Below, in pieces: positions 1 to 64,000 of a DNA stretch of 64,000 nt; the first letter of the stretch is position 1, and each line of letters begins with the position of its first letter. The DNA comes from Synechococcus sp. CS-1330. GTDB lineage: Bacteria; Cyanobacteriota; Cyanobacteriia; PCC-6307; Cyanobiaceae. The DNA lies in contig JAHLYR010000068.1 in the NCBI GenBank assembly GCA_025128025.1, positions 124,001 through 188,000 on the forward strand. Direction: 5' to 3'. Below the pieces are notes generated by a model. It saw only the letters and a list, made by a program, of their open reading frames with translations. It made no database searches and had not been told where the DNA came from. The translations under genes and the position numbers were made by a program.

Positions 1-432
1 GTTGGCTACCAGCAGCTCGGCCGGGCTCAGTCCCCGCCAAAGCTGCCGCACCGCTTCTGCCTGCTCGCTGCCCTCCAGGGCGGCGGCGGCCGGCAGCAGC
101 TGCTCCATCCAATGGTGCAGGGAGTGGTGCAGGGGTTCGCTCGCCCCAGCTTCCATCTGGGCCCAGAGCAGGGTGATCGTTTCGGCGGAATCGCCTACAT
201 GGGCATAGCAGTCGTCGAACAACCACTCCGGCAGGGGGGATTCCTCCAGGCAGATCTGGCGCAGCCTCCGCCCGGTGATCAGGCGCTTGCCCTGCTTGCC
301 CAGCAGCACGTGCAGGGCCCAGGCGCCATCGGCTGCATCAACACCACTGAAGTAGGCGACGAGGGCATCCACCCGGGCCTGGGTGCCGCTGCTGGCATCA
401 AGGGCGCTGTAGAGATCGGCGAAGCGACGCAT
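1..432 (-). CDS. ATP-dependent DNA ligase, N-terminal part (cut by window edge)
   Basis: This is the first 144 codons of a protein that continues beyond the left edge. It starts MRRFADLYSALDASSGTQAR and continues with the helical N-terminal domain seen in bacterial ATP-dependent ligases (ALHVLLGKQGKRLITGRRLR). The catalytic KxDG motif is not in the window. Its ATG lies 7 bases after the stop of the ligase-associated exonuclease on the same strand, so the two form an operon. In bacteria this pairing is known from nucleic-acid repair modules that work beside the NAD-dependent LigA. The assignment rests on the N-terminal domain plus the neighbour; the enzyme core cannot be seen. Confidence 0.8.
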   Translation of the reverse strand, partial: MRRFADLYSALDASSGTQARVDALVAYFSGVDAADGAWALHVLLGKQGKRLITGRRLRQICLEESPLPEWLFDDCYAHVGDSAETITLLWAQMEAGASEPLHHSLHHWMEQLLPAAAALEGSEQAEAVRQLWRGLSPAELLVAN

Positions 433-439
433 GCCGGTA

Positions 440-1426
440 TCAGCCCTCCAGCGGTTCGGCGCTGATGCCTTCCACCTCGCTCAGGTAGCGGGCCAGGCCG
501 TCGCTGTTGCCGTGGGTCACGTACACCTGGCGGGCGCCGCTCTGCTTGACGCTCTGGATCAGGCCAGGCCAGTCGGCGTGGTCTGAGAGCACGAAGCCGC
601 GCTCATAGCCCCGGCGGCGGCGAGCGCCGCGCACGGCCATCCAGCCGCTCACAAAGGCCGTTTGCGGCAGCTTGAAGCGCTTCATCCACAGCGAGCGGTG
701 GGCTGAGGGCGGCGCGATCACCAGGCGTCCCGCCAGGGATTCCCCCTTGGCGATTGCGCTCACCGGCAGGGTGGGCGGCAGCCGCACCCCCGCCTCCCGG
801 TAGGCCGGCATCAGCGCTTCCACGGCGCCGTGCAGCAGGATCTCGTCTTTGACAGAGATGGCTGCGAGTTCGGCCAGCAGCCGCTGGGCCTTGCCGAAGG
901 CATAGGCAAACAGGATCGAGGGCCGCTGCGGCGTCGCCTGCCACCAGCTCAGGATCTCGCCGGCCACCTCGGCGCCGCTCTGCCAGCGATAAATCGGCAG
1001 GCCGAAGGTGGCCTCAGTAATAAATACGTCTGCCTGCACCGGCTCAAACGGGGCGCAGCTGGGGTCGGCGCAGCGCTTGTAGTCGCCGCTCACCAGCCAG
1101 CTCTCGCCGCCCGCCTCCAGTCGGATCTGGGCACTGCCCAGCACATGCCCGGCGCTGTGAAACGACACCCGGGCCTCACCAATGCTATTTGCGGCGCCGT
1201 AGTCGACCGGGATCAGGTTGATCGTGCTCCCCAGCCGTTGCCTCAGGATCGCTTCGCTAGCACCCACCGCCCAATATTCGCCGCAGCCGGGCCGGGCGTG
1301 ATCGGCGTGGGCGTGGGTGATCAGGGCCCGGGGCACCGGCCCCACAGGATCGATCCAGGCCGCCGCCGCCCGGCAGTAGAGCCCCTGGGGGGTGTGCTCC
1401 AGCAGGCTGCCGGCGGGAAGGGGCAT
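440..1426 (-). CDS. Ligase-associated DNA exonuclease (metallo-beta-lactamase fold)
   Basis: A 328-residue protein of the metallo-beta-lactamase/beta-CASP superfamily, in the branch that sits beside ATP-dependent ligases. The metal-binding signature THAHADHARPG is at residues 37-47 (HxHxDH 38-43). Later come SAGHVLGSAQI, the aspartate of VSGDYK, and the C-terminal histidine in LSDHADWPGL. The family is predicted to process DNA ends before ligation. The ligase gene follows 7 bases downstream, supporting joint transcription. Length is normal and no key residue appears lost. Confidence 0.9.
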   Translation of the reverse strand: MPLPAGSLLEHTPQGLYCRAAAAWIDPVGPVPRALITHAHADHARPGCGEYWAVGASEAILRQRLGSTINLIPVDYGAANSIGEARVSFHSAGHVLGSAQIRLEAGGESWLVSGDYKRCADPSCAPFEPVQADVFITEATFGLPIYRWQSGAEVAGEILSWWQATPQRPSILFAYAFGKAQRLLAELAAISVKDEILLHGAVEALMPAYREAGVRLPPTLPVSAIAKGESLAGRLVIAPPSAHRSLWMKRFKLPQTAFVSGWMAVRGARRRRGYERGFVLSDHADWPGLIQSVKQSGARQVYVTHGNSDGLARYLSEVEGISAEPLEG

Positions 1427-1499
1427 CTACCCATGCTGCACCTCATCACGGCACCTCACCAGGTCCATTGCCGCTGATGCTGTGATGCGTTGATTCCTT

Positions 1500-1510
1500 G
1501 ATGTAACATC
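1500..1510. promoter_or_regulatory. Short palindrome upstream of vapBC, possible autoregulatory operator
   Basis: GATGTAACATC is a perfect 5-1-5 inverted repeat ending 23 bases before the vapB ATG, with TAACAT in its centre resembling a -10 box. VapB-type antitoxins usually repress their own operon through such palindromes. Both the operator and the promoter role are inference from position and symmetry; a short palindrome can arise by chance. Confidence 0.3.
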
Positions 1511-1533
1511 GAAATCTGGTCCGTTGTGCTCTG

Positions 1534-1782
1534 ATGCGCACCACGCTGGATATCGAAGACGACGTGCTGGCGGCAGCCAAGGAGCTCGCTCGTCGTCAAG
1601 GCACCTCGGCCGGTCAGATGGTGTCGCTGCTGCTGCGTGCCGCCCTCACTGGCACCGGGGATTCAGCCCAGCCCCCAGCGGCTGAAGCAGCTGGAATTGC
1701 GGGTTTCCGGCCGTTCCCTGCCCGCGGTCAGGTGGTCACCAACGACACGATCGATCGCTTGCGGGATGAGGCGGGCCTCTGA
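1534..1782 (+). CDS. vapB: VapB-family antitoxin
   Basis: An 82-residue protein opening MRTTLDIEDDVLAAAKELAR, a ribbon-helix-helix-like DNA-binding start typical of VapB antitoxins paired with PIN toxins. The C-terminal part (FPARGQVVTNDTIDRLRDE) is the usual flexible toxin-neutralising tail. Its stop overlaps the toxin start by one base (TGATG), so translation is coupled and antitoxin is made first. Known role of the family: bind and inhibit VapC and autorepress the operon as a complex. Confidence 0.85.
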   Translation: MRTTLDIEDDVLAAAKELARRQGTSAGQMVSLLLRAALTGTGDSAQPPAAEAAGIAGFRPFPARGQVVTNDTIDRLRDEAGL

Positions 1783-2222
1783 TGGCTCACGCCCTGCTCG
1801 ACATCAACGTGGTGATCGCCTTGCTGGATCAGGGCCATGTGCTGCATCGTGCGGCCACGCGTTGGCTCGAGCGCGAGATTCAGCACGGCTGGGCTACCTG
1901 TCCGATCACGGAGAACGGAGTGGTGCGGATCATGGCCCAGCCGGCCTATCCCAACGCTCAGCCCACCGCCCAAGTGGCTGAGCGCTTGGCAGAAGCCTGT
2001 CGTGATCCCAGTCACCGGTTCTGGCCAGAGCCGATCAGCCTGCTGGAGGCAGGATTAATCCGCTGGGAGCGCCTGCTGGGGCCACGCCAGATCACCGATG
2101 CCTATCTCCTGGCCCTGGCCATTCACCATGGCGGCCGTTTTGTGAGCTTCGATCAACGCATCAATCTCGATGCGGTGCCAGGAGCCGGTGCCGGCCATCT
2201 CTGCATCATCGACTGCGAATAG
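1782..2222 (+). CDS. vapC: VapC-family PIN-domain ribonuclease toxin
   Basis: A 146-residue PIN domain. It has the first acidic residue in LLDINVVIALL (Asp7), the mid-domain glutamate in ITENGVVRI, the third acidic site in ITDAYLLALA, and the final aspartate in VSFDQRI. All four catalytic acids of PIN RNases therefore appear present. VapC toxins cleave tRNA or rRNA when freed from antitoxin; the target here cannot be read from sequence. It is translationally coupled to vapB and ends just before an unrelated convergent small ORF. Confidence 0.88.
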   Translation: MAHALLDINVVIALLDQGHVLHRAATRWLEREIQHGWATCPITENGVVRIMAQPAYPNAQPTAQVAERLAEACRDPSHRFWPEPISLLEAGLIRWERLLGPRQITDAYLLALAIHHGGRFVSFDQRINLDAVPGAGAGHLCIIDCE

Positions 2223-2239
2223 CCCCTGGTGAGAGCTGA

Positions 2240-2425
2240 TCAGCCTTCGTCCCAGAGGCTCTGCAATGTCCAGGGGCTGCCCTCCAGCAGCCAGAACGAT
2301 CCATCCACCAGGCGGAGGTGCTGATCCAGCGCGGCCCCCACTTCACCCGGAGCCGATTTCCAGGTGCCAAGCCCTAGCAGGAGCCATAGGAAGCCTTGCC
2401 TAAGGCGACTTCTCTGTTCAGGCAT
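2240..2425 (-). CDS. Small hypothetical protein (61 aa)
   Basis: A short reading frame convergent with vapC, starting MPEQRSRLRQGFLWLLLGLG and ending in a tryptophan-rich, acidic tail (SPWTLQSLWDEG). Third codon positions are GC-rich in the second half, as in neighbouring genes. It fills an otherwise empty 290-base gap between vapC and the aldolase. A longer frame extends to 2635 but would run into the aldolase coding region, so the ATG at 2425 is preferred. I do not recognise a family, and it may not be a gene. Confidence 0.4.
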   Translation of the reverse strand: MPEQRSRLRQGFLWLLLGLGTWKSAPGEVGAALDQHLRLVDGSFWLLEGSPWTLQSLWDEG

Positions 2426-2513
2426 CTGCCCTGGCGGCGAACTCCCCGCTCCCAACCACGGTTGACGGTTTGCAGCGCCGCGACTAGCCAGGGATGGCCC
2501 GCCGGTTGCCGCC

Positions 2514-3596
2514 ATGGCCCTCAACGACTTCCGCGATGAGCTCGCCGCCACCGCTGCGGCCCTGGCGACACCGGGCACGGGCCTGCTGGCGGCGGATGAA
2601 TCCACCGGCACGATCGGCAAGCGCTTCGCGGCCATCGGCCTGGAGAACAGCGAGGAGCACAGGCGCGCCTACCGCACCCTGCTGGCCACCACCGAGGGAT
2701 TGAACAAGCACATCTCCGGGGTGATCCTCTACGAGGAAACCCTCTTTCAAGACAGCACCGCTCCGGCCGGTGGCGCGCCGCTCGTGGAGCTGTTTCAACG
2801 GCAGGGCATCGTGCCCGGCATCAAGGTGGATCAGGGGGTGGAACCCCTGGCCGGTGGTGTGGTCGGAGAGAGTTGGTGCACCGGCCTCAAGGGCCTGGGC
2901 GAGCGGGCCGCCCGCTACTACGCCCGCGGGGCGCGCTTCGCCAAGTGGCGCGCCGTGTTGCAGATCAGCGCCAGCGGCGCGCCTTCGGAGCTGGCGGTGC
3001 GTGAGAACGCCTGGGGGCTGGCCCGCTACGCCCGCACGGTGCAGGAGCAAGGCCTGGTGCCGATCGTGGAACCCGAGATCCTGATGGATGGCGACCACGA
3101 CATCACCACCACCGCCTCGGTGCAGGAGTGGGTGCTGCGCACCACCTACGAGGCCCTGGCGATGAACGGCGTCTTCCTCGAGGGCAGTCTGCTCAAACCC
3201 TCGATGACCTGCCCGGGGGCCTCATGCCCCGAGCAGGCCAGCGCAGAGGAGGTGGGTGAATTCACCGTGCGCACCCTCAGGCGCACCGTGCCCGCGGCGG
3301 TGCCGGCGATTCTGTTTTTGAGTGGCGGCCTGAGTGAAGAAGACGCCAGTCTTTGCCTCAACGCCATCAATCACGTGGCCGCTCAGGGGTACGCCCCCTG
3401 GCACCTGGGCTTCTCCTACGGCCGGGCCCTGCAGCACTCCTGTCTGCAGCATTGGGGCGGCAGCGAACTGCAGGCTGGTCAGGCCGCCCTGCTGGCCCGA
3501 GCCCGCGCCAACGCTGCCGCCAGCCGGGGCGCTTACGAGCCCGGGAGCGAGCCCTCCGACGACACCAGCCTGTTTGTGGCCAACTACAGCTATTAG
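2514..3596 (+). CDS. Class I fructose-bisphosphate aldolase
   Basis: A 360-residue class I (Schiff-base) aldolase that cleaves or forms fructose 1,6-bisphosphate (and sedoheptulose bisphosphate) in glycolysis and the Calvin cycle. Visible family motifs are LLAADESTGTIGKRF, GIKVDQG, FAKWRAVL and LEGSLLKPSMT, whose lysine (residue 228) is the Schiff-base residue. Length matches the animal/plant-type family. Many cyanobacteria carry this enzyme beside a class II, metal-dependent aldolase; no class II gene is in this window. It stands alone, facing nadA tail to tail. Confidence 0.95.
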   Translation: MALNDFRDELAATAAALATPGTGLLAADESTGTIGKRFAAIGLENSEEHRRAYRTLLATTEGLNKHISGVILYEETLFQDSTAPAGGAPLVELFQRQGIVPGIKVDQGVEPLAGGVVGESWCTGLKGLGERAARYYARGARFAKWRAVLQISASGAPSELAVRENAWGLARYARTVQEQGLVPIVEPEILMDGDHDITTTASVQEWVLRTTYEALAMNGVFLEGSLLKPSMTCPGASCPEQASAEEVGEFTVRTLRRTVPAAVPAILFLSGGLSEEDASLCLNAINHVAAQGYAPWHLGFSYGRALQHSCLQHWGGSELQAGQAALLARARANAAASRGAYEPGSEPSDDTSLFVANYSY

Positions 3597-3607
3597 CGGC
3601 GACTGAT

Positions 3608-4561
3608 TCAGCGGCTCATGGCCAGCATCTTTTCGATCGGTGCCAGGGCCTTGAGCCGCAGCGCCTCATCCATCACGATTTCTGGTTGCATTAGATCGAG
3701 GCACTGCCACACTTTTTCCAGGGTGTTGAGCCGCATGTAGGGGCAGGCGTTGCAGCTGCAGCCGTCGGCGCCGGGCACCTCATAGAAGCTCTTACCGGGA
3801 ACCTTCAGCCGCATCTGGTGCAGGATCCCCGGCTCGGTGAGCACGATGAAGCTGGCGGCGGAGCTGGCCTCGGCGCGGCGCAGCAGGGCGCTGGTGGAGC
3901 CGATGAAGTCGGCCAGGTCCAGCAGGTGTTGCTGGCACTCGGGATGGGCCAGTACCTCAGCCTCCGGGTGCTCGAGCTTGAGCTGCAGCAGAGCCTGCTC
4001 GCTGAAGGTTTCATGCACGATGCAGCTGCCTGGCCAGAGGGTGAGTTGGCGGCCGCTCTGGCGCTGCACCCAGCGGCCCAGGTTTTGATCGGGGGCAAAC
4101 AGGATCGGCCGGTCGGCTGGCAGCTGCTTCACCAGATCCACCGCGTTACTGCTGGTGCAGATCAGGTCGCTGAGGGCTTTCACCGCCGCCGAGCAGTTGA
4201 TGTAGCTCACGGCGATGTGGTCGGGGTGCTCGGCGCGGAAGGCGGCAAAAGCCTCGGCCGGACAGGCATCCGCCAACGAGCAGCCGGCCTCTAGGTCCGG
4301 CAACAGCACGGTTTTGGCCGGGCTGAGGATCTTGGCGGTCTCCGCCATGAAGTGGACGCCGCAGAAAACGATCACCTCGGCGTCGGTGGCGGCGGCTTTG
4401 CGCGAAAGCTCCAGCGAGTCGCCGATGAAGTCGGCGATGTCCTGAACGGCTTCGTCTTGGTAGTAGTGCGCCAGGATTACGGCCTTGCGCTCCTGCTTCA
4501 GGGCGCTGATCGCGGCGGGCAGATCGTGCGGTGCGTGGTTCTGGGTGGCGGTGAAAACCAA
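3608..4561 (-). CDS. nadA: Quinolinate synthase NadA
   Basis: A 317-residue NadA, which condenses iminoaspartate with dihydroxyacetone phosphate to quinolinate in de novo NAD synthesis. The three cluster-region cysteines are visible in [23 protein letters not shown] and [14 protein letters not shown], consistent with the oxygen-sensitive [4Fe-4S] cluster. [20 protein letters not shown] near the N-terminus is diagnostic. Neither nadB nor nadC is adjacent. Its 3' end is 11 bases from that of the aldolase gene, with no clear terminator between them. Confidence 0.96.
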
Positions 4562-4605
4562 CCGGGGGCCTCAGCTGATGCAGGATGGCACGAGCCTAGG
4601 CAGCA

Positions 4606-5487
4606 GTGATGGCGGTATCCGGCGGGGGGAAAACGCTCCGCATTGCCATTGCCGGAGACCTCCACGGTGCTTGGGACCACAGCGACCATGCCCTGCTGGA
4701 CTGCCTGGCCCCCGATGCGCTGCTCGTGGTGGGCGACCTCAGTGATGGTCAGCAGCGAATTCCGGCCCTGCTGCGCCAACTGCCCATGCCGGTGGCCTGC
4801 ATCCTTGGTAACCACGACACCGGCAAGGACGCATCTGGGCGCACGCTGCAGCACCAGATCGATCTGCTGGGGGAGGTTCACTGCGGCTGGAAAATGCGAG
4901 CCCTTAGCCCGCCGGATCTGGCGGTGGTGGGGGGGCGGCCGGCTACGGCCGGCGGCGGTTTCAAGCTTTCCCGAGCGGTGCAGGCTGCTTTCGGCCCGGT
5001 GAGCTTGCAGGAGTCGGCCGATCGGATCACGGCCGCCGCCTCCACCGCACCCCCCGACTGGCCCCTGGTGTTGCTGAGCCATAGCGGCCCCTCCGGACTC
5101 GGCAGCGATGCCGCCTCCCCCTGCGGCCGCGACTGGAAGCCACCCGCCTGCGACTGGGGTGATCTCGACCTAGCCCTGGCCATTCGCCAGATCCGCCTCA
5201 ACCGCCCGGTGCCCTTGGTGGTGTTTGGGCACATGCACCACGCCCTTAGGCGCGGCCAGGGGGATCGCCAAAGCTTCTGCCGCGACCGGGCCGGCACCTC
5301 CTACCTCAACACCGCCTGCGTTCCCCGCCACGGCACCGATGGCGCCGGCCAGGCCCTGCGCCACTTCAGCTGGGTGGAGCTGGCGGGCCAGGAGGTGGTG
5401 AGCGCCAGCCATCGCTGGTTTGGCCTGGGTGGCGAGCTGCTCTACGAAGAGCGCCTCTGGACGGCCCCTGAACTGGCGCCGTGCTGA
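4606..5487 (+). CDS. Metallophosphoesterase (TIGR04168-type, cyanobacterial)
   Basis: A 293-residue calcineurin-like phosphoesterase. The metal-site motifs occur in order: GDLHGAW, VVGDLSDG, ILGNHDTG, LSHSGPSG and FGHMHHAL. It matches the cyanobacteria/plastid-wide family TIGR04168, whose substrate is not known to me. The first codon can be GTG (4606) or the ATG right after it. Its stop lies inside the start of the next gene (7-base overlap), so the two are translationally coupled and probably work together. Confidence 0.85.
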   Translation: MMAVSGGGKTLRIAIAGDLHGAWDHSDHALLDCLAPDALLVVGDLSDGQQRIPALLRQLPMPVACILGNHDTGKDASGRTLQHQIDLLGEVHCGWKMRALSPPDLAVVGGRPATAGGGFKLSRAVQAAFGPVSLQESADRITAAASTAPPDWPLVLLSHSGPSGLGSDAASPCGRDWKPPACDWGDLDLALAIRQIRLNRPVPLVVFGHMHHALRRGQGDRQSFCRDRAGTSYLNTACVPRHGTDGAGQALRHFSWVELAGQEVVSASHRWFGLGGELLYEERLWTAPELAPC

Positions 5488-6554
5488 TTTATGCCTGCGT
5501 CAGTGCCCATGGTTTTGGCCATGGCTCCCGCACCGCCTCCGTTTTAACCGCCCTGCACGGGCTGCGGCCCCACTGGCGCTTGGTGTTGTCCACGGCCCTA
5601 CCTGAGGCCTTTCTGCGCTCCGCCCTGGGGCCCGTGCCCTTTGAACACCGCCCCTGTCGTTGGGACGTGGGCGTGGTGCAGGCCGATGCCCTGGGGGCCG
5701 ACGCTGGGGCAACCCTGGCCGCCTTGACGGCCCTGGAAGCTGAGCTGCCCGCCCAGCTGGCGGCTGAGCAGGCCTGGCTGGCCGCCCAAGCGATGCCGCT
5801 GCTTGTGCTTGCAGACGTGCCCCCAGCGGCGGCTGCCTTGGCTCGAGGCCTCGGGGTTCCTCTGATCTGGCTGGCCAGCTTTGGCTGGGAGGCCATCTAC
5901 GGGGCGATGGGTGCCGATTTCAGCCCCTGGGCCGCTCGCTGCCTTGCGGCCTACCGCCAGGGCGACCTGCTGCTGCGCTGCCCCCTGGCGATGCCGATCG
6001 CCTGGGGAATCCCCGAGCTGGCGATTGGGCTCACCGCCGGCAGCCCCCGGCTAGAGCCGGGCAGCCTGGCCCGGCAGCTGCAGTTGCCGGACGAGCGTGA
6101 TCGCGGCGTGCTGGTGAGTTTTGGAGGGCTGGGCTACGACCTGGATCCGCAGTTGCTGCAGCTCTGGCCCGATCACGTGTTTGTTAGTCCCGATCCCCGT
6201 TTGGCCACAGCTGCCAACTGCCGACTGCTGCCTGCCGGGGTGCGGCCGTTGGAGGTTTTGGGGCACTGCGCCCGCCTGATCACCAAGCCCGGATACAGCT
6301 CCTTTTGCGAGGCCTTGAGCGCCGGAGTGGGGGTGCATTTGGTGCATCGCGAGGGTTTTGCCGAAGCGCCCGTGCTGGAGGCGGCTTTGCTGCGCCACGG
6401 CTGGCACCGGCTGCTCAGCCAGGAGCAGGCCCGCCAGGGGGATTGGCAGCTCGATAAGCCTTTGCAGCCCCCCACTGGTGAGCCATTGCCTGGCAATGGT
6501 GCGGCGCAGGCGGCCGAGGCGCTGGCAGCTTTTGTAGCGGGCCGTTCGTTTTAG
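5481..6554 (+). CDS. GT-B-fold glycosyltransferase-like protein
   Basis: A 357-residue protein with a GTG start inside the end of the phosphoesterase gene. The opening YACVSAHGFGHGSRTASVL is the glycine-rich N-terminal loop of GT-B proteins related to UDP-sugar transferases and the N-terminal part of L-arabinokinase-like proteins. A second nucleotide-sugar-like loop, LVSFGGLGYDLD, starts the C-terminal half, and ITKPGYSSFCEALSAGVG resembles the GT-B donor-binding segment. Donor, acceptor and even activity are unknown. Coupling with the phosphoesterase suggests a shared substrate. Confidence 0.7.
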   Translation: MLIYACVSAHGFGHGSRTASVLTALHGLRPHWRLVLSTALPEAFLRSALGPVPFEHRPCRWDVGVVQADALGADAGATLAALTALEAELPAQLAAEQAWLAAQAMPLLVLADVPPAAAALARGLGVPLIWLASFGWEAIYGAMGADFSPWAARCLAAYRQGDLLLRCPLAMPIAWGIPELAIGLTAGSPRLEPGSLARQLQLPDERDRGVLVSFGGLGYDLDPQLLQLWPDHVFVSPDPRLATAANCRLLPAGVRPLEVLGHCARLITKPGYSSFCEALSAGVGVHLVHREGFAEAPVLEAALLRHGWHRLLSQEQARQGDWQLDKPLQPPTGEPLPGNGAAQAAEALAAFVAGRSF

Positions 6555-6720
6555 TCAAAAATTCAGGTGCAATTCGCCTGGGTCACAGTGATCTGAACCG
6601 TTCGCTGTAGTTATTGACACTGGTAGACACCTGTGTGATTGGCACTAACTCCATCGTGTCTGGGTGGATTGATAGGCAAATTGGCACGAACAAATCTTTT
6701 CTACGCATTTCAAGATTTGG

Positions 6721-6734
6721 CCGCCTGCAGGCGG
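6721..6734. repeat. Perfect 14-base palindrome ahead of the lysozyme-like gene
   Basis: CCGCCTGCAGGCGG reads the same on both strands and sits 24 bases upstream of the ATG at 6758. It lies in a roughly 200-base intergenic stretch that is less GC-rich than its surroundings. The stretch also contains TTGACA at 6614-6619 without a good -10 partner. The palindrome may be an operator or an mRNA hairpin; nothing else in the stretch suggests a gene. Confidence 0.35.
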
Positions 6735-6757
6735 TCTGCCGTTTGATCCGCTCCGGT

Positions 6758-7525
6758 ATGACCTTGCCCAGCACCTGTTTTCGATCCGCCCTGGCCTTGG
6801 CTGTAGGCCTGGGCACCCTTCCCCTCACGGCTCCGGTAGCCCAAGCATCCGAGTTGCTCCAATCCGCTGGGGCCTCTCAGCCCAGCTTTCCCACTGCTCT
6901 GGCCCTGCCCCTGCCCCCACCGCCGGTGAGGATCTTTGCGATCACGGCTGAGCGCCGCGCCCTGCTCAACACCATTCGCTACGCAGAAGGCACCTGGGCC
7001 GATGGCGACGACATTGGCTACCGGATCATGTTTGGTGGCGGCCTGATGCCCTCCCTGGAGCGCCATCCCGACCGGGTGGTGCGCACTGCCCGCTATGCCA
7101 GTGCCGCGGCAGGTGCTTACCAGTTCATGCCCTTCACCTGGAACATGGTTTCGCGCTCCTTGGGAATCGCGGCCTTCGGTCCCCAGGTTCAAGACCAGGG
7201 CGCCATCTACCTAATCCAGCGTCGTGGTGCCCTGGCCCTGGCTGATCAAGGCGAGTTCTCGCCGCTGCTGGCTGCCAAATTGGCCCCCGAGTGGGCCAGC
7301 TTCCCCACCCTCGCCGGCCGCAGCTTTTACGGCCAGCCGGTGAAGCGCTTCCACGACCTCAAGCGCTTCTACGACGCCAACCTCAGCCGTCTGCGCGATC
7401 AGGAGCCCCAGGTCACAGCCAAAGTTGAAACCAAGCCCGCCTGTGCACCGGCTGGCTCCCTGCGCTGTCAGCTCGAGGCCCTTGAAAACTTAGGACCGCG
7501 CAGCCGCAGCCAAAACCCCGGCTGA
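6758..7525 (+). CDS. Secreted lysozyme-like (muramidase-fold) protein
   Basis: A 255-residue protein with a Sec-type signal (MTLPSTCFRSALALAVGLG, cleavage probably after PVAQA). The mature part has the motif set of phage-lambda-endolysin-like lysozymes: LLNTIRYAEGTW with the catalytic-type glutamate, YRIMFGGGLMPSLERHPDR, SAAAGAYQFMPFTW and LAPEWASFPTL. Such proteins cut peptidoglycan glycan strands in the periplasm. An upstream in-frame start at 6614 exists, but the ATG at 6758 begins exactly at the signal peptide and is preferred. No phage genes are nearby, so this looks like a resident cell-wall enzyme. Confidence 0.8.
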   Translation: MTLPSTCFRSALALAVGLGTLPLTAPVAQASELLQSAGASQPSFPTALALPLPPPPVRIFAITAERRALLNTIRYAEGTWADGDDIGYRIMFGGGLMPSLERHPDRVVRTARYASAAAGAYQFMPFTWNMVSRSLGIAAFGPQVQDQGAIYLIQRRGALALADQGEFSPLLAAKLAPEWASFPTLAGRSFYGQPVKRFHDLKRFYDANLSRLRDQEPQVTAKVETKPACAPAGSLRCQLEALENLGPRSRSQNPG

Positions 7526-7529
7526 TTTT

Positions 7530-8351
7530 CTAGCCCTGATCGGCATCTTTGAGCCTGGCCTTACCTACGGTGGCTCCGGCGATTAGGTAAGCGCCGAGAG
7601 CGGCGCCGAGGAAGGCCAGGGTGTTGCGGGCAACCGGCAGCAGGTCGTTGGTGCGGGTCAGGATTGGGCCCAGCCCTAGGGCGCCAAACAGGATCAGCCA
7701 CAAAGGTGAGAGCAGCAGCACCCAGGCCCATTCCACCTTGCGACCTTCTTTGCGTGGATAGGAAGCGAACCCCGCCACCAAGCCGCCGAGCACGGAAGTG
7801 GAGAGGGTGAGCAGCCATTGCTCGCGCGGCAGGCCCGGCACCACCTGGCAACCACCCCGCTCCAAACAAATTTCCACCGCTGCAAGGGCATCGACAATGG
7901 CGGCGTCCTGGCCGTTGTCGCGCACGTAGTACTGGTTGCCGAAGCGGGTCTGCAGCTCCACCCAGTAGGTGCGGGGCATCAAGGCAAACAGGGCATCGCC
8001 CACGTTGAAATTGAGCAGATTGCCGCCGCGCTCATCGGCCACCAGCAGCAGGCTGCGTTCGTCCAGGTTCCAGAAGTCCTTCACCGCCTGGCCTGGGGTG
8101 CGGTCGTACTGGGTGAGCACCCGCAGTTTCCAGCCGGTATCGGCCTCGAAGCGGGTGAGGTTTTCTTCCAGGCTGATGCGCTGACCATCGGTGAGGGCCT
8201 TAGCCAGGTCGATCACCGGGGTGGGGTGGTCGGGTAGGAGGTCGGGGTTGTCGTAGGCCTGGGCCGGAGCGATGCCCACACCCAACCAGCAGGTCAACAC
8301 CAGCAACAGCGACACCAGCGCAGGCAGCACGGCGTTCCAAGCGCGACCCAT
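7530..8351 (-). CDS. psb32: TPM-domain thylakoid protein, Psb32/TLP18.3-like
   Basis: A 273-residue protein with a signal sequence ending near PAQAY, a lumenal TPM domain (TPVIDLAKALTDGQRISLEE, WKLRVLTQYDRTPGQAVKDF, DERGGNLLNFNVGDALF), and two C-terminal membrane helices around residues 205-260. Proteins of this architecture (Psb32, plant TLP18.3) assist photosystem II repair and protect against photodamage. It ends 4 bases from the convergent lysozyme-like gene and diverges from the methyltransferase across 47 bases. Confidence 0.85.
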   Translation of the reverse strand: MGRAWNAVLPALVSLLLVLTCWLGVGIAPAQAYDNPDLLPDHPTPVIDLAKALTDGQRISLEENLTRFEADTGWKLRVLTQYDRTPGQAVKDFWNLDERSLLLVADERGGNLLNFNVGDALFALMPRTYWVELQTRFGNQYYVRDNGQDAAIVDALAAVEICLERGGCQVVPGLPREQWLLTLSTSVLGGLVAGFASYPRKEGRKVEWAWVLLLSPLWLILFGALGLGPILTRTNDLLPVARNTLAFLGAALGAYLIAGATVGKARLKDADQG

Positions 8352-8398
8352 TCACCAGCCTCAGCGAAGATGCATTCTCCCTGAGCAGACGTCTGAGC

Positions 8399-9559
8399 GT
8401 GAGCTTGCCCCCCTGGCTGCTGCAGCGCTTCGAGGCCGCCGGCGGTGCGCTGCCCTTTCGCACCTACATGGAATTGGTGTTGCACGATCCGTTGCACGGC
8501 GCCTATGGGGCTGGCCGGCTGCGCATCGGCCCGGCGGGGGATTTCGCCACCGCTCCCTCCCTCGGCCCCGATTTCGCCGCCCTGCTGGCTCCCCAGCTGG
8601 CCGAGTGGCTCACTGCCCTGGCGGTCGGCTCCGGGCCCCTGGCCCTGGTTGAGGCAGGGCCAGGCGAGGGCAGCTTGGCCCTGCAGCTGGCCGAGGAACT
8701 GGTGGCGGGTTGGCCCCAGCTAGCCCAGCGCCTGGAGCTGGTATTGGTGGAGCCCAACGAGGGCATGGCGGCCCGTCAGCGAGCCCTGCTGCAGGACTGC
8801 CCCTTGCTCTGTCGCTGGGCCAGCTTTGCGGAGCTGTCGGCCTCACCGCTGCGCGGTGTGGTGCTCGCCCATGAGGTGCTCGATGCCCTGGCGGTGGAGC
8901 GGATCGAGTGGGACGGGGCGCTCTGGCGCCAGCAGCTGGTGGCACTGCAAGAGGGTCCTGAGGCGGAGCTCTCGCTGCGGCTGGAGCCCGGCGCGCCCTT
9001 GGAGCCGGCAGCGGCCGCGCAACTCGAGCCCCTCGGACTCCTGCCCCCCTCGCCCCAGCGCCCGCCCGGCTGGTGCAGCGAGCTGCATCCTGGCCTGGCC
9101 CCCTGGCTTGGCGAGTGCGCTGCAGCCATGGCCGAGGGCCAGCTTCTGGTGATCGACTACGCCTTAGAGGCTTGGCGCTACTACGCCCCCCAGCGCTCTG
9201 GCGGCACCTTGATGGCCTACCGGGGCCAGCAGGCCAGCGGCGATCCGCTGCTGGAGCCGGGCGCCTGGGATCTCACAGCCCACCTTTGTATTGAGAGCGT
9301 CGATGCCGCCGCCGCCGCCAGCGGCTGGCAGCCCCTGGGCCAGTGCCGCCAGGGCCAGGCCCTGCTGGCCCTCGGCCTAGCGGAGCGCCTGCACGGCCTG
9401 CAGCAGGAAGCCCCGGCTGCCCTGGCCACCGTGTTGGCCCGGCGCGAGGCCCTGCTGCGGATGGTGGATCCCGTGGCCCTGGGGGATTTCCGCTGGCTGG
9501 CCTACGGGCGGGGTGGGACCCCGGAGCTGCCCCGCTTCAGCCGGCAACCAGCCTGCTGA
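8399..9559 (+). CDS. MidA/NDUFAF7-type SAM-dependent methyltransferase
   Basis: A 386-residue COG1565 protein with a GTG start. Family motifs are visible: PFRTYMELVLHDPLHGAY, GDFATAPSLGPDFAALLAPQ, the SAM loop VEAGPGEGSLALQL, VVLAHEVLDALAVER and LLVIDYALEAWRYY. The mitochondrial homologue methylates an arginine of complex I subunit NDUFS2. In cyanobacteria an NDH-1 subunit is a plausible but unproven target. It is followed by an Mrp operon whose subunits are evolutionary relatives of complex I membrane subunits. Confidence 0.87.
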   Translation: MSLPPWLLQRFEAAGGALPFRTYMELVLHDPLHGAYGAGRLRIGPAGDFATAPSLGPDFAALLAPQLAEWLTALAVGSGPLALVEAGPGEGSLALQLAEELVAGWPQLAQRLELVLVEPNEGMAARQRALLQDCPLLCRWASFAELSASPLRGVVLAHEVLDALAVERIEWDGALWRQQLVALQEGPEAELSLRLEPGAPLEPAAAAQLEPLGLLPPSPQRPPGWCSELHPGLAPWLGECAAAMAEGQLLVIDYALEAWRYYAPQRSGGTLMAYRGQQASGDPLLEPGAWDLTAHLCIESVDAAAAASGWQPLGQCRQGQALLALGLAERLHGLQQEAPAALATVLARREALLRMVDPVALGDFRWLAYGRGGTPELPRFSRQPAC

Positions 9560-9611
9560 CCCAAGCCACTTTCACTCTGTCTAGGTTCCGATCGTCGGCG
9601 TTGTAGACGTT

Positions 9612-9998
9612 GTGCTCGATCCGTTTCGGCTGCTTGAGGCCCTGCTGCTGATCACCCTGCTGGCGGGTTTGCTGGGGTTGATCAGCCGCCGCAATCTGTT
9701 TCTCAAGGCCCTGGCCATGGACGTAACGGGCACTGCCGTAGTTGCCCTGTTTGTGTTGGTGGCAGCCCGCAGCGGCCTTCGCACGCCGATCCTGCCGGCG
9801 CCACTCCTTGACGATGCACCGGAGGCTTGGGCTGATCCAATCCCCCAGGCAGTGATCCTCACCGCAATTGTGATCGGCCTTTCAATCCAGGCCTTGCTGC
9901 TGGTGGTGATCACGCGGCTTGCCCGCCTCGATCCCCTGCTAGACACCGCCAGTTTCGAGCAGCTCAGTGGAGCTGCGGTGGCTCCCAGCCATGACTGA
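9612..9998 (+). CDS. mrpC: MrpC/NuoK-like antiporter subunit
   Basis: A 128-residue membrane protein with a GTG start and three predicted helices (ALLLITLLAGLLGLI, ALAMDVTGTAVVALFVLVA, AVILTAIVIGLSIQALLLVVI). It is homologous to MrpC and complex I subunit NuoK, and is the first gene of a seven-gene operon encoding a multisubunit Na+/H+ antiporter. Its stop overlaps the start of mrpD by 8 bases. The polar loop between helices 2 and 3 (RTPILPAPLLDDAPEAWADP) is longer than usual for NuoK. Confidence 0.82.
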   Translation: MLDPFRLLEALLLITLLAGLLGLISRRNLFLKALAMDVTGTAVVALFVLVAARSGLRTPILPAPLLDDAPEAWADPIPQAVILTAIVIGLSIQALLLVVITRLARLDPLLDTASFEQLSGAAVAPSHD

Positions 9999-11469
9999 AA
10001 ATCCCAGTGCGCTGTTAATCGCCTGGCTGCTGGCTCCCCTGCTGGCGGCGTTCAGTGCGGCCCTGTTGCCATCGCTGGCCCGGCCCCTTGCCCTGCTGTC
10101 GGCTCTTGTAACCGCAGCCCTCGGTTTGGCATTAACTGCGGGCCTTGGCCCCTGGAGCTTGGAGCTGATCGGGCCCCTAGGGGTGTTGCTGCAGTTCGAT
10201 GAAGCTGCGGCGCCTTTTGTTCTGCTCAATGGTTTGGTGGTGCTGGCGGTGTTGCTGGATGGCTGGCGCCAGAGCGTGCCAGGCCCCTTTTTGGTGCTGG
10301 TGATGGTGCTGCTGGCAGGGCTCAACTCCGCCTTTGTGGCGGTTGATTTGGTCAGCCTCTATGTGGCCCTCGAGGTGGTGGGCGTTGCCGCATTCCTACT
10401 GGTGCTGCGTCAGCGCAGCGCTCTGCAGCTGTGGATAGCCCTGCGCTATCTCTTGGTGGCCAATGGCGTGATGACGCTCTATCTGCTGGGCGTGGCGCTG
10501 CTCTACTTACGCAGCGGCAGCTTCCGCCTGCAGGCCCTGGCTGATCCGGGCTTGGGAAGCGGCACCCGAGCGGTGGTTCTGGCTCTTTTGCTGGTGGGGT
10601 TGCTCACCAAGGCCGGGGTGTTCGCCAGTGGCCTCTGGCTGCCGCGCACCCACGCCGAGTCGCCAGCTGAGGTGTCGGCCCTGCTCTCGGGGGTGGTGGT
10701 GGCAGCTGGGCTCTGCCCCCTGTTGCGGCTTAGCGAGGCCCTGCCGATGCTGCAGCCCCTACTGCTTTTGATCGGCTTAGCCAGTGCCCTGCTGGGTGTG
10801 TTTTATGCCTTGGCTGAGAGTGATCTCAAGCGACTGCTGGCCTGGAGCACGGTGTCGCAGGTGGGGCTGGTCATCCTCGATCCGGCCGTGGGGGGGATGT
10901 ATGCCCTAGCCCATGGTCTGGCCAAGGCGGGTTTGTTCCTTTTGGCAGGTCGCGTGGGTCGTGATCTAAACCGCTGGACCGTCAGCTCCTTGCCATTGCA
11001 GCAGGCCCTGCCCCTCTGGTGTGGTGCCCTTTCGATCGCAGGGGCGCCACCGCTGCTTGGCTTCTGGGCCAAGGAGGGCCTCAGCCGCAACCTCAGCGGC
11101 CCAGCTAGCTCGGTGCTACTGGTGGCCATGGTGGGCACAGCGGCGGTCTACGCCCGCCTGTGCCTCCGGCCCCTCGCCTTGCCTTCGGGCTGGCCGCCGC
11201 TCGGCACGGTTCTACTGGCGCTGCTGTTGTTGGGGTCTGGCTTGTTGCTGGCACCACTGCCACCCCAGGGCTCGATTTTCAAGACTCTGGGAGTTCTGGC
11301 TGCGGGGGTTGCGCTGCAGCAAATGCTGGAGCTGGTCCGCCGGTTTGAGTCTCCCCAGCTGAAGCTGCCCCAGCTGGAACGGCTCGATGACCTGCTCGGC
11401 GGCATGGCTGTGATGGCGGCACTGTTGATGGGCTTGTTGCTGCAGGGAGGGTTGCAATGGCCCGCCTGA
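9991..11469 (+). CDS. mrpD: MrpD-like proton-translocating antiporter subunit
   Basis: About 492 residues, with many hydrophobic helices and the NuoL/M/N signature. Conserved charged residues sit in VSLYVALEVVGVAAFLLVLR, GLLTKAGVFASGLWLPRTHAESPAEVSALLSGVVV and LKRLLAWSTVSQVGL. These correspond to the channel glutamate and lysines of complex I antiporter-like subunits. The ATG at 9991 overlaps the mrpC stop; an earlier in-frame ATG (9967) is less likely. It is the only antiporter-core subunit in this operon, since no MrpA is present. Confidence 0.88.
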   Translation: MTENPSALLIAWLLAPLLAAFSAALLPSLARPLALLSALVTAALGLALTAGLGPWSLELIGPLGVLLQFDEAAAPFVLLNGLVVLAVLLDGWRQSVPGPFLVLVMVLLAGLNSAFVAVDLVSLYVALEVVGVAAFLLVLRQRSALQLWIALRYLLVANGVMTLYLLGVALLYLRSGSFRLQALADPGLGSGTRAVVLALLLVGLLTKAGVFASGLWLPRTHAESPAEVSALLSGVVVAAGLCPLLRLSEALPMLQPLLLLIGLASALLGVFYALAESDLKRLLAWSTVSQVGLVILDPAVGGMYALAHGLAKAGLFLLAGRVGRDLNRWTVSSLPLQQALPLWCGALSIAGAPPLLGFWAKEGLSRNLSGPASSVLLVAMVGTAAVYARLCLRPLALPSGWPPLGTVLLALLLLGSGLLLAPLPPQGSIFKTLGVLAAGVALQQMLELVRRFESPQLKLPQLERLDDLLGGMAVMAALLMGLLLQGGLQWPA

Positions 11470-11882
11470 TCACCGTGGCGCTGCGGCTGTTGATCTGGCT
11501 GCTACTGAGCGCAGACATAACTCTGATCAATTTTTTGATTGGCCTGCTAGTGGCGGTGTTGCTGCCGATGGGGCGGCGCAGCAGGCCCCTGCCTCCACAG
11601 CAGCTACTTGCCTCGTTGTTCTCCAGCCTGACGGCGATTCCTCAGGCTTATGTCGAAGCGATCCAACTTTTGCTGGGTGGCAAGGCCCTAGAGGAGCGCC
11701 TAGAGAGCCAGCGGTTCATGGGGCCGCGGTCTGCCCTGCTGGTGTTTCTCGAGGTGTTCAGGGTGACGATCACCCCGCTCACTATCGCCTTGGGAATAGA
11801 GCCGGGGGGGCGGGCCTTTCGGGTGCATCGCCTGGCCCCGCCCCTGCCGCCGCGCCAGGTTTTGCCTGGAGGTGAGCTATGA
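11457..11882 (+). CDS. mrpE: MrpE-like antiporter subunit
   Basis: A 141-residue protein with two N-terminal helices and the MrpE pattern NFLIGLLVAVLLP, SLFSSLTAIPQAYVEAIQLLL, and VFLEVFRVTITPLTIALGIEPG. MrpE is a structural subunit needed for assembly of Mrp complexes. It overlaps mrpD by 13 bases and mrpF by 4 bases. The C-terminus is short and rich in proline and arginine. Confidence 0.82.
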   Translation: MARLITVALRLLIWLLLSADITLINFLIGLLVAVLLPMGRRSRPLPPQQLLASLFSSLTAIPQAYVEAIQLLLGGKALEERLESQRFMGPRSALLVFLEVFRVTITPLTIALGIEPGGRAFRVHRLAPPLPPRQVLPGGEL

Positions 11883-12142
11883 GCACCGCCTGGCTTGAGC
11901 CCCTGCAACTGGGCATGGTGGCGGCCCTACTCCTGCCCATTCTGGTGGCGTGCCGCAACGGCGATGTTTGGCACCGCCTAGCTGCCCTAGCGAGCATCTC
12001 CACCAAGGTTGCCCTGCTGATGCTGGTGGTGTCGGTAGTTCGCGACGATTGGATGGTGGGCTTTGTGGGCGTGATCGTGCTCAGTGTGGGCAACGCGGCC
12101 GTAATGCTGCTGGCCCACCTATTGCGTGGCACTGATCGCTAG
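11879..12142 (+). CDS. mrpF: MrpF-like antiporter subunit
   Basis: An 87-residue protein with three helices and the MrpF layout (LGMVAALLLPILVACRNGDVWHRLAALASISTKVALLMLV, then FVGVIVLSVGNAAVMLLAHL). It starts inside the end of mrpE (ATGAG) and ends 3 bases before mrpG. MrpF is a small membrane subunit required for antiport in characterised systems. Confidence 0.8.
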   Translation: MSTAWLEPLQLGMVAALLLPILVACRNGDVWHRLAALASISTKVALLMLVVSVVRDDWMVGFVGVIVLSVGNAAVMLLAHLLRGTDR

Positions 12143-12145
12143 CGG

Positions 12146-12433
12146 ATGGCCATGAACACCACCTTTGTCAAAACACTCCTGGAGCCAGTTAGTGGTCTGC
12201 TGTTGCTGGCGGGCCTGGTGCTCTGGTTTGCGGGCACCTGGCCGTTGCTGGGCCGCCGCAGTTTCTTGCACAAACTCCACTACCTGGGAATTGCCGACAC
12301 CCTCGGTTCGGCCCTGATGCTGCTGGGTCTGCTGCTCCGTCTCAACCGGGAGTGGCCCCTGCTGCTGCTGGCGCTGCTCTCTTTGGTGGTGTGGAACACG
12401 ATCTTCGGCTACGTGCTGGCCAGCTGCTCCTAG
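12146..12433 (+). CDS. mrpG: MrpG-like antiporter subunit
   Basis: A 95-residue three-helix protein matching the MrpG family, with FAGTWPLLGRRSFLHKLHYLGIADTLGSALMLLGLLL as the signature. A second ATG two codons downstream is possible. The gap to the next gene is 26 bases, the largest inside the operon. Confidence 0.8.
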   Translation: MAMNTTFVKTLLEPVSGLLLLAGLVLWFAGTWPLLGRRSFLHKLHYLGIADTLGSALMLLGLLLRLNREWPLLLLALLSLVVWNTIFGYVLASCS

Positions 12434-12459
12434 GCCCTACCAAGGCGTGAGGGCGAACC

Positions 12460-12990
12460 ATGAATTTGGCACTTGAGGCGCCCCTGCTGCTGCCGCTAAC
12501 TGCCCTGCTGCCCCTCACCGCCATCTTGCTGGTGGCCCAGGCCAATCCTTATCAAACCCTTGTGCTTAGGGGCATTCTCGGCGCTGTGGCGTCTTTGGTT
12601 TATGCCCTGCTGGGTGCGGCGGATGTAGCCCTCACCGAGGCCCTTGTGGGCACCTTGCTTTCCACCACCCTCTACGCAGTTGCCCTGCGTTCCTCGATGG
12701 TGCTGCGGGTGGGGGTGGCAACTTGCTCTGTGCCCGGACCGCCACCAGAGGCCCTGCTGGTGGAGCTGCGCTCCTGGTTGGATCCCCTGCATCTGCGCCT
12801 AGAGCTGTTCAGCCCCACCGATCCAGACCTGCATGCAGTGCTCGAGCCTGCGGCCCATTCCGGCTGTTACACCCTGCGGCTAGGCAGCCGCCAGTTGCTG
12901 GAGCGCCTTGCCCTGCTGCCTGGGGCTGGGCGCTGGCGGGCTGCTGGCCACCGGCTCGAGCGGATTGAGATTGAGGAGTTGCCGAAATGA
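12460..12990 (+). CDS. DUF4040 (MbhD/MrpA-C-terminal-like) subunit with soluble tail
   Basis: A 176-residue protein. The first 80 residues form three helices with the DUF4040 pattern (LLVAQANPYQTLVLRGILGAVASLVYALLGAADVALTEALVG). In bacteria with full Mrp this is the part of MrpA that follows the NuoL-like core, and in Mbh/Mbs complexes it is a free subunit. The remaining 90 or so residues are soluble and contain a repeated-looking LRLE/LRLG strand pattern I do not recognise. It overlaps the next gene by 4 bases. Confidence 0.72.
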   Translation: MNLALEAPLLLPLTALLPLTAILLVAQANPYQTLVLRGILGAVASLVYALLGAADVALTEALVGTLLSTTLYAVALRSSMVLRVGVATCSVPGPPPEALLVELRSWLDPLHLRLELFSPTDPDLHAVLEPAAHSGCYTLRLGSRQLLERLALLPGAGRWRAAGHRLERIEIEELPK

Positions 12991-13658
12991 GACGGCCGGT
13001 TGCCTTGGTTTACGGCTTGGCTGCTGCGGTTACCTGCTTCGCACCACTGGCTCTGGCGTTGTCCGAGTCCCCTGCCATTGATGCTGTGCTGGAGGAGCTT
13101 TTGCAGGAAGGGGGCGTTCCTAATCTGGTGGCGACGGTGATCCTGCACACCCGCCTCTACGACACGGTGGCGGAGGTGGTGGTGTTCACCCTGGCCTCTA
13201 TGGGCGTTCGCTGGATCCTGAGTGGGGAGCCCCATCAAACCCTGATCCGCGACCTTCAGGACGCTCCATCTGTGATGTTGTGCCAGCTCGGGGCGACGGT
13301 TTGCGCCCTAGTTGCGGTGGAGCTTGCCTTGCGGGGCCATCTTTCACCTGGAGGTGGCTTTGCCGCAGGTGTGGCCGGCGGCACGGCGATTGGCCTAACC
13401 CTGATAAGTGGGTCGGCTCATCTGGCCGATCGGCTCTATCAGCGTTGTCGCGCCGATCTTTGGGAGAAGGCGGCGGTGGTTGCCTTCGTGCTGGTGGCCC
13501 TGCTCAGCTTGGAAGGCCTGGCCCTGGGTAGCGGACGTTTCGGGGCTATTGACAGTGGCGGCTGGATCCCACTGCTCAATGCCCTAGTTGCGGTGAAGGT
13601 GACGCTTGGCTCCTGGGCGATGGTGCAATTGCTGGTGCGTTATCGAGGCCTTCTTTAG
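12987..13658 (+). CDS. mrpB: MrpB-type (MnhB-domain) antiporter subunit
   Basis: A 223-residue membrane protein. The N-terminal 75 residues resemble the last helices of MrpA (NLVATVILHTRLYDTVAEVVVFTLASMGVRWIL). The rest is MnhB (VELALRGHLSPGGGFAAGVAGGTAIGLTLIS and the terminal helices). It is the last gene of the operon and ends 20 bases from the convergent SDR gene. A fusion of an MbhE-like piece with MrpB is the most natural reading. Confidence 0.8.
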   Translation: MRRPVALVYGLAAAVTCFAPLALALSESPAIDAVLEELLQEGGVPNLVATVILHTRLYDTVAEVVVFTLASMGVRWILSGEPHQTLIRDLQDAPSVMLCQLGATVCALVAVELALRGHLSPGGGFAAGVAGGTAIGLTLISGSAHLADRLYQRCRADLWEKAAVVAFVLVALLSLEGLALGSGRFGAIDSGGWIPLLNALVAVKVTLGSWAMVQLLVRYRGLL

Positions 13659-13678
13659 AGCTAAAGCTCATCCTCAAA

Positions 13679-14362
13679 TCAGGATGCAGCAAGCCACTGG
13701 TTGAGGGCTTGGGGCTGCTGGGTGGGACTGCTGGTGATTTCAATGATTCGCCCGCTGGCGGCCGGGGTTTCCAGGGCTTCTAGGCACACCCGGGCCACCA
13801 GGCGGCGGGGCAGGCTGCTGCTCTCCTGCTGGTTGGGGCCGGAATAAACCACCCCCTCCCTTTCGCTGCGGCTGTCGTCCTCGCTGAGGCCGCCGGGGCG
13901 CACCACGGTCCAGTCGAGTCCGCTTTCTTCAAGCCAGCGCTCGCCCAGGCGTTTCCACACCAGGATCAAGCCAAACAGGTTGAGGGGGTGCTGCCAGCGC
14001 CCGGCGCAGAGCGAACTCACCAGCACCACCCGCTTCAGGCCCACCGCCTGGCAGGCGCGGATCTGGTCGCGCACCCCGAAGGCATCCACCTTGAGGGGGC
14101 CGGCCAGATCCACTGATGGCCGGGCGCCAGTGGCGATCACCAGGGAGTCACAGCCGCTCAGGGCGGCATGCAAGGCCTCGGTGGCACTGAGATCCAGTCG
14201 CCGCACATCGAGCCGCCCTTGCTGCTCTGCTTCGCCCAGGGCCGCTGGCAGCACGGAGCCGGGCCGCACGATCGCCCGCACCCCCAGGCCCCGCTTCAAG
14301 GCTTCATCCACCACCCGCCAACCGGTTTTTCCGGATGCTCCCGTCACTGCTACCAGGCTCAT
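13679..14362 (-). CDS. Atypical SDR / NAD(P)-binding epimerase-like protein
   Basis: A 227-residue Rossmann-fold protein. It starts VAVTGASGKTGWRVVDEALK, a GxxGxxG nucleotide-binding loop, and has VVLVSSLCAG and the LDWTVVRPGGLSED segment typical of the atypical SDR group that includes plastid and cyanobacterial NAD(P)H-binding proteins. No YxxxK catalytic pair is evident. Its ATG overlaps the stop of the glycosyltransferase gene by 4 bases (ATGA), making it the last gene of a three-gene unit. Confidence 0.75.
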   Translation of the reverse strand: MSLVAVTGASGKTGWRVVDEALKRGLGVRAIVRPGSVLPAALGEAEQQGRLDVRRLDLSATEALHAALSGCDSLVIATGARPSVDLAGPLKVDAFGVRDQIRACQAVGLKRVVLVSSLCAGRWQHPLNLFGLILVWKRLGERWLEESGLDWTVVRPGGLSEDDSRSEREGVVYSGPNQQESSSLPRRLVARVCLEALETPAASGRIIEITSSPTQQPQALNQWLAAS

Positions 14363-16314
14363 CGCTGCATCTCCGCCATCACCGCTCCATGTTGCTCGTT
14401 TGGCGGATTGGCTGACAGCAGGCTGCGCTTCAGCCAGGTCTCAGCTGCTAGCGGCCGCAGCAGCCGGGTCAGGATCACAGCCAGGGCAAGCGGTTCGGCT
14501 GGCGCCCGCCGCGTCGGCCACTGGCCATCGCGGCGGTATAGCCGCTGCTGCAGCCACTCCTGCCGCTCCTCCGCAAGCTCGCTTGAAATCGGTGCCCAGC
14601 TGCAACCAAGACGCTTCCCCCGGCAGGTCTCGAGTCTCAGGAGCCAGCAACGGCCGTCGCTCGTGGCGAGTTCCAGCTCTTGCCCCGGCTGCGGCGCTGC
14701 CCGCTCCAGCTCAAGCTCGAGGCCCGCTTCGCTTAAGGCCACCAGTTGGGCGGGCTGGCCAGCTAGCCACACCGCCTCTCGCCAGGCCAGCCAGGGCACG
14801 GCATCGCTGCGGGGCCGGTCCCAGCAGCAGCGCATGGCGGTTAGCAGCAGCAGCACATTCACCAGGGCCCAGCCCACACCGAGGGCCAGGGTGGCCTTGC
14901 TCTCGGGCAATAGGTCCAGCCGGTCACCGCTCGCGATGGGCAGCAGATTCAGCAAGGCCACCAGCTGCAGGCTGAGCAGGGCCAGCAGGGGCAACAGCAG
15001 GCCCGGTTCGGGGCTGGTTTGGCGGCCACTGGCCAGGGCCTTGGGTGTGACCCGGAAGGGCAGGGGCTTGCCCAGCAGGGTGCTAAGCACCGCTCCCACC
15101 AGCGGCAGCAGCACCACCAGGCGGTAGAGCTCGCTGGTGAGGGCGGTGCGGCTATGGGCCGTAAACCAGCGAGCCAGCACCAGCTGGGCGCCGTAGAGGG
15201 GCAGGGCCATCTGCAGCAGTCCGGCACCGCTGACGCGTAGCGGCGCGATGCCCAGCACACCCAGGCTCAGGGGCATCAGCAGCAGCACCAGCTGGGGCAG
15301 CGCGTTGAGCCAGTGCAGGATCCCCTCGAGAAAGGCCAGCCGCTGGATTGGATTAAGGCCCTTGATCAGCAGGGGGCTGGCACCGGTGCGCAGGGTTTGC
15401 AGGGTGCCGCTGGCCCAGCGGCAGCGTTGGCGGGCAAAGGCGGCGGCGGTGAGGGGCGCCATGCCGGCGCTGAGCTTCTCCGGCACAAACAGCAACCGCC
15501 AGCCGGCGCCTGTGAGCCGAATGCCGGTGGCCAGATCCTCTGAGGGGGTGCCCGTCTCGAAGCCACCCACCGCCAGCAGGGCGGAGCGGCGCACCACAAA
15601 GGATGTCCCCGCACACACCACCGCCCCGAGCCGTTGGCGCACCGGCTCGATCCAGCGGTAGAAGCTCTCTTCATCGGGCAGCAGCCAACGCTCCAGAGCC
15701 AGGTTGCGGATCACCGGATCGGCATTCATATAGGTCTGGGGTGTCTGCACCAGGCCCACTTCGGCCGTATCGAATAGCCCCACTGTTCGCTCCAGGAAGC
15801 CCCGCACCGGCACAACATCCGCGTCGAATATGGCGATCAGCTCGCCTTGCAGCTCCGGCAACACGTGGTTGAGGTTGCCTGCCTTGGCATGCTCCCGCCG
15901 CTCGCGGCTGCGGTAGTGGCAGCCCAGGCGCTTGCAGAGCTCAGCCAGCTCCGGCCTGCCGGAATGATCGAGCAGCCACAGGCGGTAGCGGTTGTAGTTG
16001 AGGGCGCGGCAACCGCGCAGGCAGCGCTCCACCACCTCGATCGGCTCGCCGTAGCTCGGCACCAGCACATCCACCCAGGGCTGGCTGGCCGCCTGCTTGG
16101 GGTCTGCGCTAGCCGGGACTTCCCTTTGGGCCGGTGCCAGGGTGAAAAGCAGCTGCAGGAAGCCGTGGGCTAGCAGCCAGAGCTCGGCCGCCAGCAGCAG
16201 CAAGCTCAGGGCCGCAGCCAGGGGGCTATCGAGGTTGAGGGTGGCTGTGCAGCGCCAAAAGACGTAGCGACAAGCCAGCAGGGCCAACAGCAGTACGGCC
16301 CAGGGCAGGCGCAT
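14359..16314 (-). CDS. Cellulose-synthase-like family 2 glycosyltransferase
   Basis: A 651-residue processive-type GT2 with the architecture of BcsA: two N-terminal helices, a cytosolic GT domain, several helices, then a soluble tail. GT motifs are VLVPSYGEPIEVVERCL, the DxD of IFDADVVPVRGFL, SED in GTPSEDLATGIRL, and QRCRW (the Q-x-x-R-W motif). The tail after about residue 500 resembles a PilZ domain (LVALSEAGLELEL), but the canonical RxxxR arginines and the D/N of D/NxSxxG are not found, so cyclic-di-GMP binding is doubtful. No bcsB, bcsC or bcsZ is nearby. The product may be cellulose or another beta-glucan. Confidence 0.82.
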   Translation of the reverse strand: MRLPWAVLLLALLACRYVFWRCTATLNLDSPLAAALSLLLLAAELWLLAHGFLQLLFTLAPAQREVPASADPKQAASQPWVDVLVPSYGEPIEVVERCLRGCRALNYNRYRLWLLDHSGRPELAELCKRLGCHYRSRERREHAKAGNLNHVLPELQGELIAIFDADVVPVRGFLERTVGLFDTAEVGLVQTPQTYMNADPVIRNLALERWLLPDEESFYRWIEPVRQRLGAVVCAGTSFVVRRSALLAVGGFETGTPSEDLATGIRLTGAGWRLLFVPEKLSAGMAPLTAAAFARQRCRWASGTLQTLRTGASPLLIKGLNPIQRLAFLEGILHWLNALPQLVLLLMPLSLGVLGIAPLRVSGAGLLQMALPLYGAQLVLARWFTAHSRTALTSELYRLVVLLPLVGAVLSTLLGKPLPFRVTPKALASGRQTSPEPGLLLPLLALLSLQLVALLNLLPIASGDRLDLLPESKATLALGVGWALVNVLLLLTAMRCCWDRPRSDAVPWLAWREAVWLAGQPAQLVALSEAGLELELERAAPQPGQELELATSDGRCWLLRLETCRGKRLGCSWAPISSELAEERQEWLQQRLYRRDGQWPTRRAPAEPLALAVILTRLLRPLAAETWLKRSLLSANPPNEQHGAVMAEMQR

Positions 16315-17009
16315 CAGCCCGGTGGAGCCAGGGGCGGGCAGCTGCGCAAACTGAAGTCGCAGCTCCAGATGGTGGCCTTTTGCCAGCTCAGGGGAATTTC
16401 CAGCAGGTCCCTCGGGCCCGTGATCCCCTGGGCCAGAAAGATCAGGGCCGCCAAGGCGTTGGCGCTGAGGTGCAGGCGCCGCCAGCGCAGTTGGCGCTGG
16501 ATTTCCGGACGGGCCGCTAGGGAGAAGAGCAGCAAGCCGGTGAGCCCCATGCCGCCCCAGAAATGGGATTGCCAGAAGGCTGGATCGAGGGGGTTGTCGC
16601 TGAGCCGCCAGATTTCAGGTTGCATGCCCAGGCCGATCACCCCGATCCAGCAGAGCAGGGCAAAGCTGGCCCGGTAGCTGGCTTGCCGCACCCGCCAAAG
16701 AGCTACCAGGGCCAGCACACTGCCAGTCAGCACGAGCAGCAGCAGGGCGCTGCGCATGCCGTCGAGCTGACTTGGCTTCTGGGTGAGGATCACCACTGCG
16801 TAGGCAATCAGCTGGATGGCCACCACCGAGCTGGTGAGCCAGCGCCCCAGGGCGGTGTGTTCGCTGCCGGAGCTTGCCGGCGCCTTGCCCGGTTTGAGGC
16901 GGCGCCGACGGGTCTGGATGGCCAGCTGCAAGACAGCGCCCAGCAGGGGAAAAACCAGGGCTACCGCCAGGGTGGGATGCAGCAGCCAGAGCCAGTCAAC
17001 GCTGGTCAT
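16314..17009 (-). CDS. DUF4079 membrane protein
   Basis: A 231-residue protein with about six hydrophobic segments, the first being LLHPTLAVALVFPLLGAVLQ. The arrangement of conserved histidines and arginines and HFWGGMGLTGLLLFSLAARPEIQ fit the DUF4079 family of cyanobacteria and plastids, which has cytochrome-b561-like topology but no assigned function known to me. Its stop shares one base with the ATG of the glycosyltransferase, so it heads the three-gene unit. A divergent ABC exporter operon starts 84 bases away. Confidence 0.72.
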   Translation of the reverse strand: MTSVDWLWLLHPTLAVALVFPLLGAVLQLAIQTRRRRLKPGKAPASSGSEHTALGRWLTSSVVAIQLIAYAVVILTQKPSQLDGMRSALLLLVLTGSVLALVALWRVRQASYRASFALLCWIGVIGLGMQPEIWRLSDNPLDPAFWQSHFWGGMGLTGLLLFSLAARPEIQRQLRWRRLHLSANALAALIFLAQGITGPRDLLEIPLSWQKATIWSCDFSLRSCPPLAPPG

Positions 17010-17092
17010 CGTCTTGGAGGCTGTAGGTGTGCTGTGCCTAAACCCTAATCAGCCCAGTTGGCTGCCTACGGTGCGCGTGATAGCAAAACGTT

Positions 17093-18097
17093 GTGGCAGG
17101 GCCAATCATTCGCGCTAGTGGGTTGAGCAAGACCTACCGAATCAGCGAGAAGCAGCCTGGCCTGGCCGGCACAATTCAGCATCTGCTGCGGCGGCGCCAT
17201 CGCGATGTGTTGGCGGTGGATGGAATCAGCTTCACGATCGAGCCGGGGGAGATCGTTGGCTTCCTGGGCCCCAATGGCGCCGGTAAGACCACCACCTTGA
17301 AGATGCTCACCGGCCTGATCCACCCCAGCGGCGGCGAGCTGGAGGTGGCAGGCCACCAGCCCTATCGCCGTCAGGCCCGCTTCTTGCGCCAGATCACCCT
17401 GGTGATGGGCAACCGCCAGCAGCTGATCTGGGACCTGCCCGCCCTCGATTCGCTGCGGGTCAATGCCGCGGTCTATGGCATTGCGGAGGCGGAGGCCCAG
17501 CGGCGCATTGGCCAACTCGCCGAGATGCTGGAGCTGGGCCAGGAGCTGCGGCGACCGATGCGCAAGCTTTCCCTGGGCCAGCGGATGAAGGCGGAGCTGC
17601 TGGCGGCCCTGCTGCACGAGCCGGCGGTGTTGTTTCTCGATGAGCCCACCCTGGGTCTGGATGTGAATGCCCAGGCGCGGGTGCGGGACTTCCTCGCCGA
17701 CTACAACCGCCGCACCGGCGCCACCGTGCTGCTCACTAGCCATTACATGGGCGACATCACTGCCCTTTGCCCGCGGGTGCTGCTGATCCACCAGGGCCAG
17801 CTGTTCCACGATGGCTCCCTAGCCGATCTCACCCAGCGGCTGGCCCCCTGCCGCCAGGTGCGGCTGGAGCTTGCCGACCTCCATCCACCGGAGGCCTTTG
17901 CCGGTTTCGGCCAGCTCGAGGCCCATCAGGGCCATCTGGTGCGGCTGCTGGTGCCGCGGGCCCAGCTCGCCGAGCGGGTGGCGGCGCTGCTGGAGCGCTT
18001 TGCGGTGGTGGATCTGGAGGTGAGTGATCCGCCGGTGGAGGAGCTGATCGGCGGATTGTTCCGCCAGCGCGATTCAAGCTCCGAGGCCTCCCAGTGA
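17093..18097 (+). CDS. ABC-2 exporter ATP-binding protein
   Basis: A 334-residue ATPase of the COG4586 group. Walker A is GPNGAGKT (59-66), the signature is the variant LSLGQ, and Walker B is AVLFLDEPTLGLD, followed by TSHYMGD. The C-terminal 90 residues are the group-specific extension. The start is GTG. It forms a tight operon with the two permeases that follow (4-base overlaps). Related three-gene systems export drugs, viologens or lipids; the substrate here is unknown. Confidence 0.88.
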   Translation: MAGPIIRASGLSKTYRISEKQPGLAGTIQHLLRRRHRDVLAVDGISFTIEPGEIVGFLGPNGAGKTTTLKMLTGLIHPSGGELEVAGHQPYRRQARFLRQITLVMGNRQQLIWDLPALDSLRVNAAVYGIAEAEAQRRIGQLAEMLELGQELRRPMRKLSLGQRMKAELLAALLHEPAVLFLDEPTLGLDVNAQARVRDFLADYNRRTGATVLLTSHYMGDITALCPRVLLIHQGQLFHDGSLADLTQRLAPCRQVRLELADLHPPEAFAGFGQLEAHQGHLVRLLVPRAQLAERVAALLERFAVVDLEVSDPPVEELIGGLFRQRDSSSEASQ

Positions 18098-18882
18098 GCT
18101 GGGCATGGCGGGTGGCGCGGGCGTTGCTGGGCAGTCAGTACGCGCTGATGCTCGAATACCGGGCCGAGATCGCCCTCTGGGCCCTCTCTGGGGTGTTGCC
18201 CTTGATCATGCTCGGGGTTTGGAGCGGCTCGGGCGCGGCGGCGGCGGCTGGCCTCTCAGCCCAGCAGCTCAGCCACTACTTCTTGGCGGCCTTTGTGGTG
18301 CGCCAGTTCACGGTGGTTTGGCTGATTCAGGTGTTCGAAGACGACGCCTTGCAGGGCCGCCTGTCGCCCTTCTTGCTGCAGCCGCTTTCGCCGCTCTGGC
18401 GATATCTGGCGGCCCATCTCAGTGAACAGGCGTCGCGAATCCCGTTTGTGGCGGTGATGCTGCTGGCGGTGGGGCTGGCAGCGCCAGGCTTGCTGTGGCT
18501 GCCGTCGGCGGGGGCTTTGCTGCTGGGAATTCTGGCGATTGTGGCGGCCTTTCTGCTGCGCTTTCTGCTGCAGGTGCTCGTTACCACCCTCTGTTTTTGG
18601 AGTGAGCGGGCGGCGGCCCTCGATCGGCTGTTGATGATCCCCTATCTGTTTTTATCGGGCCTGGTGGCACCCCTGGATACCTTCCCTCCAGCGGTGCGGC
18701 GGCTGGCCCTGGCCACGCCCTTCCCCTGGATGGTCGACTTCCCCGCCCGGCTGCTGGCCGGCGAACCGGTGAATGTGGCATTGGGTTTTGGGGCGATCGC
18801 CGCCTGGTGCCTGCTGCTGCTGCCGATCGGCCACTGGCTGTGGCGGGCCGGCCTGCGCCGCTACTCGGCGATGGGCGCGTGA
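18094..18882 (+). CDS. ABC-2 exporter permease 1
   Basis: A 262-residue permease of the ABC-2 family with six predicted helices. It has YRAEIALWALSGVLPLIMLGVWSG near the start and LLMIPYLFLSGLVAPLDTFPPAVRRLALATPFPWMVDFPARLL near the end, which is the family signature. It starts with GTG overlapping the ATPase stop (GTGA). It is paired with a second, different permease, so the exporter is probably a heterodimer with two ATPase copies. Confidence 0.85.
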   Translation: MSWAWRVARALLGSQYALMLEYRAEIALWALSGVLPLIMLGVWSGSGAAAAAGLSAQQLSHYFLAAFVVRQFTVVWLIQVFEDDALQGRLSPFLLQPLSPLWRYLAAHLSEQASRIPFVAVMLLAVGLAAPGLLWLPSAGALLLGILAIVAAFLLRFLLQVLVTTLCFWSERAAALDRLLMIPYLFLSGLVAPLDTFPPAVRRLALATPFPWMVDFPARLLAGEPVNVALGFGAIAAWCLLLLPIGHWLWRAGLRRYSAMGA

Positions 18883-19691
18883 GGGAGTTTGCGCGCTACT
18901 GGCGCAGCCTGCGCTGCTTCTGGGGCACCTCCCTGGCGGCCGAACTCGAGTACCCGCTCAATGCCTGGATCGAGCTGCTGTCGGTGCTGGGCAACCTGGC
19001 CGGCAGCGTCTTTGTGCTGCAGCTGCTGTTTGGTGGTGGGCCCCAGCTGGGGGGCTGGAGCTGGAGTGGCGCCTTGGTGGTGCTGGGTCTTTACACGCTG
19101 CTGGATGGGTTCACCACCTGCGTGCTGCAGCCCAACCTCAGCCGCATCGTTAACCACGTGCAGACCGGCACCCTCGACTATGTGCTGCTCAAGCCGATTG
19201 ACAGCCAGTTCTGGCTGTCGGCCCGCACCGTGTCGCCCTGGGGGCTGCCAGGAATATTGGCTGGCTTTGGCCTTATCGTTTGGGCCTTGCTGAACAGGGG
19301 TCCTGGGGCTCCATCCGGCCTGCCTGCGGCTGGGCCCGTGCTGCTCTCGCTGGCGCTGCTGCTTGCAGCCCTGGTGATTCTCTACAGCCTCTGGTTTGTG
19401 TTGGCGGCCCTCAGTATCTGGTTTGTGAAGGTGTGGAATGCCACCGAGGTGTTGCGCTACACCCTGGTGGCTGGCCGCTACCCGGTGAGCGCCTATCCGC
19501 CGGCGCTGCGGTTGCTGTTCACCTTTGTGCTGCCGGTGGCCTTCCTCACCACCGTGCCCGCCGAGGCGCTGCTGGGGCGGGGTTCAGCCATCTGGGCTTT
19601 GGGTTCGTTGCTGGCCGCTTGGCTGTGCCTGGCTGGCAGTCGCCTGTTGTGGCGCTACGCCCAGCGCTTCTACACCTCTGCTTCTAGTTAA
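18879..19691 (+). CDS. ABC-2 exporter permease 2
   Basis: A 270-residue ABC-2 permease with six helices, starting VREFARYWRSLRCFWGTSLA at a GTG that overlaps the previous stop by 4 bases. In-frame codons upstream lie inside the first permease and are not used. The signature YPVSAYPPALRLLFTFVLPVAFLTTVPAEALLG marks the COG3694-type partner of COG4586/COG4587 systems. It is the last gene of the exporter operon; the Rieske gene begins 64 bases later. Confidence 0.83.
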   Translation: MREFARYWRSLRCFWGTSLAAELEYPLNAWIELLSVLGNLAGSVFVLQLLFGGGPQLGGWSWSGALVVLGLYTLLDGFTTCVLQPNLSRIVNHVQTGTLDYVLLKPIDSQFWLSARTVSPWGLPGILAGFGLIVWALLNRGPGAPSGLPAAGPVLLSLALLLAALVILYSLWFVLAALSIWFVKVWNATEVLRYTLVAGRYPVSAYPPALRLLFTFVLPVAFLTTVPAEALLGRGSAIWALGSLLAAWLCLAGSRLLWRYAQRFYTSASS

Positions 19692-19755
19692 GCGGAGCTG
19701 CGGGTCAGCGCGCCATCATCGACCCATCGGCTATTCCCAGTTGCTGCCGCTGCCC

Positions 19756-21075
19756 ATGGTGATCCCAGCTCCGGTTATTGATTCCGCCAGCGGCGCCAGC
19801 ATCAGGCAGGAGCACTGGTTGCAGCGCTGGTATCCGGTGGCCTATCTGCAGGATCTCGACCCTCGCCGCCCCACGGCCTTCACCCTGCTGGAGATGGATC
19901 TGGTGCTGTGGTGGGACTCTGCAGGCCAGCAGTGGTGCGCCTTTGCCGACGTCTGCCCCCACCGGCGCGTGCCCTTGAGCGAAGGCCGCCTCAACGAAAG
20001 GGGTGAGCTGGAGTGCCCTTATCACGGTTGGAGTTTCAACGCCCAGGGCAGCTGCACCGCGATCCCCCAGGCCGAAGCCGCAATCGGCGCCAACCCCCGC
20101 AGCTCCTGCCGCCCCTACGCCACATCCAGCGCCCAGGGGCTGCTGTTTGTGTTTGCCGGCGACTCGGCCGCGGCTGCGGCGGTGCCCCTGCCGCTGGTGC
20201 CCGTGCTCGAGGAACCCGGCTGGCTGGTGCAGGACACCTTCCGCGACCTGCCGATGGATGCCCTCACCCTGCTGGAGAACGTGCTCGATGTGAGCCATGT
20301 GCCCTTCACCCACCACCGCACGGTGGGTAAGCGCCAGAACGCCGCTCCGGTGGTGGCCGAGCTGACCAGTTTCGGGGCGGAGGGGTTCACCGCCACCTGG
20401 CCCGAGGGCCCGCGCCGGGGGCGCCTGGGCAGCCAGTTCACCACCTTTCAGGCGCCGGGCCTGATGTGGCACGACCTCACGGCGAAGGGATTTGCCCGCT
20501 TCCTCACGGTTGTGTACGCAACGCCGATCCGGGCTGGGGAATGCCGCTTGTTTGCCCGCTTCCCGTTTCAGTTCCGCTCGCTGTTGCCCCGGCTGCTGCT
20601 GCGGGCTCGGCCGGTGTGGTTGCAGCACATCGGTAACCACACAGTGCTCGAAGACGACCAGGTGTTTCTGCACTGGCAGGAACGGGTTCAAAACCAGGCG
20701 AGCTTCCTGCCCACCGGCGCCGACATCTACGTGCGGGCATTGCACAAATGGGTCAATGATTTTGCCGGCCTGCCATGCCCAGGCTCCGCCCTGCCGCCCC
20801 GGCTGGGTCGCTCAGCCCTGATGGATCGCTACGACAGCCACACCCGCCACTGCCGTGCCTGCTCCGGTGCTCTGCGGCAGATACGCCGCTGGCGGCCGCT
20901 AGTGCTGGTGGCCCTGGGGGTGGAGCTGCTGCTGGCGGCCTGGCTGCCCGGGCTGACGGCCCGGTTGACCCTGCTGGTGCTGCTTGGCGGCAGCGCCCTG
21001 CTGCTGCGGCAGCTAAACCGCTGGGAGCGCCAGCTGTTGCGCGGCGAAGGCCACCCACCCCGCAACGCCCTTTAG
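19756..21075 (+). CDS. Rieske oxygenase, PaO/Tic55/PTC52-like
   Basis: A 439-residue non-haem iron oxygenase. The Rieske 2Fe-2S ligands are in CPHR (Cys67, His69) and CPYHGW (Cys87, His90). The mononuclear-iron region holds [20 protein letters not shown] (the D/E-x3-H-x4-H pattern). Near the C-terminus [12 protein letters not shown] carries the CxxC of the pheophorbide a oxygenase group, followed by two membrane helices. Family members oxidise tetrapyrroles in chlorophyll synthesis or breakdown; the substrate here is not known. The ATG at 19756 gives the normal length, while a frame open to 19525 would overlap the permease. Confidence 0.85.
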
Positions 21076-22175
21076 GCGCAGCTGGCGAGCGCCCTGCGGA
21101 TCGTTGCTTCGCTGACGTCGCTGCGGATCTCAACCCTGCCGATCTCGGTGGGCAGCACGAAGCGCACCTGACCCTCCCTCACCTTCTTGTCGCCCTGCAG
21201 GCAGGCCAGCACGGCGTCGGGATCGAGGGCTGGCCAGGCCAGCAGCAGCCCTGCGGCGGCGATTACGGCCCGCTGGCGCGCCTGGTCGCTAGCGCTCCAC
21301 AGGCCCATGGCCAGGGAGATTTCGCCGGCCGCCACCATGCCCAAGCCAACGGCTTCGCCATGGAGGTAGGTGCCATAGCCGCAGAGGGTCTCCACCACGT
21401 GGCCCAGGGTGTGGCCGTAGTTGAGGATCGCCCGCAGGCCCCCTTCGTGTTCGTCGGCGGCCACCACCTTCGCCTTGGCGGCGGCGGAGCGCACCAGGAT
21501 TCGTTGCAGCAGCTCGGCTGGCAGGGTGTTCAAGCTGGCCAGCTGGGCGCCGCTCGCCTCTAGCTCGGCCAGCAGCTCGGGGTCGCCGATCACGCCGTAC
21601 TTGATCACCTCGGCCATGCCAGCGCGAAATTCCCGCTCCGGCAGGGTGGCAAGGCTGCTGGGGTCGATCAGCACCAGGCGCGGCTGGTGAAAGGCGCCGA
21701 TTAGGTTTTTGCCGCCGGGGTGGTTTACCCCGGTCTTGCCTCCGATTGCCGCATCCACCATGGCCAGCAGGGTGGTGGGCACCTGCACCACGGCTATTCC
21801 GCGCAGCCAGGTGGCTGCCGCAAATCCCGCCATGTCGCCCACCACGCCACCGCCAAGGGCAACGATCAATGAGCCCCGCTCCAGCCGGCGGGCAAAGGCT
21901 GCGTCATGGATCAGGCCCACCGTGGCTGGCGTTTTCTGATCTTCTCCCGCCTCGATCACCAGGGTGCTGGCATCAAGCCCCGCCTCGCTGAGGCTTTGTA
22001 GGGCAGTTGCGCCGTAATGGGCCTCCACCACGGCGTTGGTCACCAGCAGCACCTTGGTGCCTGCCTTAAAGCCCAGGCCCCGAATCTGGTCGCCCAGAGT
22101 CAGCAAGGCTGCCGAGCCGATAATCACCGGGTAGGGGGCAGCCTGCAGCTCCACCCTGATCGTTTGCAGATCCAT
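21072..22175 (-). CDS. aroB: 3-dehydroquinate synthase
   Basis: A 367-residue AroB, the second enzyme of the shikimate pathway (DAHP to 3-dehydroquinate, NAD- and Zn-dependent). Diagnostic segments are [65 protein letters not shown] and [13 protein letters not shown]. The last of these and [10 protein letters not shown] carry the zinc ligands. The ATG at 22175 begins at the conserved N-terminus; the frame continues open upstream to 22436 but that part has no similarity. It ends 4 bases into the convergent Rieske gene. Confidence 0.96.
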
Positions 22176-22212
22176 TGGGCGATCATCCTTCAGCCCAGGT
22201 ACTTTGCCTTGC

Positions 22213-23103
22213 ATGAGCGAGGCCAATCTCCGCAAGCGCACCGCCACGGCTTGGGGCTTTTTGACCCCTGCCCTGGTGCTGATCGGGCTGTCGGTGCTGA
22301 TTCCGGCAGCGATGGCATTGGTGATGAGCTTCAGCCAGGCCGGCCTCGATGTCAGCGAGCCGCTGCGCTTCGTTGGCCTGGCCAATATCCGGCGCCTGCT
22401 GGCCGACCCGATGTTTTTCCGGGTCACCGGCACCACATTTTTGTATCTGCTTGGAGTGGTGCCCCCGATCGTGATCGGCGCCCTGGCCCTGGCCGTGTTG
22501 GTTAACCGCCAGCTGCCGGGGATCCATTGGTTTCGTGGTGCCCTCTACACCCCGGTATTGGTGTCGATCGTGGTGGCGGCGATTGCCTTTCGCTGGATCT
22601 ATGCCGAAAACGGCCTGATTAATGGCTGGCTCACCGCCCTTTTTGGTGGCAGTTTCGAGCCCATCGGCTTTCTCACCTCGCCCCTGCTGGCCCTGCCCTC
22701 AGTGATGCTCGTGACCCTCTGGAAGGGCCTCGGCTACTACATGGTGATCTTTCTGGCCGGGCTGCAGGGCATCTCTCCAGATCTCTACGAGGCAGCGGCC
22801 CTCGATGGCAGTGAGGGCTTGCGAAAGCACCTGGATATAACCCTGCCGCTGCTGCGGCCCTACATCACCCTGGTGGCGGTCATCTCCGCAATTGCGGCTA
22901 CCAAGGTGTTCGAAGAGGTGTATTTAATGACTCAAGGTGGCCCTGCCGATTCGACCCGCACCCTCGTTTACTACGTCTACGACCAGGCTTTTGCCGAGCT
23001 GGAGATCAGCTACGCCTGCACGATTGGTTTGGCATTGTTTTTGATCGTGCTGATGCTGAGTTTGGTGCGATATCTCTTCGCCGGTGATCGCGGCCTAACT
23101 TGA
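22213..23103 (+). CDS. Sugar ABC transporter permease (MalF/UgpA type)
   Basis: A 296-residue binding-protein-dependent transport permease with six helices. The EAA loop is [22 protein letters not shown], and [21 protein letters not shown] is typical of the MalF/UgpA branch. Neither a solute-binding protein, a second permease nor an ATPase is adjacent, so its partners must lie elsewhere. In cyanobacteria such orphan permeases serve glucosylglycerol, trehalose or other sugar uptake. It diverges from aroB across 37 bases. Confidence 0.86.
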
Positions 23104-23157
23104 AGAGCCTGTTACTGGTCCAGTCCCTGAAGCCTGCCTAGGGTTCAGCCGCCTGAA

Positions 23158-24528
23158 ATGATGGCTATGGCTTCCTCCGGTGGCAGACCCCGCTCCAGCC
23201 TCAGCGAACGCCAAATGGTGGGCCTGTTCAGCCTTGTGCTTGGCGTGATGCTGTTTTTGCTGATCCTGATGCGCGGCCAGCAGGCGGCCCGCGAGGGCAA
23301 CCAGGAGATCAGCAACGACACCTACTGGGTGCTGGTTTCGCCACTAGTGTTTACTGCCTTTGGCGTGGTGTTGTTGCGCTCCCCCAAGGCTGGGGTCGGC
23401 GCCCGGGGCAGGGCGAGCGTGCAGCCAGTGGTGATGCGTCCCCAGGTGAGCCGGGCGCTAGAGCAGTCGCAGCGCACCACCCAGTCGGCCCAGGCCGCAC
23501 TAGCCAGTGTTGACGAGGGAGCCAGCCAGCAGCTGGCCCAGGCCCGCGCCGAGGCGGCGGCGGCACTGGCAGCGTTGGAGTCGCTCCACGGCGAACATGA
23601 CCGAACCGCAGCCCAGGCGGCCGCAAAAATTAGGGCGTTGCAGGCTGAGCTCTCTGCAGCTCAGCAGGCTCGGGTTCAATTAGAGGCCAACCTGCGCCGC
23701 GATCTGGTTACCCAAACAGCCGACACCAGCGGTGCTTTGGCGGCCGTCCAGTTGGTGGAGGGCCAGCTGGATGCTTTCGCCGGTGGCTTCAATGATCAGA
23801 TGGCAGCGGCTCGGCGTCAGCTCGATGGGTTGATTGCCAGTCAGGAGCAGCAGCTGGCCCAGCTACGCAGCGAGGCAAGCAAAGCCCAGGCGGCTCTAGA
23901 CCGACTCCGCGGCGAACAGGAGTCCCAGCTGGCCCGATTGCGCAGCGAAGCTTCCCGGGCGATCAGCGCAGCGCAGGCTGCCCAGGCCGATACCCAGGCT
24001 GTCGCTGCAGATGTGTCCAGTCAAATGGCAACGATGGACCAGCAGATTCAGCAGGCCCAGCAGAGCTGCAGCCGGGCCACGGCCAGCCTCGATGCTGCTG
24101 TGACCAGTACTGGGCAGGGGCGGGCCGAGGCCCTGGCCACTGCCCAGCAAGCCCAACGCCAGGTGGAGAAGCTGGCCGGCACCCTGGCGGCTCAGATGGA
24201 TACGGCCCGCCAGCAGCTGGCGGCGGCGGTTCAGGCCAGCAAGCAGGCCCAGGAAGTGGTTGATCGTTTGGAGCACGGCGCCCACGCCTTTGTGGCTGCC
24301 ACCCCAACAGCGTCTAGCGGTTCCGATGCCTTCTTGAGTTGCTACCGCCAGGCTTGCGAAGAGCTGGGAGTACTACCAGGCAGCGGCTGGCAGGACGTGC
24401 GCGCTACCTGGCGCCGTAACGTGATGGATTGGCATCCAGATCAGGGTGGTGACTCCAGGCTTTGGGTCCGCCGCAATGCTGCCTATCAGCTGCTTGTGGC
24501 CTGGTACGAGTTCAAAGGGGCGTCCTGA
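23158..24528 (+). CDS. Membrane-anchored coiled-coil protein with J-like C-terminus
   Basis: A 456-residue protein. Residues 20-38 and about 55-72 form two membrane helices. Residues 95-385 are an alanine- and glutamine-rich coiled coil containing near-repeats (QLAQLRSEASKAQAAL and QLARLRSEASRAISAA). The last 33 residues hold DWHPDQGGDSRLWVRRNAAYQL, where HPD (426-428) and the following helix resemble the end of a J domain. The preceding segment (ACEELGVLPGSGWQDVRATWRR) could be its helix I/II. If real, it could recruit a DnaK to a membrane site. No family name is known to me. Confidence 0.7.
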   Translation: MMAMASSGGRPRSSLSERQMVGLFSLVLGVMLFLLILMRGQQAAREGNQEISNDTYWVLVSPLVFTAFGVVLLRSPKAGVGARGRASVQPVVMRPQVSRALEQSQRTTQSAQAALASVDEGASQQLAQARAEAAAALAALESLHGEHDRTAAQAAAKIRALQAELSAAQQARVQLEANLRRDLVTQTADTSGALAAVQLVEGQLDAFAGGFNDQMAAARRQLDGLIASQEQQLAQLRSEASKAQAALDRLRGEQESQLARLRSEASRAISAAQAAQADTQAVAADVSSQMATMDQQIQQAQQSCSRATASLDAAVTSTGQGRAEALATAQQAQRQVEKLAGTLAAQMDTARQQLAAAVQASKQAQEVVDRLEHGAHAFVAATPTASSGSDAFLSCYRQACEELGVLPGSGWQDVRATWRRNVMDWHPDQGGDSRLWVRRNAAYQLLVAWYEFKGAS

Positions 24529-24561
24529 TTCATACCATGCACGCGGCGAGTTCCAAGATCC

Positions 24562-25737
24562 GTGGTTGATACCCGCCCTGTGACTGAGCCAGTTGCTATC
24601 GGTGTAGTTGGTGGTGGCCAATTGGCCTTGATGCTTGCCGCTGCTGCCCGCAAGCTCAATGTGCCCCTGCACGTTTTGACACCAGGGGCACAGGATCCCG
24701 CCACTGCCCTTGCCAGCAGTGTGGTGCTGGCTGAACTCGACGATGTGGCGGCCACCCGGGAGCTGGCGCGCCGCAGTGGCGCGATCACCTTTGAAAACGA
24801 ATGGGTAGATCTGCCGGCCCTGGCGCCGCTCAGTTTTGACGGAGTCGTCTTTCTGCCAAGCCTGGAGGCCCTCGCTCCCCTAGTCAGTAAGCGGGGCCAG
24901 CGGCAGTTGCTGCAGGGTCTGGGCCTGCCTTGCCCGCGCTGGTGCGATCTGCCCACCAGTGGCCTGTTGCCTGAAGGCTTCAACTATCCACTGATGGCCA
25001 AGGCCTCCACCGGTGGCTACGACGGCAAGGGGACAGCTGTGTTTCGCTGCCCTGAAGATCTCACGGCCCTGCTGGCAAGGATGCCCCTAGGCGACTGGAT
25101 TCTTGAGGAGTTTGTCAACTTTGAGCAGGAGCTCTCCCAGCTCGCTTGCCGCGACCGGGCTGGCAACGTGCGGTGCTATCCCTTGGTGCAGACCCACCAG
25201 CACCAGCAGGTATGCGACTGGGTGCTGGCGCCGGCTTCAGTGCCCCATGCGGTGCAGGCCTATGCCCGCAATATCGCCGCTTCCCTGCTCACGGCGATCA
25301 ATTACGTGGGGGTGATCTCCATCGAGCTTTTTTATGGCCCGGGTGGCCTGCAGGTCAATGAAATCGCCCCCCGCACCCACAATTCCGGCCATTTCACGAT
25401 CGAGGCAGCCCATACCAGCCAGTTCGAGCAGCAGGTGCGGATCGTTTCTGGCCTGCCGATGGGGTCTGTCGAGCTGCAGGTGCCGGGGGCACTGATGGTG
25501 AATCTGTTGGGCTTTGAAAGTTCGGAAGCCGACTACCAGGCTCAGCGGGACGATCTGGCTGCCATACCGGAGGCCACGGTCCACTGGTACGGCAAGCAGG
25601 GCTCCAGCCCCGGACGCAAGCTTGGTCATGTCACCCTGCTGCTGCCCGGGGTCACAGCTGAGGAACGGGCTGGCCAGGCGGAGCAGCTTTTAGAGCGGGT
25701 CCGATCCATCTGGCCCCTGCCCCCGCAGAACCCGTAA
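24562..25737 (+). CDS. purK: 5-(carboxyamino)imidazole ribonucleotide synthase
   Basis: A 391-residue ATP-grasp enzyme converting AIR, bicarbonate and ATP to N5-CAIR in purine synthesis. Motifs include IGVVGGGQLALMLAAAAR, FENEWVD, MAKASTGGYDGKGTAV, ILEEFVNFEQELSQLACRD and NEIAPRTHNSGHFTIEA. The start is GTG at 24562, with a second GTG at 24580 as an alternative. 6S RNA begins 19 bases downstream, an arrangement I recall as recurrent in cyanobacteria. Confidence 0.94.
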   Translation: MVDTRPVTEPVAIGVVGGGQLALMLAAAARKLNVPLHVLTPGAQDPATALASSVVLAELDDVAATRELARRSGAITFENEWVDLPALAPLSFDGVVFLPSLEALAPLVSKRGQRQLLQGLGLPCPRWCDLPTSGLLPEGFNYPLMAKASTGGYDGKGTAVFRCPEDLTALLARMPLGDWILEEFVNFEQELSQLACRDRAGNVRCYPLVQTHQHQQVCDWVLAPASVPHAVQAYARNIAASLLTAINYVGVISIELFYGPGGLQVNEIAPRTHNSGHFTIEAAHTSQFEQQVRIVSGLPMGSVELQVPGALMVNLLGFESSEADYQAQRDDLAAIPEATVHWYGKQGSSPGRKLGHVTLLLPGVTAEERAGQAEQLLERVRSIWPLPPQNP

Positions 25738-25743
25738 TCGGTC

Positions 25744-25749
25744 TACACT
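25744..25749 (+). promoter_or_regulatory. -10 box of the 6S RNA promoter
   Basis: TACACT lies 7 bases upstream of the first paired base of the inferred 6S RNA, the right distance for a sigma-70-type -10 element. No good -35 is seen in the preceding purK 3' end. The call follows from the RNA structure and spacing. Confidence 0.45.
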
Positions 25750-25755
25750 TCCAAC

Positions 25756-25930
25756 GGACTGCCTTGTTGGTGACTGCCTTTTACAGTTTTCTGATCTGAC
25801 TCCCTTTTCGACATGGGGGTCTGCAGCGGAAGCAACGTAAACCGGCCTCGCAGCCGGAAACGGCGCCCCGTCCTTGACCCTCTTCTGGTTCCACCAGGTC
25901 GAACACTGGGGCAAAACGGCACGGCGGTCC
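25756..25930 (+). ncRNA. ssrS: 6S RNA
   Basis: This 175-base segment folds like 6S RNA, which binds the RNA polymerase holoenzyme by mimicking an open promoter. GGACTGCC (25756-25763) pairs with GGCGGTCC (25923-25930) as the closing stem, followed by GTTG pairing on the inner side. A largely unpaired central bubble follows, with a small hairpin (CCAG 25894-25897 with CTGG 25906-25909) on its 3' side. GGGGGTC (25815-25821) then pairs with GACCCTC (25876-25882). The tip is CCGGC/GCCGG (25842-25846, 25853-25857). Location beside purK agrees with the cyanobacterial ssaA/6S gene as I recall it. The ends are inferred from pairing, and no terminator is visible. Confidence 0.8.
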
Positions 25931-25942
25931 ACCCCCTTCAAA

Positions 25943-26590
25943 TCAACGCCTCTCGATCAGTTCGGCAGGGGCATAGCGAACCTTCGCTAGCGAGGCGTAT
26001 TTATCGCTGCTATCGCGATATCCAGCAGCACACACCACACAGCTGCGGTAGGGCGAGTCTGCCAAGTTGAGAATGCGGTCGTAGGCAAGGGGATCGAAGC
26101 CTTCGATGGCACAGGTGTCCACTTCCAGCAGGGCCGCAGCTGTCATGAACGTGCCTAGGGCGATGTACACCTGGTTGCTCGCCCAGCGTTCGATCTGCTG
26201 GCTGCGGGCCCCATTGATCAGGTCAACATCGATCATCTGGCGGTAGGTGGCCAGGGCGGCGGAATCGAGGCCTCGAACGGCTGCCATCTTTTCGATTAGG
26301 CGATCGGCTTCGGCGGTTCCGATCTGGCGTTGCGCCAGGAACACCACTAGATGGGAGCAGTCGGTGATCTGGCTCTGGTTCCACGACTCGGGGCGCAGTT
26401 GCTGGCGCAGGGCGGAGTCGTTTATCTCCAGAAATTTCCAGGGCTGCAGGCCATAGCTCGATGGGCTCTGCACTAGGGCATCCTCCAGGGCGGCCCAGGT
26501 GGTGTCGTCAATGCGGCGACTGGGGTCAAACACCTTGGTGGCGTAGCGCCAGGCCATGGCCCCATTGAGCTGCTGGGGGGAGATCGGCAT
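25943..26590 (-). CDS. Nitroreductase-family NAD(P)H oxidoreductase
   Basis: A 215-residue flavoprotein of the nitroreductase superfamily. It has MAWRYATKVFDPSRRIDD at the start, the FMN-binding SPSSYGLQPWKFLEI, and CAIEGFDPLAYDRIL and VVCAAGYRDSSDKYASLAKVR near the end, resembling NfsB-like enzymes. The physiological substrate is unknown. The ATG at 26590 matches the family N-terminus; the frame is open further upstream without similarity. It is convergent with 6S RNA, whose 3' end is 12 bases away. Confidence 0.86.
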   Translation of the reverse strand: MPISPQQLNGAMAWRYATKVFDPSRRIDDTTWAALEDALVQSPSSYGLQPWKFLEINDSALRQQLRPESWNQSQITDCSHLVVFLAQRQIGTAEADRLIEKMAAVRGLDSAALATYRQMIDVDLINGARSQQIERWASNQVYIALGTFMTAAALLEVDTCAIEGFDPLAYDRILNLADSPYRSCVVCAAGYRDSSDKYASLAKVRYAPAELIERR

Positions 26591-26671
26591 GGTGGGGTGG
26601 CGACAACGGTGGGGATCAGGGGCCATTCTGGACCTAGTTGCTGCCATGGCCGGGTTCGCCCGCCAGCCTCG

Positions 26672-27070
26672 ATGGAGTCCTTTCAGCAAGCCTTTGAAGC
26701 CCTTCTGGCCCTCGCCCCAGGGCCGGTTTTTCCTCGCGCTCGGGAGCTCTACTTGCGCAAATACTGCCTGGAGGGACGCGACGCCCAGGATCGCTTCCGC
26801 ACCTTCCTATTTGAAGAGGAGATTCAGGAATCCGAAGGGGGCACCGTGCGGGTAAGCGCCCTGAGCTTCGCGGTGGTGCACTGGCAGGCAGCCCAGAGCA
26901 CCCCTGAGGAATATGTCGCCTACCTTCAGCGGCGCTGGAAGCTGCAGCCCGATGGGCTCAGCCTTGAAAACGAGTCCTGGTTTCGAGATGGCGGCGCCTT
27001 TGCCCGCTTTCAGGCAGCGGCGTCCTACGAGCGTTCCCCTGCCGGTGAGTTGCTGTTGGGTGGTGTTTGA
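26672..27070 (+). CDS. Conserved-looking hypothetical protein (132 aa)
   Basis: A 132-residue soluble protein starting MESFQQAFEALLALAPGPVF and rich in aromatic and charged residues (YLRKYCLEGRDAQDRFRTFL, WKLQPDGLSLENESWFRDGG). Composition and third-position GC are like real genes. No domain is recognised. Its last 46 bases overlap the end of the convergent DUF2103 gene on the other strand. Confidence 0.7.
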   Translation: MESFQQAFEALLALAPGPVFPRARELYLRKYCLEGRDAQDRFRTFLFEEEIQESEGGTVRVSALSFAVVHWQAAQSTPEEYVAYLQRRWKLQPDGLSLENESWFRDGGAFARFQAAASYERSPAGELLLGGV

Positions 27071-27342
27071 CCCAGCAACCGATCTAGGCACTGCTGCAGT
27101 TGTTCCCGGCTCAAGCCGGTGACTACAAACACCTCCTGCAGGCTGCTGCCGCGGCGGGCGACCAGCTTGTGCCCCCCGGTGATGGGAGCTGAAACCCGCA
27201 TCCGCATCTGGCTGCTGCGGCCGCGCACGCGGCTGATCACCGCCGGGGTGACGGTGTCGATGCCGGGGCAGAGCGCAAGTTGCTTGAGCAGCGGAATCAG
27301 CCCCTCCACGTAGGTGCTGTGGGTGATGACCACCCGGCCCAT
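27025..27342 (-). CDS. DUF2103 protein
   Basis: A 105-residue protein starting MGRVVITHSTYVEGLIPLLK, which I recognise as the DUF2103 family found in cyanobacteria and some archaea. RVRGRSSQMRMRVSAPITGGHKLVARRGSSLQEVFVVT is the conserved core. Function is unassigned. The start codon shares one base with the stop of clpS (TGATG), so translation is coupled. The C-terminal 15 codons overlap the hypothetical gene on the plus strand. Confidence 0.78.
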   Translation of the reverse strand: MGRVVITHSTYVEGLIPLLKQLALCPGIDTVTPAVISRVRGRSSQMRMRVSAPITGGHKLVARRGSSLQEVFVVTGLSREQLQQCLDRLLGQTPPNSNSPAGERS

Positions 27343-27647
27343 CAGGCCCGCTCCAAAGGAGCCATGGTCAGGCCGGCTGCTCCCAGCTGCTGGTGGTAGA
27401 GCTCAGCCTGCTCCTGGGGGCCGCACCACACCACCGCCGAACCCTCCCCGTCGATGCGGTGGGCCAGGTCCCAGGCCTTATCAGGGAGCATGGCGGGAAT
27501 GATGCGCACCAGTGTTTCCACCACGTGCTGAAAGGTGTTGAAGTCGTCGTCGAGCACCACCACCTTGAAGTCGGGGTATGGCTGGCGCAGGCGCAGTCGC
27601 TCCTGAACGGGGCTGGCGGAGGAAAGGACCACAACCACGGACTGCAA
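27342..27647 (-). CDS. clpS: ClpS-type protease adaptor
   Basis: A 101-residue ClpS, which delivers N-degron substrates to ClpAP/ClpCP. FKVVVLDDDFNTFQHVVETLVRIIPAML is the substrate- and Clp-binding face, and WDLAHRIDGEGSAVVWCGPQEQAELYHQQL is the conserved second half. DDDFNTFQ replaces the NDDYTPME of E. coli, as in cyanobacterial homologues. It diverges from petN across 61 bases and is coupled to the DUF2103 gene. Confidence 0.92.
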   Translation of the reverse strand: MQSVVVVLSSASPVQERLRLRQPYPDFKVVVLDDDFNTFQHVVETLVRIIPAMLPDKAWDLAHRIDGEGSAVVWCGPQEQAELYHQQLGAAGLTMAPLERA

Positions 27648-27677
27648 CGACGAACACCTTTAGTTCTCCAGCCTAGG

Positions 27678-27683
27678 TAAAGT
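27678..27683 (+). promoter_or_regulatory. Candidate -10 box of petN
   Basis: TAAAGT sits 25 bases upstream of the petN ATG in the short clpS-petN divergent region and is the best -10-like hexamer there. No matching -35 is convincing. This is inference from position only. Confidence 0.25.
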
Positions 27684-27708
27684 GACGTCAACGATTGCAA
27701 GCTGCTCC

Positions 27709-27810
27709 ATGTTGATCTCTGCGGGTTGGGCCTCCTTGGCTGCTCTGTTCAGCTTTTCCATCGCCATGGTGGTCTGGGGTCGTCACGGCGACAACAGCAT
27801 CAAGTTCTGA
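27709..27810 (+). CDS. petN: Cytochrome b6f complex subunit PetN
   Basis: A 33-residue single-helix protein, [20 protein letters not shown] followed by [13 protein letters not shown]. Both the length and the VVWGRxGD motif are diagnostic of PetN, a small subunit essential for stability of the thylakoid cytochrome b6f complex. It precedes a second tiny membrane protein by 20 bases, which suggests co-transcription with the cofH group. Confidence 0.93.
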
Positions 27811-27830
27811 CCTGGCTTTGACGATCCTCT

Positions 27831-27983
27831 GTGCCTGAGCTGAACCTCTCCGCCTCCCAGGTGCTTTCCGCTATCGCGGTGCTGCTGCTGGTGTTTGTTA
27901 GCGGAGGCGTGATCTATCTCTCCATCATCGAGTGGAGCGATCGTCGCCGTCGCAGCGCCCTTGAAACCAAGCGCCGCAAGTGA
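27831..27983 (+). CDS. Small single-helix membrane protein between petN and cofH (50 aa)
   Basis: GTG start, then PELNLSASQVLSAIAV, a helix over LLLVFVSGGVIYLSIIEW, and a very basic tail (SDRRRRSALETKRRK). The topology prediction is one helix with the C-terminus in the cytosol. Its stop overlaps the GTG of cofH (GTGA). I do not know a name; the coupling argues it is a real gene. Confidence 0.72.
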   Translation: MPELNLSASQVLSAIAVLLLVFVSGGVIYLSIIEWSDRRRRSALETKRRK

Positions 27984-29287
27984 GCGCCGCTGGCTCTTCG
28001 CGATCCTCCCCCACTCCCGCTGGGTTAGCCGATTGGGCCTGGCGTAGCGCAGCAGATCTGCTGGTGCCTCCCCCAGCTGCGCCCCCTACCCCTTCGCCAG
28101 CCCTCGACCTAGGGGACCTGGTTGCGGCCATTGACTTGGCCCAGCCAAAGCTGCCGCTCAGTAGTGATACCGATAAGCACGACCAGGCCAGCTGGGATCC
28201 GGCCTTGCTTGCCTCCCTCGGTCTTACCTTGCTCAGCCGCAGCGCTGATGCCGAGCAGGATGAATTGCTGCGCCGCGCTGCAGACGGATTGCGTCAACAA
28301 CTAGCGGGCAACATCGTCACCTACGTGGTGAACCGCAACCTCAACGTTTCAAACCACTGCATCAAGCACTGCAGCTTCTGCGCCTTCCGCCGCGATGCTG
28401 GCGACCCCGGCGCCTACTGGCTTAGCGAAGCAGACCTGCAGCAAAAAGCCGCCGAGGCACTTGAGGCTGGAGCCACCGAGCTCTGTATCCAGGGCGGACT
28501 CAACCCAGCCGCCACCGTGGCAGGCAGTCAGCTGGCCTATGCCGAACGGTTGCTTGGTCTGTTGCAGCAGGCAGCACCGGGGTTGCACCTTCATGCCTTT
28601 TCGCCCCAGGAGCTGCTTTATTTCGCCCAGCACGATGGGCTGCCCCTCGATCAGGTGCTGGTGCGGCTGCAAGCTGCTGGCCTGGGATCGGTGCCGGGTA
28701 CGGCGGCAGAGGTGCTCAGTGAGCCGGTGCGGCAGGTGCTCTGTCCGGAGAAACTCACGGCCCGGGAGTGGGTGGCGGTGATGCTTCAGGTGCACCAGCA
28801 AGGCTTGCCTGCCACCAGCACCCTGATGGCAGGCCACATCGAGTCTCCGGCCGACGTGGTGGCTCACCTGCTCACCCTGGTGGCGGTGCAGCGCTACGCC
28901 TGGCAGCATCAACGCCAGGGTTTCACTGAGTTTGTGCTGCTGCCGTTTGTGGGCGCCTCGGCGCCAGCTGCCCTGCGCTCCCGGGTGCAACGGGACCAGC
29001 CCGACCCTGCAGCGATGTTGCGGCTCACGGCCCAGGCCCGTCTGTTGCTTGGCCCCTGGTTTCGCTTCCACCAGCCCAGCTGGGTGAAGCTCACCCTCGC
29101 AGGCGCCACCGAGGCCCTGCGCTGGGGCTGCAATGACCTGGGCGGCACCTTGATGGAGGAGCACATCACAACGATGGCGGGTGCCAGCGGCGGCACCCGC
29201 CAGTCCCCCCAGGCGCTCGAGGCGGCTGCCCAGCGACTTGGCCGTCCGGTGCGGCGCCGCACCACCCTCTACGGAGCTGGGGCGTGA
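27980..29287 (+). CDS. cofH: 7,8-didemethyl-8-hydroxy-5-deazariboflavin synthase subunit CofH
   Basis: A 435-residue radical SAM enzyme. The iron-sulfur cysteines are C127, C131 and C134 in NHCIKHCSFCAF. Other family segments are ELCIQGGLNP, STLMAGHIESPADVVAHL, FTEFVLLPFV and NDLGGTLMEEHITTMAGA. CofH with CofG makes the deazaflavin FO, in cyanobacteria mainly an antenna chromophore of DNA photolyases. CofG is not in the window. About 60 residues at the N-terminus precede the conserved region, so a later start is possible, although the GTGA overlap supports 27980. It overlaps the next gene by 4 bases. Confidence 0.92.
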   Translation: MSAAGSSRSSPTPAGLADWAWRSAADLLVPPPAAPPTPSPALDLGDLVAAIDLAQPKLPLSSDTDKHDQASWDPALLASLGLTLLSRSADAEQDELLRRAADGLRQQLAGNIVTYVVNRNLNVSNHCIKHCSFCAFRRDAGDPGAYWLSEADLQQKAAEALEAGATELCIQGGLNPAATVAGSQLAYAERLLGLLQQAAPGLHLHAFSPQELLYFAQHDGLPLDQVLVRLQAAGLGSVPGTAAEVLSEPVRQVLCPEKLTAREWVAVMLQVHQQGLPATSTLMAGHIESPADVVAHLLTLVAVQRYAWQHQRQGFTEFVLLPFVGASAPAALRSRVQRDQPDPAAMLRLTAQARLLLGPWFRFHQPSWVKLTLAGATEALRWGCNDLGGTLMEEHITTMAGASGGTRQSPQALEAAAQRLGRPVRRRTTLYGAGA

Positions 29288-30579
29288 CCCGCTTGCGCTG
29301 GACCATCATCCTGACGGTTCTGTTGCTACTTCTTCCCGCTGGCTTGCTGCTGCGATCCCCCCGGCCCCGGGCCGAGGGTCTGGAGCGGCTGCTGGGCCAG
29401 GCCGCCCTGCTGCAGAGCTTTCCCGCCGCCCCGGAGCGACCGGTGCCAGCCCTGTGGAGCCAGCGCCTCGGCGCGGCTCAGGCGCGTCGGATTTGGCGTC
29501 AGCAGCGCCGCTTCTGGTGGCAGTTCTGGGGGCGCGATGGCGATGGTGGCCCCTTTCTGGCCTATCAGTTTCAACCAGCAAGCCCCCTGCCTCCCCATGG
29601 AATTCGGGTTGATGACCTCGTGGTCGTGGCAGCCGATCCCCTTGCCAAGCGGCTACTACAAGACCAGCTCAACTTGGCCCAACGTCAGCGCCGTGGTCTG
29701 GAGCAGCGCTGTCTGCAGCGCTTGCAGCAGGAGCAAGCGGTTTTCTGGGCCCCCCTTGGCCTTGGCGTGATGGCGGGTCCTGCAGCACCTTTGCTGCAAC
29801 GCTTCCAGGAGGGGTGTTTGAGTCTCGGGCTCGAGGGCGCCAACCTGGCTCTCGCTGGAGAAGCAGCTGCCGCCAGCGGCCTGCTGGCCGCCCCAGGGCG
29901 TGCGGCGCCAGCCGTTTTGCCTCCCCCCCTGCCTGCAGATTTGCTGCTGGAGTGGCGCGGTCCTGGCCTCGAGGGCTTACTGCAGGGGCTGCTGAGCCGC
30001 CAGCTGATCCGGGAACCGCTGGCGGCCCGCTACGGCATCGGTGATGCCCAAATCACCATGTTGCGTCGAGTGCCCTTTGTCTTGCGACTGCGCCCGCTGG
30101 CCCAAGGCCCCTTTCAGACGGGTTTGGAGCTGGAGTTGGCGGTCTCGGGTGATCGGCGCCCCTGGAACCAGATGCTCGCCGGGCTGGTGGAGCCGCTGGA
30201 GACCCAGGGGCTCGAGGCAACGCAATCTGGCTCCAAGGCCTTAGCCGCAACGCTCTGGCGCCAGCAGGATGGGCGAGTCGTGGGAGGTTGGCGCTGGGTG
30301 CTGGCTGGTTCAAGCAGACCCCAGCTACTGCTGTTCCTTGGACCCGAACCACCTGGCGCTACTCCTGCAGCAGCCACGCCTGTGCTGAGCCAGCCCGGCC
30401 TTGGCGCTGCGATGCAGTTGCGGCTGCGGCCTGCAGCGCTTGCAGCGCGGGGCTTGCTGCCGCCAGAATTGCCCAAGCCCGTCCAATTGGCTAGCCAGCT
30501 CAGCCTGACGGCAGTGCCGGCTGCTCCTGGCTCAGCCCTCAGCCAGCTGACGGGGCGGCTTCAGCTGCAATCTCGGTAG
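29284..30579 (+). CDS. Hypothetical protein with N-terminal membrane helix (431 aa)
   Basis: Starts GTG at the cofH stop. One helix (TIILTVLLLLLPAGLLL) is followed by a 400-residue, alanine-, leucine- and arginine-rich soluble part likely outside the cytoplasm. Segments such as HGIRVDDLVVVAADPLAKRL and YGIGDAQITMLRRVPFVLRL give it a beta-rich look similar to DUF3352-like proteins, but I cannot assign a family. Its last 41 bases overlap thf1 on the opposite strand. Confidence 0.65.
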   Translation: MTRLRWTIILTVLLLLLPAGLLLRSPRPRAEGLERLLGQAALLQSFPAAPERPVPALWSQRLGAAQARRIWRQQRRFWWQFWGRDGDGGPFLAYQFQPASPLPPHGIRVDDLVVVAADPLAKRLLQDQLNLAQRQRRGLEQRCLQRLQQEQAVFWAPLGLGVMAGPAAPLLQRFQEGCLSLGLEGANLALAGEAAAASGLLAAPGRAAPAVLPPPLPADLLLEWRGPGLEGLLQGLLSRQLIREPLAARYGIGDAQITMLRRVPFVLRLRPLAQGPFQTGLELELAVSGDRRPWNQMLAGLVEPLETQGLEATQSGSKALAATLWRQQDGRVVGGWRWVLAGSSRPQLLLFLGPEPPGATPAAATPVLSQPGLGAAMQLRLRPAALAARGLLPPELPKPVQLASQLSLTAVPAAPGSALSQLTGRLQLQSR

Positions 30580-31255
30580 GGGCCTCTGTGGCTTCCTGTT
30601 GCTGCCGCTCCCTTTTACGGCGTTCAGAAGCAACGGTTTCCGCCATTAGCTCCACGGCCTGGGCCATTTTCTCGAGGTTGGTGGCGTAGAGGCTCAGGTC
30701 CTTGTCGAGTCGCTCCCGCAGCAAGCCCATGGCTCCGCCTAGATCGTGGGCATAGCTGCGCAGGGCGGAGGCATCCAAGGCGTCTGCGCCTTGGGCCTGC
30801 TCAAGCAGGCTAAGCAGGCCTACGGCCATCAACCGCGAATAGTGGAAATCGGGGCGGCGGATGCCAGCAAGTGCTGCCGCAAGGGGTTCGGGTGCGCCCG
30901 AGCCCTCCTGTTCGATCCACTGCTTCACCTGCTCGACGCTGTGGATGCCCATGGCAGCCATGGCGCTGTCTCGCTGCTGGCGCAACTGGTCGGCATCGAA
31001 GCCGGAAGCGCAGCAAAGGGCCTGGAGCAGGGGGAGGCGCTGGCCGTCAGGGCGATAGCCCCTGGCAAAACTGTCGAACACCTGGATCAGACCGCATGCA
31101 AACAGGGCGTCACTGCGAAAGCCAGTTTGACGGCTGAGCAGGTGCAGTTCCACAAGCAGCTCATCCACCATGCGGCGATAGAGCGGCGCGATCACGTGGG
31201 GGAAGGCGCGGTGAAACTCCCGCTTGCTGTCGGCAACGGTGAGGGCTGCACTCAC
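30539..31255 (-). CDS. thf1: Thf1/Psb29, photosystem II biogenesis protein
   Basis: About 238 residues. VADSKREFHRAFPHVIAPLYRRMVDELLVELHLLS and DALFACGLIQVFDSFARGYRP are the conserved start, and LDKDLSLYATNLEKMAQAVELM the conserved end, of Thf1/Psb29. The protein controls accumulation of heterohexameric FtsH in thylakoids and PSII repair. GTG at 31255 or TTG at 31270 could be the start; the sequence before SAALTVADSK is not conserved, so GTG is chosen. It diverges from clpP across about 75 bases, and ftsH lies 3 kb away. Confidence 0.9.
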   Translation of the reverse strand: MSAALTVADSKREFHRAFPHVIAPLYRRMVDELLVELHLLSRQTGFRSDALFACGLIQVFDSFARGYRPDGQRLPLLQALCCASGFDADQLRQQRDSAMAAMGIHSVEQVKQWIEQEGSGAPEPLAAALAGIRRPDFHYSRLMAVGLLSLLEQAQGADALDASALRSYAHDLGGAMGLLRERLDKDLSLYATNLEKMAQAVELMAETVASERRKRERQQQEATEAPTEIAAEAAPSAG

Positions 31256-31331
31256 GCTGGAATAGGCCAAGGTTGGTCGACCCTAGCGGCCCAGGCTCAG
31301 TAGGATCGAACTCACTTGCGAATTCAGCTCC

Positions 31332-31922
31332 ATGATCCCGATCGTGATTGAAGAGTCGGGCCGTGGTGAACGCGCATTTGACATCTATTCTCGGCTACTG
31401 CGGGAGCGCATCATCTTTTTGGGTGAACCGGTCACTGCTGAGTCTGCCAACCGGGTTGTGGCCCAGCTGCTCTTTCTAGAGGCAGAAGATCCCGAAAAGG
31501 ATATTTTCATGTACATCAATTCACCGGGTGGATCGGTATATGACGGTCTGGGAATTTTTGACACCATGCAGCACATCAAGCCAGACGTGCAGACCGTCTG
31601 CGTGGGTCTAGCTGCCTCTATGGGTGCCTTTCTGCTTTGCGCTGGCACCAAGGGCAAGCGCAGCAGCCTCACCCACTCGCGGATAATGATCCACCAGCCC
31701 TTGGGCGGTGCCCGCGGCCAGGCCAGCGACATCCGCATTCAGGCCAACGAAATTCTCTACTTGAAGCAGAAGCTCAATCAGGAGCTCAGCGATCGCACGG
31801 GCCAAGCCCTGCCCCGCATCGAGGAAGACACCGACCGCGACTTTTTCATGTCACCCGCGGAGGCTGTTGAGTACGGCTTAATAGACAAGGTGATCGAAAA
31901 GAGACCCGTGCGTCCCGTTTGA
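31332..31922 (+). CDS. clpP: ATP-dependent Clp protease proteolytic subunit
   Basis: A 196-residue serine protease subunit. The catalytic serine is in [12 protein letters not shown] (Ser96), the histidine in [13 protein letters not shown] (His121), and the aspartate downstream in [31 protein letters not shown] and the C-terminal [12 protein letters not shown] complete the fold. All active-site residues are present, so this is a ClpP rather than an inactive ClpR. Cyanobacteria have several ClpP paralogues; which one this is cannot be settled here. Confidence 0.95.
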
Positions 31923-31945
31923 GGGACTGGCTGGCGTTCCCAGGC

Positions 31946-31968
31946 AAAATCTGATTAAAAGATTTTTT
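31946..31968 (+). terminator. Weak AT-rich hairpin after clpP
   Basis: AAAATCT pairs with AGATTTT across a 7-base loop, followed by two T. It lies between the clpP stop and the convergent beta-barrel gene, so it could end clpP transcription and, being nearly symmetric, also serve the other strand. Stem strength is low. Confidence 0.3.
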
Positions 31969-32713
31969 AAAACGAGTAGCGCAAACTCAGCTGCACCCCA
32001 TGGGCCTGCAAGGCCGCCTGGGTTCCTCCTATAGCGATCGTGGTGCCTGCTGGCAGCGTCGGTCGCGACAAGCCAGCCTGACCACTGCTGGTGCGCACAT
32101 CACCAAGGTCGCTAAAGCGATAGGCCAGATCGAGATCTAGCCGCTTACTAAGGGGAATGCTGATGCCTGCGGTGAGTAGGTAGACCAGATCGCTGGAGCT
32201 GCCATCGGGCGTGACAGTGGCAGCATTGGCAGCGATGCCAGGGAAGCGATAGGTAACGGAGCTAAGGCTGTTGCGGGCGACACCGAGGCCGGCGCCAAGG
32301 AAAGGGCGAATGCGGCCCACTTTGGGCAGATCCACATAGGCAACCCCAAATCCGGCCACCGAGGAGGCTGAGCCAGTCACAGGCTGGTTTGCTCCGGCAC
32401 GGCCCAAGAAGTTGCTTTGGCCGCTGAACTCCAGCTCTGGCCGCCAGCTGAGCAGGGCTTCGGCCCGCAACCAGCTGTTGAAGCGATATCCCGCCGCTGC
32501 ATCGATCACTGCTGCCGGCTCGAAGCTGCCTGAAGCTCCAAGGGCTTGGCCGTTATTGCCAGTGCCGCACCCAAACAGGGCAGGGGGCTGCAGGCTGGAA
32601 CAGTTGTTGTCACTGAAACCGTTTGCCTTTGGCCAATCGCTGCCTGCCCCCAGGCGCAGATAGGGGCCGCTAGCCAGCGGTGGGTTGGCGAGCTTTACAT
32701 CAATATCAGGCAT
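31967..32713 (-). CDS. Outer-membrane beta-barrel (opacity-type) protein without signal peptide
   Basis: A 248-residue protein with the alternating strand pattern of small opacity/OmpA-like barrels: ASGPYLRLGAGSDW, PAAVIDAAAGYRFNSWLRAEALLSW, VGRIRPFLGAGLGVARN, LVYLLTAGISIPLSKRLDLDLAYRFSDLG, ending VQLSLRYSF with the terminal aromatic expected of barrels. The ATG used overlaps the kinase stop by 8 bases. Neither that start nor the open frame upstream encodes a signal peptide, although the fold should need export. It may be a truncated copy missing its 5' end. Confidence 0.7.
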   Translation of the reverse strand: MPDIDVKLANPPLASGPYLRLGAGSDWPKANGFSDNNCSSLQPPALFGCGTGNNGQALGASGSFEPAAVIDAAAGYRFNSWLRAEALLSWRPELEFSGQSNFLGRAGANQPVTGSASSVAGFGVAYVDLPKVGRIRPFLGAGLGVARNSLSSVTYRFPGIAANAATVTPDGSSSDLVYLLTAGISIPLSKRLDLDLAYRFSDLGDVRTSSGQAGLSRPTLPAGTTIAIGGTQAALQAHGVQLSLRYSF

Positions 32714-33785
32714 TCCAGGCACTCGGATCGGGCAGAGCTTGCCAGGCGTCAATTTCCAAGGAGTAGGCCGCATGACGCTGGATCGCGTCATCCATGAACA
32801 GGGCTGCTCGGATGGGAATGTCTGGGCCCGTGAAGGAATGCATAGCTATGCCGGCAGTGATGGTCCGTAGAGCTGCCAATTGCAGGTCGTATCGCGCTTC
32901 TTCAAGCGAGTAGTCGCAAACTCCAAGCTTGAGCAGTTCTTGGTGCCACGCCTGCAGCAGGTCTTCATGACGTCCAAGCCGCTGCGCCTGGGGGGTGCTG
33001 CCGCCAATTAAAAAGGCGATATCAATAGCGGCTGAACTACGGCTGGCCCAGGACCAATCAATTATCACCGACTCCGGATCTTCCTGCGTATGGCCGAACA
33101 GCAAATTGTCGGCGCGCAGATCACCATGGACGAGGGTCCAAGGCCTGTCGTTGAGAGCCTGGTCAATGTCAGAGCTTTGCTCTAGTACCGCGCGATATAA
33201 GCGGCAAACATCCGTGCCGAAGCGCACGCCGTAGGTGGCAAAGAAATCATCAACGATTTCGGCTTTGGGGTCTGCAAACCAGAAGCCATGGTTTGGCAAC
33301 CAGCTGTGCTGGTTCAAGGAAGGATCAAGCCAGAATTCGGCGTGGATAGCTGCCATGCGTTGAATCGTGGCCAACGTTTCCTGGTAGCTGAGGCCGATGA
33401 CTTGATCGCCTGAACGTAGGTGGGTCAGATCCTCGATCAGCAACCAAAAAGGTTCAGAGGAATTGGTTGCAAAGACTGAGGGTTTGTGATTTTCTATTCT
33501 TGGAGTGCAGTGAGTGTAAACACCCACCTCACGACCAAAGGCATTATTCAGCCGGCTGAACTCATTGAAGTCCTTATTGGAGGTTTCACTTTTGAGAATT
33601 ACGCTTGCTGGCCCTTCTTCAGGTGGATCACAGCTCAGCTCTAGGCGCCAAGTGGTCGATTGAAATCCCCTGCCCTCCCCCAGCAGCTTCGCTTCCAGGC
33701 TTTTGACATTGGTGCCGAGAGCCTCGCCGATCCACTGCGGTTCGGGCTGCTTTACCAGCATTTCTGTGGGATCGATGGCCGCCAT
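32706..33785 (-). CDS. Aminoglycoside-phosphotransferase/CHK-kinase-like protein
   Basis: A 359-residue kinase-fold protein. The catalytic loop is LVHGDLRADNLLF and the metal-binding segment is VIIDWSWASRSSAAIDIAFLI, as in APH and CHK/EcKL-like small-molecule kinases. The N-lobe has WRLELSCD and ASVILKSETSNKDF with the ATP lysine. FWLLIEDLTHLRSGDQ resembles ecdysteroid-kinase-like proteins more than antibiotic kinases. Base composition is visibly lower in GC than that of neighbours, suggesting acquisition. It is translationally coupled to the beta-barrel gene. The substrate is unknown. Confidence 0.78.
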   Translation of the reverse strand: MAAIDPTEMLVKQPEPQWIGEALGTNVKSLEAKLLGEGRGFQSTTWRLELSCDPPEEGPASVILKSETSNKDFNEFSRLNNAFGREVGVYTHCTPRIENHKPSVFATNSSEPFWLLIEDLTHLRSGDQVIGLSYQETLATIQRMAAIHAEFWLDPSLNQHSWLPNHGFWFADPKAEIVDDFFATYGVRFGTDVCRLYRAVLEQSSDIDQALNDRPWTLVHGDLRADNLLFGHTQEDPESVIIDWSWASRSSAAIDIAFLIGGSTPQAQRLGRHEDLLQAWHQELLKLGVCDYSLEEARYDLQLAALRTITAGIAMHSFTGPDIPIRAALFMDDAIQRHAAYSLEIDAWQALPDPSAWNA

Positions 33786-33947
33786 ACCAAGAAGTCCAAT
33801 TGAGTGCGTGGCTATGAACCTTAGTTGGGTTAGGGCCGTTGCCCTTCAGTGCCGGCCAAGCAGCAGAGGAGCAGGAAGCTTCGAACACGGGTTGGTTGAC
33901 GGATGGGACCAGCGCGGCCAAGTTGGGGCGCACTTCAGAACTGCCGT

Positions 33948-34253
33948 ATGTACGCCACCCTGCGCGAATACGAGGGAATTAAGGATCCAGCTCAGGCCAC
34001 CCAGCCTTTGCTTGATGGGCTGCTAGCTGAAATGCAAGCACTGCCAGGTTTTATTGCCTACTACTTCGTGGACGTCGGTGAGGCCGGTGACCGGATGATC
34101 TCCCTAAGCGTGTTTGAGACTAGTGAGGCAGCTGAGGAGTCGAATCGCGTGGCAGCAGGCTGGGTGGCTCGCTGGTTAGCGGAACACCCACAAACAGCAC
34201 CCACGGCGAGTCGCGTGGATGCCGGTCCTGTGATGGCTAGTGCCACTGCTTGA
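33948..34253 (+). CDS. Antibiotic-biosynthesis-monooxygenase-like small protein (101 aa)
   Basis: A 101-residue dimeric alpha/beta-barrel-like protein starting MYATLREYEGIKDPAQATQP. The pattern LPGFIAYYFVDVGEAGDRMISLSVFETSEAAEESNRVAAGWV resembles ABM/YgiN-like folds, which range from monooxygenases to haem or quinone-binding proteins. Function is undefined. It ends exactly one base before the ftsH stop on the opposite strand. The 160 bases upstream hold no visible gene. Confidence 0.68.
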   Translation: MYATLREYEGIKDPAQATQPLLDGLLAEMQALPGFIAYYFVDVGEAGDRMISLSVFETSEAAEESNRVAAGWVARWLAEHPQTAPTASRVDAGPVMASATA

Positions 34254-36170
34254 TCAGCCGGCCAGCAGGGGCGAGAAGCGCTCCTTCTCTGGAATCGCCG
34301 TGAATTCGGCCACGATGGCGCGGAATTCTTCGCCATCGAGGCTCTCTTTCTCGATCAGAAGCTCCACCACCCGATCCATGCAGGCGCGGTGCTCTGCCAC
34401 CAACTTGACCGTGTCTGCGTAGCAGCTGTGCACCATCTGGCGCACGGCATCATCGATCTTGCTGGCAAGGCGATCGGAGCCATCGCTGCGGGTCATCAGA
34501 TCGCGGCCCAGGAAAACCTCCTGGTTGCCAGCCTCAAAGGAGACCTGGCCAAGATCGCTCATGCCAAAGCGGGTGACCATTTGGCGGGCAATCGAGGCGA
34601 CCTGCTGGATGTCACCACCGGCACCTGTTGTGACCTCTGCGTGGCCGAAAACCACATCCTCGGCAGCCCGGCCGCCGAGGGCACCCATGATGCGAGCACG
34701 GAGCTGGGCCCGGCTCACCAACATCTGCTCCTCGTCTGGAGAGAACCAAGTAAGACCCTGGGCCTGACCCCGTGGGATCAGGGTGACCTTCTGCACAGGG
34801 TCATGGGCCTGAACCAGGGTTCCCACCAGGGCATGGCCCACTTCGTGGTACGCGATCAGTCGCTTGCTGCGGCCATCGGTGAGGGGCTTGCCCTCCATGC
34901 CGGCAATGATCCGGTCGACGGCATCATCAATTTCGGCAAGTGAGGTTGCCTCCTTGCGGCGTCTGGCCGTGAGGATTGCTGCTTCGTTGAGCAGGTTGGC
35001 GAGATCGGCGCCTGAGAAGCCCGGGGTACGGCGAGCAATTACTTCGAGGCTCACATCGTCGGCCAGCTTTTTATCGCGGCTGTGCACCTTGAGCACAGAC
35101 AGCCTTCCTTTGATGTCTGGCACATCAACTTGAACCTGGCGATCGAAACGACCCGGGCGCAGCAAGGCTGAATCGAGCACGTCGGCTCGGTTTGTTGCGG
35201 CAATGATGATGATGCCGCTATTGCCTTCAAAGCCGTCCATCTCGGTGAGCAGCTGGTTGAGGGTTTGCTCCCTCTCGTCGTTACCGCCGCCGACACCGGC
35301 ACCACGCTGACGTCCAACCGCATCGATCTCGTCGATGAAGATCAAACAAGGGCTATTCTCCTTAGCCCGCTTGAACAGGTCGCGAACCCGGCTGGCACCC
35401 ACGCCAACAAACATTTCAACGAATTCAGATCCTGAAAGCGAGAAGAAGGGAACTCCAGCTTCACCAGCAATTGCCTTTGCCAGCAGGGTTTTGCCGGTAC
35501 CGGGAGGTCCTACCAGCAGCACCCCTTTGGGGATCTTGGCGCCAACTGAAGTAAAGCGCTCGGGGGTTTTTAGGAAGGTGACAACTTCTTGGAGGTCCTG
35601 CTTGGCATCTTCAACACCAGCCACGTCGTCAAATTTGACGCCAGTTTCAGCTTCCATAGCGAAGCGGGCTTTGGTTTTGCCGAATTGCATCGCTTGCCCG
35701 GGGCCACCAGGCATGCCGCTACCGCGGCGTGAAAGGAAGATCAGCGAGCCGATCAGCAGCAATGGGAAGAGCAGATTGCCGAGCAATCCAAGCGCTGGTG
35801 GAGCGGTTTTGGGTGGATGAATATCGAAGCTGATCCCCTGCTCCTTGAGCTTGTTGACCAGCTCTGGAGCAACACCGGGCAGGTCTACGCGCAGACGCTG
35901 CACCCGATTGTCTAGGTCTGGATCCACAGCCTCGATAACTGCACTGCGACCGCCGTCGAAGATATCGACCGCTGTTACTCGCCCCGCATCGACGTAATCG
36001 AGGAAGCGGCCATAGCTCATGCGGGCTACCGCCGCATTGCGGGGAGCAACCGTGGCGCCTTCTGGTTTGAACCGGGCCGTGCCGCCGTTGCCAAGCAGCT
36101 GCCATCCGAGGAATGCGACCACTGCGAGGGGCAGCAGCCAGAGGGCAATCAGACGCCAGCGCTGGTTCAT
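34254..36170 (-). CDS. ftsH: ATP-dependent zinc metalloprotease FtsH
   Basis: A 638-residue membrane protease. A first helix lies at residues 7-26, followed by a lumenal or periplasmic domain and a second helix near 127-146. The AAA domain has Walker A GPPGTGKT (221-228) and Walker B LIFIDEID, and the peptidase has HEVGH (442-446). Cyanobacterial FtsH hexamers degrade damaged D1 during PSII repair; Thf1, which governs their level, is encoded 3 kb away. Which paralogue this is cannot be read with certainty. Confidence 0.96.
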
Positions 36171-36191
36171 AGCTGAGACACTTTGTTGACA

Positions 36192-36197
36192 AGTGTA
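36192..36197 (-). promoter_or_regulatory. Candidate -10 box of ftsH
   Basis: On the minus strand TACACT stands 21 bases ahead of the ftsH ATG, in a locally AT-rich patch of a GC-rich gap. It is the same hexamer as in front of 6S RNA. No convincing -35 is present. Confidence 0.28.
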
Positions 36198-36228
36198 ACG
36201 GCGCCGGGCCCCCTACCCGAGCCCAGCT

Positions 36229-36561
36229 TCAGCTGGCCGTTGCCCAGGGCAGCTCGCCATCCAGCAGACCGCGGACGTAGCCGCGCGAACTGGCCAGCGC
36301 TTCGAGTTGGGCCGGTTGGGCTGCTTGAGCTGGTTGGGACGCTGCCTCGTTGAGCAGATCGCCTGCGTTGACGGTTTCCACCAATTCGGGCCCACCAAGG
36401 CCGTGGGTCCAGATCTTCACCACGCTGCTTGGTGGGCACTGGAAGCTGAGCAGCTCGAAGGGAAACACCACTCGTTCGAGGAAGAACTGCTCGGGACCGA
36501 TGCAGCGCAGGATCACCATCCGATCGCTGGTATTGCGGTAACTGCACGCCATGTGGTCCAC
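36229..36561 (-). CDS. DUF1830 protein
   Basis: A 110-residue protein. Residues 4-55 (MACSYRNTSDRMVILRCIGP, then FFLERVVFPFELLSFQCPPSSVVKIWTHG) are the DUF1830 domain, a small cyanobacterial family with no assigned role. The following 50 residues are low in complexity (alanine and glutamine rich). It lies 58 bases upstream of ftsH on the same strand and could be co-transcribed with it. Confidence 0.78.
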   Translation of the reverse strand: MDHMACSYRNTSDRMVILRCIGPEQFFLERVVFPFELLSFQCPPSSVVKIWTHGLGGPELVETVNAGDLLNEAASQPAQAAQPAQLEALASSRGYVRGLLDGELPWATAS

Positions 36562-36693
36562 GTCTAAATCCCGATTTCTCCACCCATAAAGCCACTGGCT
36601 TGAGTGCGGGTTTAGTGACGGACGCCACTGTTTTTGGTTTTTAATGGTTTTTTCTGGTTTCGCACCGTCGCGCTGCCGGCTCTCCAGAGCGTT

Positions 36694-37923
36694 TCAAAGG
36701 CTGCGCAAGGCAACGATTGGGTCGAGGCGAGCAGCCCGGCGGGCGGGCACTACGCCGAAGAAAAGGCCAATCGAACCGGATAGCCCCACCGTGACCAGCA
36801 CGGTGGCGGCACCAATCGATGCCGGTAGGGGTGTCAGAACGCCGACCACAGCCACAGTGCCAATGCCCACCGCGCTGCCGATGACACCGCCGAGGCTGGC
36901 GAGCACCAGCGACTCCACCAGAAACTGCAGCAACACATCGCCACTACGAGCCCCGAGGGCTTTGCGAAGGCCGATCTCCTCGGTGCGCTCACTCACCGAC
37001 ACCAACATGATGTTCATGATGCCGATGCCGCCCACCAGCAGCGAGACGGCACCAATGGCAGCCAGCATCAAGGTGAGGCCACCAGTGATTGTGCTCACAA
37101 TCGTGAGGGCATCCTTCTGGGAGCGCACGGCAAAATCGTCTTCCCGCAGGATCCGGTGCCGCTGGCGTAGCAGGTTGGTGATTTGAAAGCTCGCGGCCCC
37201 CGTGCTCTGCTCGTCGCGGGCTTCGACGCTGATGAAATTAAGGCTGACCCCGTAGGTGGGGTCGCGTCCCGAGAGCTTGCTCACCATGGTGCTGAGAGGC
37301 ACGTAGGCGTTCTCGTCTTGGTTTTGACCAAACACGGCTCCCTTGGGTTCAAGAACCCCGATCACTTCGAACAGCTGGTTGCGAATACGCAGCTGGCGCC
37401 CCACTGGCGCCTTGCCTGGAAACATCTTTGTGCCCAGGTCGGGCCCCACCACGGCGACATTGCGAGCGCCGTTGAGATCGCTGGCTGTGAAGAAGCGCCC
37501 CTGGGCAATCTCAAATTGACGAACCGGCAGAAACTCCGGTGTAACCCCGGAAATTGACGTGCTGCTGCTCAGGCCGCCCGCCTGAACCACCTCGCTCAGG
37601 GTGATTTGGGGGGCTACCCGCTTGACGCTGGGTACCTGCTCGCCGATGGCAAGCGCATCTTCGAGCACGAGGTTTTTGGGGAAGTCGATGCCCTGGCGCC
37701 GGGTGTCGTTGTTGCCAGGCACTACAAACAGCACGTTGGCGCCGAGATTGCTCAGCTGGCCTTCGGCCAGGTTCTGGGCGCCTCGCCCCACCCCCACCAA
37801 GGTGATCACGGAGGCATTGCCGATGACGATGCCGAGCATGGTCAGCAAACTGCGCAGCCGATTGGAGCGCAGGGTGCTCAGGGCCATGCCCACGGTTTCC
37901 CGCATGGGGAGCTTGGTTGGCAT
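36694..37923 (-). CDS. MacB-type ABC transporter permease
   Basis: A 409-residue FtsX/MacB permease. It has an N-terminal helix (RLRSLLTMLGIVIGNASVIT), a large periplasmic MacB domain, and three C-terminal helices with SERTEEIGLRKALGARSGDVLLQFLVESLVLASLGG, the family signature. Such permeases drive mechanotransmission for export of macrolides, peptides or lipoproteins together with a separate ATPase and an adaptor; neither is adjacent. The 130 bases downstream hold T-rich tracts but no convincing terminator. Confidence 0.88.
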   Translation of the reverse strand: MPTKLPMRETVGMALSTLRSNRLRSLLTMLGIVIGNASVITLVGVGRGAQNLAEGQLSNLGANVLFVVPGNNDTRRQGIDFPKNLVLEDALAIGEQVPSVKRVAPQITLSEVVQAGGLSSSTSISGVTPEFLPVRQFEIAQGRFFTASDLNGARNVAVVGPDLGTKMFPGKAPVGRQLRIRNQLFEVIGVLEPKGAVFGQNQDENAYVPLSTMVSKLSGRDPTYGVSLNFISVEARDEQSTGAASFQITNLLRQRHRILREDDFAVRSQKDALTIVSTITGGLTLMLAAIGAVSLLVGGIGIMNIMLVSVSERTEEIGLRKALGARSGDVLLQFLVESLVLASLGGVIGSAVGIGTVAVVGVLTPLPASIGAATVLVTVGLSGSIGLFFGVVPARRAARLDPIVALRSL

Positions 37924-37946
37924 GGCTGCGGTGCCGGCGGCTGGCC

Positions 37947-39731
37947 TTAAACGATGGCGGAACTGTCGTCGGCGTCGTGGCTGCGGGCGCCGCGATGCAC
38001 CTCGCCGCGCTGCAGGTCCAGGGTCACAATTTCCCCCTGACGCAGGTTGGCGATCGCGTTACAGACACCCACAATCGTTGGTACGCCAGTGCGCTCGGCG
38101 ATCAAGGCGGCATGGCTGTCGAGACCACCGGCTTCTGTAATTACCCCTTTGGCCTTGCGAATCGCCTCGACGTAATCGGCGCCGGTTTCGTGCACCACCA
38201 GGATTTCCCCCGATTGGATTGCCGCCGCCGCCTCTGGACTGTCGACCAGACGCACCCGACCGCTCACCGATCCAGTGCCTACGCCGGTGCCCTTAGAGAG
38301 CACGGCAGAGACGATGCCCACCTTGATGAAGTCGGTGGAGCCGCTGATGCCCGAAAGGGTGCCGGCGGTTTGAACGACTAGGTCGCCATCGCGTAGAAAG
38401 CCCAGCTGGCGAGCCTTGCCCATGGCCAGGCTGAAGGTGCTGGTGGAGGAGGCCTGCTCTTCCACTACCAGTGGGTTGACGCCCCAGCAAAGCTGCAGCT
38501 GCCGGGCCACACTCACCTCACTGGTTATCGCCAGAATTGGGGTGCTGGGGCGGAACTTGCTGACGTTGCGAGCGGTAGAGCCCCCCTTGGTGAGGGGCAA
38601 AATTGCGGCCGCATTCAGCTGGCGAGCAATGCTGCTCACCGCCTGGCAGATGGCGTTGGGGATGGTGGTAGCCGTATGGCTGTCGTGCACCCGGTGGGGG
38701 TAATCCCGCTCGATGCGCCTGGCGATAATGGCCATGGTGGCCACCGCTTCTACGGGGAAATCGCCCACGGCGCTCTCGTTAGAGAGCATCACTGCATCGG
38801 TGCCGTCAAGAATGGCGTTGGCTACGTCGCTCACCTCGGCCCGGGTGGGCCTGGGGCAGCTCACCATCGAATCGAGCATCTGGGTGGCAGTGATCACCGG
38901 GATGCCGAGACTGTTGGCCTTGCGAATTAGCTCCTTCTGCAACAGGGGAACTTCTTCGGCGGGCATTTCGACGCCCAGGTCGCCCCGAGCCACCATCACC
39001 CCGTCGCAGAGGGGCAGGATGTCATCGATCTGATCGATGGCCTCAAACTTTTCGATCTTGGCCACCACGGGGGTGTTGTGGCCGTGGCTGCGGATCAGCT
39101 CGCGGATCTCGCGCATGTCCGAGGGGTTGCGCACAAAGCTGAGGGCCACCCAATCAACCCCCTGCTTCAGCCCAAAGGCCAGATCAATGCGGTCTTTCTC
39201 CGTGAGGGCACGGATAGAGAGCTGCACATCAGGGAAATTGACCCCCTTGTTGTTTGAGAGCACTCCACCAACGGTGACGCTGCAAAACAGGGTCTGCTCG
39301 GGCTTGTCGACGCTGTCGACCACCATCTCCACCCGGCCGTCATCAAGCAGGATGCGACTGCCTGGCACGACCTCATCGGCTAAGCCTGCGTAGGTGACGG
39401 TGGCAATCTTCTGATTGCAGGCCACATCCCTGGATGTGAGGGTGAACTGATCGCCCTTGGCCAGGGTGATCGGCCCATCGGCAAATCGTCCCAAACGAAT
39501 TTTGGGACCCTGCAGGTCTTGAAGGATGCCGAGCTCAATGCCCAGCTCCGTTGACACCTGGCGAATAGTGGCGATGCGAGCCGCATGCTCGCTGTGGTCG
39601 CCGTGGGAAAAATTGAGACGGAAAGTAGTGGCGCCGGCGGCCACTAACTCGCGCAGACGTTCGGCGGATTCCGTGGCAGGCCCGATCGTGGCCACGATCT
39701 TGGTGCGACGCATGAGATCGGGCTGGGGCAT
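37947..39731 (-). CDS. pyk: Pyruvate kinase with C-terminal PEP-utiliser-like domain
   Basis: A 594-residue pyruvate kinase (PEP + ADP to pyruvate + ATP). Substrate-site segments are FRLNFSHGDHSEHAARIA, VARGDLGVEMPAEEVPLLQK and VITATQMLDSM, with MLSNESAVGDFPVEAV. After the allosteric C-domain, about 115 residues (GSVSGRVRLVDSPEAAAAIQ, then ITEAGGLDSHAALIAERTGVPTIVG) form the extra PEP-utiliser-like mobile domain seen in Bacillus and cyanobacterial enzymes. It starts 57 bases from the divergent MazG-like gene. Confidence 0.95.
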   Translation of the reverse strand: MPQPDLMRRTKIVATIGPATESAERLRELVAAGATTFRLNFSHGDHSEHAARIATIRQVSTELGIELGILQDLQGPKIRLGRFADGPITLAKGDQFTLTSRDVACNQKIATVTYAGLADEVVPGSRILLDDGRVEMVVDSVDKPEQTLFCSVTVGGVLSNNKGVNFPDVQLSIRALTEKDRIDLAFGLKQGVDWVALSFVRNPSDMREIRELIRSHGHNTPVVAKIEKFEAIDQIDDILPLCDGVMVARGDLGVEMPAEEVPLLQKELIRKANSLGIPVITATQMLDSMVSCPRPTRAEVSDVANAILDGTDAVMLSNESAVGDFPVEAVATMAIIARRIERDYPHRVHDSHTATTIPNAICQAVSSIARQLNAAAILPLTKGGSTARNVSKFRPSTPILAITSEVSVARQLQLCWGVNPLVVEEQASSTSTFSLAMGKARQLGFLRDGDLVVQTAGTLSGISGSTDFIKVGIVSAVLSKGTGVGTGSVSGRVRLVDSPEAAAAIQSGEILVVHETGADYVEAIRKAKGVITEAGGLDSHAALIAERTGVPTIVGVCNAIANLRQGEIVTLDLQRGEVHRGARSHDADDSSAIV

Positions 39732-39788
39732 TTAAACGCCAACAGACGACTGGAAACTACCATCCAGGCCTGCAGTGGGCTGCCGTAG

Positions 39789-40118
39789 GTGGATTTTCAG
39801 TTGTACCAAGAGCGTTGCCGCGCCACAGCCCGCTACCCCGATGCCGGCGCCAACCCCATCTATCCCACCCTGGGGCTGTGCGGTGAGGCTGGCGAGGTGG
39901 CCGACAAGGTCAAAAAGGTGCTGCGCGACCGTCAGGGCAGCTTCTCGCCTGAGGTGATTGCAGACCTGCAGCTCGAGCTTGGAGATGTGCTCTGGTATGT
40001 GGCCCAGCTCGCTACCGAACTTGGCCTGGAGCTAGAGCAAATTGCCCAGACCAACCTCGACAAACTGGCCAGCCGCGCCGCCCGTAACGTGATCGGAGGC
40101 AGTGGTGACAGGCGGTGA
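39789..40118 (+). CDS. MazG-like nucleotide pyrophosphohydrolase
   Basis: A 109-residue all-alpha NTP-PPase. GLCGEAGEVADKVKKVL contains the metal-binding ExxE motif, and LQLELGDVLWYVAQLATELGL the second acidic pair (ExxD). These enzymes hydrolyse non-canonical or excess NTPs. It starts with GTG and ends in a 4-base overlap with the next gene. Confidence 0.85.
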   Translation: MDFQLYQERCRATARYPDAGANPIYPTLGLCGEAGEVADKVKKVLRDRQGSFSPEVIADLQLELGDVLWYVAQLATELGLELEQIAQTNLDKLASRAARNVIGGSGDRR

Positions 40119-40627
40119 GCAAGCAAGGTATTGGGCTTGGGCCACGGCATGCGCTCGCCAAGTGGCTGGTGCGGCTGCTCGGCCTCCTAGTTATTGGTGC
40201 GCTGTTGCTGCCAGCTCCTGCCTGGGCAGCGGATCTGCAGGTATCTGAGCTGAGCATCGAACCCTGCCCCGCCGAGGACATCGGCGCCCAGCCGGAATTG
40301 CGGCGTCCTGCTGGCGCAAGCTGCTACGCCCTGCGCGGCAGCGTGGTCAATCCAACCCGCAAGCCCGTTGTTGATACCGACGTCTTTGCCCTGATCGTTG
40401 ATTCAAGTGGCGAGCCGGTGCTGCAAAACCGCACCCGGGTGGGTTCGATCGGTGATGTGCCACCTGGCACCTCTGCCTTTGCCCTGCGCCTATCGGTGCC
40501 GGCTGGCACCCCTGGACCGCTGAGCTTCCGCAATGTCAAGGCAAGGGGTTTCAGTGCTCCGGTGCGCAGCCGCGCTGGCGTCGATGACGAGCTGCTGCCC
40601 CTTGAACAGGCCTTAGCTGATCAGTAA
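40115..40627 (+). CDS. Secreted hypothetical protein (170 aa)
   Basis: GTG start coupled to the MazG-like gene. An N-terminal signal (LVRLLGLLVIGALLLPAPAWA) is likely cleaved before ADLQVSEL. The mature domain has two cysteines (EPCPAED and ASCYALRG) and a beta-sandwich-like pattern (LRGSVVNPTRKPVVDTDVFALIVDSSG, SAFALRLSVPAGTPGPLSF), similar to FxLYD/DUF3426-like secreted modules. No function is known to me. Its last 7 bases overlap the convergent YggT gene. Confidence 0.68.
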   Translation: MSKQGIGLGPRHALAKWLVRLLGLLVIGALLLPAPAWAADLQVSELSIEPCPAEDIGAQPELRRPAGASCYALRGSVVNPTRKPVVDTDVFALIVDSSGEPVLQNRTRVGSIGDVPPGTSAFALRLSVPAGTPGPLSFRNVKARGFSAPVRSRAGVDDELLPLEQALADQ

Positions 40628-40908
40628 CCAGCTCCCAGCACCGAAACGCTGGCGCCTTCGAGCAGGCTCTGCACCAGTTGCAGGGCAATGAAGGCCACGA
40701 TCGCCGAGAGGTCGAGGCCGCCCAGGGGCGGAATCAGGCCGCGGAAGGCGTTCAGGTAGGGATCGGTGATCGAGCTCACCGTCGACAGCACGGGGTTGCC
40801 CCAATCGAGATTGGGAAACCAGCTCAGCAACACCCGCACCAGCAACACCAGGGTGTAGATGCTGAGGGTCTGGGCCAGAACCTGCAGCAGGAAACTCAGG
40901 GCGTCCAT
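40621..40908 (-). CDS. YggT-family membrane protein
   Basis: A 95-residue protein with two helices separated by the YggT loop (FPNLDWGNPVLSTVSSITDPYLNAFRGLIPPLGGLDLSAIVAFIAL). YggT/Ycf19-type proteins in cyanobacteria and chloroplasts are linked to thylakoid or cell-division organisation. scpB lies 23 bases upstream on the same strand, so both chromosome-segregation and membrane-organisation genes may share a transcript. Confidence 0.88.
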   Translation of the reverse strand: MDALSFLLQVLAQTLSIYTLVLLVRVLLSWFPNLDWGNPVLSTVSSITDPYLNAFRGLIPPLGGLDLSAIVAFIALQLVQSLLEGASVSVLGAGY

Positions 40909-40931
40909 GGAATTTTGTTAGTGACCTAACT

Positions 40932-41441
40932 CTAGGCAGCTTGCTTCCAGAGGTCAGCCTCAGCCTTGATGGCAAAGGTGCGGTGGAACTTCTCGCTGAG
41001 GGTCAGCCAGTAGGAGCGGCCCTCGCTTTGGCGCTTGCGCTCGATGAAATTTTGGGCCAGTAGCTCCTTGATGTGGTCGTAGGCGCCGGAGCCGCGCAGC
41101 TCGACTAGATCCGATTGCAAGATCCGCTTTTTGAGGGCAATCGTGGCCAGGGTGCGCAGGGCGGCAGTGGATAGGTCCACGGGCAGGAGGTTTTGAACCA
41201 GGTCGGCCAGCCCATCGCGCAGCTGCAGGCTGTACCGGTTGCCCTCCTGGCGCACTTCCAAGGCCGTATCCCGGTGGGCGTAGTCGGTGATCAAGGTGAT
41301 CAAGCCAAGCTCCGCCTCCTCTCGGCTAACAGCAGCGATCTCAGCAAGTTCTGCCAGGCTGAGGGGCCGTCCTTTCAAGTAGAGGATCGCCTCCATCCGG
41401 GCGGGCAGAGATAGGCCCTGAATCAGCCCCGTGCTTTGCAT
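40932..41441 (-). CDS. scpB: Segregation and condensation protein B
   Basis: A 169-residue ScpB, the winged-helix kleisin partner of SMC-ScpA in chromosome condensation. Typical segments are RMEAILYLKGRPLSLAELAEIA, ALRTLATIALKKRILQSDLVELRGSGAYDHIKELLAQNFIE, and YWLTLSEKFHRTFAI. scpA is not adjacent. The frame is intact and of usual length. Confidence 0.92.
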   Translation of the reverse strand: MQSTGLIQGLSLPARMEAILYLKGRPLSLAELAEIAAVSREEAELGLITLITDYAHRDTALEVRQEGNRYSLQLRDGLADLVQNLLPVDLSTAALRTLATIALKKRILQSDLVELRGSGAYDHIKELLAQNFIERKRQSEGRSYWLTLSEKFHRTFAIKAEADLWKQAA

Positions 41442-41469
41442 GGCCGCAGGTTACCGCAGCTTTTTTGGC

Positions 41470-43041
41470 TCATGCCAGGGCTGGCAGTGGTGCTGAGCTG
41501 GGCCCCAAAAACAGCTTGTAGGCGGGGTTGGCCGATTCGTCCCAGTGCTGATAGCCCAGGCCATCGAGGAACTCCTGCCAGGCGGGCCTGTCAGCGCGAG
41601 GCACCTGCACCCCCACCACGATCCGCCCCACGTCGGCGCCGTGGTTGCGGTAGTGAAAGATGCTGATGTTCCAGTTGGCGTGTAGGGCGTTTACGAACGC
41701 CATCAGGGCGCCTGGTTTTTCGGGGAACTCGAAGCGATAGAGCAGCTCTTCGCCTTGCTCAAGAGCCGGGCCGGCGCTGGCGGGCAGGCGGCCGCCCACC
41801 ATGTGGCGCAGGTGCAGCTTGGCCAGCTCGTTGTTGGAGAGGTCGAGGCAGGGGAAGCCGGCGTTCTGCACGTCGTTGATCAGTTGCTGCTCGTCTGCCG
41901 TACCACTGGTCTGCACCCCCACAAAAATGTGAGCAACCCTGGGATCGGCCAGCCGGTAGCTGAACTCGCTGAGGCTGCGCTGGCCCAGCACGCCACAGAA
42001 GCGCCGCAGGCTGCCGGTCTGCTCGGGGATTTCCACCGCCAGCATCGCTTCGCGGTCCTCGCCGATCTCAGTGCGCTCGGCCACGAAGCGCAGCCGGTCG
42101 AAGTTCATGTTGGCCCCGCAGGCCACCGCTACCAAGGTTTGGCCGTGCAAGCCCTGTTGCACCACATCGCGCTTCATGCCGGCTATGGCCAGGGCTCCGG
42201 CTGGCTCCAGGATCGAGCGGGTGTCTTCGAACACGTCCTTGATGGCTGCGCAGATGGCGTCGGTGTCGACTGTCACCATGCGATCCACCGTTTGCTTCGC
42301 CAATTCAAAAGTGAGCTCACCGACGCGGCGCACCGCCACGCCATCGGCGAAAAGGCCCACCTGCTCAAGCTGCACCCGCTCCCCGGCGGCTAGGGAGCGG
42401 GTCATGGCATCAGCGTCCACCGGCTCAACGCCAACGATCTGCACTTGGGGCCACAGGGTTTTGACGTAGGCGCCGATGCCGGCGATTAAGCCGCCACCAC
42501 CTACGGCCACGTAGATAACGTCAGGCGGCGAGGAGCACTGGCGCAGGATCTCCAATCCGATCGTGCCTTGACCGGCGATCACATCGGGATCGTCAAAGGG
42601 ATGGATGAAGCTGAGCCCCCGCTCAAGGCCCAGGCGCGTGGCTTCCGTGCAGGCGTCGTCGTAGTTGTCGCCGTGCAGCAACACCTCAGCCCCCCGGGCT
42701 GCCACCGCTTTCACCTTCATCTCCGGTGTGGTGACAGGCATCACAATCACGGCCCTGCAGCCCAACTTCTGGGCGGCTAGCGCCACTCCCTGGGCATGGT
42801 TGCCGGCGCTGGCGGCGATCACGCCCCGCTCCAGCTCGGCAGGCGAGAGGCCCGCCATTTTGTTGTAGGCGCCGCGCAGCTTGAAGCTGAACACGGGCTG
42901 CAGATCCTCACGCTTCAGCAGCACCCGGTTGTGTAGGCGCGCCGAGAGATTCGGCGCAGGATCCAGTGGCGACTCAATGGCCACGTCGTAGACCCGCGCC
43001 CGCAGGATCCGTTGCAGATAGCTCTCAGGGGCCTCGCTCAT
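41470..43041 (-). CDS. ilvA: Threonine ammonia-lyase, biosynthetic
   Basis: A 523-residue PLP enzyme converting threonine to 2-oxobutyrate, the first step to isoleucine. The PLP lysine is in [13 protein letters not shown], the glycine loop is [15 protein letters not shown], and two C-terminal ACT-like regulatory domains ([20 protein letters not shown] and [19 protein letters not shown]) bind the feedback effector isoleucine. The ATG at 43041 is preferred; upstream codons would overlap the divergent dxs leader. Confidence 0.95.
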
Positions 43042-43114
43042 GCCACCAGTGTCGCAATTCGCACCCCTGGGCGGAAGCCAAGGCCTAGATTGCACCTCAC
43101 CTCCAGGGTTGTGC

Positions 43115-45043
43115 ATGCATCTCAGCGAGCTGAGTCACCCGAATCAGCTGCACGGCCTGAGCACGGCAGAGCTTGAAGCCATTGCCCGCCAGATTCGTGA
43201 GCGCCATCTGGAGGTGGTGAGCACAAGCGGCGGGCACCTAGGCCCTGGGCTGGGTGTGGTGGAGCTCACCCTCGCCCTCTATCAAACCCTCGATCTCGAC
43301 CACGACAAAGTGGTGTGGGACGTGGGTCACCAGGCCTACCCCCACAAGTTGATTACTGGCCGCTATAAGGATTTCGACAGCCTGCGCCAGAAGAGCGGGG
43401 TAGCCGGTTACCTAAAGCGCAGCGAGAGCCGCTTTGACCATTTCGGTGCCGGCCACGCCAGCACCTCTATTTCGGCGGCCCTAGGCATGGCCCTGGCGCG
43501 CGATCGCCGCGGGGAAGACTTCAAATGTGTGGCGGTTATCGGCGATGGCGCCCTCACCGGTGGCATGGCGCTAGAGGCGATCAACCACGCCGGCCACCTG
43601 CCGAAAACCAAGCTTCTGGTGGTGCTAAACGACAACGACATGTCGATCAGCCCACCGGTGGGGGCCCTTTCCACCTATCTCAACCGCATGCGGCTGAGCC
43701 CACCTCTGCAATTTCTACAGGGCAATGCCGAGGAGGCGATTAAGCACCTGCCCTTCCTGCACGGCGAGCTGCCCAACGAGCTCAAGACCCTTAAAGAGAG
43801 CATGAAGCGCCTGGCGGTTCCCAAGGTGGGTGCCGTGTTCGAGGAGCTGGGCTTCACCTACATCGGCCCAATCGATGGCCACGACATCGCCGGCATGGTG
43901 CGCACCTTTGAACAGGCCCACCGCACCGAGGGGCCTGTGCTGGTGCATGTGGCCACCACCAAGGGCAAGGGTTATGCCTACGCCGAGGCCGATCAGGTGG
44001 GCTATCACGCCCAGAGCGCCTTTGATCTGGCCACTGGCAAGGCCTATCCCTCTAGCAAGCCGAAGCCGCCCAGCTACAGCAAGGTGTTCGGCCAGACGCT
44101 GGTGAAGCTCTGCGAACAGGACCCCACCGTGGTGGGCATCACCGCTGCCATGGCCACCGGCACCGGACTGGATCTGCTGGAGAAGGCACTACCCGATCAA
44201 TATTTCGATGTGGGCATCGCCGAGCAGCACGCCGTGACCATGGCGGCTGGCATGGCCTGCGAAGGGCTCAAGCCGGTGCTGGCGATTTACAGCACCTTCT
44301 TGCAGCGCGCTTTTGACCAGCTGATCCACGACGTTGGCATCCAGAACCTGCCGGTCACTTTTGTGATGGATCGGGCTGGCATCGTTGGCGCCGACGGCCC
44401 TACCCACCAGGGTCAATACGACATCAGCTACTTCCGCGCCATCCCCAATTTCACGGTGATGGCCCCCAAGGATGAGGCTGAGCTGCAGCGCATGCTGGTG
44501 ACCTCAATTCATCACAGCGGCCCCTGCGCCCTGCGCATTCCCCGCGGCGAAGGCGAGGGGGTGCCCCTGGCAGAAGAGGGTTTTGAACCCCTGGAGATCG
44601 GCCGGGGCGAGCTGCTCACCGACGGCGACGACCTGCTGATCGTGGCCTACGGCGCCATGGTGGCCCCGGCGATGGCTACGGCCGGACTGCTGCAGGAAAA
44701 GGGCATCCGCGCGGCCGTGATCAATGCCCGCTTCCTGCGGCCCCTGGATGAGGCCCTGATCCTGCCGCTGGCCCAGCGCATCGGCAAGGTGGTGACCATG
44801 GAGGAGGGCGCCCTCGCGGGTGGCTTCGGTGCCGCCGTGGTGGAAACCCTCAGCGACCATGACGTGCTGGTGCCTGTGCTGCGCATTGGCATTCCGGACC
44901 AGTTAGTTGACCATGCCAGCCCGGAGCAGAGCAAGCAGAGCCTCGGCCTAACTCCGCCCCAGATGGCGGAGAGGATCATCACCCGTTTTGGTGCTCCCCT
45001 TCAGAGCAGCCTCCCTGCTCCGGCTGCGCCTGTTGCCGTCTAA
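43115..45043 (+). CDS. dxs: 1-deoxy-D-xylulose-5-phosphate synthase
   Basis: A 642-residue thiamine-diphosphate enzyme, entry step of the MEP pathway that supplies carotenoids and the phytol of chlorophyll. Motifs are [20 protein letters not shown], the ThDP-binding [18 protein letters not shown] through NDNDMS, and the transketolase half [17 protein letters not shown] and [16 protein letters not shown]. It is followed with overlap by a geranylgeranyl-reductase-like flavoprotein, making biosynthetic sense. The 73 bases between it and ilvA hold a bidirectional promoter region. Confidence 0.96.
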
Positions 45044-46241
45044 ACCGGAGCCCTACGACTGCGAAGTGCTTGTGGTGGGTGCTGGCCCTTCGGGTGCTGA
45101 GCTAGCCCGCCTGCTTGCCCAGGCTGGGGTTGATGTGCTGCTGGTTGATCGGCTTAAGCATCTGGGCCAGGCGGCTTTTAGTAGTGCGGCCCTGCCGCTT
45201 GAGACTCTCGATCGCTTTGGCATACCCGCTCACGTGGTGGCGGCGCGCTGGAGTGGTTGGCAGCTGGTGGGGCCAGGCGAGCAGCGGCGGCTGTGGAGCG
45301 CAGGCCAACCCCTCGGCGCCGTGCTCGATTTTGGCGCCCTGCGCCAGTGGCTAGCTGGTCAGGCCCAGGCCTGGGGCGCCCGCCTGCAGCTCGGCGTTAC
45401 GGCCCTTGGCTGGCATCAAGATGGCGCTGGCGTTTGCACCGTGGTGCGCGATGGCGCTGCTGGTCGCCGCCTGCTGCGCAGCCGCTGGCTGGTGGATGCC
45501 AGCGGCGAGGGCCGCGCCCTGATTGGCGAGCAGGCATCGCTGGCCGATCCGCTGGTGGCCGGCCTGGGGGTGGAGTGGTTGCTGCAGGTGGATCCCGAGC
45601 AGCACCGGCCCTGGGCAGACCGGCTCAGTTTCTTCCTTGGTAGCGACTGGGTGCGGCAGGGTTACGGCTGGGTATTTCCGATGGCACCTGGTCAGCTCAA
45701 GGTGGGGGTGTGCCGCTTGGCCGATCCCAGCCGTGCCCAGCCTGCGCTGGCTTTGGAGCTGGGCGCCTTGGTGCAGCGCTGCGGCCTAGGCCAAGCCGAG
45801 GTGCTCGATCGCCATGGGGGGCGCATTCGCAGCACGCTGCGGCGCCAGGAACCACACCGGCTGGGCAGGCTGCTCGGCCTAGGTGATGCGGTGAGCACGG
45901 CCAACCTGCTGGGTGGTGAGGGCATCCGCCACGCCCTAGCCAGTGCCCGGGTGCTGGCACCGCTGCTGCTGGAGGCCCTGGCCAAGCCAGCTGGCTCTGC
46001 GGGCCTAGATCAATACCCGAGCCTGTTGAGGCGGGAGCTGGGCTGGCGCTGGAGCCTGAGTGGCCGCCTAGCTAGGCGCACCTGGCTAGGCCTGGCTGAT
46101 GCCAGGGCCGATGCTCGCCTGGAGCGCCTGCTGGCTGGCTTGCAAACCCGGCGGGCGGAGGATCTCTCCGCCCTGTTGTTTGACTACCGCTTTGAGCGCT
46201 ATGGGCTTAAGGCGCTGCCCTACTTGCTGGGTTGGCGCTGA
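45033..46241 (+). CDS. Geranylgeranyl-reductase-like FAD oxidoreductase
   Basis: About 402 residues. The FAD-binding loop [21 protein letters not shown] is near the N-terminus, [16 protein letters not shown] is in the middle, and [29 protein letters not shown] is the second FAD motif of the GGR/COG0644 family. It could reduce isoprenoid chains or act on carotenoids. TTG at 45033 overlaps the dxs stop by 11 bases; GTG at 44988 is possible but would overlap by 56. The neighbourhood with dxs supports isoprenoid metabolism. Confidence 0.78.
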
Positions 46242-46265
46242 GCCCTGAGGGTGGAACCCAGGCCC

Positions 46266-46523
46266 TTAAACCACGCCGCGGGAGGCCAGGCCAAGGATGG
46301 CGCCCATGCCGAGGATGTGGCCGAGGCTCAAGGTGCCGAGCATGGCGCCGTGGCTGAAGCCGCCAAATAGGCCGGCGCTTGGCAGCTTCAGACCAACGTT
46401 TTGATGTTGGATCGTGGCCTTGCCCAGGGCGATGGCAATCACGTTGCAGACAATCATCACCAGCGCCACCTTGGGTGACCAGCTGATGGTGGCGGGAGCA
46501 AGGGCAAGGAGGGGAGCGATCAT
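46266..46523 (-). CDS. psaK: Photosystem I reaction centre subunit PsaK
   Basis: An 85-residue two-helix protein. SWSPKVALVMIVCNVIAIALGK is helix 1, and GLFGGFSHGAMLGTLSLGHILGMGAILGL helix 2, matching PsaK, which sits at the PSI periphery and takes part in antenna coupling. ATG at 46523 gives the usual length; a GTG 12 codons upstream exists. It is the last gene of a minus-strand chain, 55 bases after the receptor-channel gene. Confidence 0.9.
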   Translation of the reverse strand: MIAPLLALAPATISWSPKVALVMIVCNVIAIALGKATIQHQNVGLKLPSAGLFGGFSHGAMLGTLSLGHILGMGAILGLASRGVV

Positions 46524-46578
46524 GGAGCAGGTGCCAACGCCCCATCTTCCGGGCAGCACCGCCCCTGGATCACCCGGC

Positions 46579-47661
46579 TTAAGACTTGTTCATTGCCTGC
46601 TGCCGCAGCCGGGTGACTACGCCATCGCGCTTGAGCCTGCCAAGTGCTTCATTGATCCGGGTTTCCAGGTCATCGCTGATGCCTGGTGAGAGGGCAAATG
46701 CCTGGGATTGGGGGTTGAGGTTGCGCAGCGCCAGCCCGTAGCGCTTGTGGGGCAGTTGCTGCAGCAAAAAGTCGAGCTGGATGTCGTCGGCGAGCACCGC
46801 ATCCACGGCATCAGCCACCAGCAGGCTGTCGGCGCGGATCACCTGATCGAGCTCTCGCAGCTGAATCGGCGGCTGCAGGCCAGATGTGTTGAGTCTTTGC
46901 AGTAGGTCGTCGCTGACGGTGCCACGCCGCACGGCAACCCGCTGGCCGGCGAGATCGTTGAGGCTGCGGATGTGGCGGCTCGCCAATTCCTGGTTGCCCC
47001 GCACGACGTTCAAGGTGACGTAGCTGACCAGCAGCGAGGCAGTGATGATCCGCACCAAGTAGGCCAGGAAGACCAAGGTGTGGCCCCGTGAACTAACTAC
47101 CACGGTGTTTGTGCCAGGTCCGGTGGCTAGCACCTGAAAGATCAGGGCGAAGGCGCGTCGCGGCCCGATCTCCCAGCTGCTGGGCTTACTGCCGTTGCGC
47201 TCCACCTGCCAAACAGCCACGCTCAACAGGCCTATCAGCAGCACGTAGGCCAGCAGCAGCCTGATCAGATCAGGAGCCAGCAGGGCGCGCAGAAGGGAGC
47301 TGCCGAGTTCCAGCTGGTTGCGCTTGACCATCACCCCCAAGCCCGATTCCTGAAAGGGCAGGCTGAAGCGGTTCTGGCGGATGCGTTCTGGTGAGATGGT
47401 GATGCAGCCGATCGCAACGTCCAGTTCGTTGCGCTTGGTGGCCTCCAGCAGCTCGGTTGTGTTGTCAGCTGGCACCAGTACATAGGGGATCTGCTCCTGG
47501 TCGGCGACCTGTTGCCACAGTTCCACGGCCATGCCACTCCAGCTGCCCCGCTGGCGGTAGGAGCAGGGCTGGGAGCCATCCGCTACGCCAACCCTTAATA
47601 CCGGTGCAGCCTGGCTGGGCCCAGCGGCCAGGCTGACGGCGATCGCCAGAGGCCAGAGCAT
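46579..47661 (-). CDS. Ionotropic-glutamate-receptor-like channel (GluR0 topology) with atypical pore
   Basis: A 360-residue protein: a signal sequence (cleaved after SQAA), binding lobe S1 (VLRVGVADGSQPCSYRQRGS through SLPFQESGLGVMVKRNQ), helix 1 (LIRLLLAYVLLIGLLSVAVW), a pore-like re-entrant segment (RRAFALIFQVLATGPGTN, then TVVVSSRG), helix 2 (TLVFLAYLVRIITASLLVSYV), then lobe S2. This is the S1-M-P-M-S2 order of bacterial GluR0. The K+ filter TVGYG is not present; ATGPGTN stands in its place. The ligand is probably an amino acid or another small solute. The start shares one base with the DUF3593 stop. Confidence 0.8.
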   Translation of the reverse strand: MLWPLAIAVSLAAGPSQAAPVLRVGVADGSQPCSYRQRGSWSGMAVELWQQVADQEQIPYVLVPADNTTELLEATKRNELDVAIGCITISPERIRQNRFSLPFQESGLGVMVKRNQLELGSSLLRALLAPDLIRLLLAYVLLIGLLSVAVWQVERNGSKPSSWEIGPRRAFALIFQVLATGPGTNTVVVSSRGHTLVFLAYLVRIITASLLVSYVTLNVVRGNQELASRHIRSLNDLAGQRVAVRRGTVSDDLLQRLNTSGLQPPIQLRELDQVIRADSLLVADAVDAVLADDIQLDFLLQQLPHKRYGLALRNLNPQSQAFALSPGISDDLETRINEALGRLKRDGVVTRLRQQAMNKS

Positions 47662-47990
47662 CAGGATCGGGGCGGTTGGGCCGTGATCACGGCGCCGATG
47701 CCGCTGAAGCCAAGCACCACCAGCAGGTTGGAGATCGTGAGCAGCGATTCAGCTCCCCCATGCAGGGGATCCACATTGGCCAGCAGCTCGCCGTAGCGCA
47801 GTTGGGCCACGATGGCGGCGGCAATCGTGACGGCCACAAACACCAGGGTGAATTGAAAACCCCGCAGGGCCAGCTTGGGGAACCCCTCAATCCGCCCTGC
47901 CCACCAAAGGAAGGCCAGATAGGGGAGTAGCGACAGCACGAACAAAGGAGTGGGGTCTATGCCGGCAAGCCAGCGGAGGGGACCGCTCAT
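47661..47990 (-). CDS. DUF3593 membrane protein
   Basis: A 109-residue protein with three helices. It starts MSGPLRWLAGIDPTPLFVLS, then LLPYLAFLWWAGRIEGFPKLALRGFQFTLVFVAVTI, matching DUF3593, a family of cyanobacteria and plastids with no known role. It overlaps the DUF2499 gene by 4 bases and the receptor-channel gene by 1 base, so it is coupled on both sides. Confidence 0.78.
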   Translation of the reverse strand: MSGPLRWLAGIDPTPLFVLSLLPYLAFLWWAGRIEGFPKLALRGFQFTLVFVAVTIAAAIVAQLRYGELLANVDPLHGGAESLLTISNLLVVLGFSGIGAVITAQPPRS

Positions 47991-48292
47991 GGGGCCGCCT
48001 GCCGCTGTTGACGCAGCAGGTTCCAGGCTGCCAATGCCAGGGCGGCGTTGCCAATGGTGGTGAGGCCCGCCTGAAACACCACCAGGCCCTGCAGGTTTGG
48101 GCTGTTGTCAAACAAATGCCAGGTGCAGGCAGCCATGGCGCTCACCAAGGCCGGCAACATTGCCAGGCTCAACCAACGCCAACCGCCCTCCCGGCGAGTC
48201 ACACCCAGGCGCTGCACGGCCACCATCGCAACCACCCACTCGAGCACCGAGGTGACGTGAATCCACCAGGTGGGTAGGGAGAGGGCATGCAT
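47987..48292 (-). CDS. DUF2499 (Ycf49-like) membrane protein
   Basis: A 101-residue protein with three helices: LPTWWIHVTSVLEWVVAMVAV, WLSLAMLPALVSAMAACTWHLFDN and LVVFQAGLTTIGNAALALAAWNLL. The HLFDN and ...GLTTIGN patterns fit DUF2499, which I recall as Ycf49-like. It is usually paired with DUF3593, as here. The LysR gene ends 4 bases upstream. Confidence 0.78.
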   Translation of the reverse strand: MHALSLPTWWIHVTSVLEWVVAMVAVQRLGVTRREGGWRWLSLAMLPALVSAMAACTWHLFDNSPNLQGLVVFQAGLTTIGNAALALAAWNLLRQQRQAAP

Positions 48293-48296
48293 GGGG

Positions 48297-49163
48297 TCAG
48301 AGCAGGGGCGTGAGCTTCTCTTCGGAGCGTGACACGTCCTGGATGCGGTGCCGCAGGGTGTCGACCAGTTCGGCAATGGCCGGTGCGTTTCGGTTGTCGT
48401 GCAGCACCACCAGGCTCTCGACGTAATGGGAGGGCACGGCTACATCGAGCTCAACCACCGGCAGGGTGGTTCGCAGGGTCTTGAGTATCAGGCTATTGGC
48501 GAAGTACACGGCCTCTTTCTGGCTTTGTCCAGCAACGGCGTAGGCCTGCTCTGGCTGGAAGTGATGCTGGAAGAAGTTTTGGATGAACAGCTTCTGGGCG
48601 CGGGGATTGAACGGGAAGGTCGCGATTTGGCAGCAAGAGCCGATGTCCAGGCGAGTGGGCTTGGAAATATCACCTACGCGGGAGTCCGCCGTGGTTACCA
48701 GATGGATTGGCGAGTGGTAGAGGTCGAAACAGGTGAAGCGATGGTCGTCGCTGGACGGTCGTTCGGGCAGGGTTGCTAGGCAGGCGTCGACCACCCGCGC
48801 CTTCAGCAGGTCCAGGCAGTGGTGGGGCGACCCCGGCCCGTCGCTGGGGTTGATGATCCAGCCCTGGGGCAGCGGCCTCAGCAGGTGGTCGTGACTCCAG
48901 GCCGGAGCCTGCAGTCGCAGGGGGCGGTTGCGATGGATTCGATTTACTTGGTGTACCTCTCTCTCCATTTGCACCAGGAGGGAATTTCCACTCAGGTGCC
49001 ACTGGGCGCCTCTGCGTTGCAGCTTGAGGCCGAAGCTGGACTCGGCCTGACGGATCCGCCGGGACACCGTGCTCTGATTGCAGCGGGCCCGTTCTCCAGC
49101 CAGGGCACCACTCCCTAGCCAGATCAACAGATCCAGAGCTTCCAGTGTCTCAACGGTGACCAT
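48297..49163 (-). CDS. LysR-type transcriptional regulator
   Basis: A 288-residue regulator. The N-terminal winged helix is LEALDLLIWLGSGALAGERARCNQSTVSRRIRQAESSFGLKLQRRG. The rest is a periplasmic-binding-like effector domain that is more divergent than usual (CLDLLKARVVDACLATLPERP, IHLVTTADSRVGDIS). The start at 49163 is the first codon of the HTH; the frame open further upstream lies in the sulfotransferase gene. It sits in the middle of an apparent operon instead of diverging from its target, which is uncommon for this family. Confidence 0.8.
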   Translation of the reverse strand: MVTVETLEALDLLIWLGSGALAGERARCNQSTVSRRIRQAESSFGLKLQRRGAQWHLSGNSLLVQMEREVHQVNRIHRNRPLRLQAPAWSHDHLLRPLPQGWIINPSDGPGSPHHCLDLLKARVVDACLATLPERPSSDDHRFTCFDLYHSPIHLVTTADSRVGDISKPTRLDIGSCCQIATFPFNPRAQKLFIQNFFQHHFQPEQAYAVAGQSQKEAVYFANSLILKTLRTTLPVVELDVAVPSHYVESLVVLHDNRNAPAIAELVDTLRHRIQDVSRSEEKLTPLL

Positions 49164-49168
49164 CGCGC

Positions 49169-50122
49169 CTAGCCATCCACCGTGGGCAGTTGTTGATCGC
49201 AGCTTCGATGGAGCCAGCGGTGGCAGTCGGGGCTGAGGGCGTTGCGGCTCACCCGCTCGTACGCCTCCAGCTGCTCCGGCCGCAGCACCCCCCGCCAACG
49301 CCCGTTGGTACCCCGGTAGAGGAAGGATTCCGCGCCCCCCTTCCAGAGACGCCCCCCGCAGGGCACATAGGTGGCGCTGCGCCGCCGCATGGCTTGGAAG
49401 TCGACGGCGGCACACACCATTTCTAAGCGCTCCGGGTCGAGGTCGATGCCCAGGAAGCTGGCGATCCGCTGCACCTGAGCTATGAGATCGGCCTTGAGGT
49501 CGTTGTAGTGGAGCAAGAGAATGTTGGATTGCTGGTGGTGATCCCACCAAGACTGCACGTTGTGAAAGAACGACCAGTAGGGCCACCCATCTTGCTCCCA
49601 GTCCAGCCAGCCGCGCTGCAGCCAGTCATCAAAGAAGGTGTGCACATCGGCGGGGGGGTGCGGAAAGGTATCTCCCTGTTCATTGGGAATCTGGTTGACT
49701 AGATGGTGGGCTTCGTCACTCCAGTTAAAGTAATGATTCCAGAGCGACATCGCCACATCCCGTCCATCGCGGGCGATATATAAAAACGAGCGTTTCTGGT
49801 CCCAGGGCAAGGCATCCAGGGGCAGATGGCTCTTGATGAAGCGTCGGTGGCGTTGCTGCTCCAGGGTTTGCTGCAGGGATTCAAGATCGTGATAATTCGC
49901 CTCCAGCCAGGGAGAGAGCTCTGCCAGCGAGGCGGGCAATTCCCCCTCAAATAGCAAATGGGCCACGATCGACTGCAGCCAAGTGGTGCCGCTCTTGTAC
50001 GGACTGGCGATGATGATGTCGTCGTCGCGCGGGTTCAGCCCATTCCAGCGCTGGCTATCGAAGTGGTGATTGCGGATGCGGCGCGTGCACTGCGGGTCAG
50101 GGCATCGCGGGTCGGTGCTCAC
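49169..50122 (-). CDS. PAPS-dependent sulfotransferase
   Basis: A 317-residue sulfotransferase of the cytosolic (aryl/hydroxysteroid) type. The PAPS 5'-phosphosulfate loop is SPYKSGTTWLQSI (residues 40-52), the 3'-phosphate motif is YIARDGRDVAMSLWNHY, and the C-terminal RGTNGRWRGVL corresponds to the RKGxxGDWK motif. FIKSHLPLDALPW holds the usual catalytic-region histidine. The acceptor is unknown; polysaccharide, lipid or a small alcohol are options. It heads the minus-strand chain and diverges from csaB across 53 bases. Confidence 0.88.
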   Translation of the reverse strand: MSTDPRCPDPQCTRRIRNHHFDSQRWNGLNPRDDDIIIASPYKSGTTWLQSIVAHLLFEGELPASLAELSPWLEANYHDLESLQQTLEQQRHRRFIKSHLPLDALPWDQKRSFLYIARDGRDVAMSLWNHYFNWSDEAHHLVNQIPNEQGDTFPHPPADVHTFFDDWLQRGWLDWEQDGWPYWSFFHNVQSWWDHHQQSNILLLHYNDLKADLIAQVQRIASFLGIDLDPERLEMVCAAVDFQAMRRRSATYVPCGGRLWKGGAESFLYRGTNGRWRGVLRPEQLEAYERVSRNALSPDCHRWLHRSCDQQLPTVDG

Positions 50123-50175
50123 TAAATCGCAACAGCGGAAAAGCTGCGGATAAGTTAGGTAGGCTGAAAGACTAA

Positions 50176-51276
50176 TTGGGTGCTTTCGAGCGGTCTGTGG
50201 TAGTTACCCGCCAGGAGATTTCAGTACCGCTGCGGCGGGTGCTGCTCTGCGGATACTACGGCGAGCACAACCTCGGGGATGATGCTCTGCTGGAGGTGCT
50301 GCTGAGCCAGTTGCCTCCGGGTTGCCAGGCCACGGTCACAGCCCATGACGCCGCCCTCGTGCGTCAGCGCTTCGGCGTTGATACGGTGCCGCGCCGCAGC
50401 CTGCCCCTGGTGCTCAAGGCCCTGCGGCGCTGCCGGGCCCTGGTGCTTGGTGGCGGCAGCTTGCTGCAGGATTCCACCAGTTTCCAAAGCCTGCTCTATT
50501 ACGCAGCCCTGATTGTTGCGGCCCGGCTGGAGGGCAAACCTGTGCTGCTCTGGGGTCAGGGGCTGGGGCCCCTGCAGCGTCGGCGCAGCCGCTTGCTGGT
50601 GGGCCGCCTGCTGCGTCTGGCAACGGCTGTGAGCTGGCGCGACCCGGAGTCGGCGGCTCTGGCCAGGAGCCTGGGGCGTGAGGGACCCGTGGGCAGCGAT
50701 CCCGTCTGGGCCCTAGCGCCTCAGCAATGGCGCGGTAGGGGCGGCCCCCTGGTGCTTTGCTTCCGCCCCACCCGCCAGTTGCAGGGTTCAGCCTGGAGGT
50801 CCTATTTGGCAGCTCTAGATCAGTTGGCGACTCGCCATGACAGGGAGGTGATCTGGCTGCCTTTCCACGCCAACCAGGACCGGGGCCTACTCGAGCAGCT
50901 GCGCCGCGAGCAGTTGCTGCCGCCAGGACTGGCAGCCCGCAGTCGGGAGGTGCTGGCTGAGCGGCCCCAGGAGGCGATGGCCATATGCAGCGGCGCTGGC
51001 TTAGTGGTGGCGATGCGGCTGCACGGGCTGATCCTGGCAGCCCTTTCCGGTGCGCCCTGCGCCGCCCTCAGCTACGACCCCAAGGTGGCTGCCGCCGCCG
51101 CCAACCTGGGCTGCCCCTGCCACAGCCTGGACGCGCCGCCATCGCCAGCAATGCTGGCCGGCTGGGATGGGGCGCTCGACACCCCGCCGCCCGCTTCCCG
51201 GTTGCTGGAGCTGCGTCAGCAGAGCGAAGTACACCAGCAAGTATTTGCATGTCTGGACCCACTGGCTGGTTTATGA
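50176..51276 (+). CDS. csaB: Polysaccharide pyruvyl transferase CsaB
   Basis: A 366-residue pyruvyl transferase. LLCGYYGEHNLGDDALLEVLL near the start, ALVLGGGSLLQDSTSFQSLLYYAALI, LLWGQGLGPLQRRRSRLLV and AMRLHGLILAALSGAPCAALSYDPKV match CsaB. The enzyme adds ketal-pyruvate to cell-wall polysaccharide, creating the negative charge that anchors S-layer (SLH) proteins. TTG at 50176 or a GTG about 7-9 codons later may be the start. Together with the divergent sulfotransferase this suggests surface-polymer charge modification. Confidence 0.87.
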   Translation: MGAFERSVVVTRQEISVPLRRVLLCGYYGEHNLGDDALLEVLLSQLPPGCQATVTAHDAALVRQRFGVDTVPRRSLPLVLKALRRCRALVLGGGSLLQDSTSFQSLLYYAALIVAARLEGKPVLLWGQGLGPLQRRRSRLLVGRLLRLATAVSWRDPESAALARSLGREGPVGSDPVWALAPQQWRGRGGPLVLCFRPTRQLQGSAWRSYLAALDQLATRHDREVIWLPFHANQDRGLLEQLRREQLLPPGLAARSREVLAERPQEAMAICSGAGLVVAMRLHGLILAALSGAPCAALSYDPKVAAAAANLGCPCHSLDAPPSPAMLAGWDGALDTPPPASRLLELRQQSEVHQQVFACLDPLAGL

Positions 51277-51300
51277 CCTATCGGCTGCGTTGACGCCCGA

Positions 51301-51879
51301 TCAGCTGGCCTGAAACTGCTGCAAGGCGCTGAGCACTTCGGAGCTGTGGCCGCTGGGACGCACCGCCACCCAAGTGGAGCGCAATATGCCTGAGGGGTCG
51401 ATCAGGAATGTGTGGCGCTGAGAGAAAGGTGCAATCCAGCTGCCGTAGGCGCGGCTCACAGTGCCAGCTGGATCAGACAGCAAGGGAAAGGCCAGCCCTT
51501 CGCTGCTGCAGAAATCGGCGTGGGATTCGGCGTCATCAGCGCTCACCCCAACCACGGCCGCATTGGCGGAACTGAAGCTGGCCAGGTCTTTTTGAAAACC
51601 CCGGGCTTCGATCGTGCAGCCGCCGGTGAAATCACGGGGATAGAAGTAGAGCACCAACCATTTGCCCTGGAAGTCGGCCAAATTCAACCGGGTAGGCACG
51701 GCTTCACCACCGGCTGCTGGCGCAATGCCGGCTAGGTCGAAATCAGGGGCGGATTGGTTGAGAGCAGGAAGAGTGCCTCCCAAAGCAAAAGCCTGTCGGC
51801 TAGACGCCAACAGGCTTGTAGCACCCGCTGTTGCGGGCAGAAGAGCAGCAAGGCCCTGCAGGACTGCCCGACGCCGCAT
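51301..51879 (-). CDS. Exported PrxQ/BCP-type peroxiredoxin
   Basis: A 192-residue peroxiredoxin. The N-terminus RRRAVLQGLAALLPATAGAT looks like a twin-arginine signal, with cleavage near AFALGG. The peroxidatic cysteine is Cys88 in YPRDFTGGCTIEARGFQKDL. In typical PrxQ a resolving cysteine stands five residues later, where this protein has arginine; another cysteine in HADFCSSEG may substitute. It likely detoxifies peroxides in the periplasm or thylakoid lumen. rpmB starts upstream on the same strand and ends 7 bases before it. Confidence 0.87.
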   Translation of the reverse strand: MRRRAVLQGLAALLPATAGATSLLASSRQAFALGGTLPALNQSAPDFDLAGIAPAAGGEAVPTRLNLADFQGKWLVLYFYPRDFTGGCTIEARGFQKDLASFSSANAAVVGVSADDAESHADFCSSEGLAFPLLSDPAGTVSRAYGSWIAPFSQRHTFLIDPSGILRSTWVAVRPSGHSSEVLSALQQFQAS

Positions 51880-51886
51880 CGCAGGC

Positions 51887-52123
51887 TCAGATTTTGGCCA
51901 GGTTGACGCCCAGTTCTTTGGCGTAAGCGCCCAGGCCCTTCTTCTGGATGGTTTTCAGAGCGCGGGTGGAGACGCGCAGCTTGATAAAGCGGTTGCCTTC
52001 GGCCCACCACAGACGTCGCTCTTGCAGATTCACCTGCTGGAGCTTCTTGGTACGCACGTGGGAGTGCGAGACGGCCATGCCGTTGTTGGCGCGCTTGCCG
52101 GTGAGCTGGCAGACCCGAGACAT
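51887..52123 (-). CDS. rpmB: 50S ribosomal protein L28
   Basis: A 78-residue L28: [20 protein letters not shown], then [33 protein letters not shown]. Length and sequence are standard for bacterial L28. An open frame continues upstream but has no ribosomal similarity. The peroxiredoxin follows 7 bases downstream. Confidence 0.96.
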
Positions 52124-52225
52124 GACCGATTTCCGAAACGACTTGCAGGCACTAGGCCCAAGCAAACATCCTACCAAAGGGCAGATCCAGCCTGGGCCTG
52201 GCCTGCCGCTTGCTGCCGGAGGGAG

Positions 52226-54151
52226 TTAGAGCCCCCGCTCCATCAGCTTGCCCATCAAATCGGAGCTGCGCTGCTGGAAGCCGGCCAGCTCGTTGGGCTC
52301 CAGGCCCCCCACCGCTAGGCGCGCCAATTCATACACATTGCGGCCGAGGTCGTCGGCCAGTTGTTGGCTCGGCGAGTTGCCGCCACTGCCACCGGTTGTG
52401 ATCACCGAACCGGCCGAGAGCTTGAGCAGGCCCTCCACCAGCTTGTGTTTGCGGTTCACCAGCAGCACGTGGTGATCGGGCAGGCCCGGCAGGCGCTGCT
52501 CCATCAGGGCGCCCATGTCGTTGATGCGGCGCATCTGCTCCGGCAGCAGGATCAGGGCGGCGGGGGCGTTTTCACCCTTGAGGGCCTGCACCTGGATGGT
52601 CACCTTGTCGTTGGCCAGAGCTGCTTTGAATAAATCGCGCAGCTTTTCGGAATTGTCCTTGCCGTCTGCGTCGCTGATCTCGCTTTCTTTCTCCTGCAGC
52701 GATTCATCCAGTTCGCTGTCCACCCGCTGGAATTTGAGTTCCTCGTGGCGGTATTCGAGCCAGGGGATGAACTGGGTATCGATGAAGGTGTCGGCCAGCA
52801 GCACCTCGGCCCCTTGGCTCTTCCATAGAGCAAGGGCCCCGGCTTGGCCGGCCTCGTCGGTGCAGTAGAGGATGCGCTTGTCGTTGGCGGCATCCAGGCG
52901 GGTGCGGTAGCCAGCCAGGGTGGTGTAGGCCTTGCCGCCTTCGCCGGGGATGGGGTCAATGCTCTCGCCTTCGCCAGGCTCCTGCTCCGTGGGCGATGCA
53001 CTCGTGCCAAACAGCACCAGATCGGCCACCTGGTCGGCAAACTTTTCATCCTCCATGGCGCCGATCTTGATGAAGGGGGCCAGCGATTCCCAGCTTTCGG
53101 CGTAGCGCTTGGGGTCGTCGCGATGGAGCTCCTTGAGCCGGTCGCTCACCTTCTTGGCCACGAAGCCACCGATCGAGCGCACCCGCCGGTCGGTTTGCAG
53201 GGCGGAGCGGCTCACGTTCAGGGGGATGTCGGGCGAATCGATCACGCCGCGCAAGGGCAGCAGGTAGCGGGGCACCACCTCCTTGATCGAATCGCTCACG
53301 AACACGTTGTTGCAGTAGAGCTTGATCTCGCCCTTCTCCCAGTCGGCCCGGCCGCTCGATTTGGGGAAGAACAGGATGCCCTGCAGGTTGTAGGGATAGT
53401 CGGTGTTGAGGTGCACCCACAGCAGGGGATCGCCCTGGAAGGGATAGAGGTAGCGGTAGAGCTCGATGTAGTCGTTGTCTGTGAGATCCCTGGGGCTCTT
53501 GCGCCAAGGGGCCTCGCGTTTATTAACGGTTTCGCCTTCCAGCTGCACTTCCACCGGCAGGAAGTCGCAGTAGGTGGTTATTAAGGTGCGAATGCGGGCT
53601 GGCTCGATGTATTCGAGCTCCTCCTCCATCAGATGCAGGATCACGTCGGTGCCGGGCTCGTTGCGCTCGGCCTGTTCCAGGCTGAAGTTGGGGGAGCCAT
53701 CACAGCTCCAGCGCACCGCCTCCGCGCCAGCACTGGCGGAAAGGCTGACCAGCTCTACCTGCTTGGCAACCATGAAGCTGGAATAAAAGCCCAGGCCGAA
53801 GTGGCCGATGATCGCGTCGTTTTCTTGCTTGTATTTCTCGAGGAAGTCTTCGGCGCTGGAAAAGGCCACCTGGTTGATGTAGCGCTTCACCTCATCGACA
53901 TTCATGCCGATGCCGTTGTCGGAGATGGTGAGGGTTTGGGCTTCGCGGTCGATGCGGATCGAAATCTTGGCTTCAGGCCCTTCGCTGCAGTCGCCAGCCA
54001 TCGCCGCCATGCGCCGCTTGCTGATGGCATCCACGCCATTGCTCACCAGCTCCCGCAGAAACACCTCATGGCCGCTGTAGACGGCCTTTTTGATTATCGG
54101 AAAGATGTTTTCGGTGTGGATCTGAATCTGGCCCTGTTCCAGCACCGTCAT
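52226..54151 (-). CDS. htpG: Molecular chaperone HtpG (Hsp90)
   Basis: A 641-residue Hsp90. The N-terminal ATPase has FLRELVSNGVDAISKRR, LTISDNGIGMNVDEVKRYI and IGHFGLGFYSSFMVA. The middle domain has the catalytic-arginine region LNVSRSALQTDRRVRSIG, and the dimerisation domain follows. The insert of eukaryotic Hsp90 is absent, as in bacteria. HtpG aids heat, cold and oxidative stress survival and phycobilisome and tetrapyrrole functions in cyanobacteria. An unusual nested palindrome lies about 90 bases upstream of its ATG. Confidence 0.96.
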   Translation of the reverse strand: MTVLEQGQIQIHTENIFPIIKKAVYSGHEVFLRELVSNGVDAISKRRMAAMAGDCSEGPEAKISIRIDREAQTLTISDNGIGMNVDEVKRYINQVAFSSAEDFLEKYKQENDAIIGHFGLGFYSSFMVAKQVELVSLSASAGAEAVRWSCDGSPNFSLEQAERNEPGTDVILHLMEEELEYIEPARIRTLITTYCDFLPVEVQLEGETVNKREAPWRKSPRDLTDNDYIELYRYLYPFQGDPLLWVHLNTDYPYNLQGILFFPKSSGRADWEKGEIKLYCNNVFVSDSIKEVVPRYLLPLRGVIDSPDIPLNVSRSALQTDRRVRSIGGFVAKKVSDRLKELHRDDPKRYAESWESLAPFIKIGAMEDEKFADQVADLVLFGTSASPTEQEPGEGESIDPIPGEGGKAYTTLAGYRTRLDAANDKRILYCTDEAGQAGALALWKSQGAEVLLADTFIDTQFIPWLEYRHEELKFQRVDSELDESLQEKESEISDADGKDNSEKLRDLFKAALANDKVTIQVQALKGENAPAALILLPEQMRRINDMGALMEQRLPGLPDHHVLLVNRKHKLVEGLLKLSAGSVITTGGSGGNSPSQQLADDLGRNVYELARLAVGGLEPNELAGFQQRSSDLMGKLMERGL

Positions 54152-54241
54152 GGCAAGCGTTATGTCGTTGGCCCAAACCTTACGGAGCTTGGGCCTGCCG
54201 GCTCAAGGGCTATGGGGGAGGGGTCTCCGAACTCAGGCTTG

Positions 54242-54264
54242 GCTAAGTCTTGACTTAGCTAAGT
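54242..54264. promoter_or_regulatory. Nested inverted repeats upstream of htpG
   Basis: GCTAAGTC and GACTTAGC form a perfect 8-base inverted repeat with a TT loop (54242-54259), and the overlapping ACTTAGCTAAGT (54253-54264) is a perfect 12-base palindrome. The hexamer GCTAAG/CTTAGC thus occurs three times in alternating orientation. It lies between the end of the ferredoxin gene and the htpG start, about 90 bases upstream of htpG. It is unlike the CIRCE element. It may be an operator, or a terminator without a T-run for the ferredoxin gene. Confidence 0.45.
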
Positions 54265-54295
54265 GATGAACCGCACAGCCTGCCTCCTGCCCCGC

Positions 54296-54520
54296 TCAGC
54301 CTGCCTGCTGCAGCTCCGGCTTCTCTTCGGCAAGGATGGCCCCCTGTACGGGACAAACCTGCAGGCAGATGCCGCAATCGATGCAGGTGTCGAAGTCGAT
54401 CCAATAAAAGTTTGTGCCTTTGCTGTTGGCACCTTGGCCGGGGTTGATGCAAGCCACGGGGCAGGCATCAACGCAATCGGCTACGCCCTCGCAGACGTTG
54501 GTGACGATCGTGTGAGCCAT
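54296..54520 (-). CDS. Bacterial-type 4Fe-4S (7Fe/8Fe) ferredoxin
   Basis: A 74-residue ferredoxin with two cluster motifs, CEGVADCVDACPVACI and CIDCGICLQVCPV. The first has wider spacing before its third cysteine, as in 7Fe or alternative-spacing ferredoxins. HxNP-like region INPGQGANSKGTNFYWIDFDT is typical of cyanobacterial FdxB-type proteins. It carries electrons for reductases not identified here. It is 9 bases downstream of hisZ on the same strand. Confidence 0.88.
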   Translation of the reverse strand: MAHTIVTNVCEGVADCVDACPVACINPGQGANSKGTNFYWIDFDTCIDCGICLQVCPVQGAILAEEKPELQQAG

Positions 54521-54529
54521 TAATGAATT

Positions 54530-55699
54530 TTAGGGAGCGATCCAGAGAGTACGGCCGCAGCCGCGGGCCTGACCGAGGGCCTCAGCTTCAGCTTGATTGG
54601 AGCAGGCCCCGCTGAGCAGTTCAGCGCAGGTGCCCGCTTGGTGCAGGGCCTCCAGCTGATTGAGGGCTGCGGATAGGTGTTTGGGGTTGCCGTAGGCCAC
54701 CAGTACCGGCGCAGGGCTCTCTATGGCCGGTGCCACCAGCTCCCGCACAGCTCCCACATCGAAGCCAAAACCCACTCCCGCAGCCTCCCTTGGCTCTGGG
54801 CAAAAGCGACCCACCAGGGCGTCGTAACGACCGCCGCTGGCAATCTCCACCGGCACCTCCTGCCCCTGGCAGACCAGCTTCAGCACCAGGCCGTCATAGA
54901 GGGCGAAGTGGGGCTGAAAGCTCGGGTCAAGCTGCAACTGCACTCCCAGGCGCTCGGCGGCCGGGGCCACCGCTACCAGGGTCTCGCCCAGCTCAGTTAG
55001 CAGGGGTATGGGGCCCAGCCATTGCTCTAATTGATACAGCACCTTGGCTGGCTCGCCGCGCAGGCGCATCAGGTTGCCCAGTCGCTGCCGATCAGAATCG
55101 GGGAGGGCCAGTTGGGCCAGAGCTAGGGGATCGAAGTTGGTGAGGGCGGCGCGGGCCGTGCCCTGCTGTTGCTCGGGCAGCTGGCGCAGCAGGGCGCTGA
55201 GCACCCCGTGGTGCCCCACCAGCAGCCGGGGTTGGTGATGGGCCTGCAGTCCAAGAGCTCCGGCGGCGGCAAGCAGCAGCCGCATCAGCTCAACATCGGC
55301 GGCGGCGGTTTGGGCGCCGAGCAGCTCCACTCCGCTCTGCAGCTGTTCATGCAGCCGCTGGGAGCCGCCTTCAGCCATGGAGCTGCGGAAGGTGCTGCCC
55401 ATGGCCCAGAGCCGCAGGGGACGGGGCCGATCGGCCAGGCGGGTGCTGGCGGCGCGGGCGATCGAGGCGGTCAGCTCCGGCCGCAACCCCAGGGGCTCAT
55501 CACTTGCCAGCCTCACCAGCTCGCGGCCGTCGATGCCACCACCAGCCTCCAGGGTGTCGAGCCGCTCAAAGCTGGGCGGCGCCACCTCCTGGTAGCCCCA
55601 GAGCCGATATACAGCTGCTAGTTGATCGGCGATGCGCCGGTTGCCCTCAACTTCACGAGGGTTGAGATCCCGAACGCCAGCGGCAGGTTGCAGGGCCAT
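54530..55699 (-). CDS. hisZ: ATP phosphoribosyltransferase regulatory subunit
   Basis: A 389-residue HisRS-like protein. It has ALQPAAGVRDLNPREVEGNR at the N-terminus, LRPELTASIARAASTRLAD and the class II synthetase motif region, and ASGGRYDALVGRF, but lacks a complete tRNA-binding domain, which fits HisZ, the activator of the short HisG in histidine synthesis. The ATG at 55699 is chosen because the longer open frame runs into the upstream gene. It ends 9 bases before the ferredoxin. Confidence 0.9.
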   Translation of the reverse strand: MALQPAAGVRDLNPREVEGNRRIADQLAAVYRLWGYQEVAPPSFERLDTLEAGGGIDGRELVRLASDEPLGLRPELTASIARAASTRLADRPRPLRLWAMGSTFRSSMAEGGSQRLHEQLQSGVELLGAQTAAADVELMRLLLAAAGALGLQAHHQPRLLVGHHGVLSALLRQLPEQQQGTARAALTNFDPLALAQLALPDSDRQRLGNLMRLRGEPAKVLYQLEQWLGPIPLLTELGETLVAVAPAAERLGVQLQLDPSFQPHFALYDGLVLKLVCQGQEVPVEIASGGRYDALVGRFCPEPREAAGVGFGFDVGAVRELVAPAIESPAPVLVAYGNPKHLSAALNQLEALHQAGTCAELLSGACSNQAEAEALGQARGCGRTLWIAP

Positions 55700-55745
55700 T
55701 GCGGCGTTGAAGTTGGGAAGGGGTGGGCTGATCCTATGGATCGAA

Positions 55746-56624
55746 TCAGGGGGAGTCGAGTTCGGGGGCGCCATAGCTGGCGCCGGCCAGGGGGCGGCAG
55801 GAGGCCAGGCCATCGATCAGGGCTGGTTGCAGGGTTGCTCCACAGGCCAGGATCCGCCCCGAGTCGATCGCAAATGCCGAGCCGTCGTAGGCGCTCACCA
55901 CACCGCCGGCTTGCTCCACCAGCACCACACCGGCGGCCAGATCCCAGGGAGATAGGCCCCGCTCCCAAATGCCATCGAGCTTGCCGGCGGCCACGAAGGC
56001 CAGATCCAGGGCCACCGAGCCGCCGCGTCGCACGCCCTGGCTGCGGTGGGTAAACCAGGCGAATTCCGCGTAGTTGTTGTCGAGTCGGCTGCGGCGGTCA
56101 TAGGCAAAGCCGGTGACCAGCAGGGCCTGCTCGAGGCTGGGGCAGCCGCTTACGGCCAACTTGCTGCCATTGCACCAGGAGCCCAGGCCGGGGGCGGCCC
56201 AGTAGAGCTGCTCCAGGCCCGGAGCGGCTAGGGCGCCGAGCAGGGGCTGTCCGCGCCAGCACAAGCCCACCGATGTGCCAAACAGCGGGTAGCTGTGGGC
56301 GTAGTTGGTGGTGCCATCGAGGGGGTCGACGCACCACTCCAGATCGCCGGGCCTGGAGCGGCGTCCGCTCTCTTCAGCCAGAACGCCAATCTGCGGGGTT
56401 TCGGCCTCGAGCAGCGCCAGCACCGCTGCTTCAGCGGCATGGTCTGCTTCGGTGACCAGATCGCCGGAGCGTCCCTTCTCTCGCACCTGCTCCAAGCGGC
56501 CAAAGTGCAGGCGCAGTTGCTCGCCTCCGGCCTCCGCCGCCCGGCGCGCCACCTCCGTCAGCTGTTCGAGCTCGCCGCTGCTAAGCCCCGACTGCTGGTA
56601 GGCCGTGGTGCTGGTTGGGTTCAT
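55746..56624 (-). CDS. Inositol-monophosphatase-family phosphatase
   Basis: A 292-residue Mg-dependent, lithium-sensitive-type phosphatase. Metal motifs are GDLVTEADHAAE, VLAEESG, WCVDPLDGTTNYAHSYP and SPWDLAAGVVLVEQAGG. It could act on inositol-1-phosphate, histidinol-phosphate or another sugar phosphate. The adjacency to hisZ makes histidinol-phosphate phosphatase a reasonable idea, though unproven. Its ATG overlaps the ferredoxin stop by 4 bases (ATGA). Confidence 0.88.
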   Translation of the reverse strand: MNPTSTTAYQQSGLSSGELEQLTEVARRAAEAGGEQLRLHFGRLEQVREKGRSGDLVTEADHAAEAAVLALLEAETPQIGVLAEESGRRSRPGDLEWCVDPLDGTTNYAHSYPLFGTSVGLCWRGQPLLGALAAPGLEQLYWAAPGLGSWCNGSKLAVSGCPSLEQALLVTGFAYDRRSRLDNNYAEFAWFTHRSQGVRRGGSVALDLAFVAAGKLDGIWERGLSPWDLAAGVVLVEQAGGVVSAYDGSAFAIDSGRILACGATLQPALIDGLASCRPLAGASYGAPELDSP

Positions 56625-56989
56625 TCCTCCTCCAGGGGCAGGGCGCTGCGCACCTTGCCGCGGCCAAAGTGCCGGCCAAACTGCAGTTCGTAGACCTCGT
56701 CCTCGTCTTGGGTCTCCACCTCCAAGGGGCCGGTGGCCCGGGCCACGCAAAGCAGTCCGTACCCACGCCCGCGCAGCTCCCGCGACAGCCCTAGGGCCTC
56801 GCGCTGATCGATTTCACCGCTGATTACGCGCACGGCGCAGGCGGTGCAGCAGCCGTTGCGGCAACTAAAAGGCAGGGGATCTCCCTGCTGCTCAAAGCTG
56901 CGCAGGATGTATTCCCCTTCGGGAACCTCGTGGCGAATCACCTGGCCGGCTTGGAGCCAGTGAACCGTGATCGGATGGGTGCTAGTCAT
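56621..56989 (-). CDS. Plant-type 2Fe-2S ferredoxin with C-terminal extension
   Basis: A 122-residue ferredoxin. The cluster cysteines are in SCRNGCCTACAV (CxxxxCxxC) and LLCVARATGPLEVET. About 30 residues (DEDEVYELQFGRHFGRGKVR) extend past the usual end, which marks a subgroup distinct from PetF. The partner enzyme is unknown. It overlaps the phosphatase gene by 4 bases. The start used is MTSTHPITVHW; codons further upstream would run into tRNA-Ser. Confidence 0.85.
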   Translation of the reverse strand: MTSTHPITVHWLQAGQVIRHEVPEGEYILRSFEQQGDPLPFSCRNGCCTACAVRVISGEIDQREALGLSRELRGRGYGLLCVARATGPLEVETQDEDEVYELQFGRHFGRGKVRSALPLEEE

Positions 56990-57027
56990 GCTGCTACATT
57001 GCCATCTGGTTGCCCCATTTTGCCCCT

Positions 57028-57114
57028 GGAGAGGTGGCCGAGTGGTCGAAGGCGCAGCACTGGAAATGCTGTATAGGGGCAACTCTATCGAGGGTTCGAA
57101 TCCCTCCCTCTCCG
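57028..57114 (+). tRNA. tRNA-Ser (anticodon GGA)
   Basis: An 87-base gene. The acceptor stem GGAGAGG pairs with CCTCTCC (57107-57113), the discriminator is G, and CCA is not encoded. The anticodon stem CAGCA/TGCTG holds the loop CTGGAAA, giving anticodon GGA (UCC/UCU serine codons). A long variable arm follows, as expected for serine, then the T-arm GGGTTCGAATCCC. A terminator stands 7 bases downstream. Confidence 0.96.
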
Positions 57115-57120
57115 TTATAA

Positions 57121-57144
57121 AGCCGGCCTTGCGGCCGGCTTTTT
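57121..57144 (+). terminator. Rho-independent terminator of tRNA-Ser
   Basis: AGCCGGCC and GGCCGGCT form a perfect 8-base stem around a TTGC loop, followed by TTTT. The position right after the tRNA and the strong GC stem make this a clear intrinsic terminator. Beyond it lies about 100 bases of AT-rich sequence with no gene. Confidence 0.9.
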
Positions 57145-57252
57145 CATGGCATGCCAAGATTGAGTGAATCAATCCCTGGTTTGTAAAGTTGCTAATTGGA
57201 TAATTTGCTTATTTTTGATATAAATATTGAAGTTAAACTTTATCGTTGCTTA

Positions 57253-58077
57253 TCAGCCGAAGCGGCCGCTCACGTAGTCCTGGGTGGCCTGCTGGCCGGG
57301 GGCATTGAAGATCCGTTCGGTGTCGTTGAACTCCACCAGGTAGCCCACCTTGCCGGTGCCACCTTCAACGGCTTCTGCATTAAAGAAGGCCGTTTGATCA
57401 GCAACTCGCACGGCTTGCTGCATGTTGTGGGTCACGATGATGATTGTGTAGCTGCGCTTCAGCTCATGCATTGTTTCTTCGATCTTCAGTGTGGAGATCG
57501 GATCAAGGGCTGAGCAGGGCTCGTCCATCAAGATCACCTCAGGTTCGGTGGCGATGGCCCGGGCGATGCAAAGACGCTGCTGCTGGCCACCCGACAGGGC
57601 AAAACCGCTCTCCCTAAGTTTGTCCTTGCATTCATCCCACACCGCAGCCTTACGCAGGGAGCGCTCCACCAGCTCATCCATATCGCCCTTGAAGCCGTTG
57701 ATCCGGGCACCGAAGGCGATGTTTTCGTAAATTGTTTTTGGGAAAGGATTGGGCTTCTGGAACACCATGCCAATGCGCCTCCGCACCTCCACTGGATCCA
57801 CCTTGGGGTCGTAGAGATCGTGGCCGTCAAAAACAACCCTGCCCTTGAGCTTGCATCCCGGAATCAGATCGTTCATCCGATTGAGGCCGCGCAACACGGT
57901 CGATTTACCACAACCAGAAGGGCCAATAAAGGCGGTCACCCGGCCGCGAGGAATGTCCATGAAGACATTCTTTACAGCCTCAAATTTGCCATAGGAGATG
58001 GTGACGTTCTGCAGGGACATGCAGGCGTCTCCTTTGGTGGAGTCGGCGGACTGGCTGGAGTAGAGGCTGCTGGTCAT
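57253..58077 (-). CDS. pstB: Phosphate ABC transporter ATP-binding protein PstB
   Basis: A 274-residue ATPase. Walker A is [10 protein letters not shown], the signature is [16 protein letters not shown], Walker B is [13 protein letters not shown], and [25 protein letters not shown] is typical PstB. It energises high-affinity phosphate uptake with PstA, PstC and a binding protein PstS not in this window. About 20 residues ([18 protein letters not shown]) precede the conserved start. It is the last gene of pstCAB. Confidence 0.96.
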
Positions 58078-58122
58078 GGGTCTGAAAGGAATGGGGAAGG
58101 GGAAGGACTGGAGGTTTGGGCT

Positions 58123-59037
58123 TCAGACTTTGGCCATTCGGCTGATCCAGCGGGCCAGCAGGTTTGCGGCCAGGATCATCATCACCAGCACAAATGAAGC
58201 GGCCCACGCAAGTTCGTTTTGGGCCTCATAGGGCATGATCGCGAAATTGAAGATCAGCACCGACATGGTGGCGATCGGGTTAAACACGCCCTCAGGCCAG
58301 AAGGGCGAGAAAAGTGCCGTGAATATCAAGGGAGCCGTTTCGCCGGCGGCTCGGGCGATCGACAGCACAATGCCAGTGGCTATCGGAGTGAAGGCCGATG
58401 GCAAGGTGATCCGCGTCACGGTCACAAACTTGGAAGCACCAACTCCGTAGGCACCCCAGCGCAGCTCCTGGGGCACCAGCTTGAGCCCCTCATCGGTGGT
58501 CTTAATCACCGTGGGCAGCATCAACACCGAAAGGGCGATGCCGCCCGCCATGGCGCTGTAGCTCTGGTCGAAAAATATCCGGGTGGCAACAACAATTCCG
58601 TAAACGAAAACACCACTAATGATCGACGGTACGCCGGCTAAAACGTCGTTGCCGAAGCTGACAAACTGGGCGAACCAACCGCGACTGGAGTATTCGCTGA
58701 GGTAGATGCCCCCTCCCACCCCCACTGGGATGGCAATCAAGGAGGCGATCAGGGTCACCAAGACTGTGCCAAGGATGGCGTTGCCGATACCACCTCCTTC
58801 CAGGCCGGGGGGTGGTGGCAGCTGGGTGAAAAGGCTTGCGCTGATCAGGCGACCGCCCTGCATCAACACGTGGAACAGGACCAGCACCAGCGGCAGCACC
58901 GCTATGGCAGCAAATATGCCAGCGATGCTGGTGAACAGTAGGTTGAGTCGGTTGCGGCGCAGGCCCGGGTCGAAGTGCAACGGCCGCCGGTCAAACAGGG
59001 CGGTGTTGTCGTAGGTGATCGGAGAGGGGTTAGCCAT
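58123..59037 (-). CDS. pstA: Phosphate ABC transporter permease PstA
   Basis: A 304-residue inner-membrane permease with six helices. The EAA-like region is ELRWGAYGVGASKFVTVTRITLPSAF, and GIYLSEYSSRGWFAQFVSFGNDVLAGVPSIISG is the PstA signature. ATG at 59037 is chosen; the frame runs upstream into the end of pstC. It is 8 bases downstream of pstC and 45 bases upstream of pstB. Confidence 0.94.
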   Translation of the reverse strand: MANPSPITYDNTALFDRRPLHFDPGLRRNRLNLLFTSIAGIFAAIAVLPLVLVLFHVLMQGGRLISASLFTQLPPPPGLEGGGIGNAILGTVLVTLIASLIAIPVGVGGGIYLSEYSSRGWFAQFVSFGNDVLAGVPSIISGVFVYGIVVATRIFFDQSYSAMAGGIALSVLMLPTVIKTTDEGLKLVPQELRWGAYGVGASKFVTVTRITLPSAFTPIATGIVLSIARAAGETAPLIFTALFSPFWPEGVFNPIATMSVLIFNFAIMPYEAQNELAWAASFVLVMMILAANLLARWISRMAKV

Positions 59038-59045
59038 GGTGATGA

Positions 59046-60041
59046 TCAGTAACGCAGGCTGAGACGACGGACGAGCCATTGAGCCACCACATTCACCGCA
59101 AATGTGAGCAGCATCAGAATCAATGCGGCATACATAAGTGCCGATACCTGGATGCCATCGGCTTCACCAAACTGGTTGGCAAGCATCGCTGCGATCGTGT
59201 TGCCCGGGGCAAGCAGCGATAGATCGAAGTTGAGGGCGTTGCCAACAATCATCGTGACCGCCATGGTTTCCCCCATGGCCCTACCAAGGGCAAGCATCAC
59301 GCCGCCAGTTATGGCCGAAACTGCGGCTGGCAAGATCACGCTGAAAATGGCTCCCCAGCGGGTGGTGCCTACGCCGTAGGCCCCCTGGCGCAGCTCAATC
59401 GGCACCTGGTTAAGGGCATCTCGTGAGATGGCCGTGATGATCGGCAGCACCATCACCACCAGGATCAAGATGGCCGGGGCCATGCCAGGACCTTGGGGCA
59501 CGGTGTTGAAGAAAGGAGTCCAACCCAAAAGGCTGTGCAGCAGGTTGAGGGCTGGGCGGATAGCCGGCTCCATCACAAAGATGGCCCAAAGCCCGAGCAC
59601 CACCGAAGGGATGGCGGCAAGTAGTTCCACCATCAATCCAATCGCCTCCCGCAGGGAGCTTGGGATCAGGTCTTCGGTGATGAAGATCGCCGTGCCCACA
59701 CCCAAGGGAATGGCGATTGCCAGCGACAGGATCGAGGTCACCAACGTGCCGTAGATGGCGATGAAGGCCCCGTATTCCTCGTTGACTGGATCCCAGCTGG
59801 AAGTGGTGAGGAAGCTGAGTCCAAAGCTTGAGATCGCCTCCCGGGCCCCTTGGAACACGGTGAGAAATATGCCCAGCAGCACAATTGCTACAAAGGAGGC
59901 AAGCACCAGTGTTAACTGCCGAAAGCCGAGGTCAATCAGCTTTTCCGAGGGTGGGCGGCGACGCAGGGTGAAGGCGTCAGCAGCCAGATTGCGGTTTGGA
60001 TTCACTGGGCCTGAGCCCGCTGGGCTGGAGTCCGTCAGCAT
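59046..60041 (-). CDS. pstC: Phosphate ABC transporter permease PstC
   Basis: A 331-residue permease partner of PstA with a cytosolic N-terminal tail of about 45 residues, then six helices. LGVGTAIFITEDLIPSSLREAIGLMVELLAAIPSVVLGLWAI and VPIELRQGAYGVGTTRWGAIF are diagnostic. The start at 60041 keeps the candidate Pho box (60118-60136) outside the gene; the ATG at 60110 would lie too close to it. Confidence 0.93.
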   Translation of the reverse strand: MLTDSSPAGSGPVNPNRNLAADAFTLRRRPPSEKLIDLGFRQLTLVLASFVAIVLLGIFLTVFQGAREAISSFGLSFLTTSSWDPVNEEYGAFIAIYGTLVTSILSLAIAIPLGVGTAIFITEDLIPSSLREAIGLMVELLAAIPSVVLGLWAIFVMEPAIRPALNLLHSLLGWTPFFNTVPQGPGMAPAILILVVMVLPIITAISRDALNQVPIELRQGAYGVGTTRWGAIFSVILPAAVSAITGGVMLALGRAMGETMAVTMIVGNALNFDLSLLAPGNTIAAMLANQFGEADGIQVSALMYAALILMLLTFAVNVVAQWLVRRLSLRY

Positions 60042-60117
60042 GGGTAGGGATGGCTTTGCATCGGTCAGCGCTGAGCGGCCGATCCACCAGAAATCTACGA
60101 AGCGCTGCACTCCCCGC

Positions 60118-60136
60118 CGTTTAAGCAGTGATTAAC
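60118..60136 (-). promoter_or_regulatory. Candidate Pho box upstream of pstC
   Basis: On the minus strand GTTAATCA and CTTAAACG are two 8-base direct repeats separated by CTG, an 11-base period. This matches the cyanobacterial PhoB (SphR) consensus of CTTAACCT-like octamers with 3-base spacers. It stands about 77 bases before the pstC ATG. A third repeat is not obvious, so binding may be weak. The gene it would control makes phosphate-starvation regulation sensible. Confidence 0.5.
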
Positions 60137-60239
60137 GTCTGGGAGCCCGTTAGCTTTGGGCTTCCACAGCGCGGGGCTGAGCCGCCGTTTTCATGGGTCG
60201 ACGGGGTTCCAGCCGCATGCTTTTAAGAGAAGGGGTGCC

Positions 60240-62306
60240 ATGTCCCGCATAGTTGGCATCGACCTAGGCACCACAAACTCAGTGGTGGCGGTACTGGAGG
60301 GCGGCCGTCCCCAGGTGATCGCCAGCGCTGAAGGTGGCCGCACCACCCCCTCGGTGGTGGGCTTCAGCCGCGACCAGGAGTTGCTCGTCGGTCAGCTGGC
60401 CCGTCGCCAGCTTGTGCTCAACCCACGCAATACCTTCGCCAACCTCAAGCGTTTCGTTGGCCGTCAGTGGGACGAGCTCGAGGAGGACAGTCTGTCGGTG
60501 CCCTACAGCGTGCGGGCCAACGACCAGGGCAACGTGCGGGTGGTGTGCCCAGCCACCGAAAGGGAATACGCCCCTGAAGAGCTGGTTGCCAGCGTGCTGC
60601 GCAAGCTCTGTGATGACGCCGCCACCTACCTCGGCGAGCCAGTGGAAGCGGCGGTGATCACCGTGCCGGCCTACTTCAACGACGCCCAGCGCCAGGCCAC
60701 CCGCGATGCCGGCCGCCTGGCTGGGATCAGCGTTGAGCGGATCCTCAATGAACCCACCTCGGCTGCCCTGGCCTACGGCTTCGATCGCAGCACCGTCAAG
60801 CGGGTGCTGGTGTTTGACCTGGGCGGTGGCACTTTCGATGTCTCGGTGCTGCGCATCGCCCAAGGGGTGTTCGATGTGAAGGCCACCAGCGGCGATACCC
60901 AGCTGGGCGGCAACGACTGGGACCGGCGCATCGTCGACTGGCTGGCCGATGCCTTCCTGACAGAGCACAGCATTGATCTGCGCCGGGACCGCCAGGCCCT
61001 GCAGCGGCTCACCGAAGCAGCGGAGAAAGCCAAGATCGAGCTAAGTGGCGTCCAGAGCACGCCGATTTCCTTGCCTTTTATTGCCACCGGCCCCGACGGG
61101 CCGCTGCATATCGAAACCACCCTGGAGCGGCGGGTGTTTGAGGGCCTCTGCCCCGATCTGCTGGATCGCTTGCTGCGGCCGGTGCAGCGGGCCCTGCGGG
61201 ATTCGGCCTTCGCGGCCGAAGACATCGACGACGTCGTGCTGGTGGGTGGCTGCACCCGCATGCCGATGGTGCAGCAGATGGTGCGCACCCTTATTCCGCT
61301 GGAGCCCTGCCAGTCGGTGAACCCCGATGAGGTGGTGGCAATCGGTGCTGCGGTACAGGCGGGGATCCTCACCGGTGAGCTGCGCGATCTGATGCTCAAC
61401 GACGTCACGCCCCTATCGCTGGGCCTGGAAACCATTGGCGGCGTGATGAAGGTGCTGATTCCTCGCAACACCTCGATCCCAGTGCGTAAGAGCGACCTGT
61501 TCAGCACTTCCGAAGCCAACCAAAGCTCGGTGGAGATCCACGTGCTGCAGGGGGAGCGGCAGATGGCCGCCGACAACAAGAGCCTGGGGCGTTTTCGTCT
61601 CTCGGGCATTCCGCCGGCGCCTCGGGGTGTGCCCCAGGTGCAAGTGTCCTTCGACATCGATGCCAACGGCCTGCTGCAGGTGTCGGCTACTGACCGCACC
61701 ACCGGGCGCCAGCAGAGCGTCAGCATCCAGGGGGGCTCCAACCTCAGCGAGGAGGAGATCACCAAGTTGATTGAGGAGGCCGATCTCAAGGCCAGCGAGG
61801 ATCGGCGCAAGCGAGCCGAGATCGATCGCCGCAACCGCGCCCAAACTCTGGTGGCCCAGGCGGAGCGCCGTTTGCGCGATGCGTCCCTTGAACTGGGCCC
61901 CTACGGCGCCGAGCGCCAGCAGCGCTCCGTGGAGTTGGCCCTGCGCGATGTGCAGGATTTGCTGGCTGCCGACGACCTGGTGGAGCTGGAGCTGGCCGTG
62001 AGCCAGCTCCAGGAAGCTCTGTTTGGTCTCAACCGCCGCCTGCAGAGCGAACGCAAGGCAGAGCAGGGGCCCCTGCAGGGGCTCAAGAACACCCTGGGCT
62101 CGCTCAAAGATGAGTTGTTTGCCGATGACGACTGGGATGACTGGAACCGCCCTGGCAGTGATCCCTGGGCTGCTCCCCCCAGTCGCTACGACCGGGATCC
62201 CTATCGCGAGCCCTACAGGGAGCCCTATCGCGAACCTGAGCCGGTAGCTCGCGAACGCCGGCCCCGCAGCGACTCAGATCCCTGGGGGGATGGTTCCTAC
62301 CGGTGA
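60240..62306 (+). CDS. dnaK: Molecular chaperone DnaK (Hsp70)
   Basis: A 688-residue Hsp70. GIDLGTTNSVVAVLEGG starts the ATPase domain, EPTSAALAYGFDRS, VFDLGGGTFDVSVL and VVLVGGCTRMPMVQQM complete it, and the substrate-binding domain and lid follow. The lid ends in a divergent acidic, tryptophan-rich and then PYRE-repeat tail (about residues 620-688) unlike the EEVD/DDKK ends of housekeeping DnaK. Cyanobacteria have up to three DnaK paralogues; this one is coupled to a dnaJ, as in the dnaK3-dnaJ arrangement, but I cannot settle the paralogue. Confidence 0.94.
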   Translation: MSRIVGIDLGTTNSVVAVLEGGRPQVIASAEGGRTTPSVVGFSRDQELLVGQLARRQLVLNPRNTFANLKRFVGRQWDELEEDSLSVPYSVRANDQGNVRVVCPATEREYAPEELVASVLRKLCDDAATYLGEPVEAAVITVPAYFNDAQRQATRDAGRLAGISVERILNEPTSAALAYGFDRSTVKRVLVFDLGGGTFDVSVLRIAQGVFDVKATSGDTQLGGNDWDRRIVDWLADAFLTEHSIDLRRDRQALQRLTEAAEKAKIELSGVQSTPISLPFIATGPDGPLHIETTLERRVFEGLCPDLLDRLLRPVQRALRDSAFAAEDIDDVVLVGGCTRMPMVQQMVRTLIPLEPCQSVNPDEVVAIGAAVQAGILTGELRDLMLNDVTPLSLGLETIGGVMKVLIPRNTSIPVRKSDLFSTSEANQSSVEIHVLQGERQMAADNKSLGRFRLSGIPPAPRGVPQVQVSFDIDANGLLQVSATDRTTGRQQSVSIQGGSNLSEEEITKLIEEADLKASEDRRKRAEIDRRNRAQTLVAQAERRLRDASLELGPYGAERQQRSVELALRDVQDLLAADDLVELELAVSQLQEALFGLNRRLQSERKAEQGPLQGLKNTLGSLKDELFADDDWDDWNRPGSDPWAAPPSRYDRDPYREPYREPYREPEPVARERRPRSDSDPWGDGSYR
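62199..62234 (+). repeat. 12-base tandem repeat (3 units) in the dnaK 3' end
   Basis: Three consecutive near-identical 12-base units (CCCTATCGCGAG, CCCTACAGGGAG, CCCTATCGCGAA) encode Pro-Tyr-Arg-Glu three times in the C-terminal tail of DnaK. The unit is in frame, so copy number can change without breaking the gene. The middle unit uses different synonymous codons, so the repeat is not very recent. Confidence 0.8.
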
Positions 62307-63250
62307 CCTCTAGCCCCGCCGCCCCGGCCGACTACTGGTCGGTGCTGGGCCTCGAGCCTGGCGCCGATGCCAGCAACCTCAAACGGGCTTTCCGGGCCCA
62401 GGCCCGGCGCTGGCACCCCGATCTCAATGGCAACGACCCGCTGGCGGAGGAGCGCTTCAAGCTGGTCAACGAGGCCTATGCGGTGCTCTCAGATCCGCGT
62501 CGCCGCCAGGCCTGGGAGGCCGGTATGCCCGCTGACGGCCCGGGCCGGGAGTCCCAGGATCCCTTTGCTTCCGGTTTCCCGGACTTCGAGGCATACCTCG
62601 AGGTGCTCTTCGGTGAGCGCCGCCGTCCCCGCCGGGCTGCCGAACCCGAGTGGCAGGAAACGGAGCCCGAGCCTCCTGCGGAAAATCCGCCTCAGGCTTC
62701 TGGATCGGTAACTGCCGCGCCGCCGCCGCCGCCACCGGTGCGGGCTTCCAGCGACCAGGAGAGCCTGGTAGAGCTCACTCCGGAGCAGGCGTTGCAGGGG
62801 GAGCGGCTGGAGCTGGAGCTGGCTGATGGCACGGCGGTGGAGGTGTGGACTCCTCCTTTGGCCGGCGATGGCTGGCGACTGCGGCTGGCGGGGGTGACCC
62901 CTGGCGGAGGCGATCACTTTTTGCAGTTGCGGGTGCGCACCGAGGAAGGCCTGCGCATCGACGGCCTGCGGGTGCTCTACCCCCTCGAACTGACCCCAGC
63001 GGAAGCGGCCCTGGGCTGCCAGGTGGTGGTGCCCACCCTGCGCGGGCCGGTGAAGCTGCGGGTGCCGGCCGGCTCCTCCAGCGGCCGCTTGCTGCGCCTG
63101 CGGGGGCGGGGCCAGGAGTGGGCTGAGCAGCGCGGCGACCAGCTGGTGGAGGTGCGGATCCTGGTGCCGGAGCAGCTGGGTGAGGCGGAGGCAGCCCTCT
63201 ACAAGCGGCTGCAGGAGCTCGCCGACGATCCCGAAGACCAGCACCGGTGA
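62303..63250 (+). CDS. dnaJ: J-domain co-chaperone (DnaJ class B/CbpA-like)
   Basis: A 315-residue J protein. The J domain spans residues 10-65 with HPD at 38-40 (RRWHPDLNGND). A proline- and glutamate-rich linker follows (EPPAENPPQASG, PPPPPP), then the DnaJ C-terminal substrate-binding domains (LTPAEAALGCQVVVPTLRGPVKLRVPAGSSSGRLLRLRGRG). The zinc-finger repeats are absent. It starts with GTG inside the dnaK stop, so the pair is made together. Confidence 0.92.
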   Translation: MTSSPAAPADYWSVLGLEPGADASNLKRAFRAQARRWHPDLNGNDPLAEERFKLVNEAYAVLSDPRRRQAWEAGMPADGPGRESQDPFASGFPDFEAYLEVLFGERRRPRRAAEPEWQETEPEPPAENPPQASGSVTAAPPPPPPVRASSDQESLVELTPEQALQGERLELELADGTAVEVWTPPLAGDGWRLRLAGVTPGGGDHFLQLRVRTEEGLRIDGLRVLYPLELTPAEAALGCQVVVPTLRGPVKLRVPAGSSSGRLLRLRGRGQEWAEQRGDQLVEVRILVPEQLGEAEAALYKRLQELADDPEDQHR

Positions 63251-63272
63251 CACACTGGAGGGCCATTGCCCC

Positions 63273-63686
63273 ATGCCGCGATCCATGCCGGTGCATGTGC
63301 TGCTGTTTGATGCTGGAACCGATCAGGAAGGCATCCATTCGTTGGAGCTAAACGGCCGCACGGTGGTGCTGCTGTTTGAAGACAGCGACGATGCGGAGCG
63401 CTACGCCGGTCTGCTCGAAGCCCAGGACTTCCCCGTGCCCACCGTGGAGCCGCTCGACCGCGAGGAGATGGAGCTTTTCTGCGGCGAGGCGGGCTATGAG
63501 GCCCGCTTTGTGCCGGCGGGCTTCCTGCCCCAGAGCGCTGAAGACCGGCTGCTGATTGCGCCGCCTGAGCGCAACATGGACGTAACCAACTGGCAGGAGC
63601 AGCGGGAGCAGCAGGAGCAGGCAAGCGAGAGCAGCGGTGATCCCAGCCTCGAAGCCTTCCGCCGTCAACTGGAGGGCTTGCTGTGA
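63273..63686 (+). CDS. DUF3110 protein
   Basis: A 137-residue protein. PVHVLLFDAGTDQEGIHSLELNGRTVVLLFEDSDDAERYAGLLEAQDFPVPTVEPL is the DUF3110 domain, confined to cyanobacteria and plastids and without known role. The C-terminal 40 residues are glutamine- and glutamate-rich. Two ATGs (63273 and 63285) could start it. It lies 22 bases after dnaJ and overlaps murQ by 4 bases, so it may belong to the chaperone operon. Confidence 0.78.
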   Translation: MPRSMPVHVLLFDAGTDQEGIHSLELNGRTVVLLFEDSDDAERYAGLLEAQDFPVPTVEPLDREEMELFCGEAGYEARFVPAGFLPQSAEDRLLIAPPERNMDVTNWQEQREQQEQASESSGDPSLEAFRRQLEGLL

Positions 63687-64000
63687 GCGGTCCTTCTGTG
63701 AGCAACCCATCTGTGAGCGGTCCTGATCGCGGCCACCTGCTCACCGAGCAGGCCAATCCCCTCAGCGAGCGGCTCGACCAGCTGCCCACCGACGAACTGG
63801 TGGGCCTTTTTTGTGTCAACGAAAGTGAGCCCCAGCGGGCCCTGGAAGCGGCGGCCCCGGCCCTGGCTGCCGCCGTTGATGCCATCGCTGCCCGTTTGCA
63901 GGCCGGCGGGCGACTTTTTTACCTAGGGGCGGGCACCTCCGGCCGGCTTGGGGTGCTCGACGCCGCTGAGTGTCCGCCAACTTTCTGCACGGCGCCTGAG
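63683..64000 (+). CDS. murQ: N-acetylmuramic acid 6-phosphate etherase (cut by window edge)
   Basis: The first 106 codons of MurQ, which cleaves the lactyl ether of MurNAc-6-phosphate during peptidoglycan recycling. HLLTEQANPLSERLDQLPTDEL and LFYLGAGTSGRLGVLDAAECPPTF (the SIS-domain sugar-phosphate loop) are diagnostic. The start region has three in-frame GTG codons in a near-repeat (VSGPSVSNPSVSGP), so the true start is uncertain. The gene continues beyond the right edge. Confidence 0.92.
   Translation, partial: MSGPSVSNPSVSGPDRGHLLTEQANPLSERLDQLPTDELVGLFCVNESEPQRALEAAAPALAAAVDAIAARLQAGGRLFYLGAGTSGRLGVLDAAECPPTFCTAPE

Follow-up and report, generated by a model that had tools for sequence, protein, structure and literature searches.

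The window, which is the whole 64,000-nucleotide stretch of DNA that was analysed, lies on contig C14 of a picocyanobacterial genome (G000). Between clpP and ftsH, it carries one kinase gene and one β-barrel gene that overlap each other, and one ABM-like gene. The features of the locus are listed below.

31332-31922, forward strand: clpP, the left flank (Pfam CLP_protease)
31924-33947: segment that genomes G003 and G008 lack at the clpP-ABM site, from DNA comparison with L063 and intergenic sequences
31967-32713, reverse strand: leaderless 8-stranded OmpA/OmpW-like β-barrel gene, 248 residues from the ATG at 32711-32713
32663-32713, reverse strand: the 17 junction-side barrel codons, apparently unconstrained as judged by synonymous and nonsynonymous codon changes
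32706-32713, reverse strand: 8-base overlap of kinase stop and barrel start, with the junction lying within ∼45 bases of it
32706-33785, reverse strand: EcKL/APH-like small-molecule kinase gene, intact, 359 residues
33948-34253, forward strand: ABM-like gene (antibiotic biosynthesis monooxygenase superfamily), divergent from the kinase gene
34254-36170, reverse strand: ftsH, the right flank (Pfam Peptidase_M41 and AAA)

The kinase and barrel genes are convergent with clpP and divergent from the ABM-like gene, beyond which ftsH is located. The Pfam ABM match of the latter gene (E 0.001) is under the Pfam cut-off. The stop codon of the kinase occupies 32706-32708; the barrel ORF ends at 31967 and its longest start is at 32791, while the usable ATG is the one at 32711-32713. 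The 8-base overlap of the original prediction was right in both frames and coordinates. None of the ORFs that separate clpP from ftsH is a transposase, and the windows 31901-32000 and 33771-33960, which were compared in search of insertion-end repeats, share no 8-mer in either direct or inverted orientation. The promoter scan gave 0 sites versus 0.8 expected, and the count of terminator-like sites was not above expectation. At 31925-31970, ∼45 bases of A/T-rich spacer that follow the barrel stop in G007 and G015 are missing in G000. Phage origin was considered and rejected; PHROGs gave no match for the kinase or the barrel, and the structural matches to phage barrels reflect a generic fold.

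The kinase matches two Pfam families above cut-off, EcKL (PF02958; E 1.2e-19, 71.2 bits versus a gathering score of 22) and APH (E 3.3e-8, 34 bits versus 23.2). It contains the motifs HGDLRADN and IIDWSW; His220, Asp222, Asn227 and Asp243, which we take to be the catalytic residues of the EcKL/APH superfamily (HxDxxxxN and the following Asp), are invariant in the alignment, which covers 15 of the kinases found. Like the family matches, the predicted fold (model pLDDT 78.5) places the protein in the EcKL/APH superfamily, nearest to choline, N-acetylhexosamine, 25-hydroxysteroid and aminoglycoside kinases and Rv3168; the choline/ethanolamine kinases and 25-hydroxysteroid kinase are the further comparators that can be named. 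Different from the structurally known EcKL/APH kinases, it has no significant sequence match to any relative of known structure (best E 0.081), and no NCBIfam model scored above its cut-off. The kinase is under strong constraint in the codon model (ω 0.066), and it would be a cytoplasmic enzyme that phosphorylates a hydroxyl group of a small molecule. For a related bacterial EcKinase, gene transfer to fishes has been proposed (PMC4687049).

The barrel protein belongs to Pfam OMP_b-brl (PF13505; E 9.2e-10, 39.4 bits versus a gathering score of 28.7). In the best AlphaFold model (pLDDT 86.1), it is predicted to form a complete OmpA/OmpW-like barrel with eight long strands; two of the five models were confident (pLDDT 86.1 and 79.3), the remaining three scoring 37.7-45.9. 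The best PDB matches are OmpA (9fzd and 9fzc), Legionella porin III, NspA, OprG and OmpW. It shares the Pfam family and the eight long predicted strands with the OmpA/OmpW/OprG/NspA-type barrels; however, the sequence identity to these PDB matches is 7-16% only, and the window barrel has two cysteines, Cys38 and Cys49, in its first long loop, which are invariant in 15 aligned members including those of G000 and G015. A further difference from these barrels is the lack of a signal peptide.

Outer-membrane barrels are regarded as unable to do without a signal peptide, and we know of no route by which a leaderless one would get out of the cytoplasm. Of 300 genomes of the family, 25 gave a match and 18 a strong one (E below 1e-50), and without G000, G007 and G015 the latter leave 15 strong relatives. 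All 15 have a hydrophobic N-terminal leader, with a best 12-residue hydropathy of 1.47-2.72, although the start codon of the G234 barrel is less clear than its leader. Ahead of the first barrel strand, the corresponding value is 0.68 in G000, G007 and G014 and 0.97 in G015, the four genomes that form the clade of the window. Judged as a cleavable Sec signal peptide, the leader is present in 15/15 strong relatives and missing from the clade barrel, and among these 15 relatives in the 300 family genomes we found no leaderless homologue outside the clade. The full-length counterpart that the original prediction had proposed to look for does exist. One example is the orthologue of Synechococcus sp. 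CS-1331 (G002, L052:2934-3734), which is 64% identical over the barrel domain and equal in length; different from the window barrel, it has a typical leader (MHARTTPHLAVILPLALPLLAISGPAAHA) and is located at another locus, 2 kb upstream of the kinase. The literature search did not turn up a comparable leaderless barrel, which is no proof of absence. In L083 (G288), which belongs to another genus, a leadered barrel is interrupted by a stop directly behind its leader, representing another independent loss.

The place where the leader is missing is also the place where the barrel meets the kinase. Kinase homology extends to the LPDP codons and barrel homology begins a few residues ahead of the first strand; the ∼45 bases in between match neither. 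The same junction is found in G000, G007, G014 and G015, and since it is common to the four genomes, it points to one inherited event. Because all 15 other strong relatives have a hydrophobic leader, the clade barrel was truncated at its 5′ end where it adjoins the kinase, in line with what was claimed at the outset.

Between clpP and ftsH, the unit is rare. clpP was found in 16/16 genomes of the genus, and the stretch from clpP to ftsH was looked at in all of them. Kinase matches were found in 11 of the 16 and barrel sequence in six; however, the kinase stands beside barrel sequence between clpP and ftsH only in G000, G007 and G015, with a remnant in G014, whereas 12/16 have neither kinase nor barrel gene there. 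Among these, G003 and G008 have the ABM gene alone, and kinase, barrel and ABM are all lacking in the others. In seven genus genomes the kinase is at other loci, which differ from the epimerase locus in G003/G008, G010/G013 and G006. G002 and G004 do have it at the epimerase locus, with the barrel 2-4 kb upstream of the kinase, an order opposite to that of the window. In G003/G008, the barrel query gave a weak tblastn hit 3′ of the kinase; it was rejected, since it reflects an out-of-frame reading of the kinase 3′ end.

In the clpP + thf1 tree, G009 branches as sister to the four-genome clade. Its clpP-ftsH gap (L029) retains 41 bp of the barrel 3′ end as a scar, matching at 34/41 bases with a score of 47, compared to a maximum of 24 in 300 dinucleotide shuffles; a weaker ABM-like stretch was also observed (1/300 shuffles as good). 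The same scar test gave nothing in G005 and G001. Because G009 keeps this scar, the unit was at clpP-ftsH before G009 split off and was then deleted there. Taken together, these comparisons indicated that the segment is not ancestral at this site. The original prediction of a transferred or recombined segment stands insofar as the pair is absent from 12/16 genus genomes and the kinase is elsewhere in seven; a fresh arrival is contradicted by the scar of G009.

No direct precursor locus was found, and the epimerase gene has no orthologue-level match in G000. The epimerase/binding-protein locus was tried as the precursor and rejected; it holds barrel and kinase in G002/G004 and neither of them in G003, G007 and G014. 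A simple deletion between neighbours is ruled out as the source of the junction, since the barrel-then-kinase order of G002/G004 is the reverse of that in the window. Compared to L205, L206 and L207, the order of the binding-protein and epimerase genes is swapped in L052 (G002/G004 versus G003, G007 and G014), and the swap surrounds the site of the barrel and kinase in G002/G004. In L051 (G004), a full-length barrel is split by a 519-residue transposase gene and also has an in-frame stop (12730-15218); a second transposase-like ORF is located between the barrel and the binding-protein gene (10720-12258).

Because the junction is common to the four genomes, the divergence of their barrels arose after it, and the selection acting on the truncated gene can be read from that divergence. 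The codon model gave ω of 0.116 for the barrel domain (2ΔlnL 55.8 versus ω fixed at 1); the estimate rests on the three sequences of G000, G015 and G007, with the G007 stop codon masked and with G014, where the gene is mostly missing, left out. For leadered barrels, ω is 0.11 in the trio G226, G114 and G089, and pairwise values are 0.08-0.24 in pairs with dS of 0.05-0.5. Between G000 and G015, the barrel domain differs by 27 synonymous and 11 nonsynonymous changes. With a like synonymous count, neutral simulations (n = 153) gave a mean of 67 nonsynonymous changes and a minimum of 41, together with 2.3 stops, and 8% were stop-free. An antisense or other-frame gene is ruled out as the source of the constraint, because the barrel frame alone is open over the barrel on both strands in G000 and G015. 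For the 17 junction-side codons, the synonymous/nonsynonymous changes in the pairs of G000, G015 and G007 are 0/5, 0/1 and 1/4; although the events are few, these codons look unconstrained and give no hint that a cryptic signal is being selected. These values argue that the leaderless barrel stayed constrained at the protein level after truncation. The gene was truncated, as originally proposed, but not thereby dead, and it is stranger than thought, having behaved as a gene in use ever since the leader was lost.

The barrel has not survived in all the lineages. In G007 it has a premature stop at codon 38, after which a nearly invariant tyrosine is changed, and G014 has lost most of the barrel, the kinase start and much of the ABM gene. 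Counting G009, the barrel is broken or gone in 3/5 lineages that once had it here, and the accessory unit is being lost piecemeal. In L056 (G014), a deletion at 7400-7540 joins ABM from about codon 78 onward to kinase codon 25, with both starts gone; the G014 kinase shows low ω despite its missing start.

These losses are what would be expected if the barrel had been a pseudogene ever since it lost the leader, its low ω being borrowed through recombination with leadered alleles or the junction having spread recently. We take this explanation seriously without thinking it probable. The 144-bp window at the junction is low in divergence compared to the flanking windows (3/144, 6/144 and 5/144 among G000, G007 and G015), which may speak for this explanation; however, other kinase windows are as low, and the junction window is not exceptional. 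The dS of the barrel (0.15-0.18) is about that of kinase, ftsH and thf1 (0.10-0.27), giving no sign of a different history. A second barrel copy that could serve as gene-conversion donor was not found in G000, G007 or G015; each has one barrel match and none has a leadered copy. The neutral-decay simulations are, moreover, far from the data. The cause of the constraint may be either leader-independent use or refreshment from leadered alleles.

Another explanation takes the segment as a recent foreign acquisition, with AT-richness as its signature. The kinase is indeed AT-richer than its neighbours on average, with GC of 0.547 and GC3 of 0.600 compared to means of 0.643 and 0.735 for 62 mechanically picked ORFs of the window. 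Nevertheless, the deviation is mild, both for GC3 (z = -1.47) and for codon use (z = -1.47), and the adjacent genes are similarly low (ABM ORF, GC3 0.556, below the kinase; clpP, GC 0.562). Because the deficit, real as it is, is shared with these neighbours, composition by itself marks nothing foreign, and AT-richness is a weak signature of import. Kinase GC is 0.534-0.548 across G000, G007, G014 and G015, and is also low in G010 (0.545) and G013 (0.571). The nearest orthologues, which are at other loci, are GC-richer (G003, 0.636; G008, 0.632; G004, 0.589); those of G003 and G008 are 82-83% identical to the window kinase, which fits descent within the genus. The distribution in the family is patchy (kinase in 31/300 genomes; barrel in 25/300, 18 of them strong) and genera g1, g6 and g31 are intermixed in the kinase tree. 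This may speak for acquisition, and we read the three-genus tree and the patchiness as a sign of exchange inside the family or of recurrent loss there. No close donor sequence (over 90%) was found in another genus among the 300 family genomes. With the G009 scar putting the unit here before the clade split, recent foreign acquisition is improbable. Normal codon use, presence of the pair in most relatives and leaderless homologues in the outer membrane had been named as points against the original prediction; what we found is mildly unusual codon use, a rare pair and no leaderless homologue beyond the clade.

That the barrel does have a leader, reached through an upstream start or a frameshift from the kinase, is very hard to believe: although the reading frame of the barrel continues upstream past the ATG without a stop in G000 and G007, G015 and G014 have in-frame stops immediately upstream of the junction that rule out a longer N-terminus, inspection of every frame up to the junction showed no hydrophobic stretch, and the junction-side codons are unconstrained. 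The absence of a signal peptide at any start, as first noted, therefore holds.

The reading that we prefer, with modest confidence, is that of an accessory pair in which a kinase and a leaderless barrel were joined and placed at clpP-ftsH, the barrel being most likely still in use after the join and later lost in parts. It starts from four direct observations, the common junction, the missing leader, the constraint and the losses. An intact EcKL/APH-type kinase gene and the mature part of an OmpA/OmpW-like barrel gene would have been joined, probably by illegitimate recombination, and the pair placed between clpP and ftsH in the ancestor of the four-genome clade and its sister G009. The join would have taken away the promoter and the signal peptide of the barrel, leaving it presumably coupled in translation to the kinase through the 8-base overlap, while the kinase would act on its small-molecule substrate in the cytoplasm. 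Because constraint at the protein level was kept after the join, the barrel product is most likely still used, leaderless as it is, in the lines to G000 and G015, whereas G007, G014 and G009 would have broken or lost it independently of one another. The fullest form of this proposal, that the truncated barrel continues to be produced and to serve a function, either through leaderless export or inside the cell, and coupled to the small-molecule kinase, is put forward tentatively, and as stated we think it rather unlikely.

In addition to the locus itself, we also analyzed the co-occurrence of the three genes in the 300 family genomes. ABM was found in 14, the kinase in 31 and a strong barrel in 18; the seven of the 25 barrel genomes with weak matches (G012, G066, G098, G101, G154, G186 and G200) were left out of the table, and the G014 remnant was not counted. 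Kinase and ABM occur together in 12 genomes, barrel and ABM in 10, barrel and kinase in 11, and all three in nine. These joint occurrences exceed chance expectation, with Fisher p values from 5e-8 to 1e-11, uncorrected for relatedness, and the nine genomes represent two genera. In four of the nine (G076, G172, G261 and G279), there is no linkage among the three genes; in G209, the barrel lies next to ABM. The pattern hints that ABM, kinase and barrel may share a role in the handling of one small molecule.

If the barrel is a slow pseudogene, the locus would be a case of ordinary accessory gene turnover. If recombination keeps a dead gene looking alive, it would be a warning for bacterial pseudogene calls that are based on dN/dS. 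If the leaderless barrel is under full selection at the protein level in several species, then either these cyanobacteria would export it independently of a leader, or it would have a role inside the cell, or recombination would be masking a dead gene.

Follow-up and report, generated by a model that had tools for sequence, protein, structure and literature searches.

We have identified in Synechococcus sp. CS-1330 a glutamate-receptor-like channel subunit in which the TVGYGD potassium filter of GluR0-type proteins is replaced by TGPG. Going beyond an earlier sequence-only reading of the gene, we find that this motif marks a family-wide clade, which has relatives with acidic and MG[TS]G filters and an invariant arginine in its second transmembrane helix. 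We favor, with a probability of roughly 0.6, the interpretation that the protein is an amino-acid-gated channel of the prokaryotic ionotropic glutamate receptor (iGluR) kind, no longer selective for K+ and probably non-selective for cations. If it conducts, many picocyanobacteria own glutamate-receptor-type channels that standard annotation would file as transport binding proteins. The natural filters TVGYGD, TGPG, TGEGD, TGSGD, MG[TS]G and ATQADE share one 360-aa architecture, so that the departure of iGluR pores from the K+-channel filter becomes directly testable in small bacterial proteins.

Architecture and homology of the probable channel protein

The gene lies in a 64,000-nucleotide stretch of DNA (the window), and its features and neighbors are collected in Table 1. 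SBP_bac_3 was matched over residues 22-355 in a Pfam search, interrupted by a membrane insertion of about 110 residues (two transmembrane helices and a pore helix) between the lobes. Hydropathy analysis gave exactly two transmembrane peaks, at residues 132-150 and 195-213. In an AlphaFold2 model (single chain, 31-row alignment, mean pLDDT 85.7), M1, a short helix, a loop (residues 181-190) and M2 all lie between both lobes. Behind a probable signal peptide, Pfam, hydropathy, the predicted structure and lobe homology support the succession S1, M1, re-entrant pore helix, M2 and S2, and the GluR0-like arrangement that had been proposed from the sequence is borne out. As in prokaryotic iGluRs, split amino-acid-binding lobes of the SBP type flank a membrane domain in which a re-entrant pore helix stands between two transmembrane helices. 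No other protein of iGluR architecture was found in the 2.5 Mb host genome, where SBP_bac_3 is matched by three further proteins, a longer one that is GlnH-like and two of different architecture.

Table 1. Features of the channel gene and its neighbors (window positions)
Feature	Position	Strand	Basis or remark
CDS, glutamate-receptor-like channel subunit	46579..47661	-	ATG start, 360 aa plus stop, no internal stops
Probable signal peptide, residues 1-19 (...AAGPSQA|AP)	47605..47661	-	Hydrophobic N-terminus, AXA-like end, read by eye
S1 half of ligand-binding lobes, residues 20-118	47308..47604	-	Pfam SBP_bac_3; GluR0 and GlnBP matches
C33, invariant in TGPG, TGxGD and MGxG clades	47563..47565	-	Alignment; may form a disulfide with C86
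C86, invariant partner of C33	47404..47406	-	Alignment; putative disulfide
M1 transmembrane helix, residues 130-157, with WxxE motif common to K+-type iGluRs	47191..47274	-	AlphaFold2, hydropathy, TMD profile alignment
Pore (re-entrant) helix, residues 167-180	47122..47163	-	AlphaFold2 model
Filter loop LATGPGTNT, residues 178-186, replaces TVGYGD	47104..47130	-	Sequence, conservation, dN/dS
M2 transmembrane helix, residues 191-226	46984..47091	-	AlphaFold2, hydropathy
R204, invariant arginine mid-M2, clade marker	47050..47052	-	Orthologue alignment
S2 half of ligand-binding lobes, residues 227-355	46597..46983	-	Pfam; GluR0 and GlnBP matches
DUF3593 (PF12159), upstream neighbor	47661..47990	-	Stop overlaps channel ATG by one base (TGATG)
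DUF2499 (PF10693), upstream neighbor	47987..48376	-	Listed TTG start probably too far upstream
psaK (photosystem I subunit), downstream neighbor	46266..46559	-	Pfam and homology

Replacement of TVGYG by ATGPGTN, also noticed previously, was confirmed by re-reading the DNA. The reverse complement of the filter-loop positions is CTA GCC ACC GGA CCT GGC ACA AAC ACC, and residues 179-191 are ATGPGTNTVVVSS, at the place of TVGYGD in GluR0-type proteins.

Judged by sequence, the lobes are clearly homologous to those of GluR0 and GlnH. Among solved structures, a profile built from TGPG proteins only matched GlnBP and the ligand-binding domains (LBDs) of GluR0 and of a Nostoc punctiforme GluR0 homologue, and in GluN2C and GLR3.4 the match ran through the pore. 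The amino-acid-contact residues R93 and R245 occur in 45/45 orthologues and D292 is Asp in 42 and Glu in 3, which accords with the conserved S1 Arg and S2 Asp of the amino-acid site in prokaryotic iGluRs (PMC2950845).

Similarity in the membrane domain taken alone is weaker. A full-length profile matched K+-type iGluRs with P=99.95 and E=5e-38, the K+-type profile here containing one proteobacterial row as well. The transmembrane domain (TMD) alone gave a weak hhalign match to K+-type TMDs (78-84% probability, printed best stretch M1; E about 1e-5, as opposed to 0.03-0.75 in reversed or shuffled controls). Foldseek placed AMPA-receptor LBD-TMD chains among the top matches (~380 columns, E about 1e-17), at TM-scores of ~0.5 that were no higher than those for binding proteins alone. 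Lig_chan and Ion_trans_2 matched both K+-type paralogues tested but no TGPG, TGxGD or MGxG protein among those tested; of the five Ion_trans_2 matches in the host genome, none is at the channel gene. Homology of the pore domain is likely from its position, length, M1 and topology, the P-M2 part being not proved by sequence. TGPG can be set against TVGYG in either of two registers, one residue apart: an ungapped M2 alignment pairs T180 with T75, P182 with G77 and N185 with D80 (KcsA numbers), while a shift of one residue pairs GPG with GYG and is favored by the TGxGD variants. A control model of a K+-type protein does not settle the matter, its pore being predicted with low confidence.

In comparison with GluR0 (Slr1257 of Synechocystis) and other Group 1 proteins (PMC2950845), the present protein is alike in S1-M1-P-M2-S2 order, length (~360 aa), SBP_bac_3 lobes, the Arg and Asp of the amino-acid site, and WxxE in M1. 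It differs in its TGPGxN filter, in invariant R204 and C33/C86, in weak TMD similarity, and in drawing no Lig_chan or Ion_trans_2 match. With TGPG in place of a TVGYG-type filter and no Ion_trans_2 match, it falls outside the K+-selective GluR0 subgroup of Group 1.

Hallmarks of eukaryotic iGluRs are a SYTANLAAF-type M3 motif and an M4 helix. The protein described here has neither, with two transmembrane helices and an M2 that reads TASLLVSYVTLNVV.

Conservation of the TGPG filter and its relatives

[TS]GPG is present in each of the 45 distinct full-length orthologues that were aligned from the Cyanobiaceae, so the motif is more than chance. Their pore consensus is FQ[VI]LATGPG[TS]NT; G181, P182, G183 and N185 are each present in 45/45, and position 180 is Thr in 44 and Ser in one. 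Of 328 windows of eight residues, the two with the highest conservation both fall in the filter loop. For residues 175-186, dN/dS was 0.022, 0.052 and 0.000 in three groups, compared with 0.248, 0.184 and 0.326 over residues 20-355. Nei-Gojobori values on so short a region are rough. The filter is under purifying selection and the motif is invariant among TGPG orthologues. It is present in the orthologue of Cyanobium usitatum, the closest named record (94% identical), and in two other named Cyanobium genomes (77%); the host genome itself belongs to a relative of Cyanobium. The possibility, raised beforehand, that homologues would show TVGYG and the present gene an isolated mutation did not hold in the pore alignment. 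Nothing speaks for an ordinary GluR0 altered by an isolated mutation or a sequencing artefact, and the 45 distinct orthologues with the motif lead us to reject this reading as having a negligible chance.

Some match to the channel protein was seen in 161 of 400 sampled Cyanobiaceae genomes, many of these being K+-type or other paralogues, and an orthologue-grade match in ~69 of the 400, as counted from the match listing. Among 386 genomes sampled across the phylum, none outside the Cyanobiaceae had an orthologue-grade TGPG match. Phages and viral contigs were also searched and yielded no homologue, and a phage origin was rejected on this basis. One genome with 6% contamination (G304) held two orthologue-grade copies, G304:C222 and G304:C229.

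Picocyanobacteria also encode K+-type TVGYGD paralogues, an MG[TS]G clade and rarer pores; in other families of cyanobacteria the pores read TVGYGD or Nostoc-like ATQADEMPK, the label "Nostoc-like" being taken from the Group 2 list of Ger et al. Nested inside the TGPG clade is a clade with acidic TGEGD or TGSGD filters (L054, L064, L096, L098, L099). TGGGD occurs in a fragment (L055/L103) that was not placed in the tree, and all acidic-filter orthologues including this fragment retain R204 and the cysteine pair. The sister clade has MG[TS]G filters, with one VGSG (L041, L044, L045, L047, L066, L106), and its proteins were matched by SBP_bac_3 alone where tested. In a maximum-likelihood tree from which the filter columns had been excluded, seven changes, the minimum possible, account for the eight filter groups. 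This tree is used for grouping only, because it came from a quick search and has several long branches.

R204 is found in 45/45 TGPG, 5/5 TGxGD, 6/6 MGxG and 4/5 "other" rows, and in 0/31 K+-type, ATQADE, VGGAD and proteobacterial rows. In the same alignment, C33 and C86 have nearly the same distribution. Alignment with GlnH places them at two strand ends next to the binding site, for which reason a C33-C86 disulfide in S1 is plausible.

According to Ger et al. (2010; PMC2950845), prokaryotic iGluRs with no recognizable filter form Group 2, defined by iGluR topology and a P region unlike known filters. Members such as the Nostoc-like ATQADE proteins resemble ours in combining this topology with a filter not of K+ type, and the TGPG protein fits the group in descriptive terms. 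It lacks the two-residue deletion of the ATQADE rows and belongs to another clade, and R204 and the cysteine pair are found here only. Group 2-style iGluRs are thus known already as a class. No paper describing a TGPG filter or a picocyanobacterial TGPG clade turned up in the open literature, where few subscription journals were covered, and relative to that literature the filter appears to be new.

Four iGluR-like proteins from proteobacterial plasmids (L109-L112) share the topology and have T/S/A-G after the pore helix. They are 24-27% identical, have TGKTS, SGKSPS, TGRPAS and AGRATA filters, and lack R204 and the cysteine pair. The first, from a conjugative Salmonella plasmid (NZ_CP017721.1, 257318-258373), has a TTGKTS pore and is annotated merely as a substrate-binding protein; the other three, which are similar to it, are on alphaproteobacterial plasmids.

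Proposed channel function and its alternatives

The intact and conserved TGPG protein is probably a working channel. By analogy with GluR0, both lobes would be periplasmic and the pore loop would enter the membrane from the cytoplasm. Binding of an amino acid by R93, R245 and D292 would close the clamshell, and closure would pull M2 and open a tetrameric pore, for whose TGPGxN filter a weakly selective cation conductance, as in NaK (TVGDGN), would be the simplest outcome. Tetramer, gating, ligand identity, conduction and permeant ions are all points that we infer from such analogies; for GluR0, a periplasmic position of the lobes and transport of K+ have been demonstrated (PMC13099474).

An altered ion selectivity, suspected from the beginning, is a reasonable inference from the exchange of the K+ filter. 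The aromatic residue of TVGYGD and the acidic residue that follows are gone, so that a loss of K+ selectivity is most likely. NaK keeps two of the four sites, is non-selective, and becomes K+-selective once it carries TVGYGD (PMC8689586, PMC9822992). The likeness to NaK is one of function, a changed filter residue removing K+ selectivity; NaK is not of the same family, as it has no ligand-binding lobes, has the opposite membrane orientation and retains TVG. Against a cation channel, most TGPG members lack an acidic residue after the filter. This "+4" residue is retained in GluR0 and most iGluRs (PMC12226733) and is mostly missing in the TGPG clade. Residues 169-222 of the TGPG rows mostly hold 0-1 acidic and 4-5 basic residues, and so net positive a pore segment is unusual and counts against a cation pore.

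A broader view, which we put forward tentatively as possible but rather doubtful, is that these proteins constitute a separate picocyanobacterial amino-acid-gated class. It would have its own signature (TGPG, with TGxGD and MG[TS]G relatives, the M2 arginine and a probable S1 disulfide), a selectivity unlike that of characterized iGluRs (anion or Na+, for example), and a filter that switched between neutral and acidic forms during evolution.

Loss of acidic pore residues and gain of the invariant M2 arginine would make the path electropositive, so that the pore might pass anions, exclude divalents or be otherwise unusual in selectivity. The charge count above and R204 in 45/45 orthologues agree with this idea, which we nevertheless hold to be unlikely. 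A helical wheel, with gate-face positions that we take to be those of GluA2, sets R204 80-160 degrees off the expected gate face, which argues against a pore-lining anion site at this residue, and the nested TGEGD and TGSGD filters keep R204, which suggests cations.

It is also improbable that K+ selectivity is kept by another filter chemistry, with GPG in place of GYG. Some K+-type relatives do have GxG followed by Asp, the nested TGxGD resembles GYGD, and in the tree the TGPG clade descends among K+-type proteins. However, neither V nor Y of TVGYGD is kept and the Asp is missing in most members, and in NaK the Y and D changes alone abolish selectivity (PMC8689586, PMC9822992).

The membrane domain might instead not conduct, serving as a structural relic or a signaling anchor with the lobes as sensor. 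The TMD has no match to channel models and the gene is missing or decayed in some relatives, both of which fit. We nonetheless see little chance of this, with a protein of 360 aa that has no cytoplasmic signaling domain. A relic, which the sequence-only reading had entertained, is disfavored because conservation is highest and dN/dS lowest in the filter (0.00-0.05 versus 0.18-0.33 in the protein as a whole), although conservation is also compatible with a loop that is non-conducting and structurally constrained.

Automatic annotation would suggest a binding protein for amino acids, anchored in the membrane and supplying an ABC transporter, SBP_bac_3 and GlnH-like models being the only matches. 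GlnH-type ABC binding proteins are indeed alike in lobe sequence and ligand-contact residues. Such proteins have an uninterrupted fold and permease and ATPase partners; here the membrane and pore helices are inserted between the lobes and not at an end, the filter motif is conserved, and the neighbors examined (DUF2499, DUF3593 and psaK) include no ABC permease or ATPase gene, which makes this reading very improbable.

Gene neighborhood

The order DUF2499-DUF3593-iGluR-psaK is shared by ~17 distinct iGluR loci. The DUF2499-DUF3593-psaK cluster itself was present in 30/30 Cyanobiaceae DUF3593 loci checked (L113-L142), and the channel gene lay between DUF3593 and psaK in 6 of the 30. The channel gene is an optional insertion in a fixed cluster. 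An operon-type functional link to the three neighbors was therefore rejected, and synteny says little about function.

Some relatives lack the channel gene or carry it in decayed form. In a metagenome-assembled genome (casp40-mb.195; L008:3001-3528), a decayed copy between DUF3593 and psaK has frameshifts and has lost its center including the pore; another decayed copy, G171:C20, looks like the same event. Further along the window, an ORF at 48297-49586 on the minus strand has the start region of a LysR-type HTH_1 domain at residues 147-192, and its GTG start is probably far too early.
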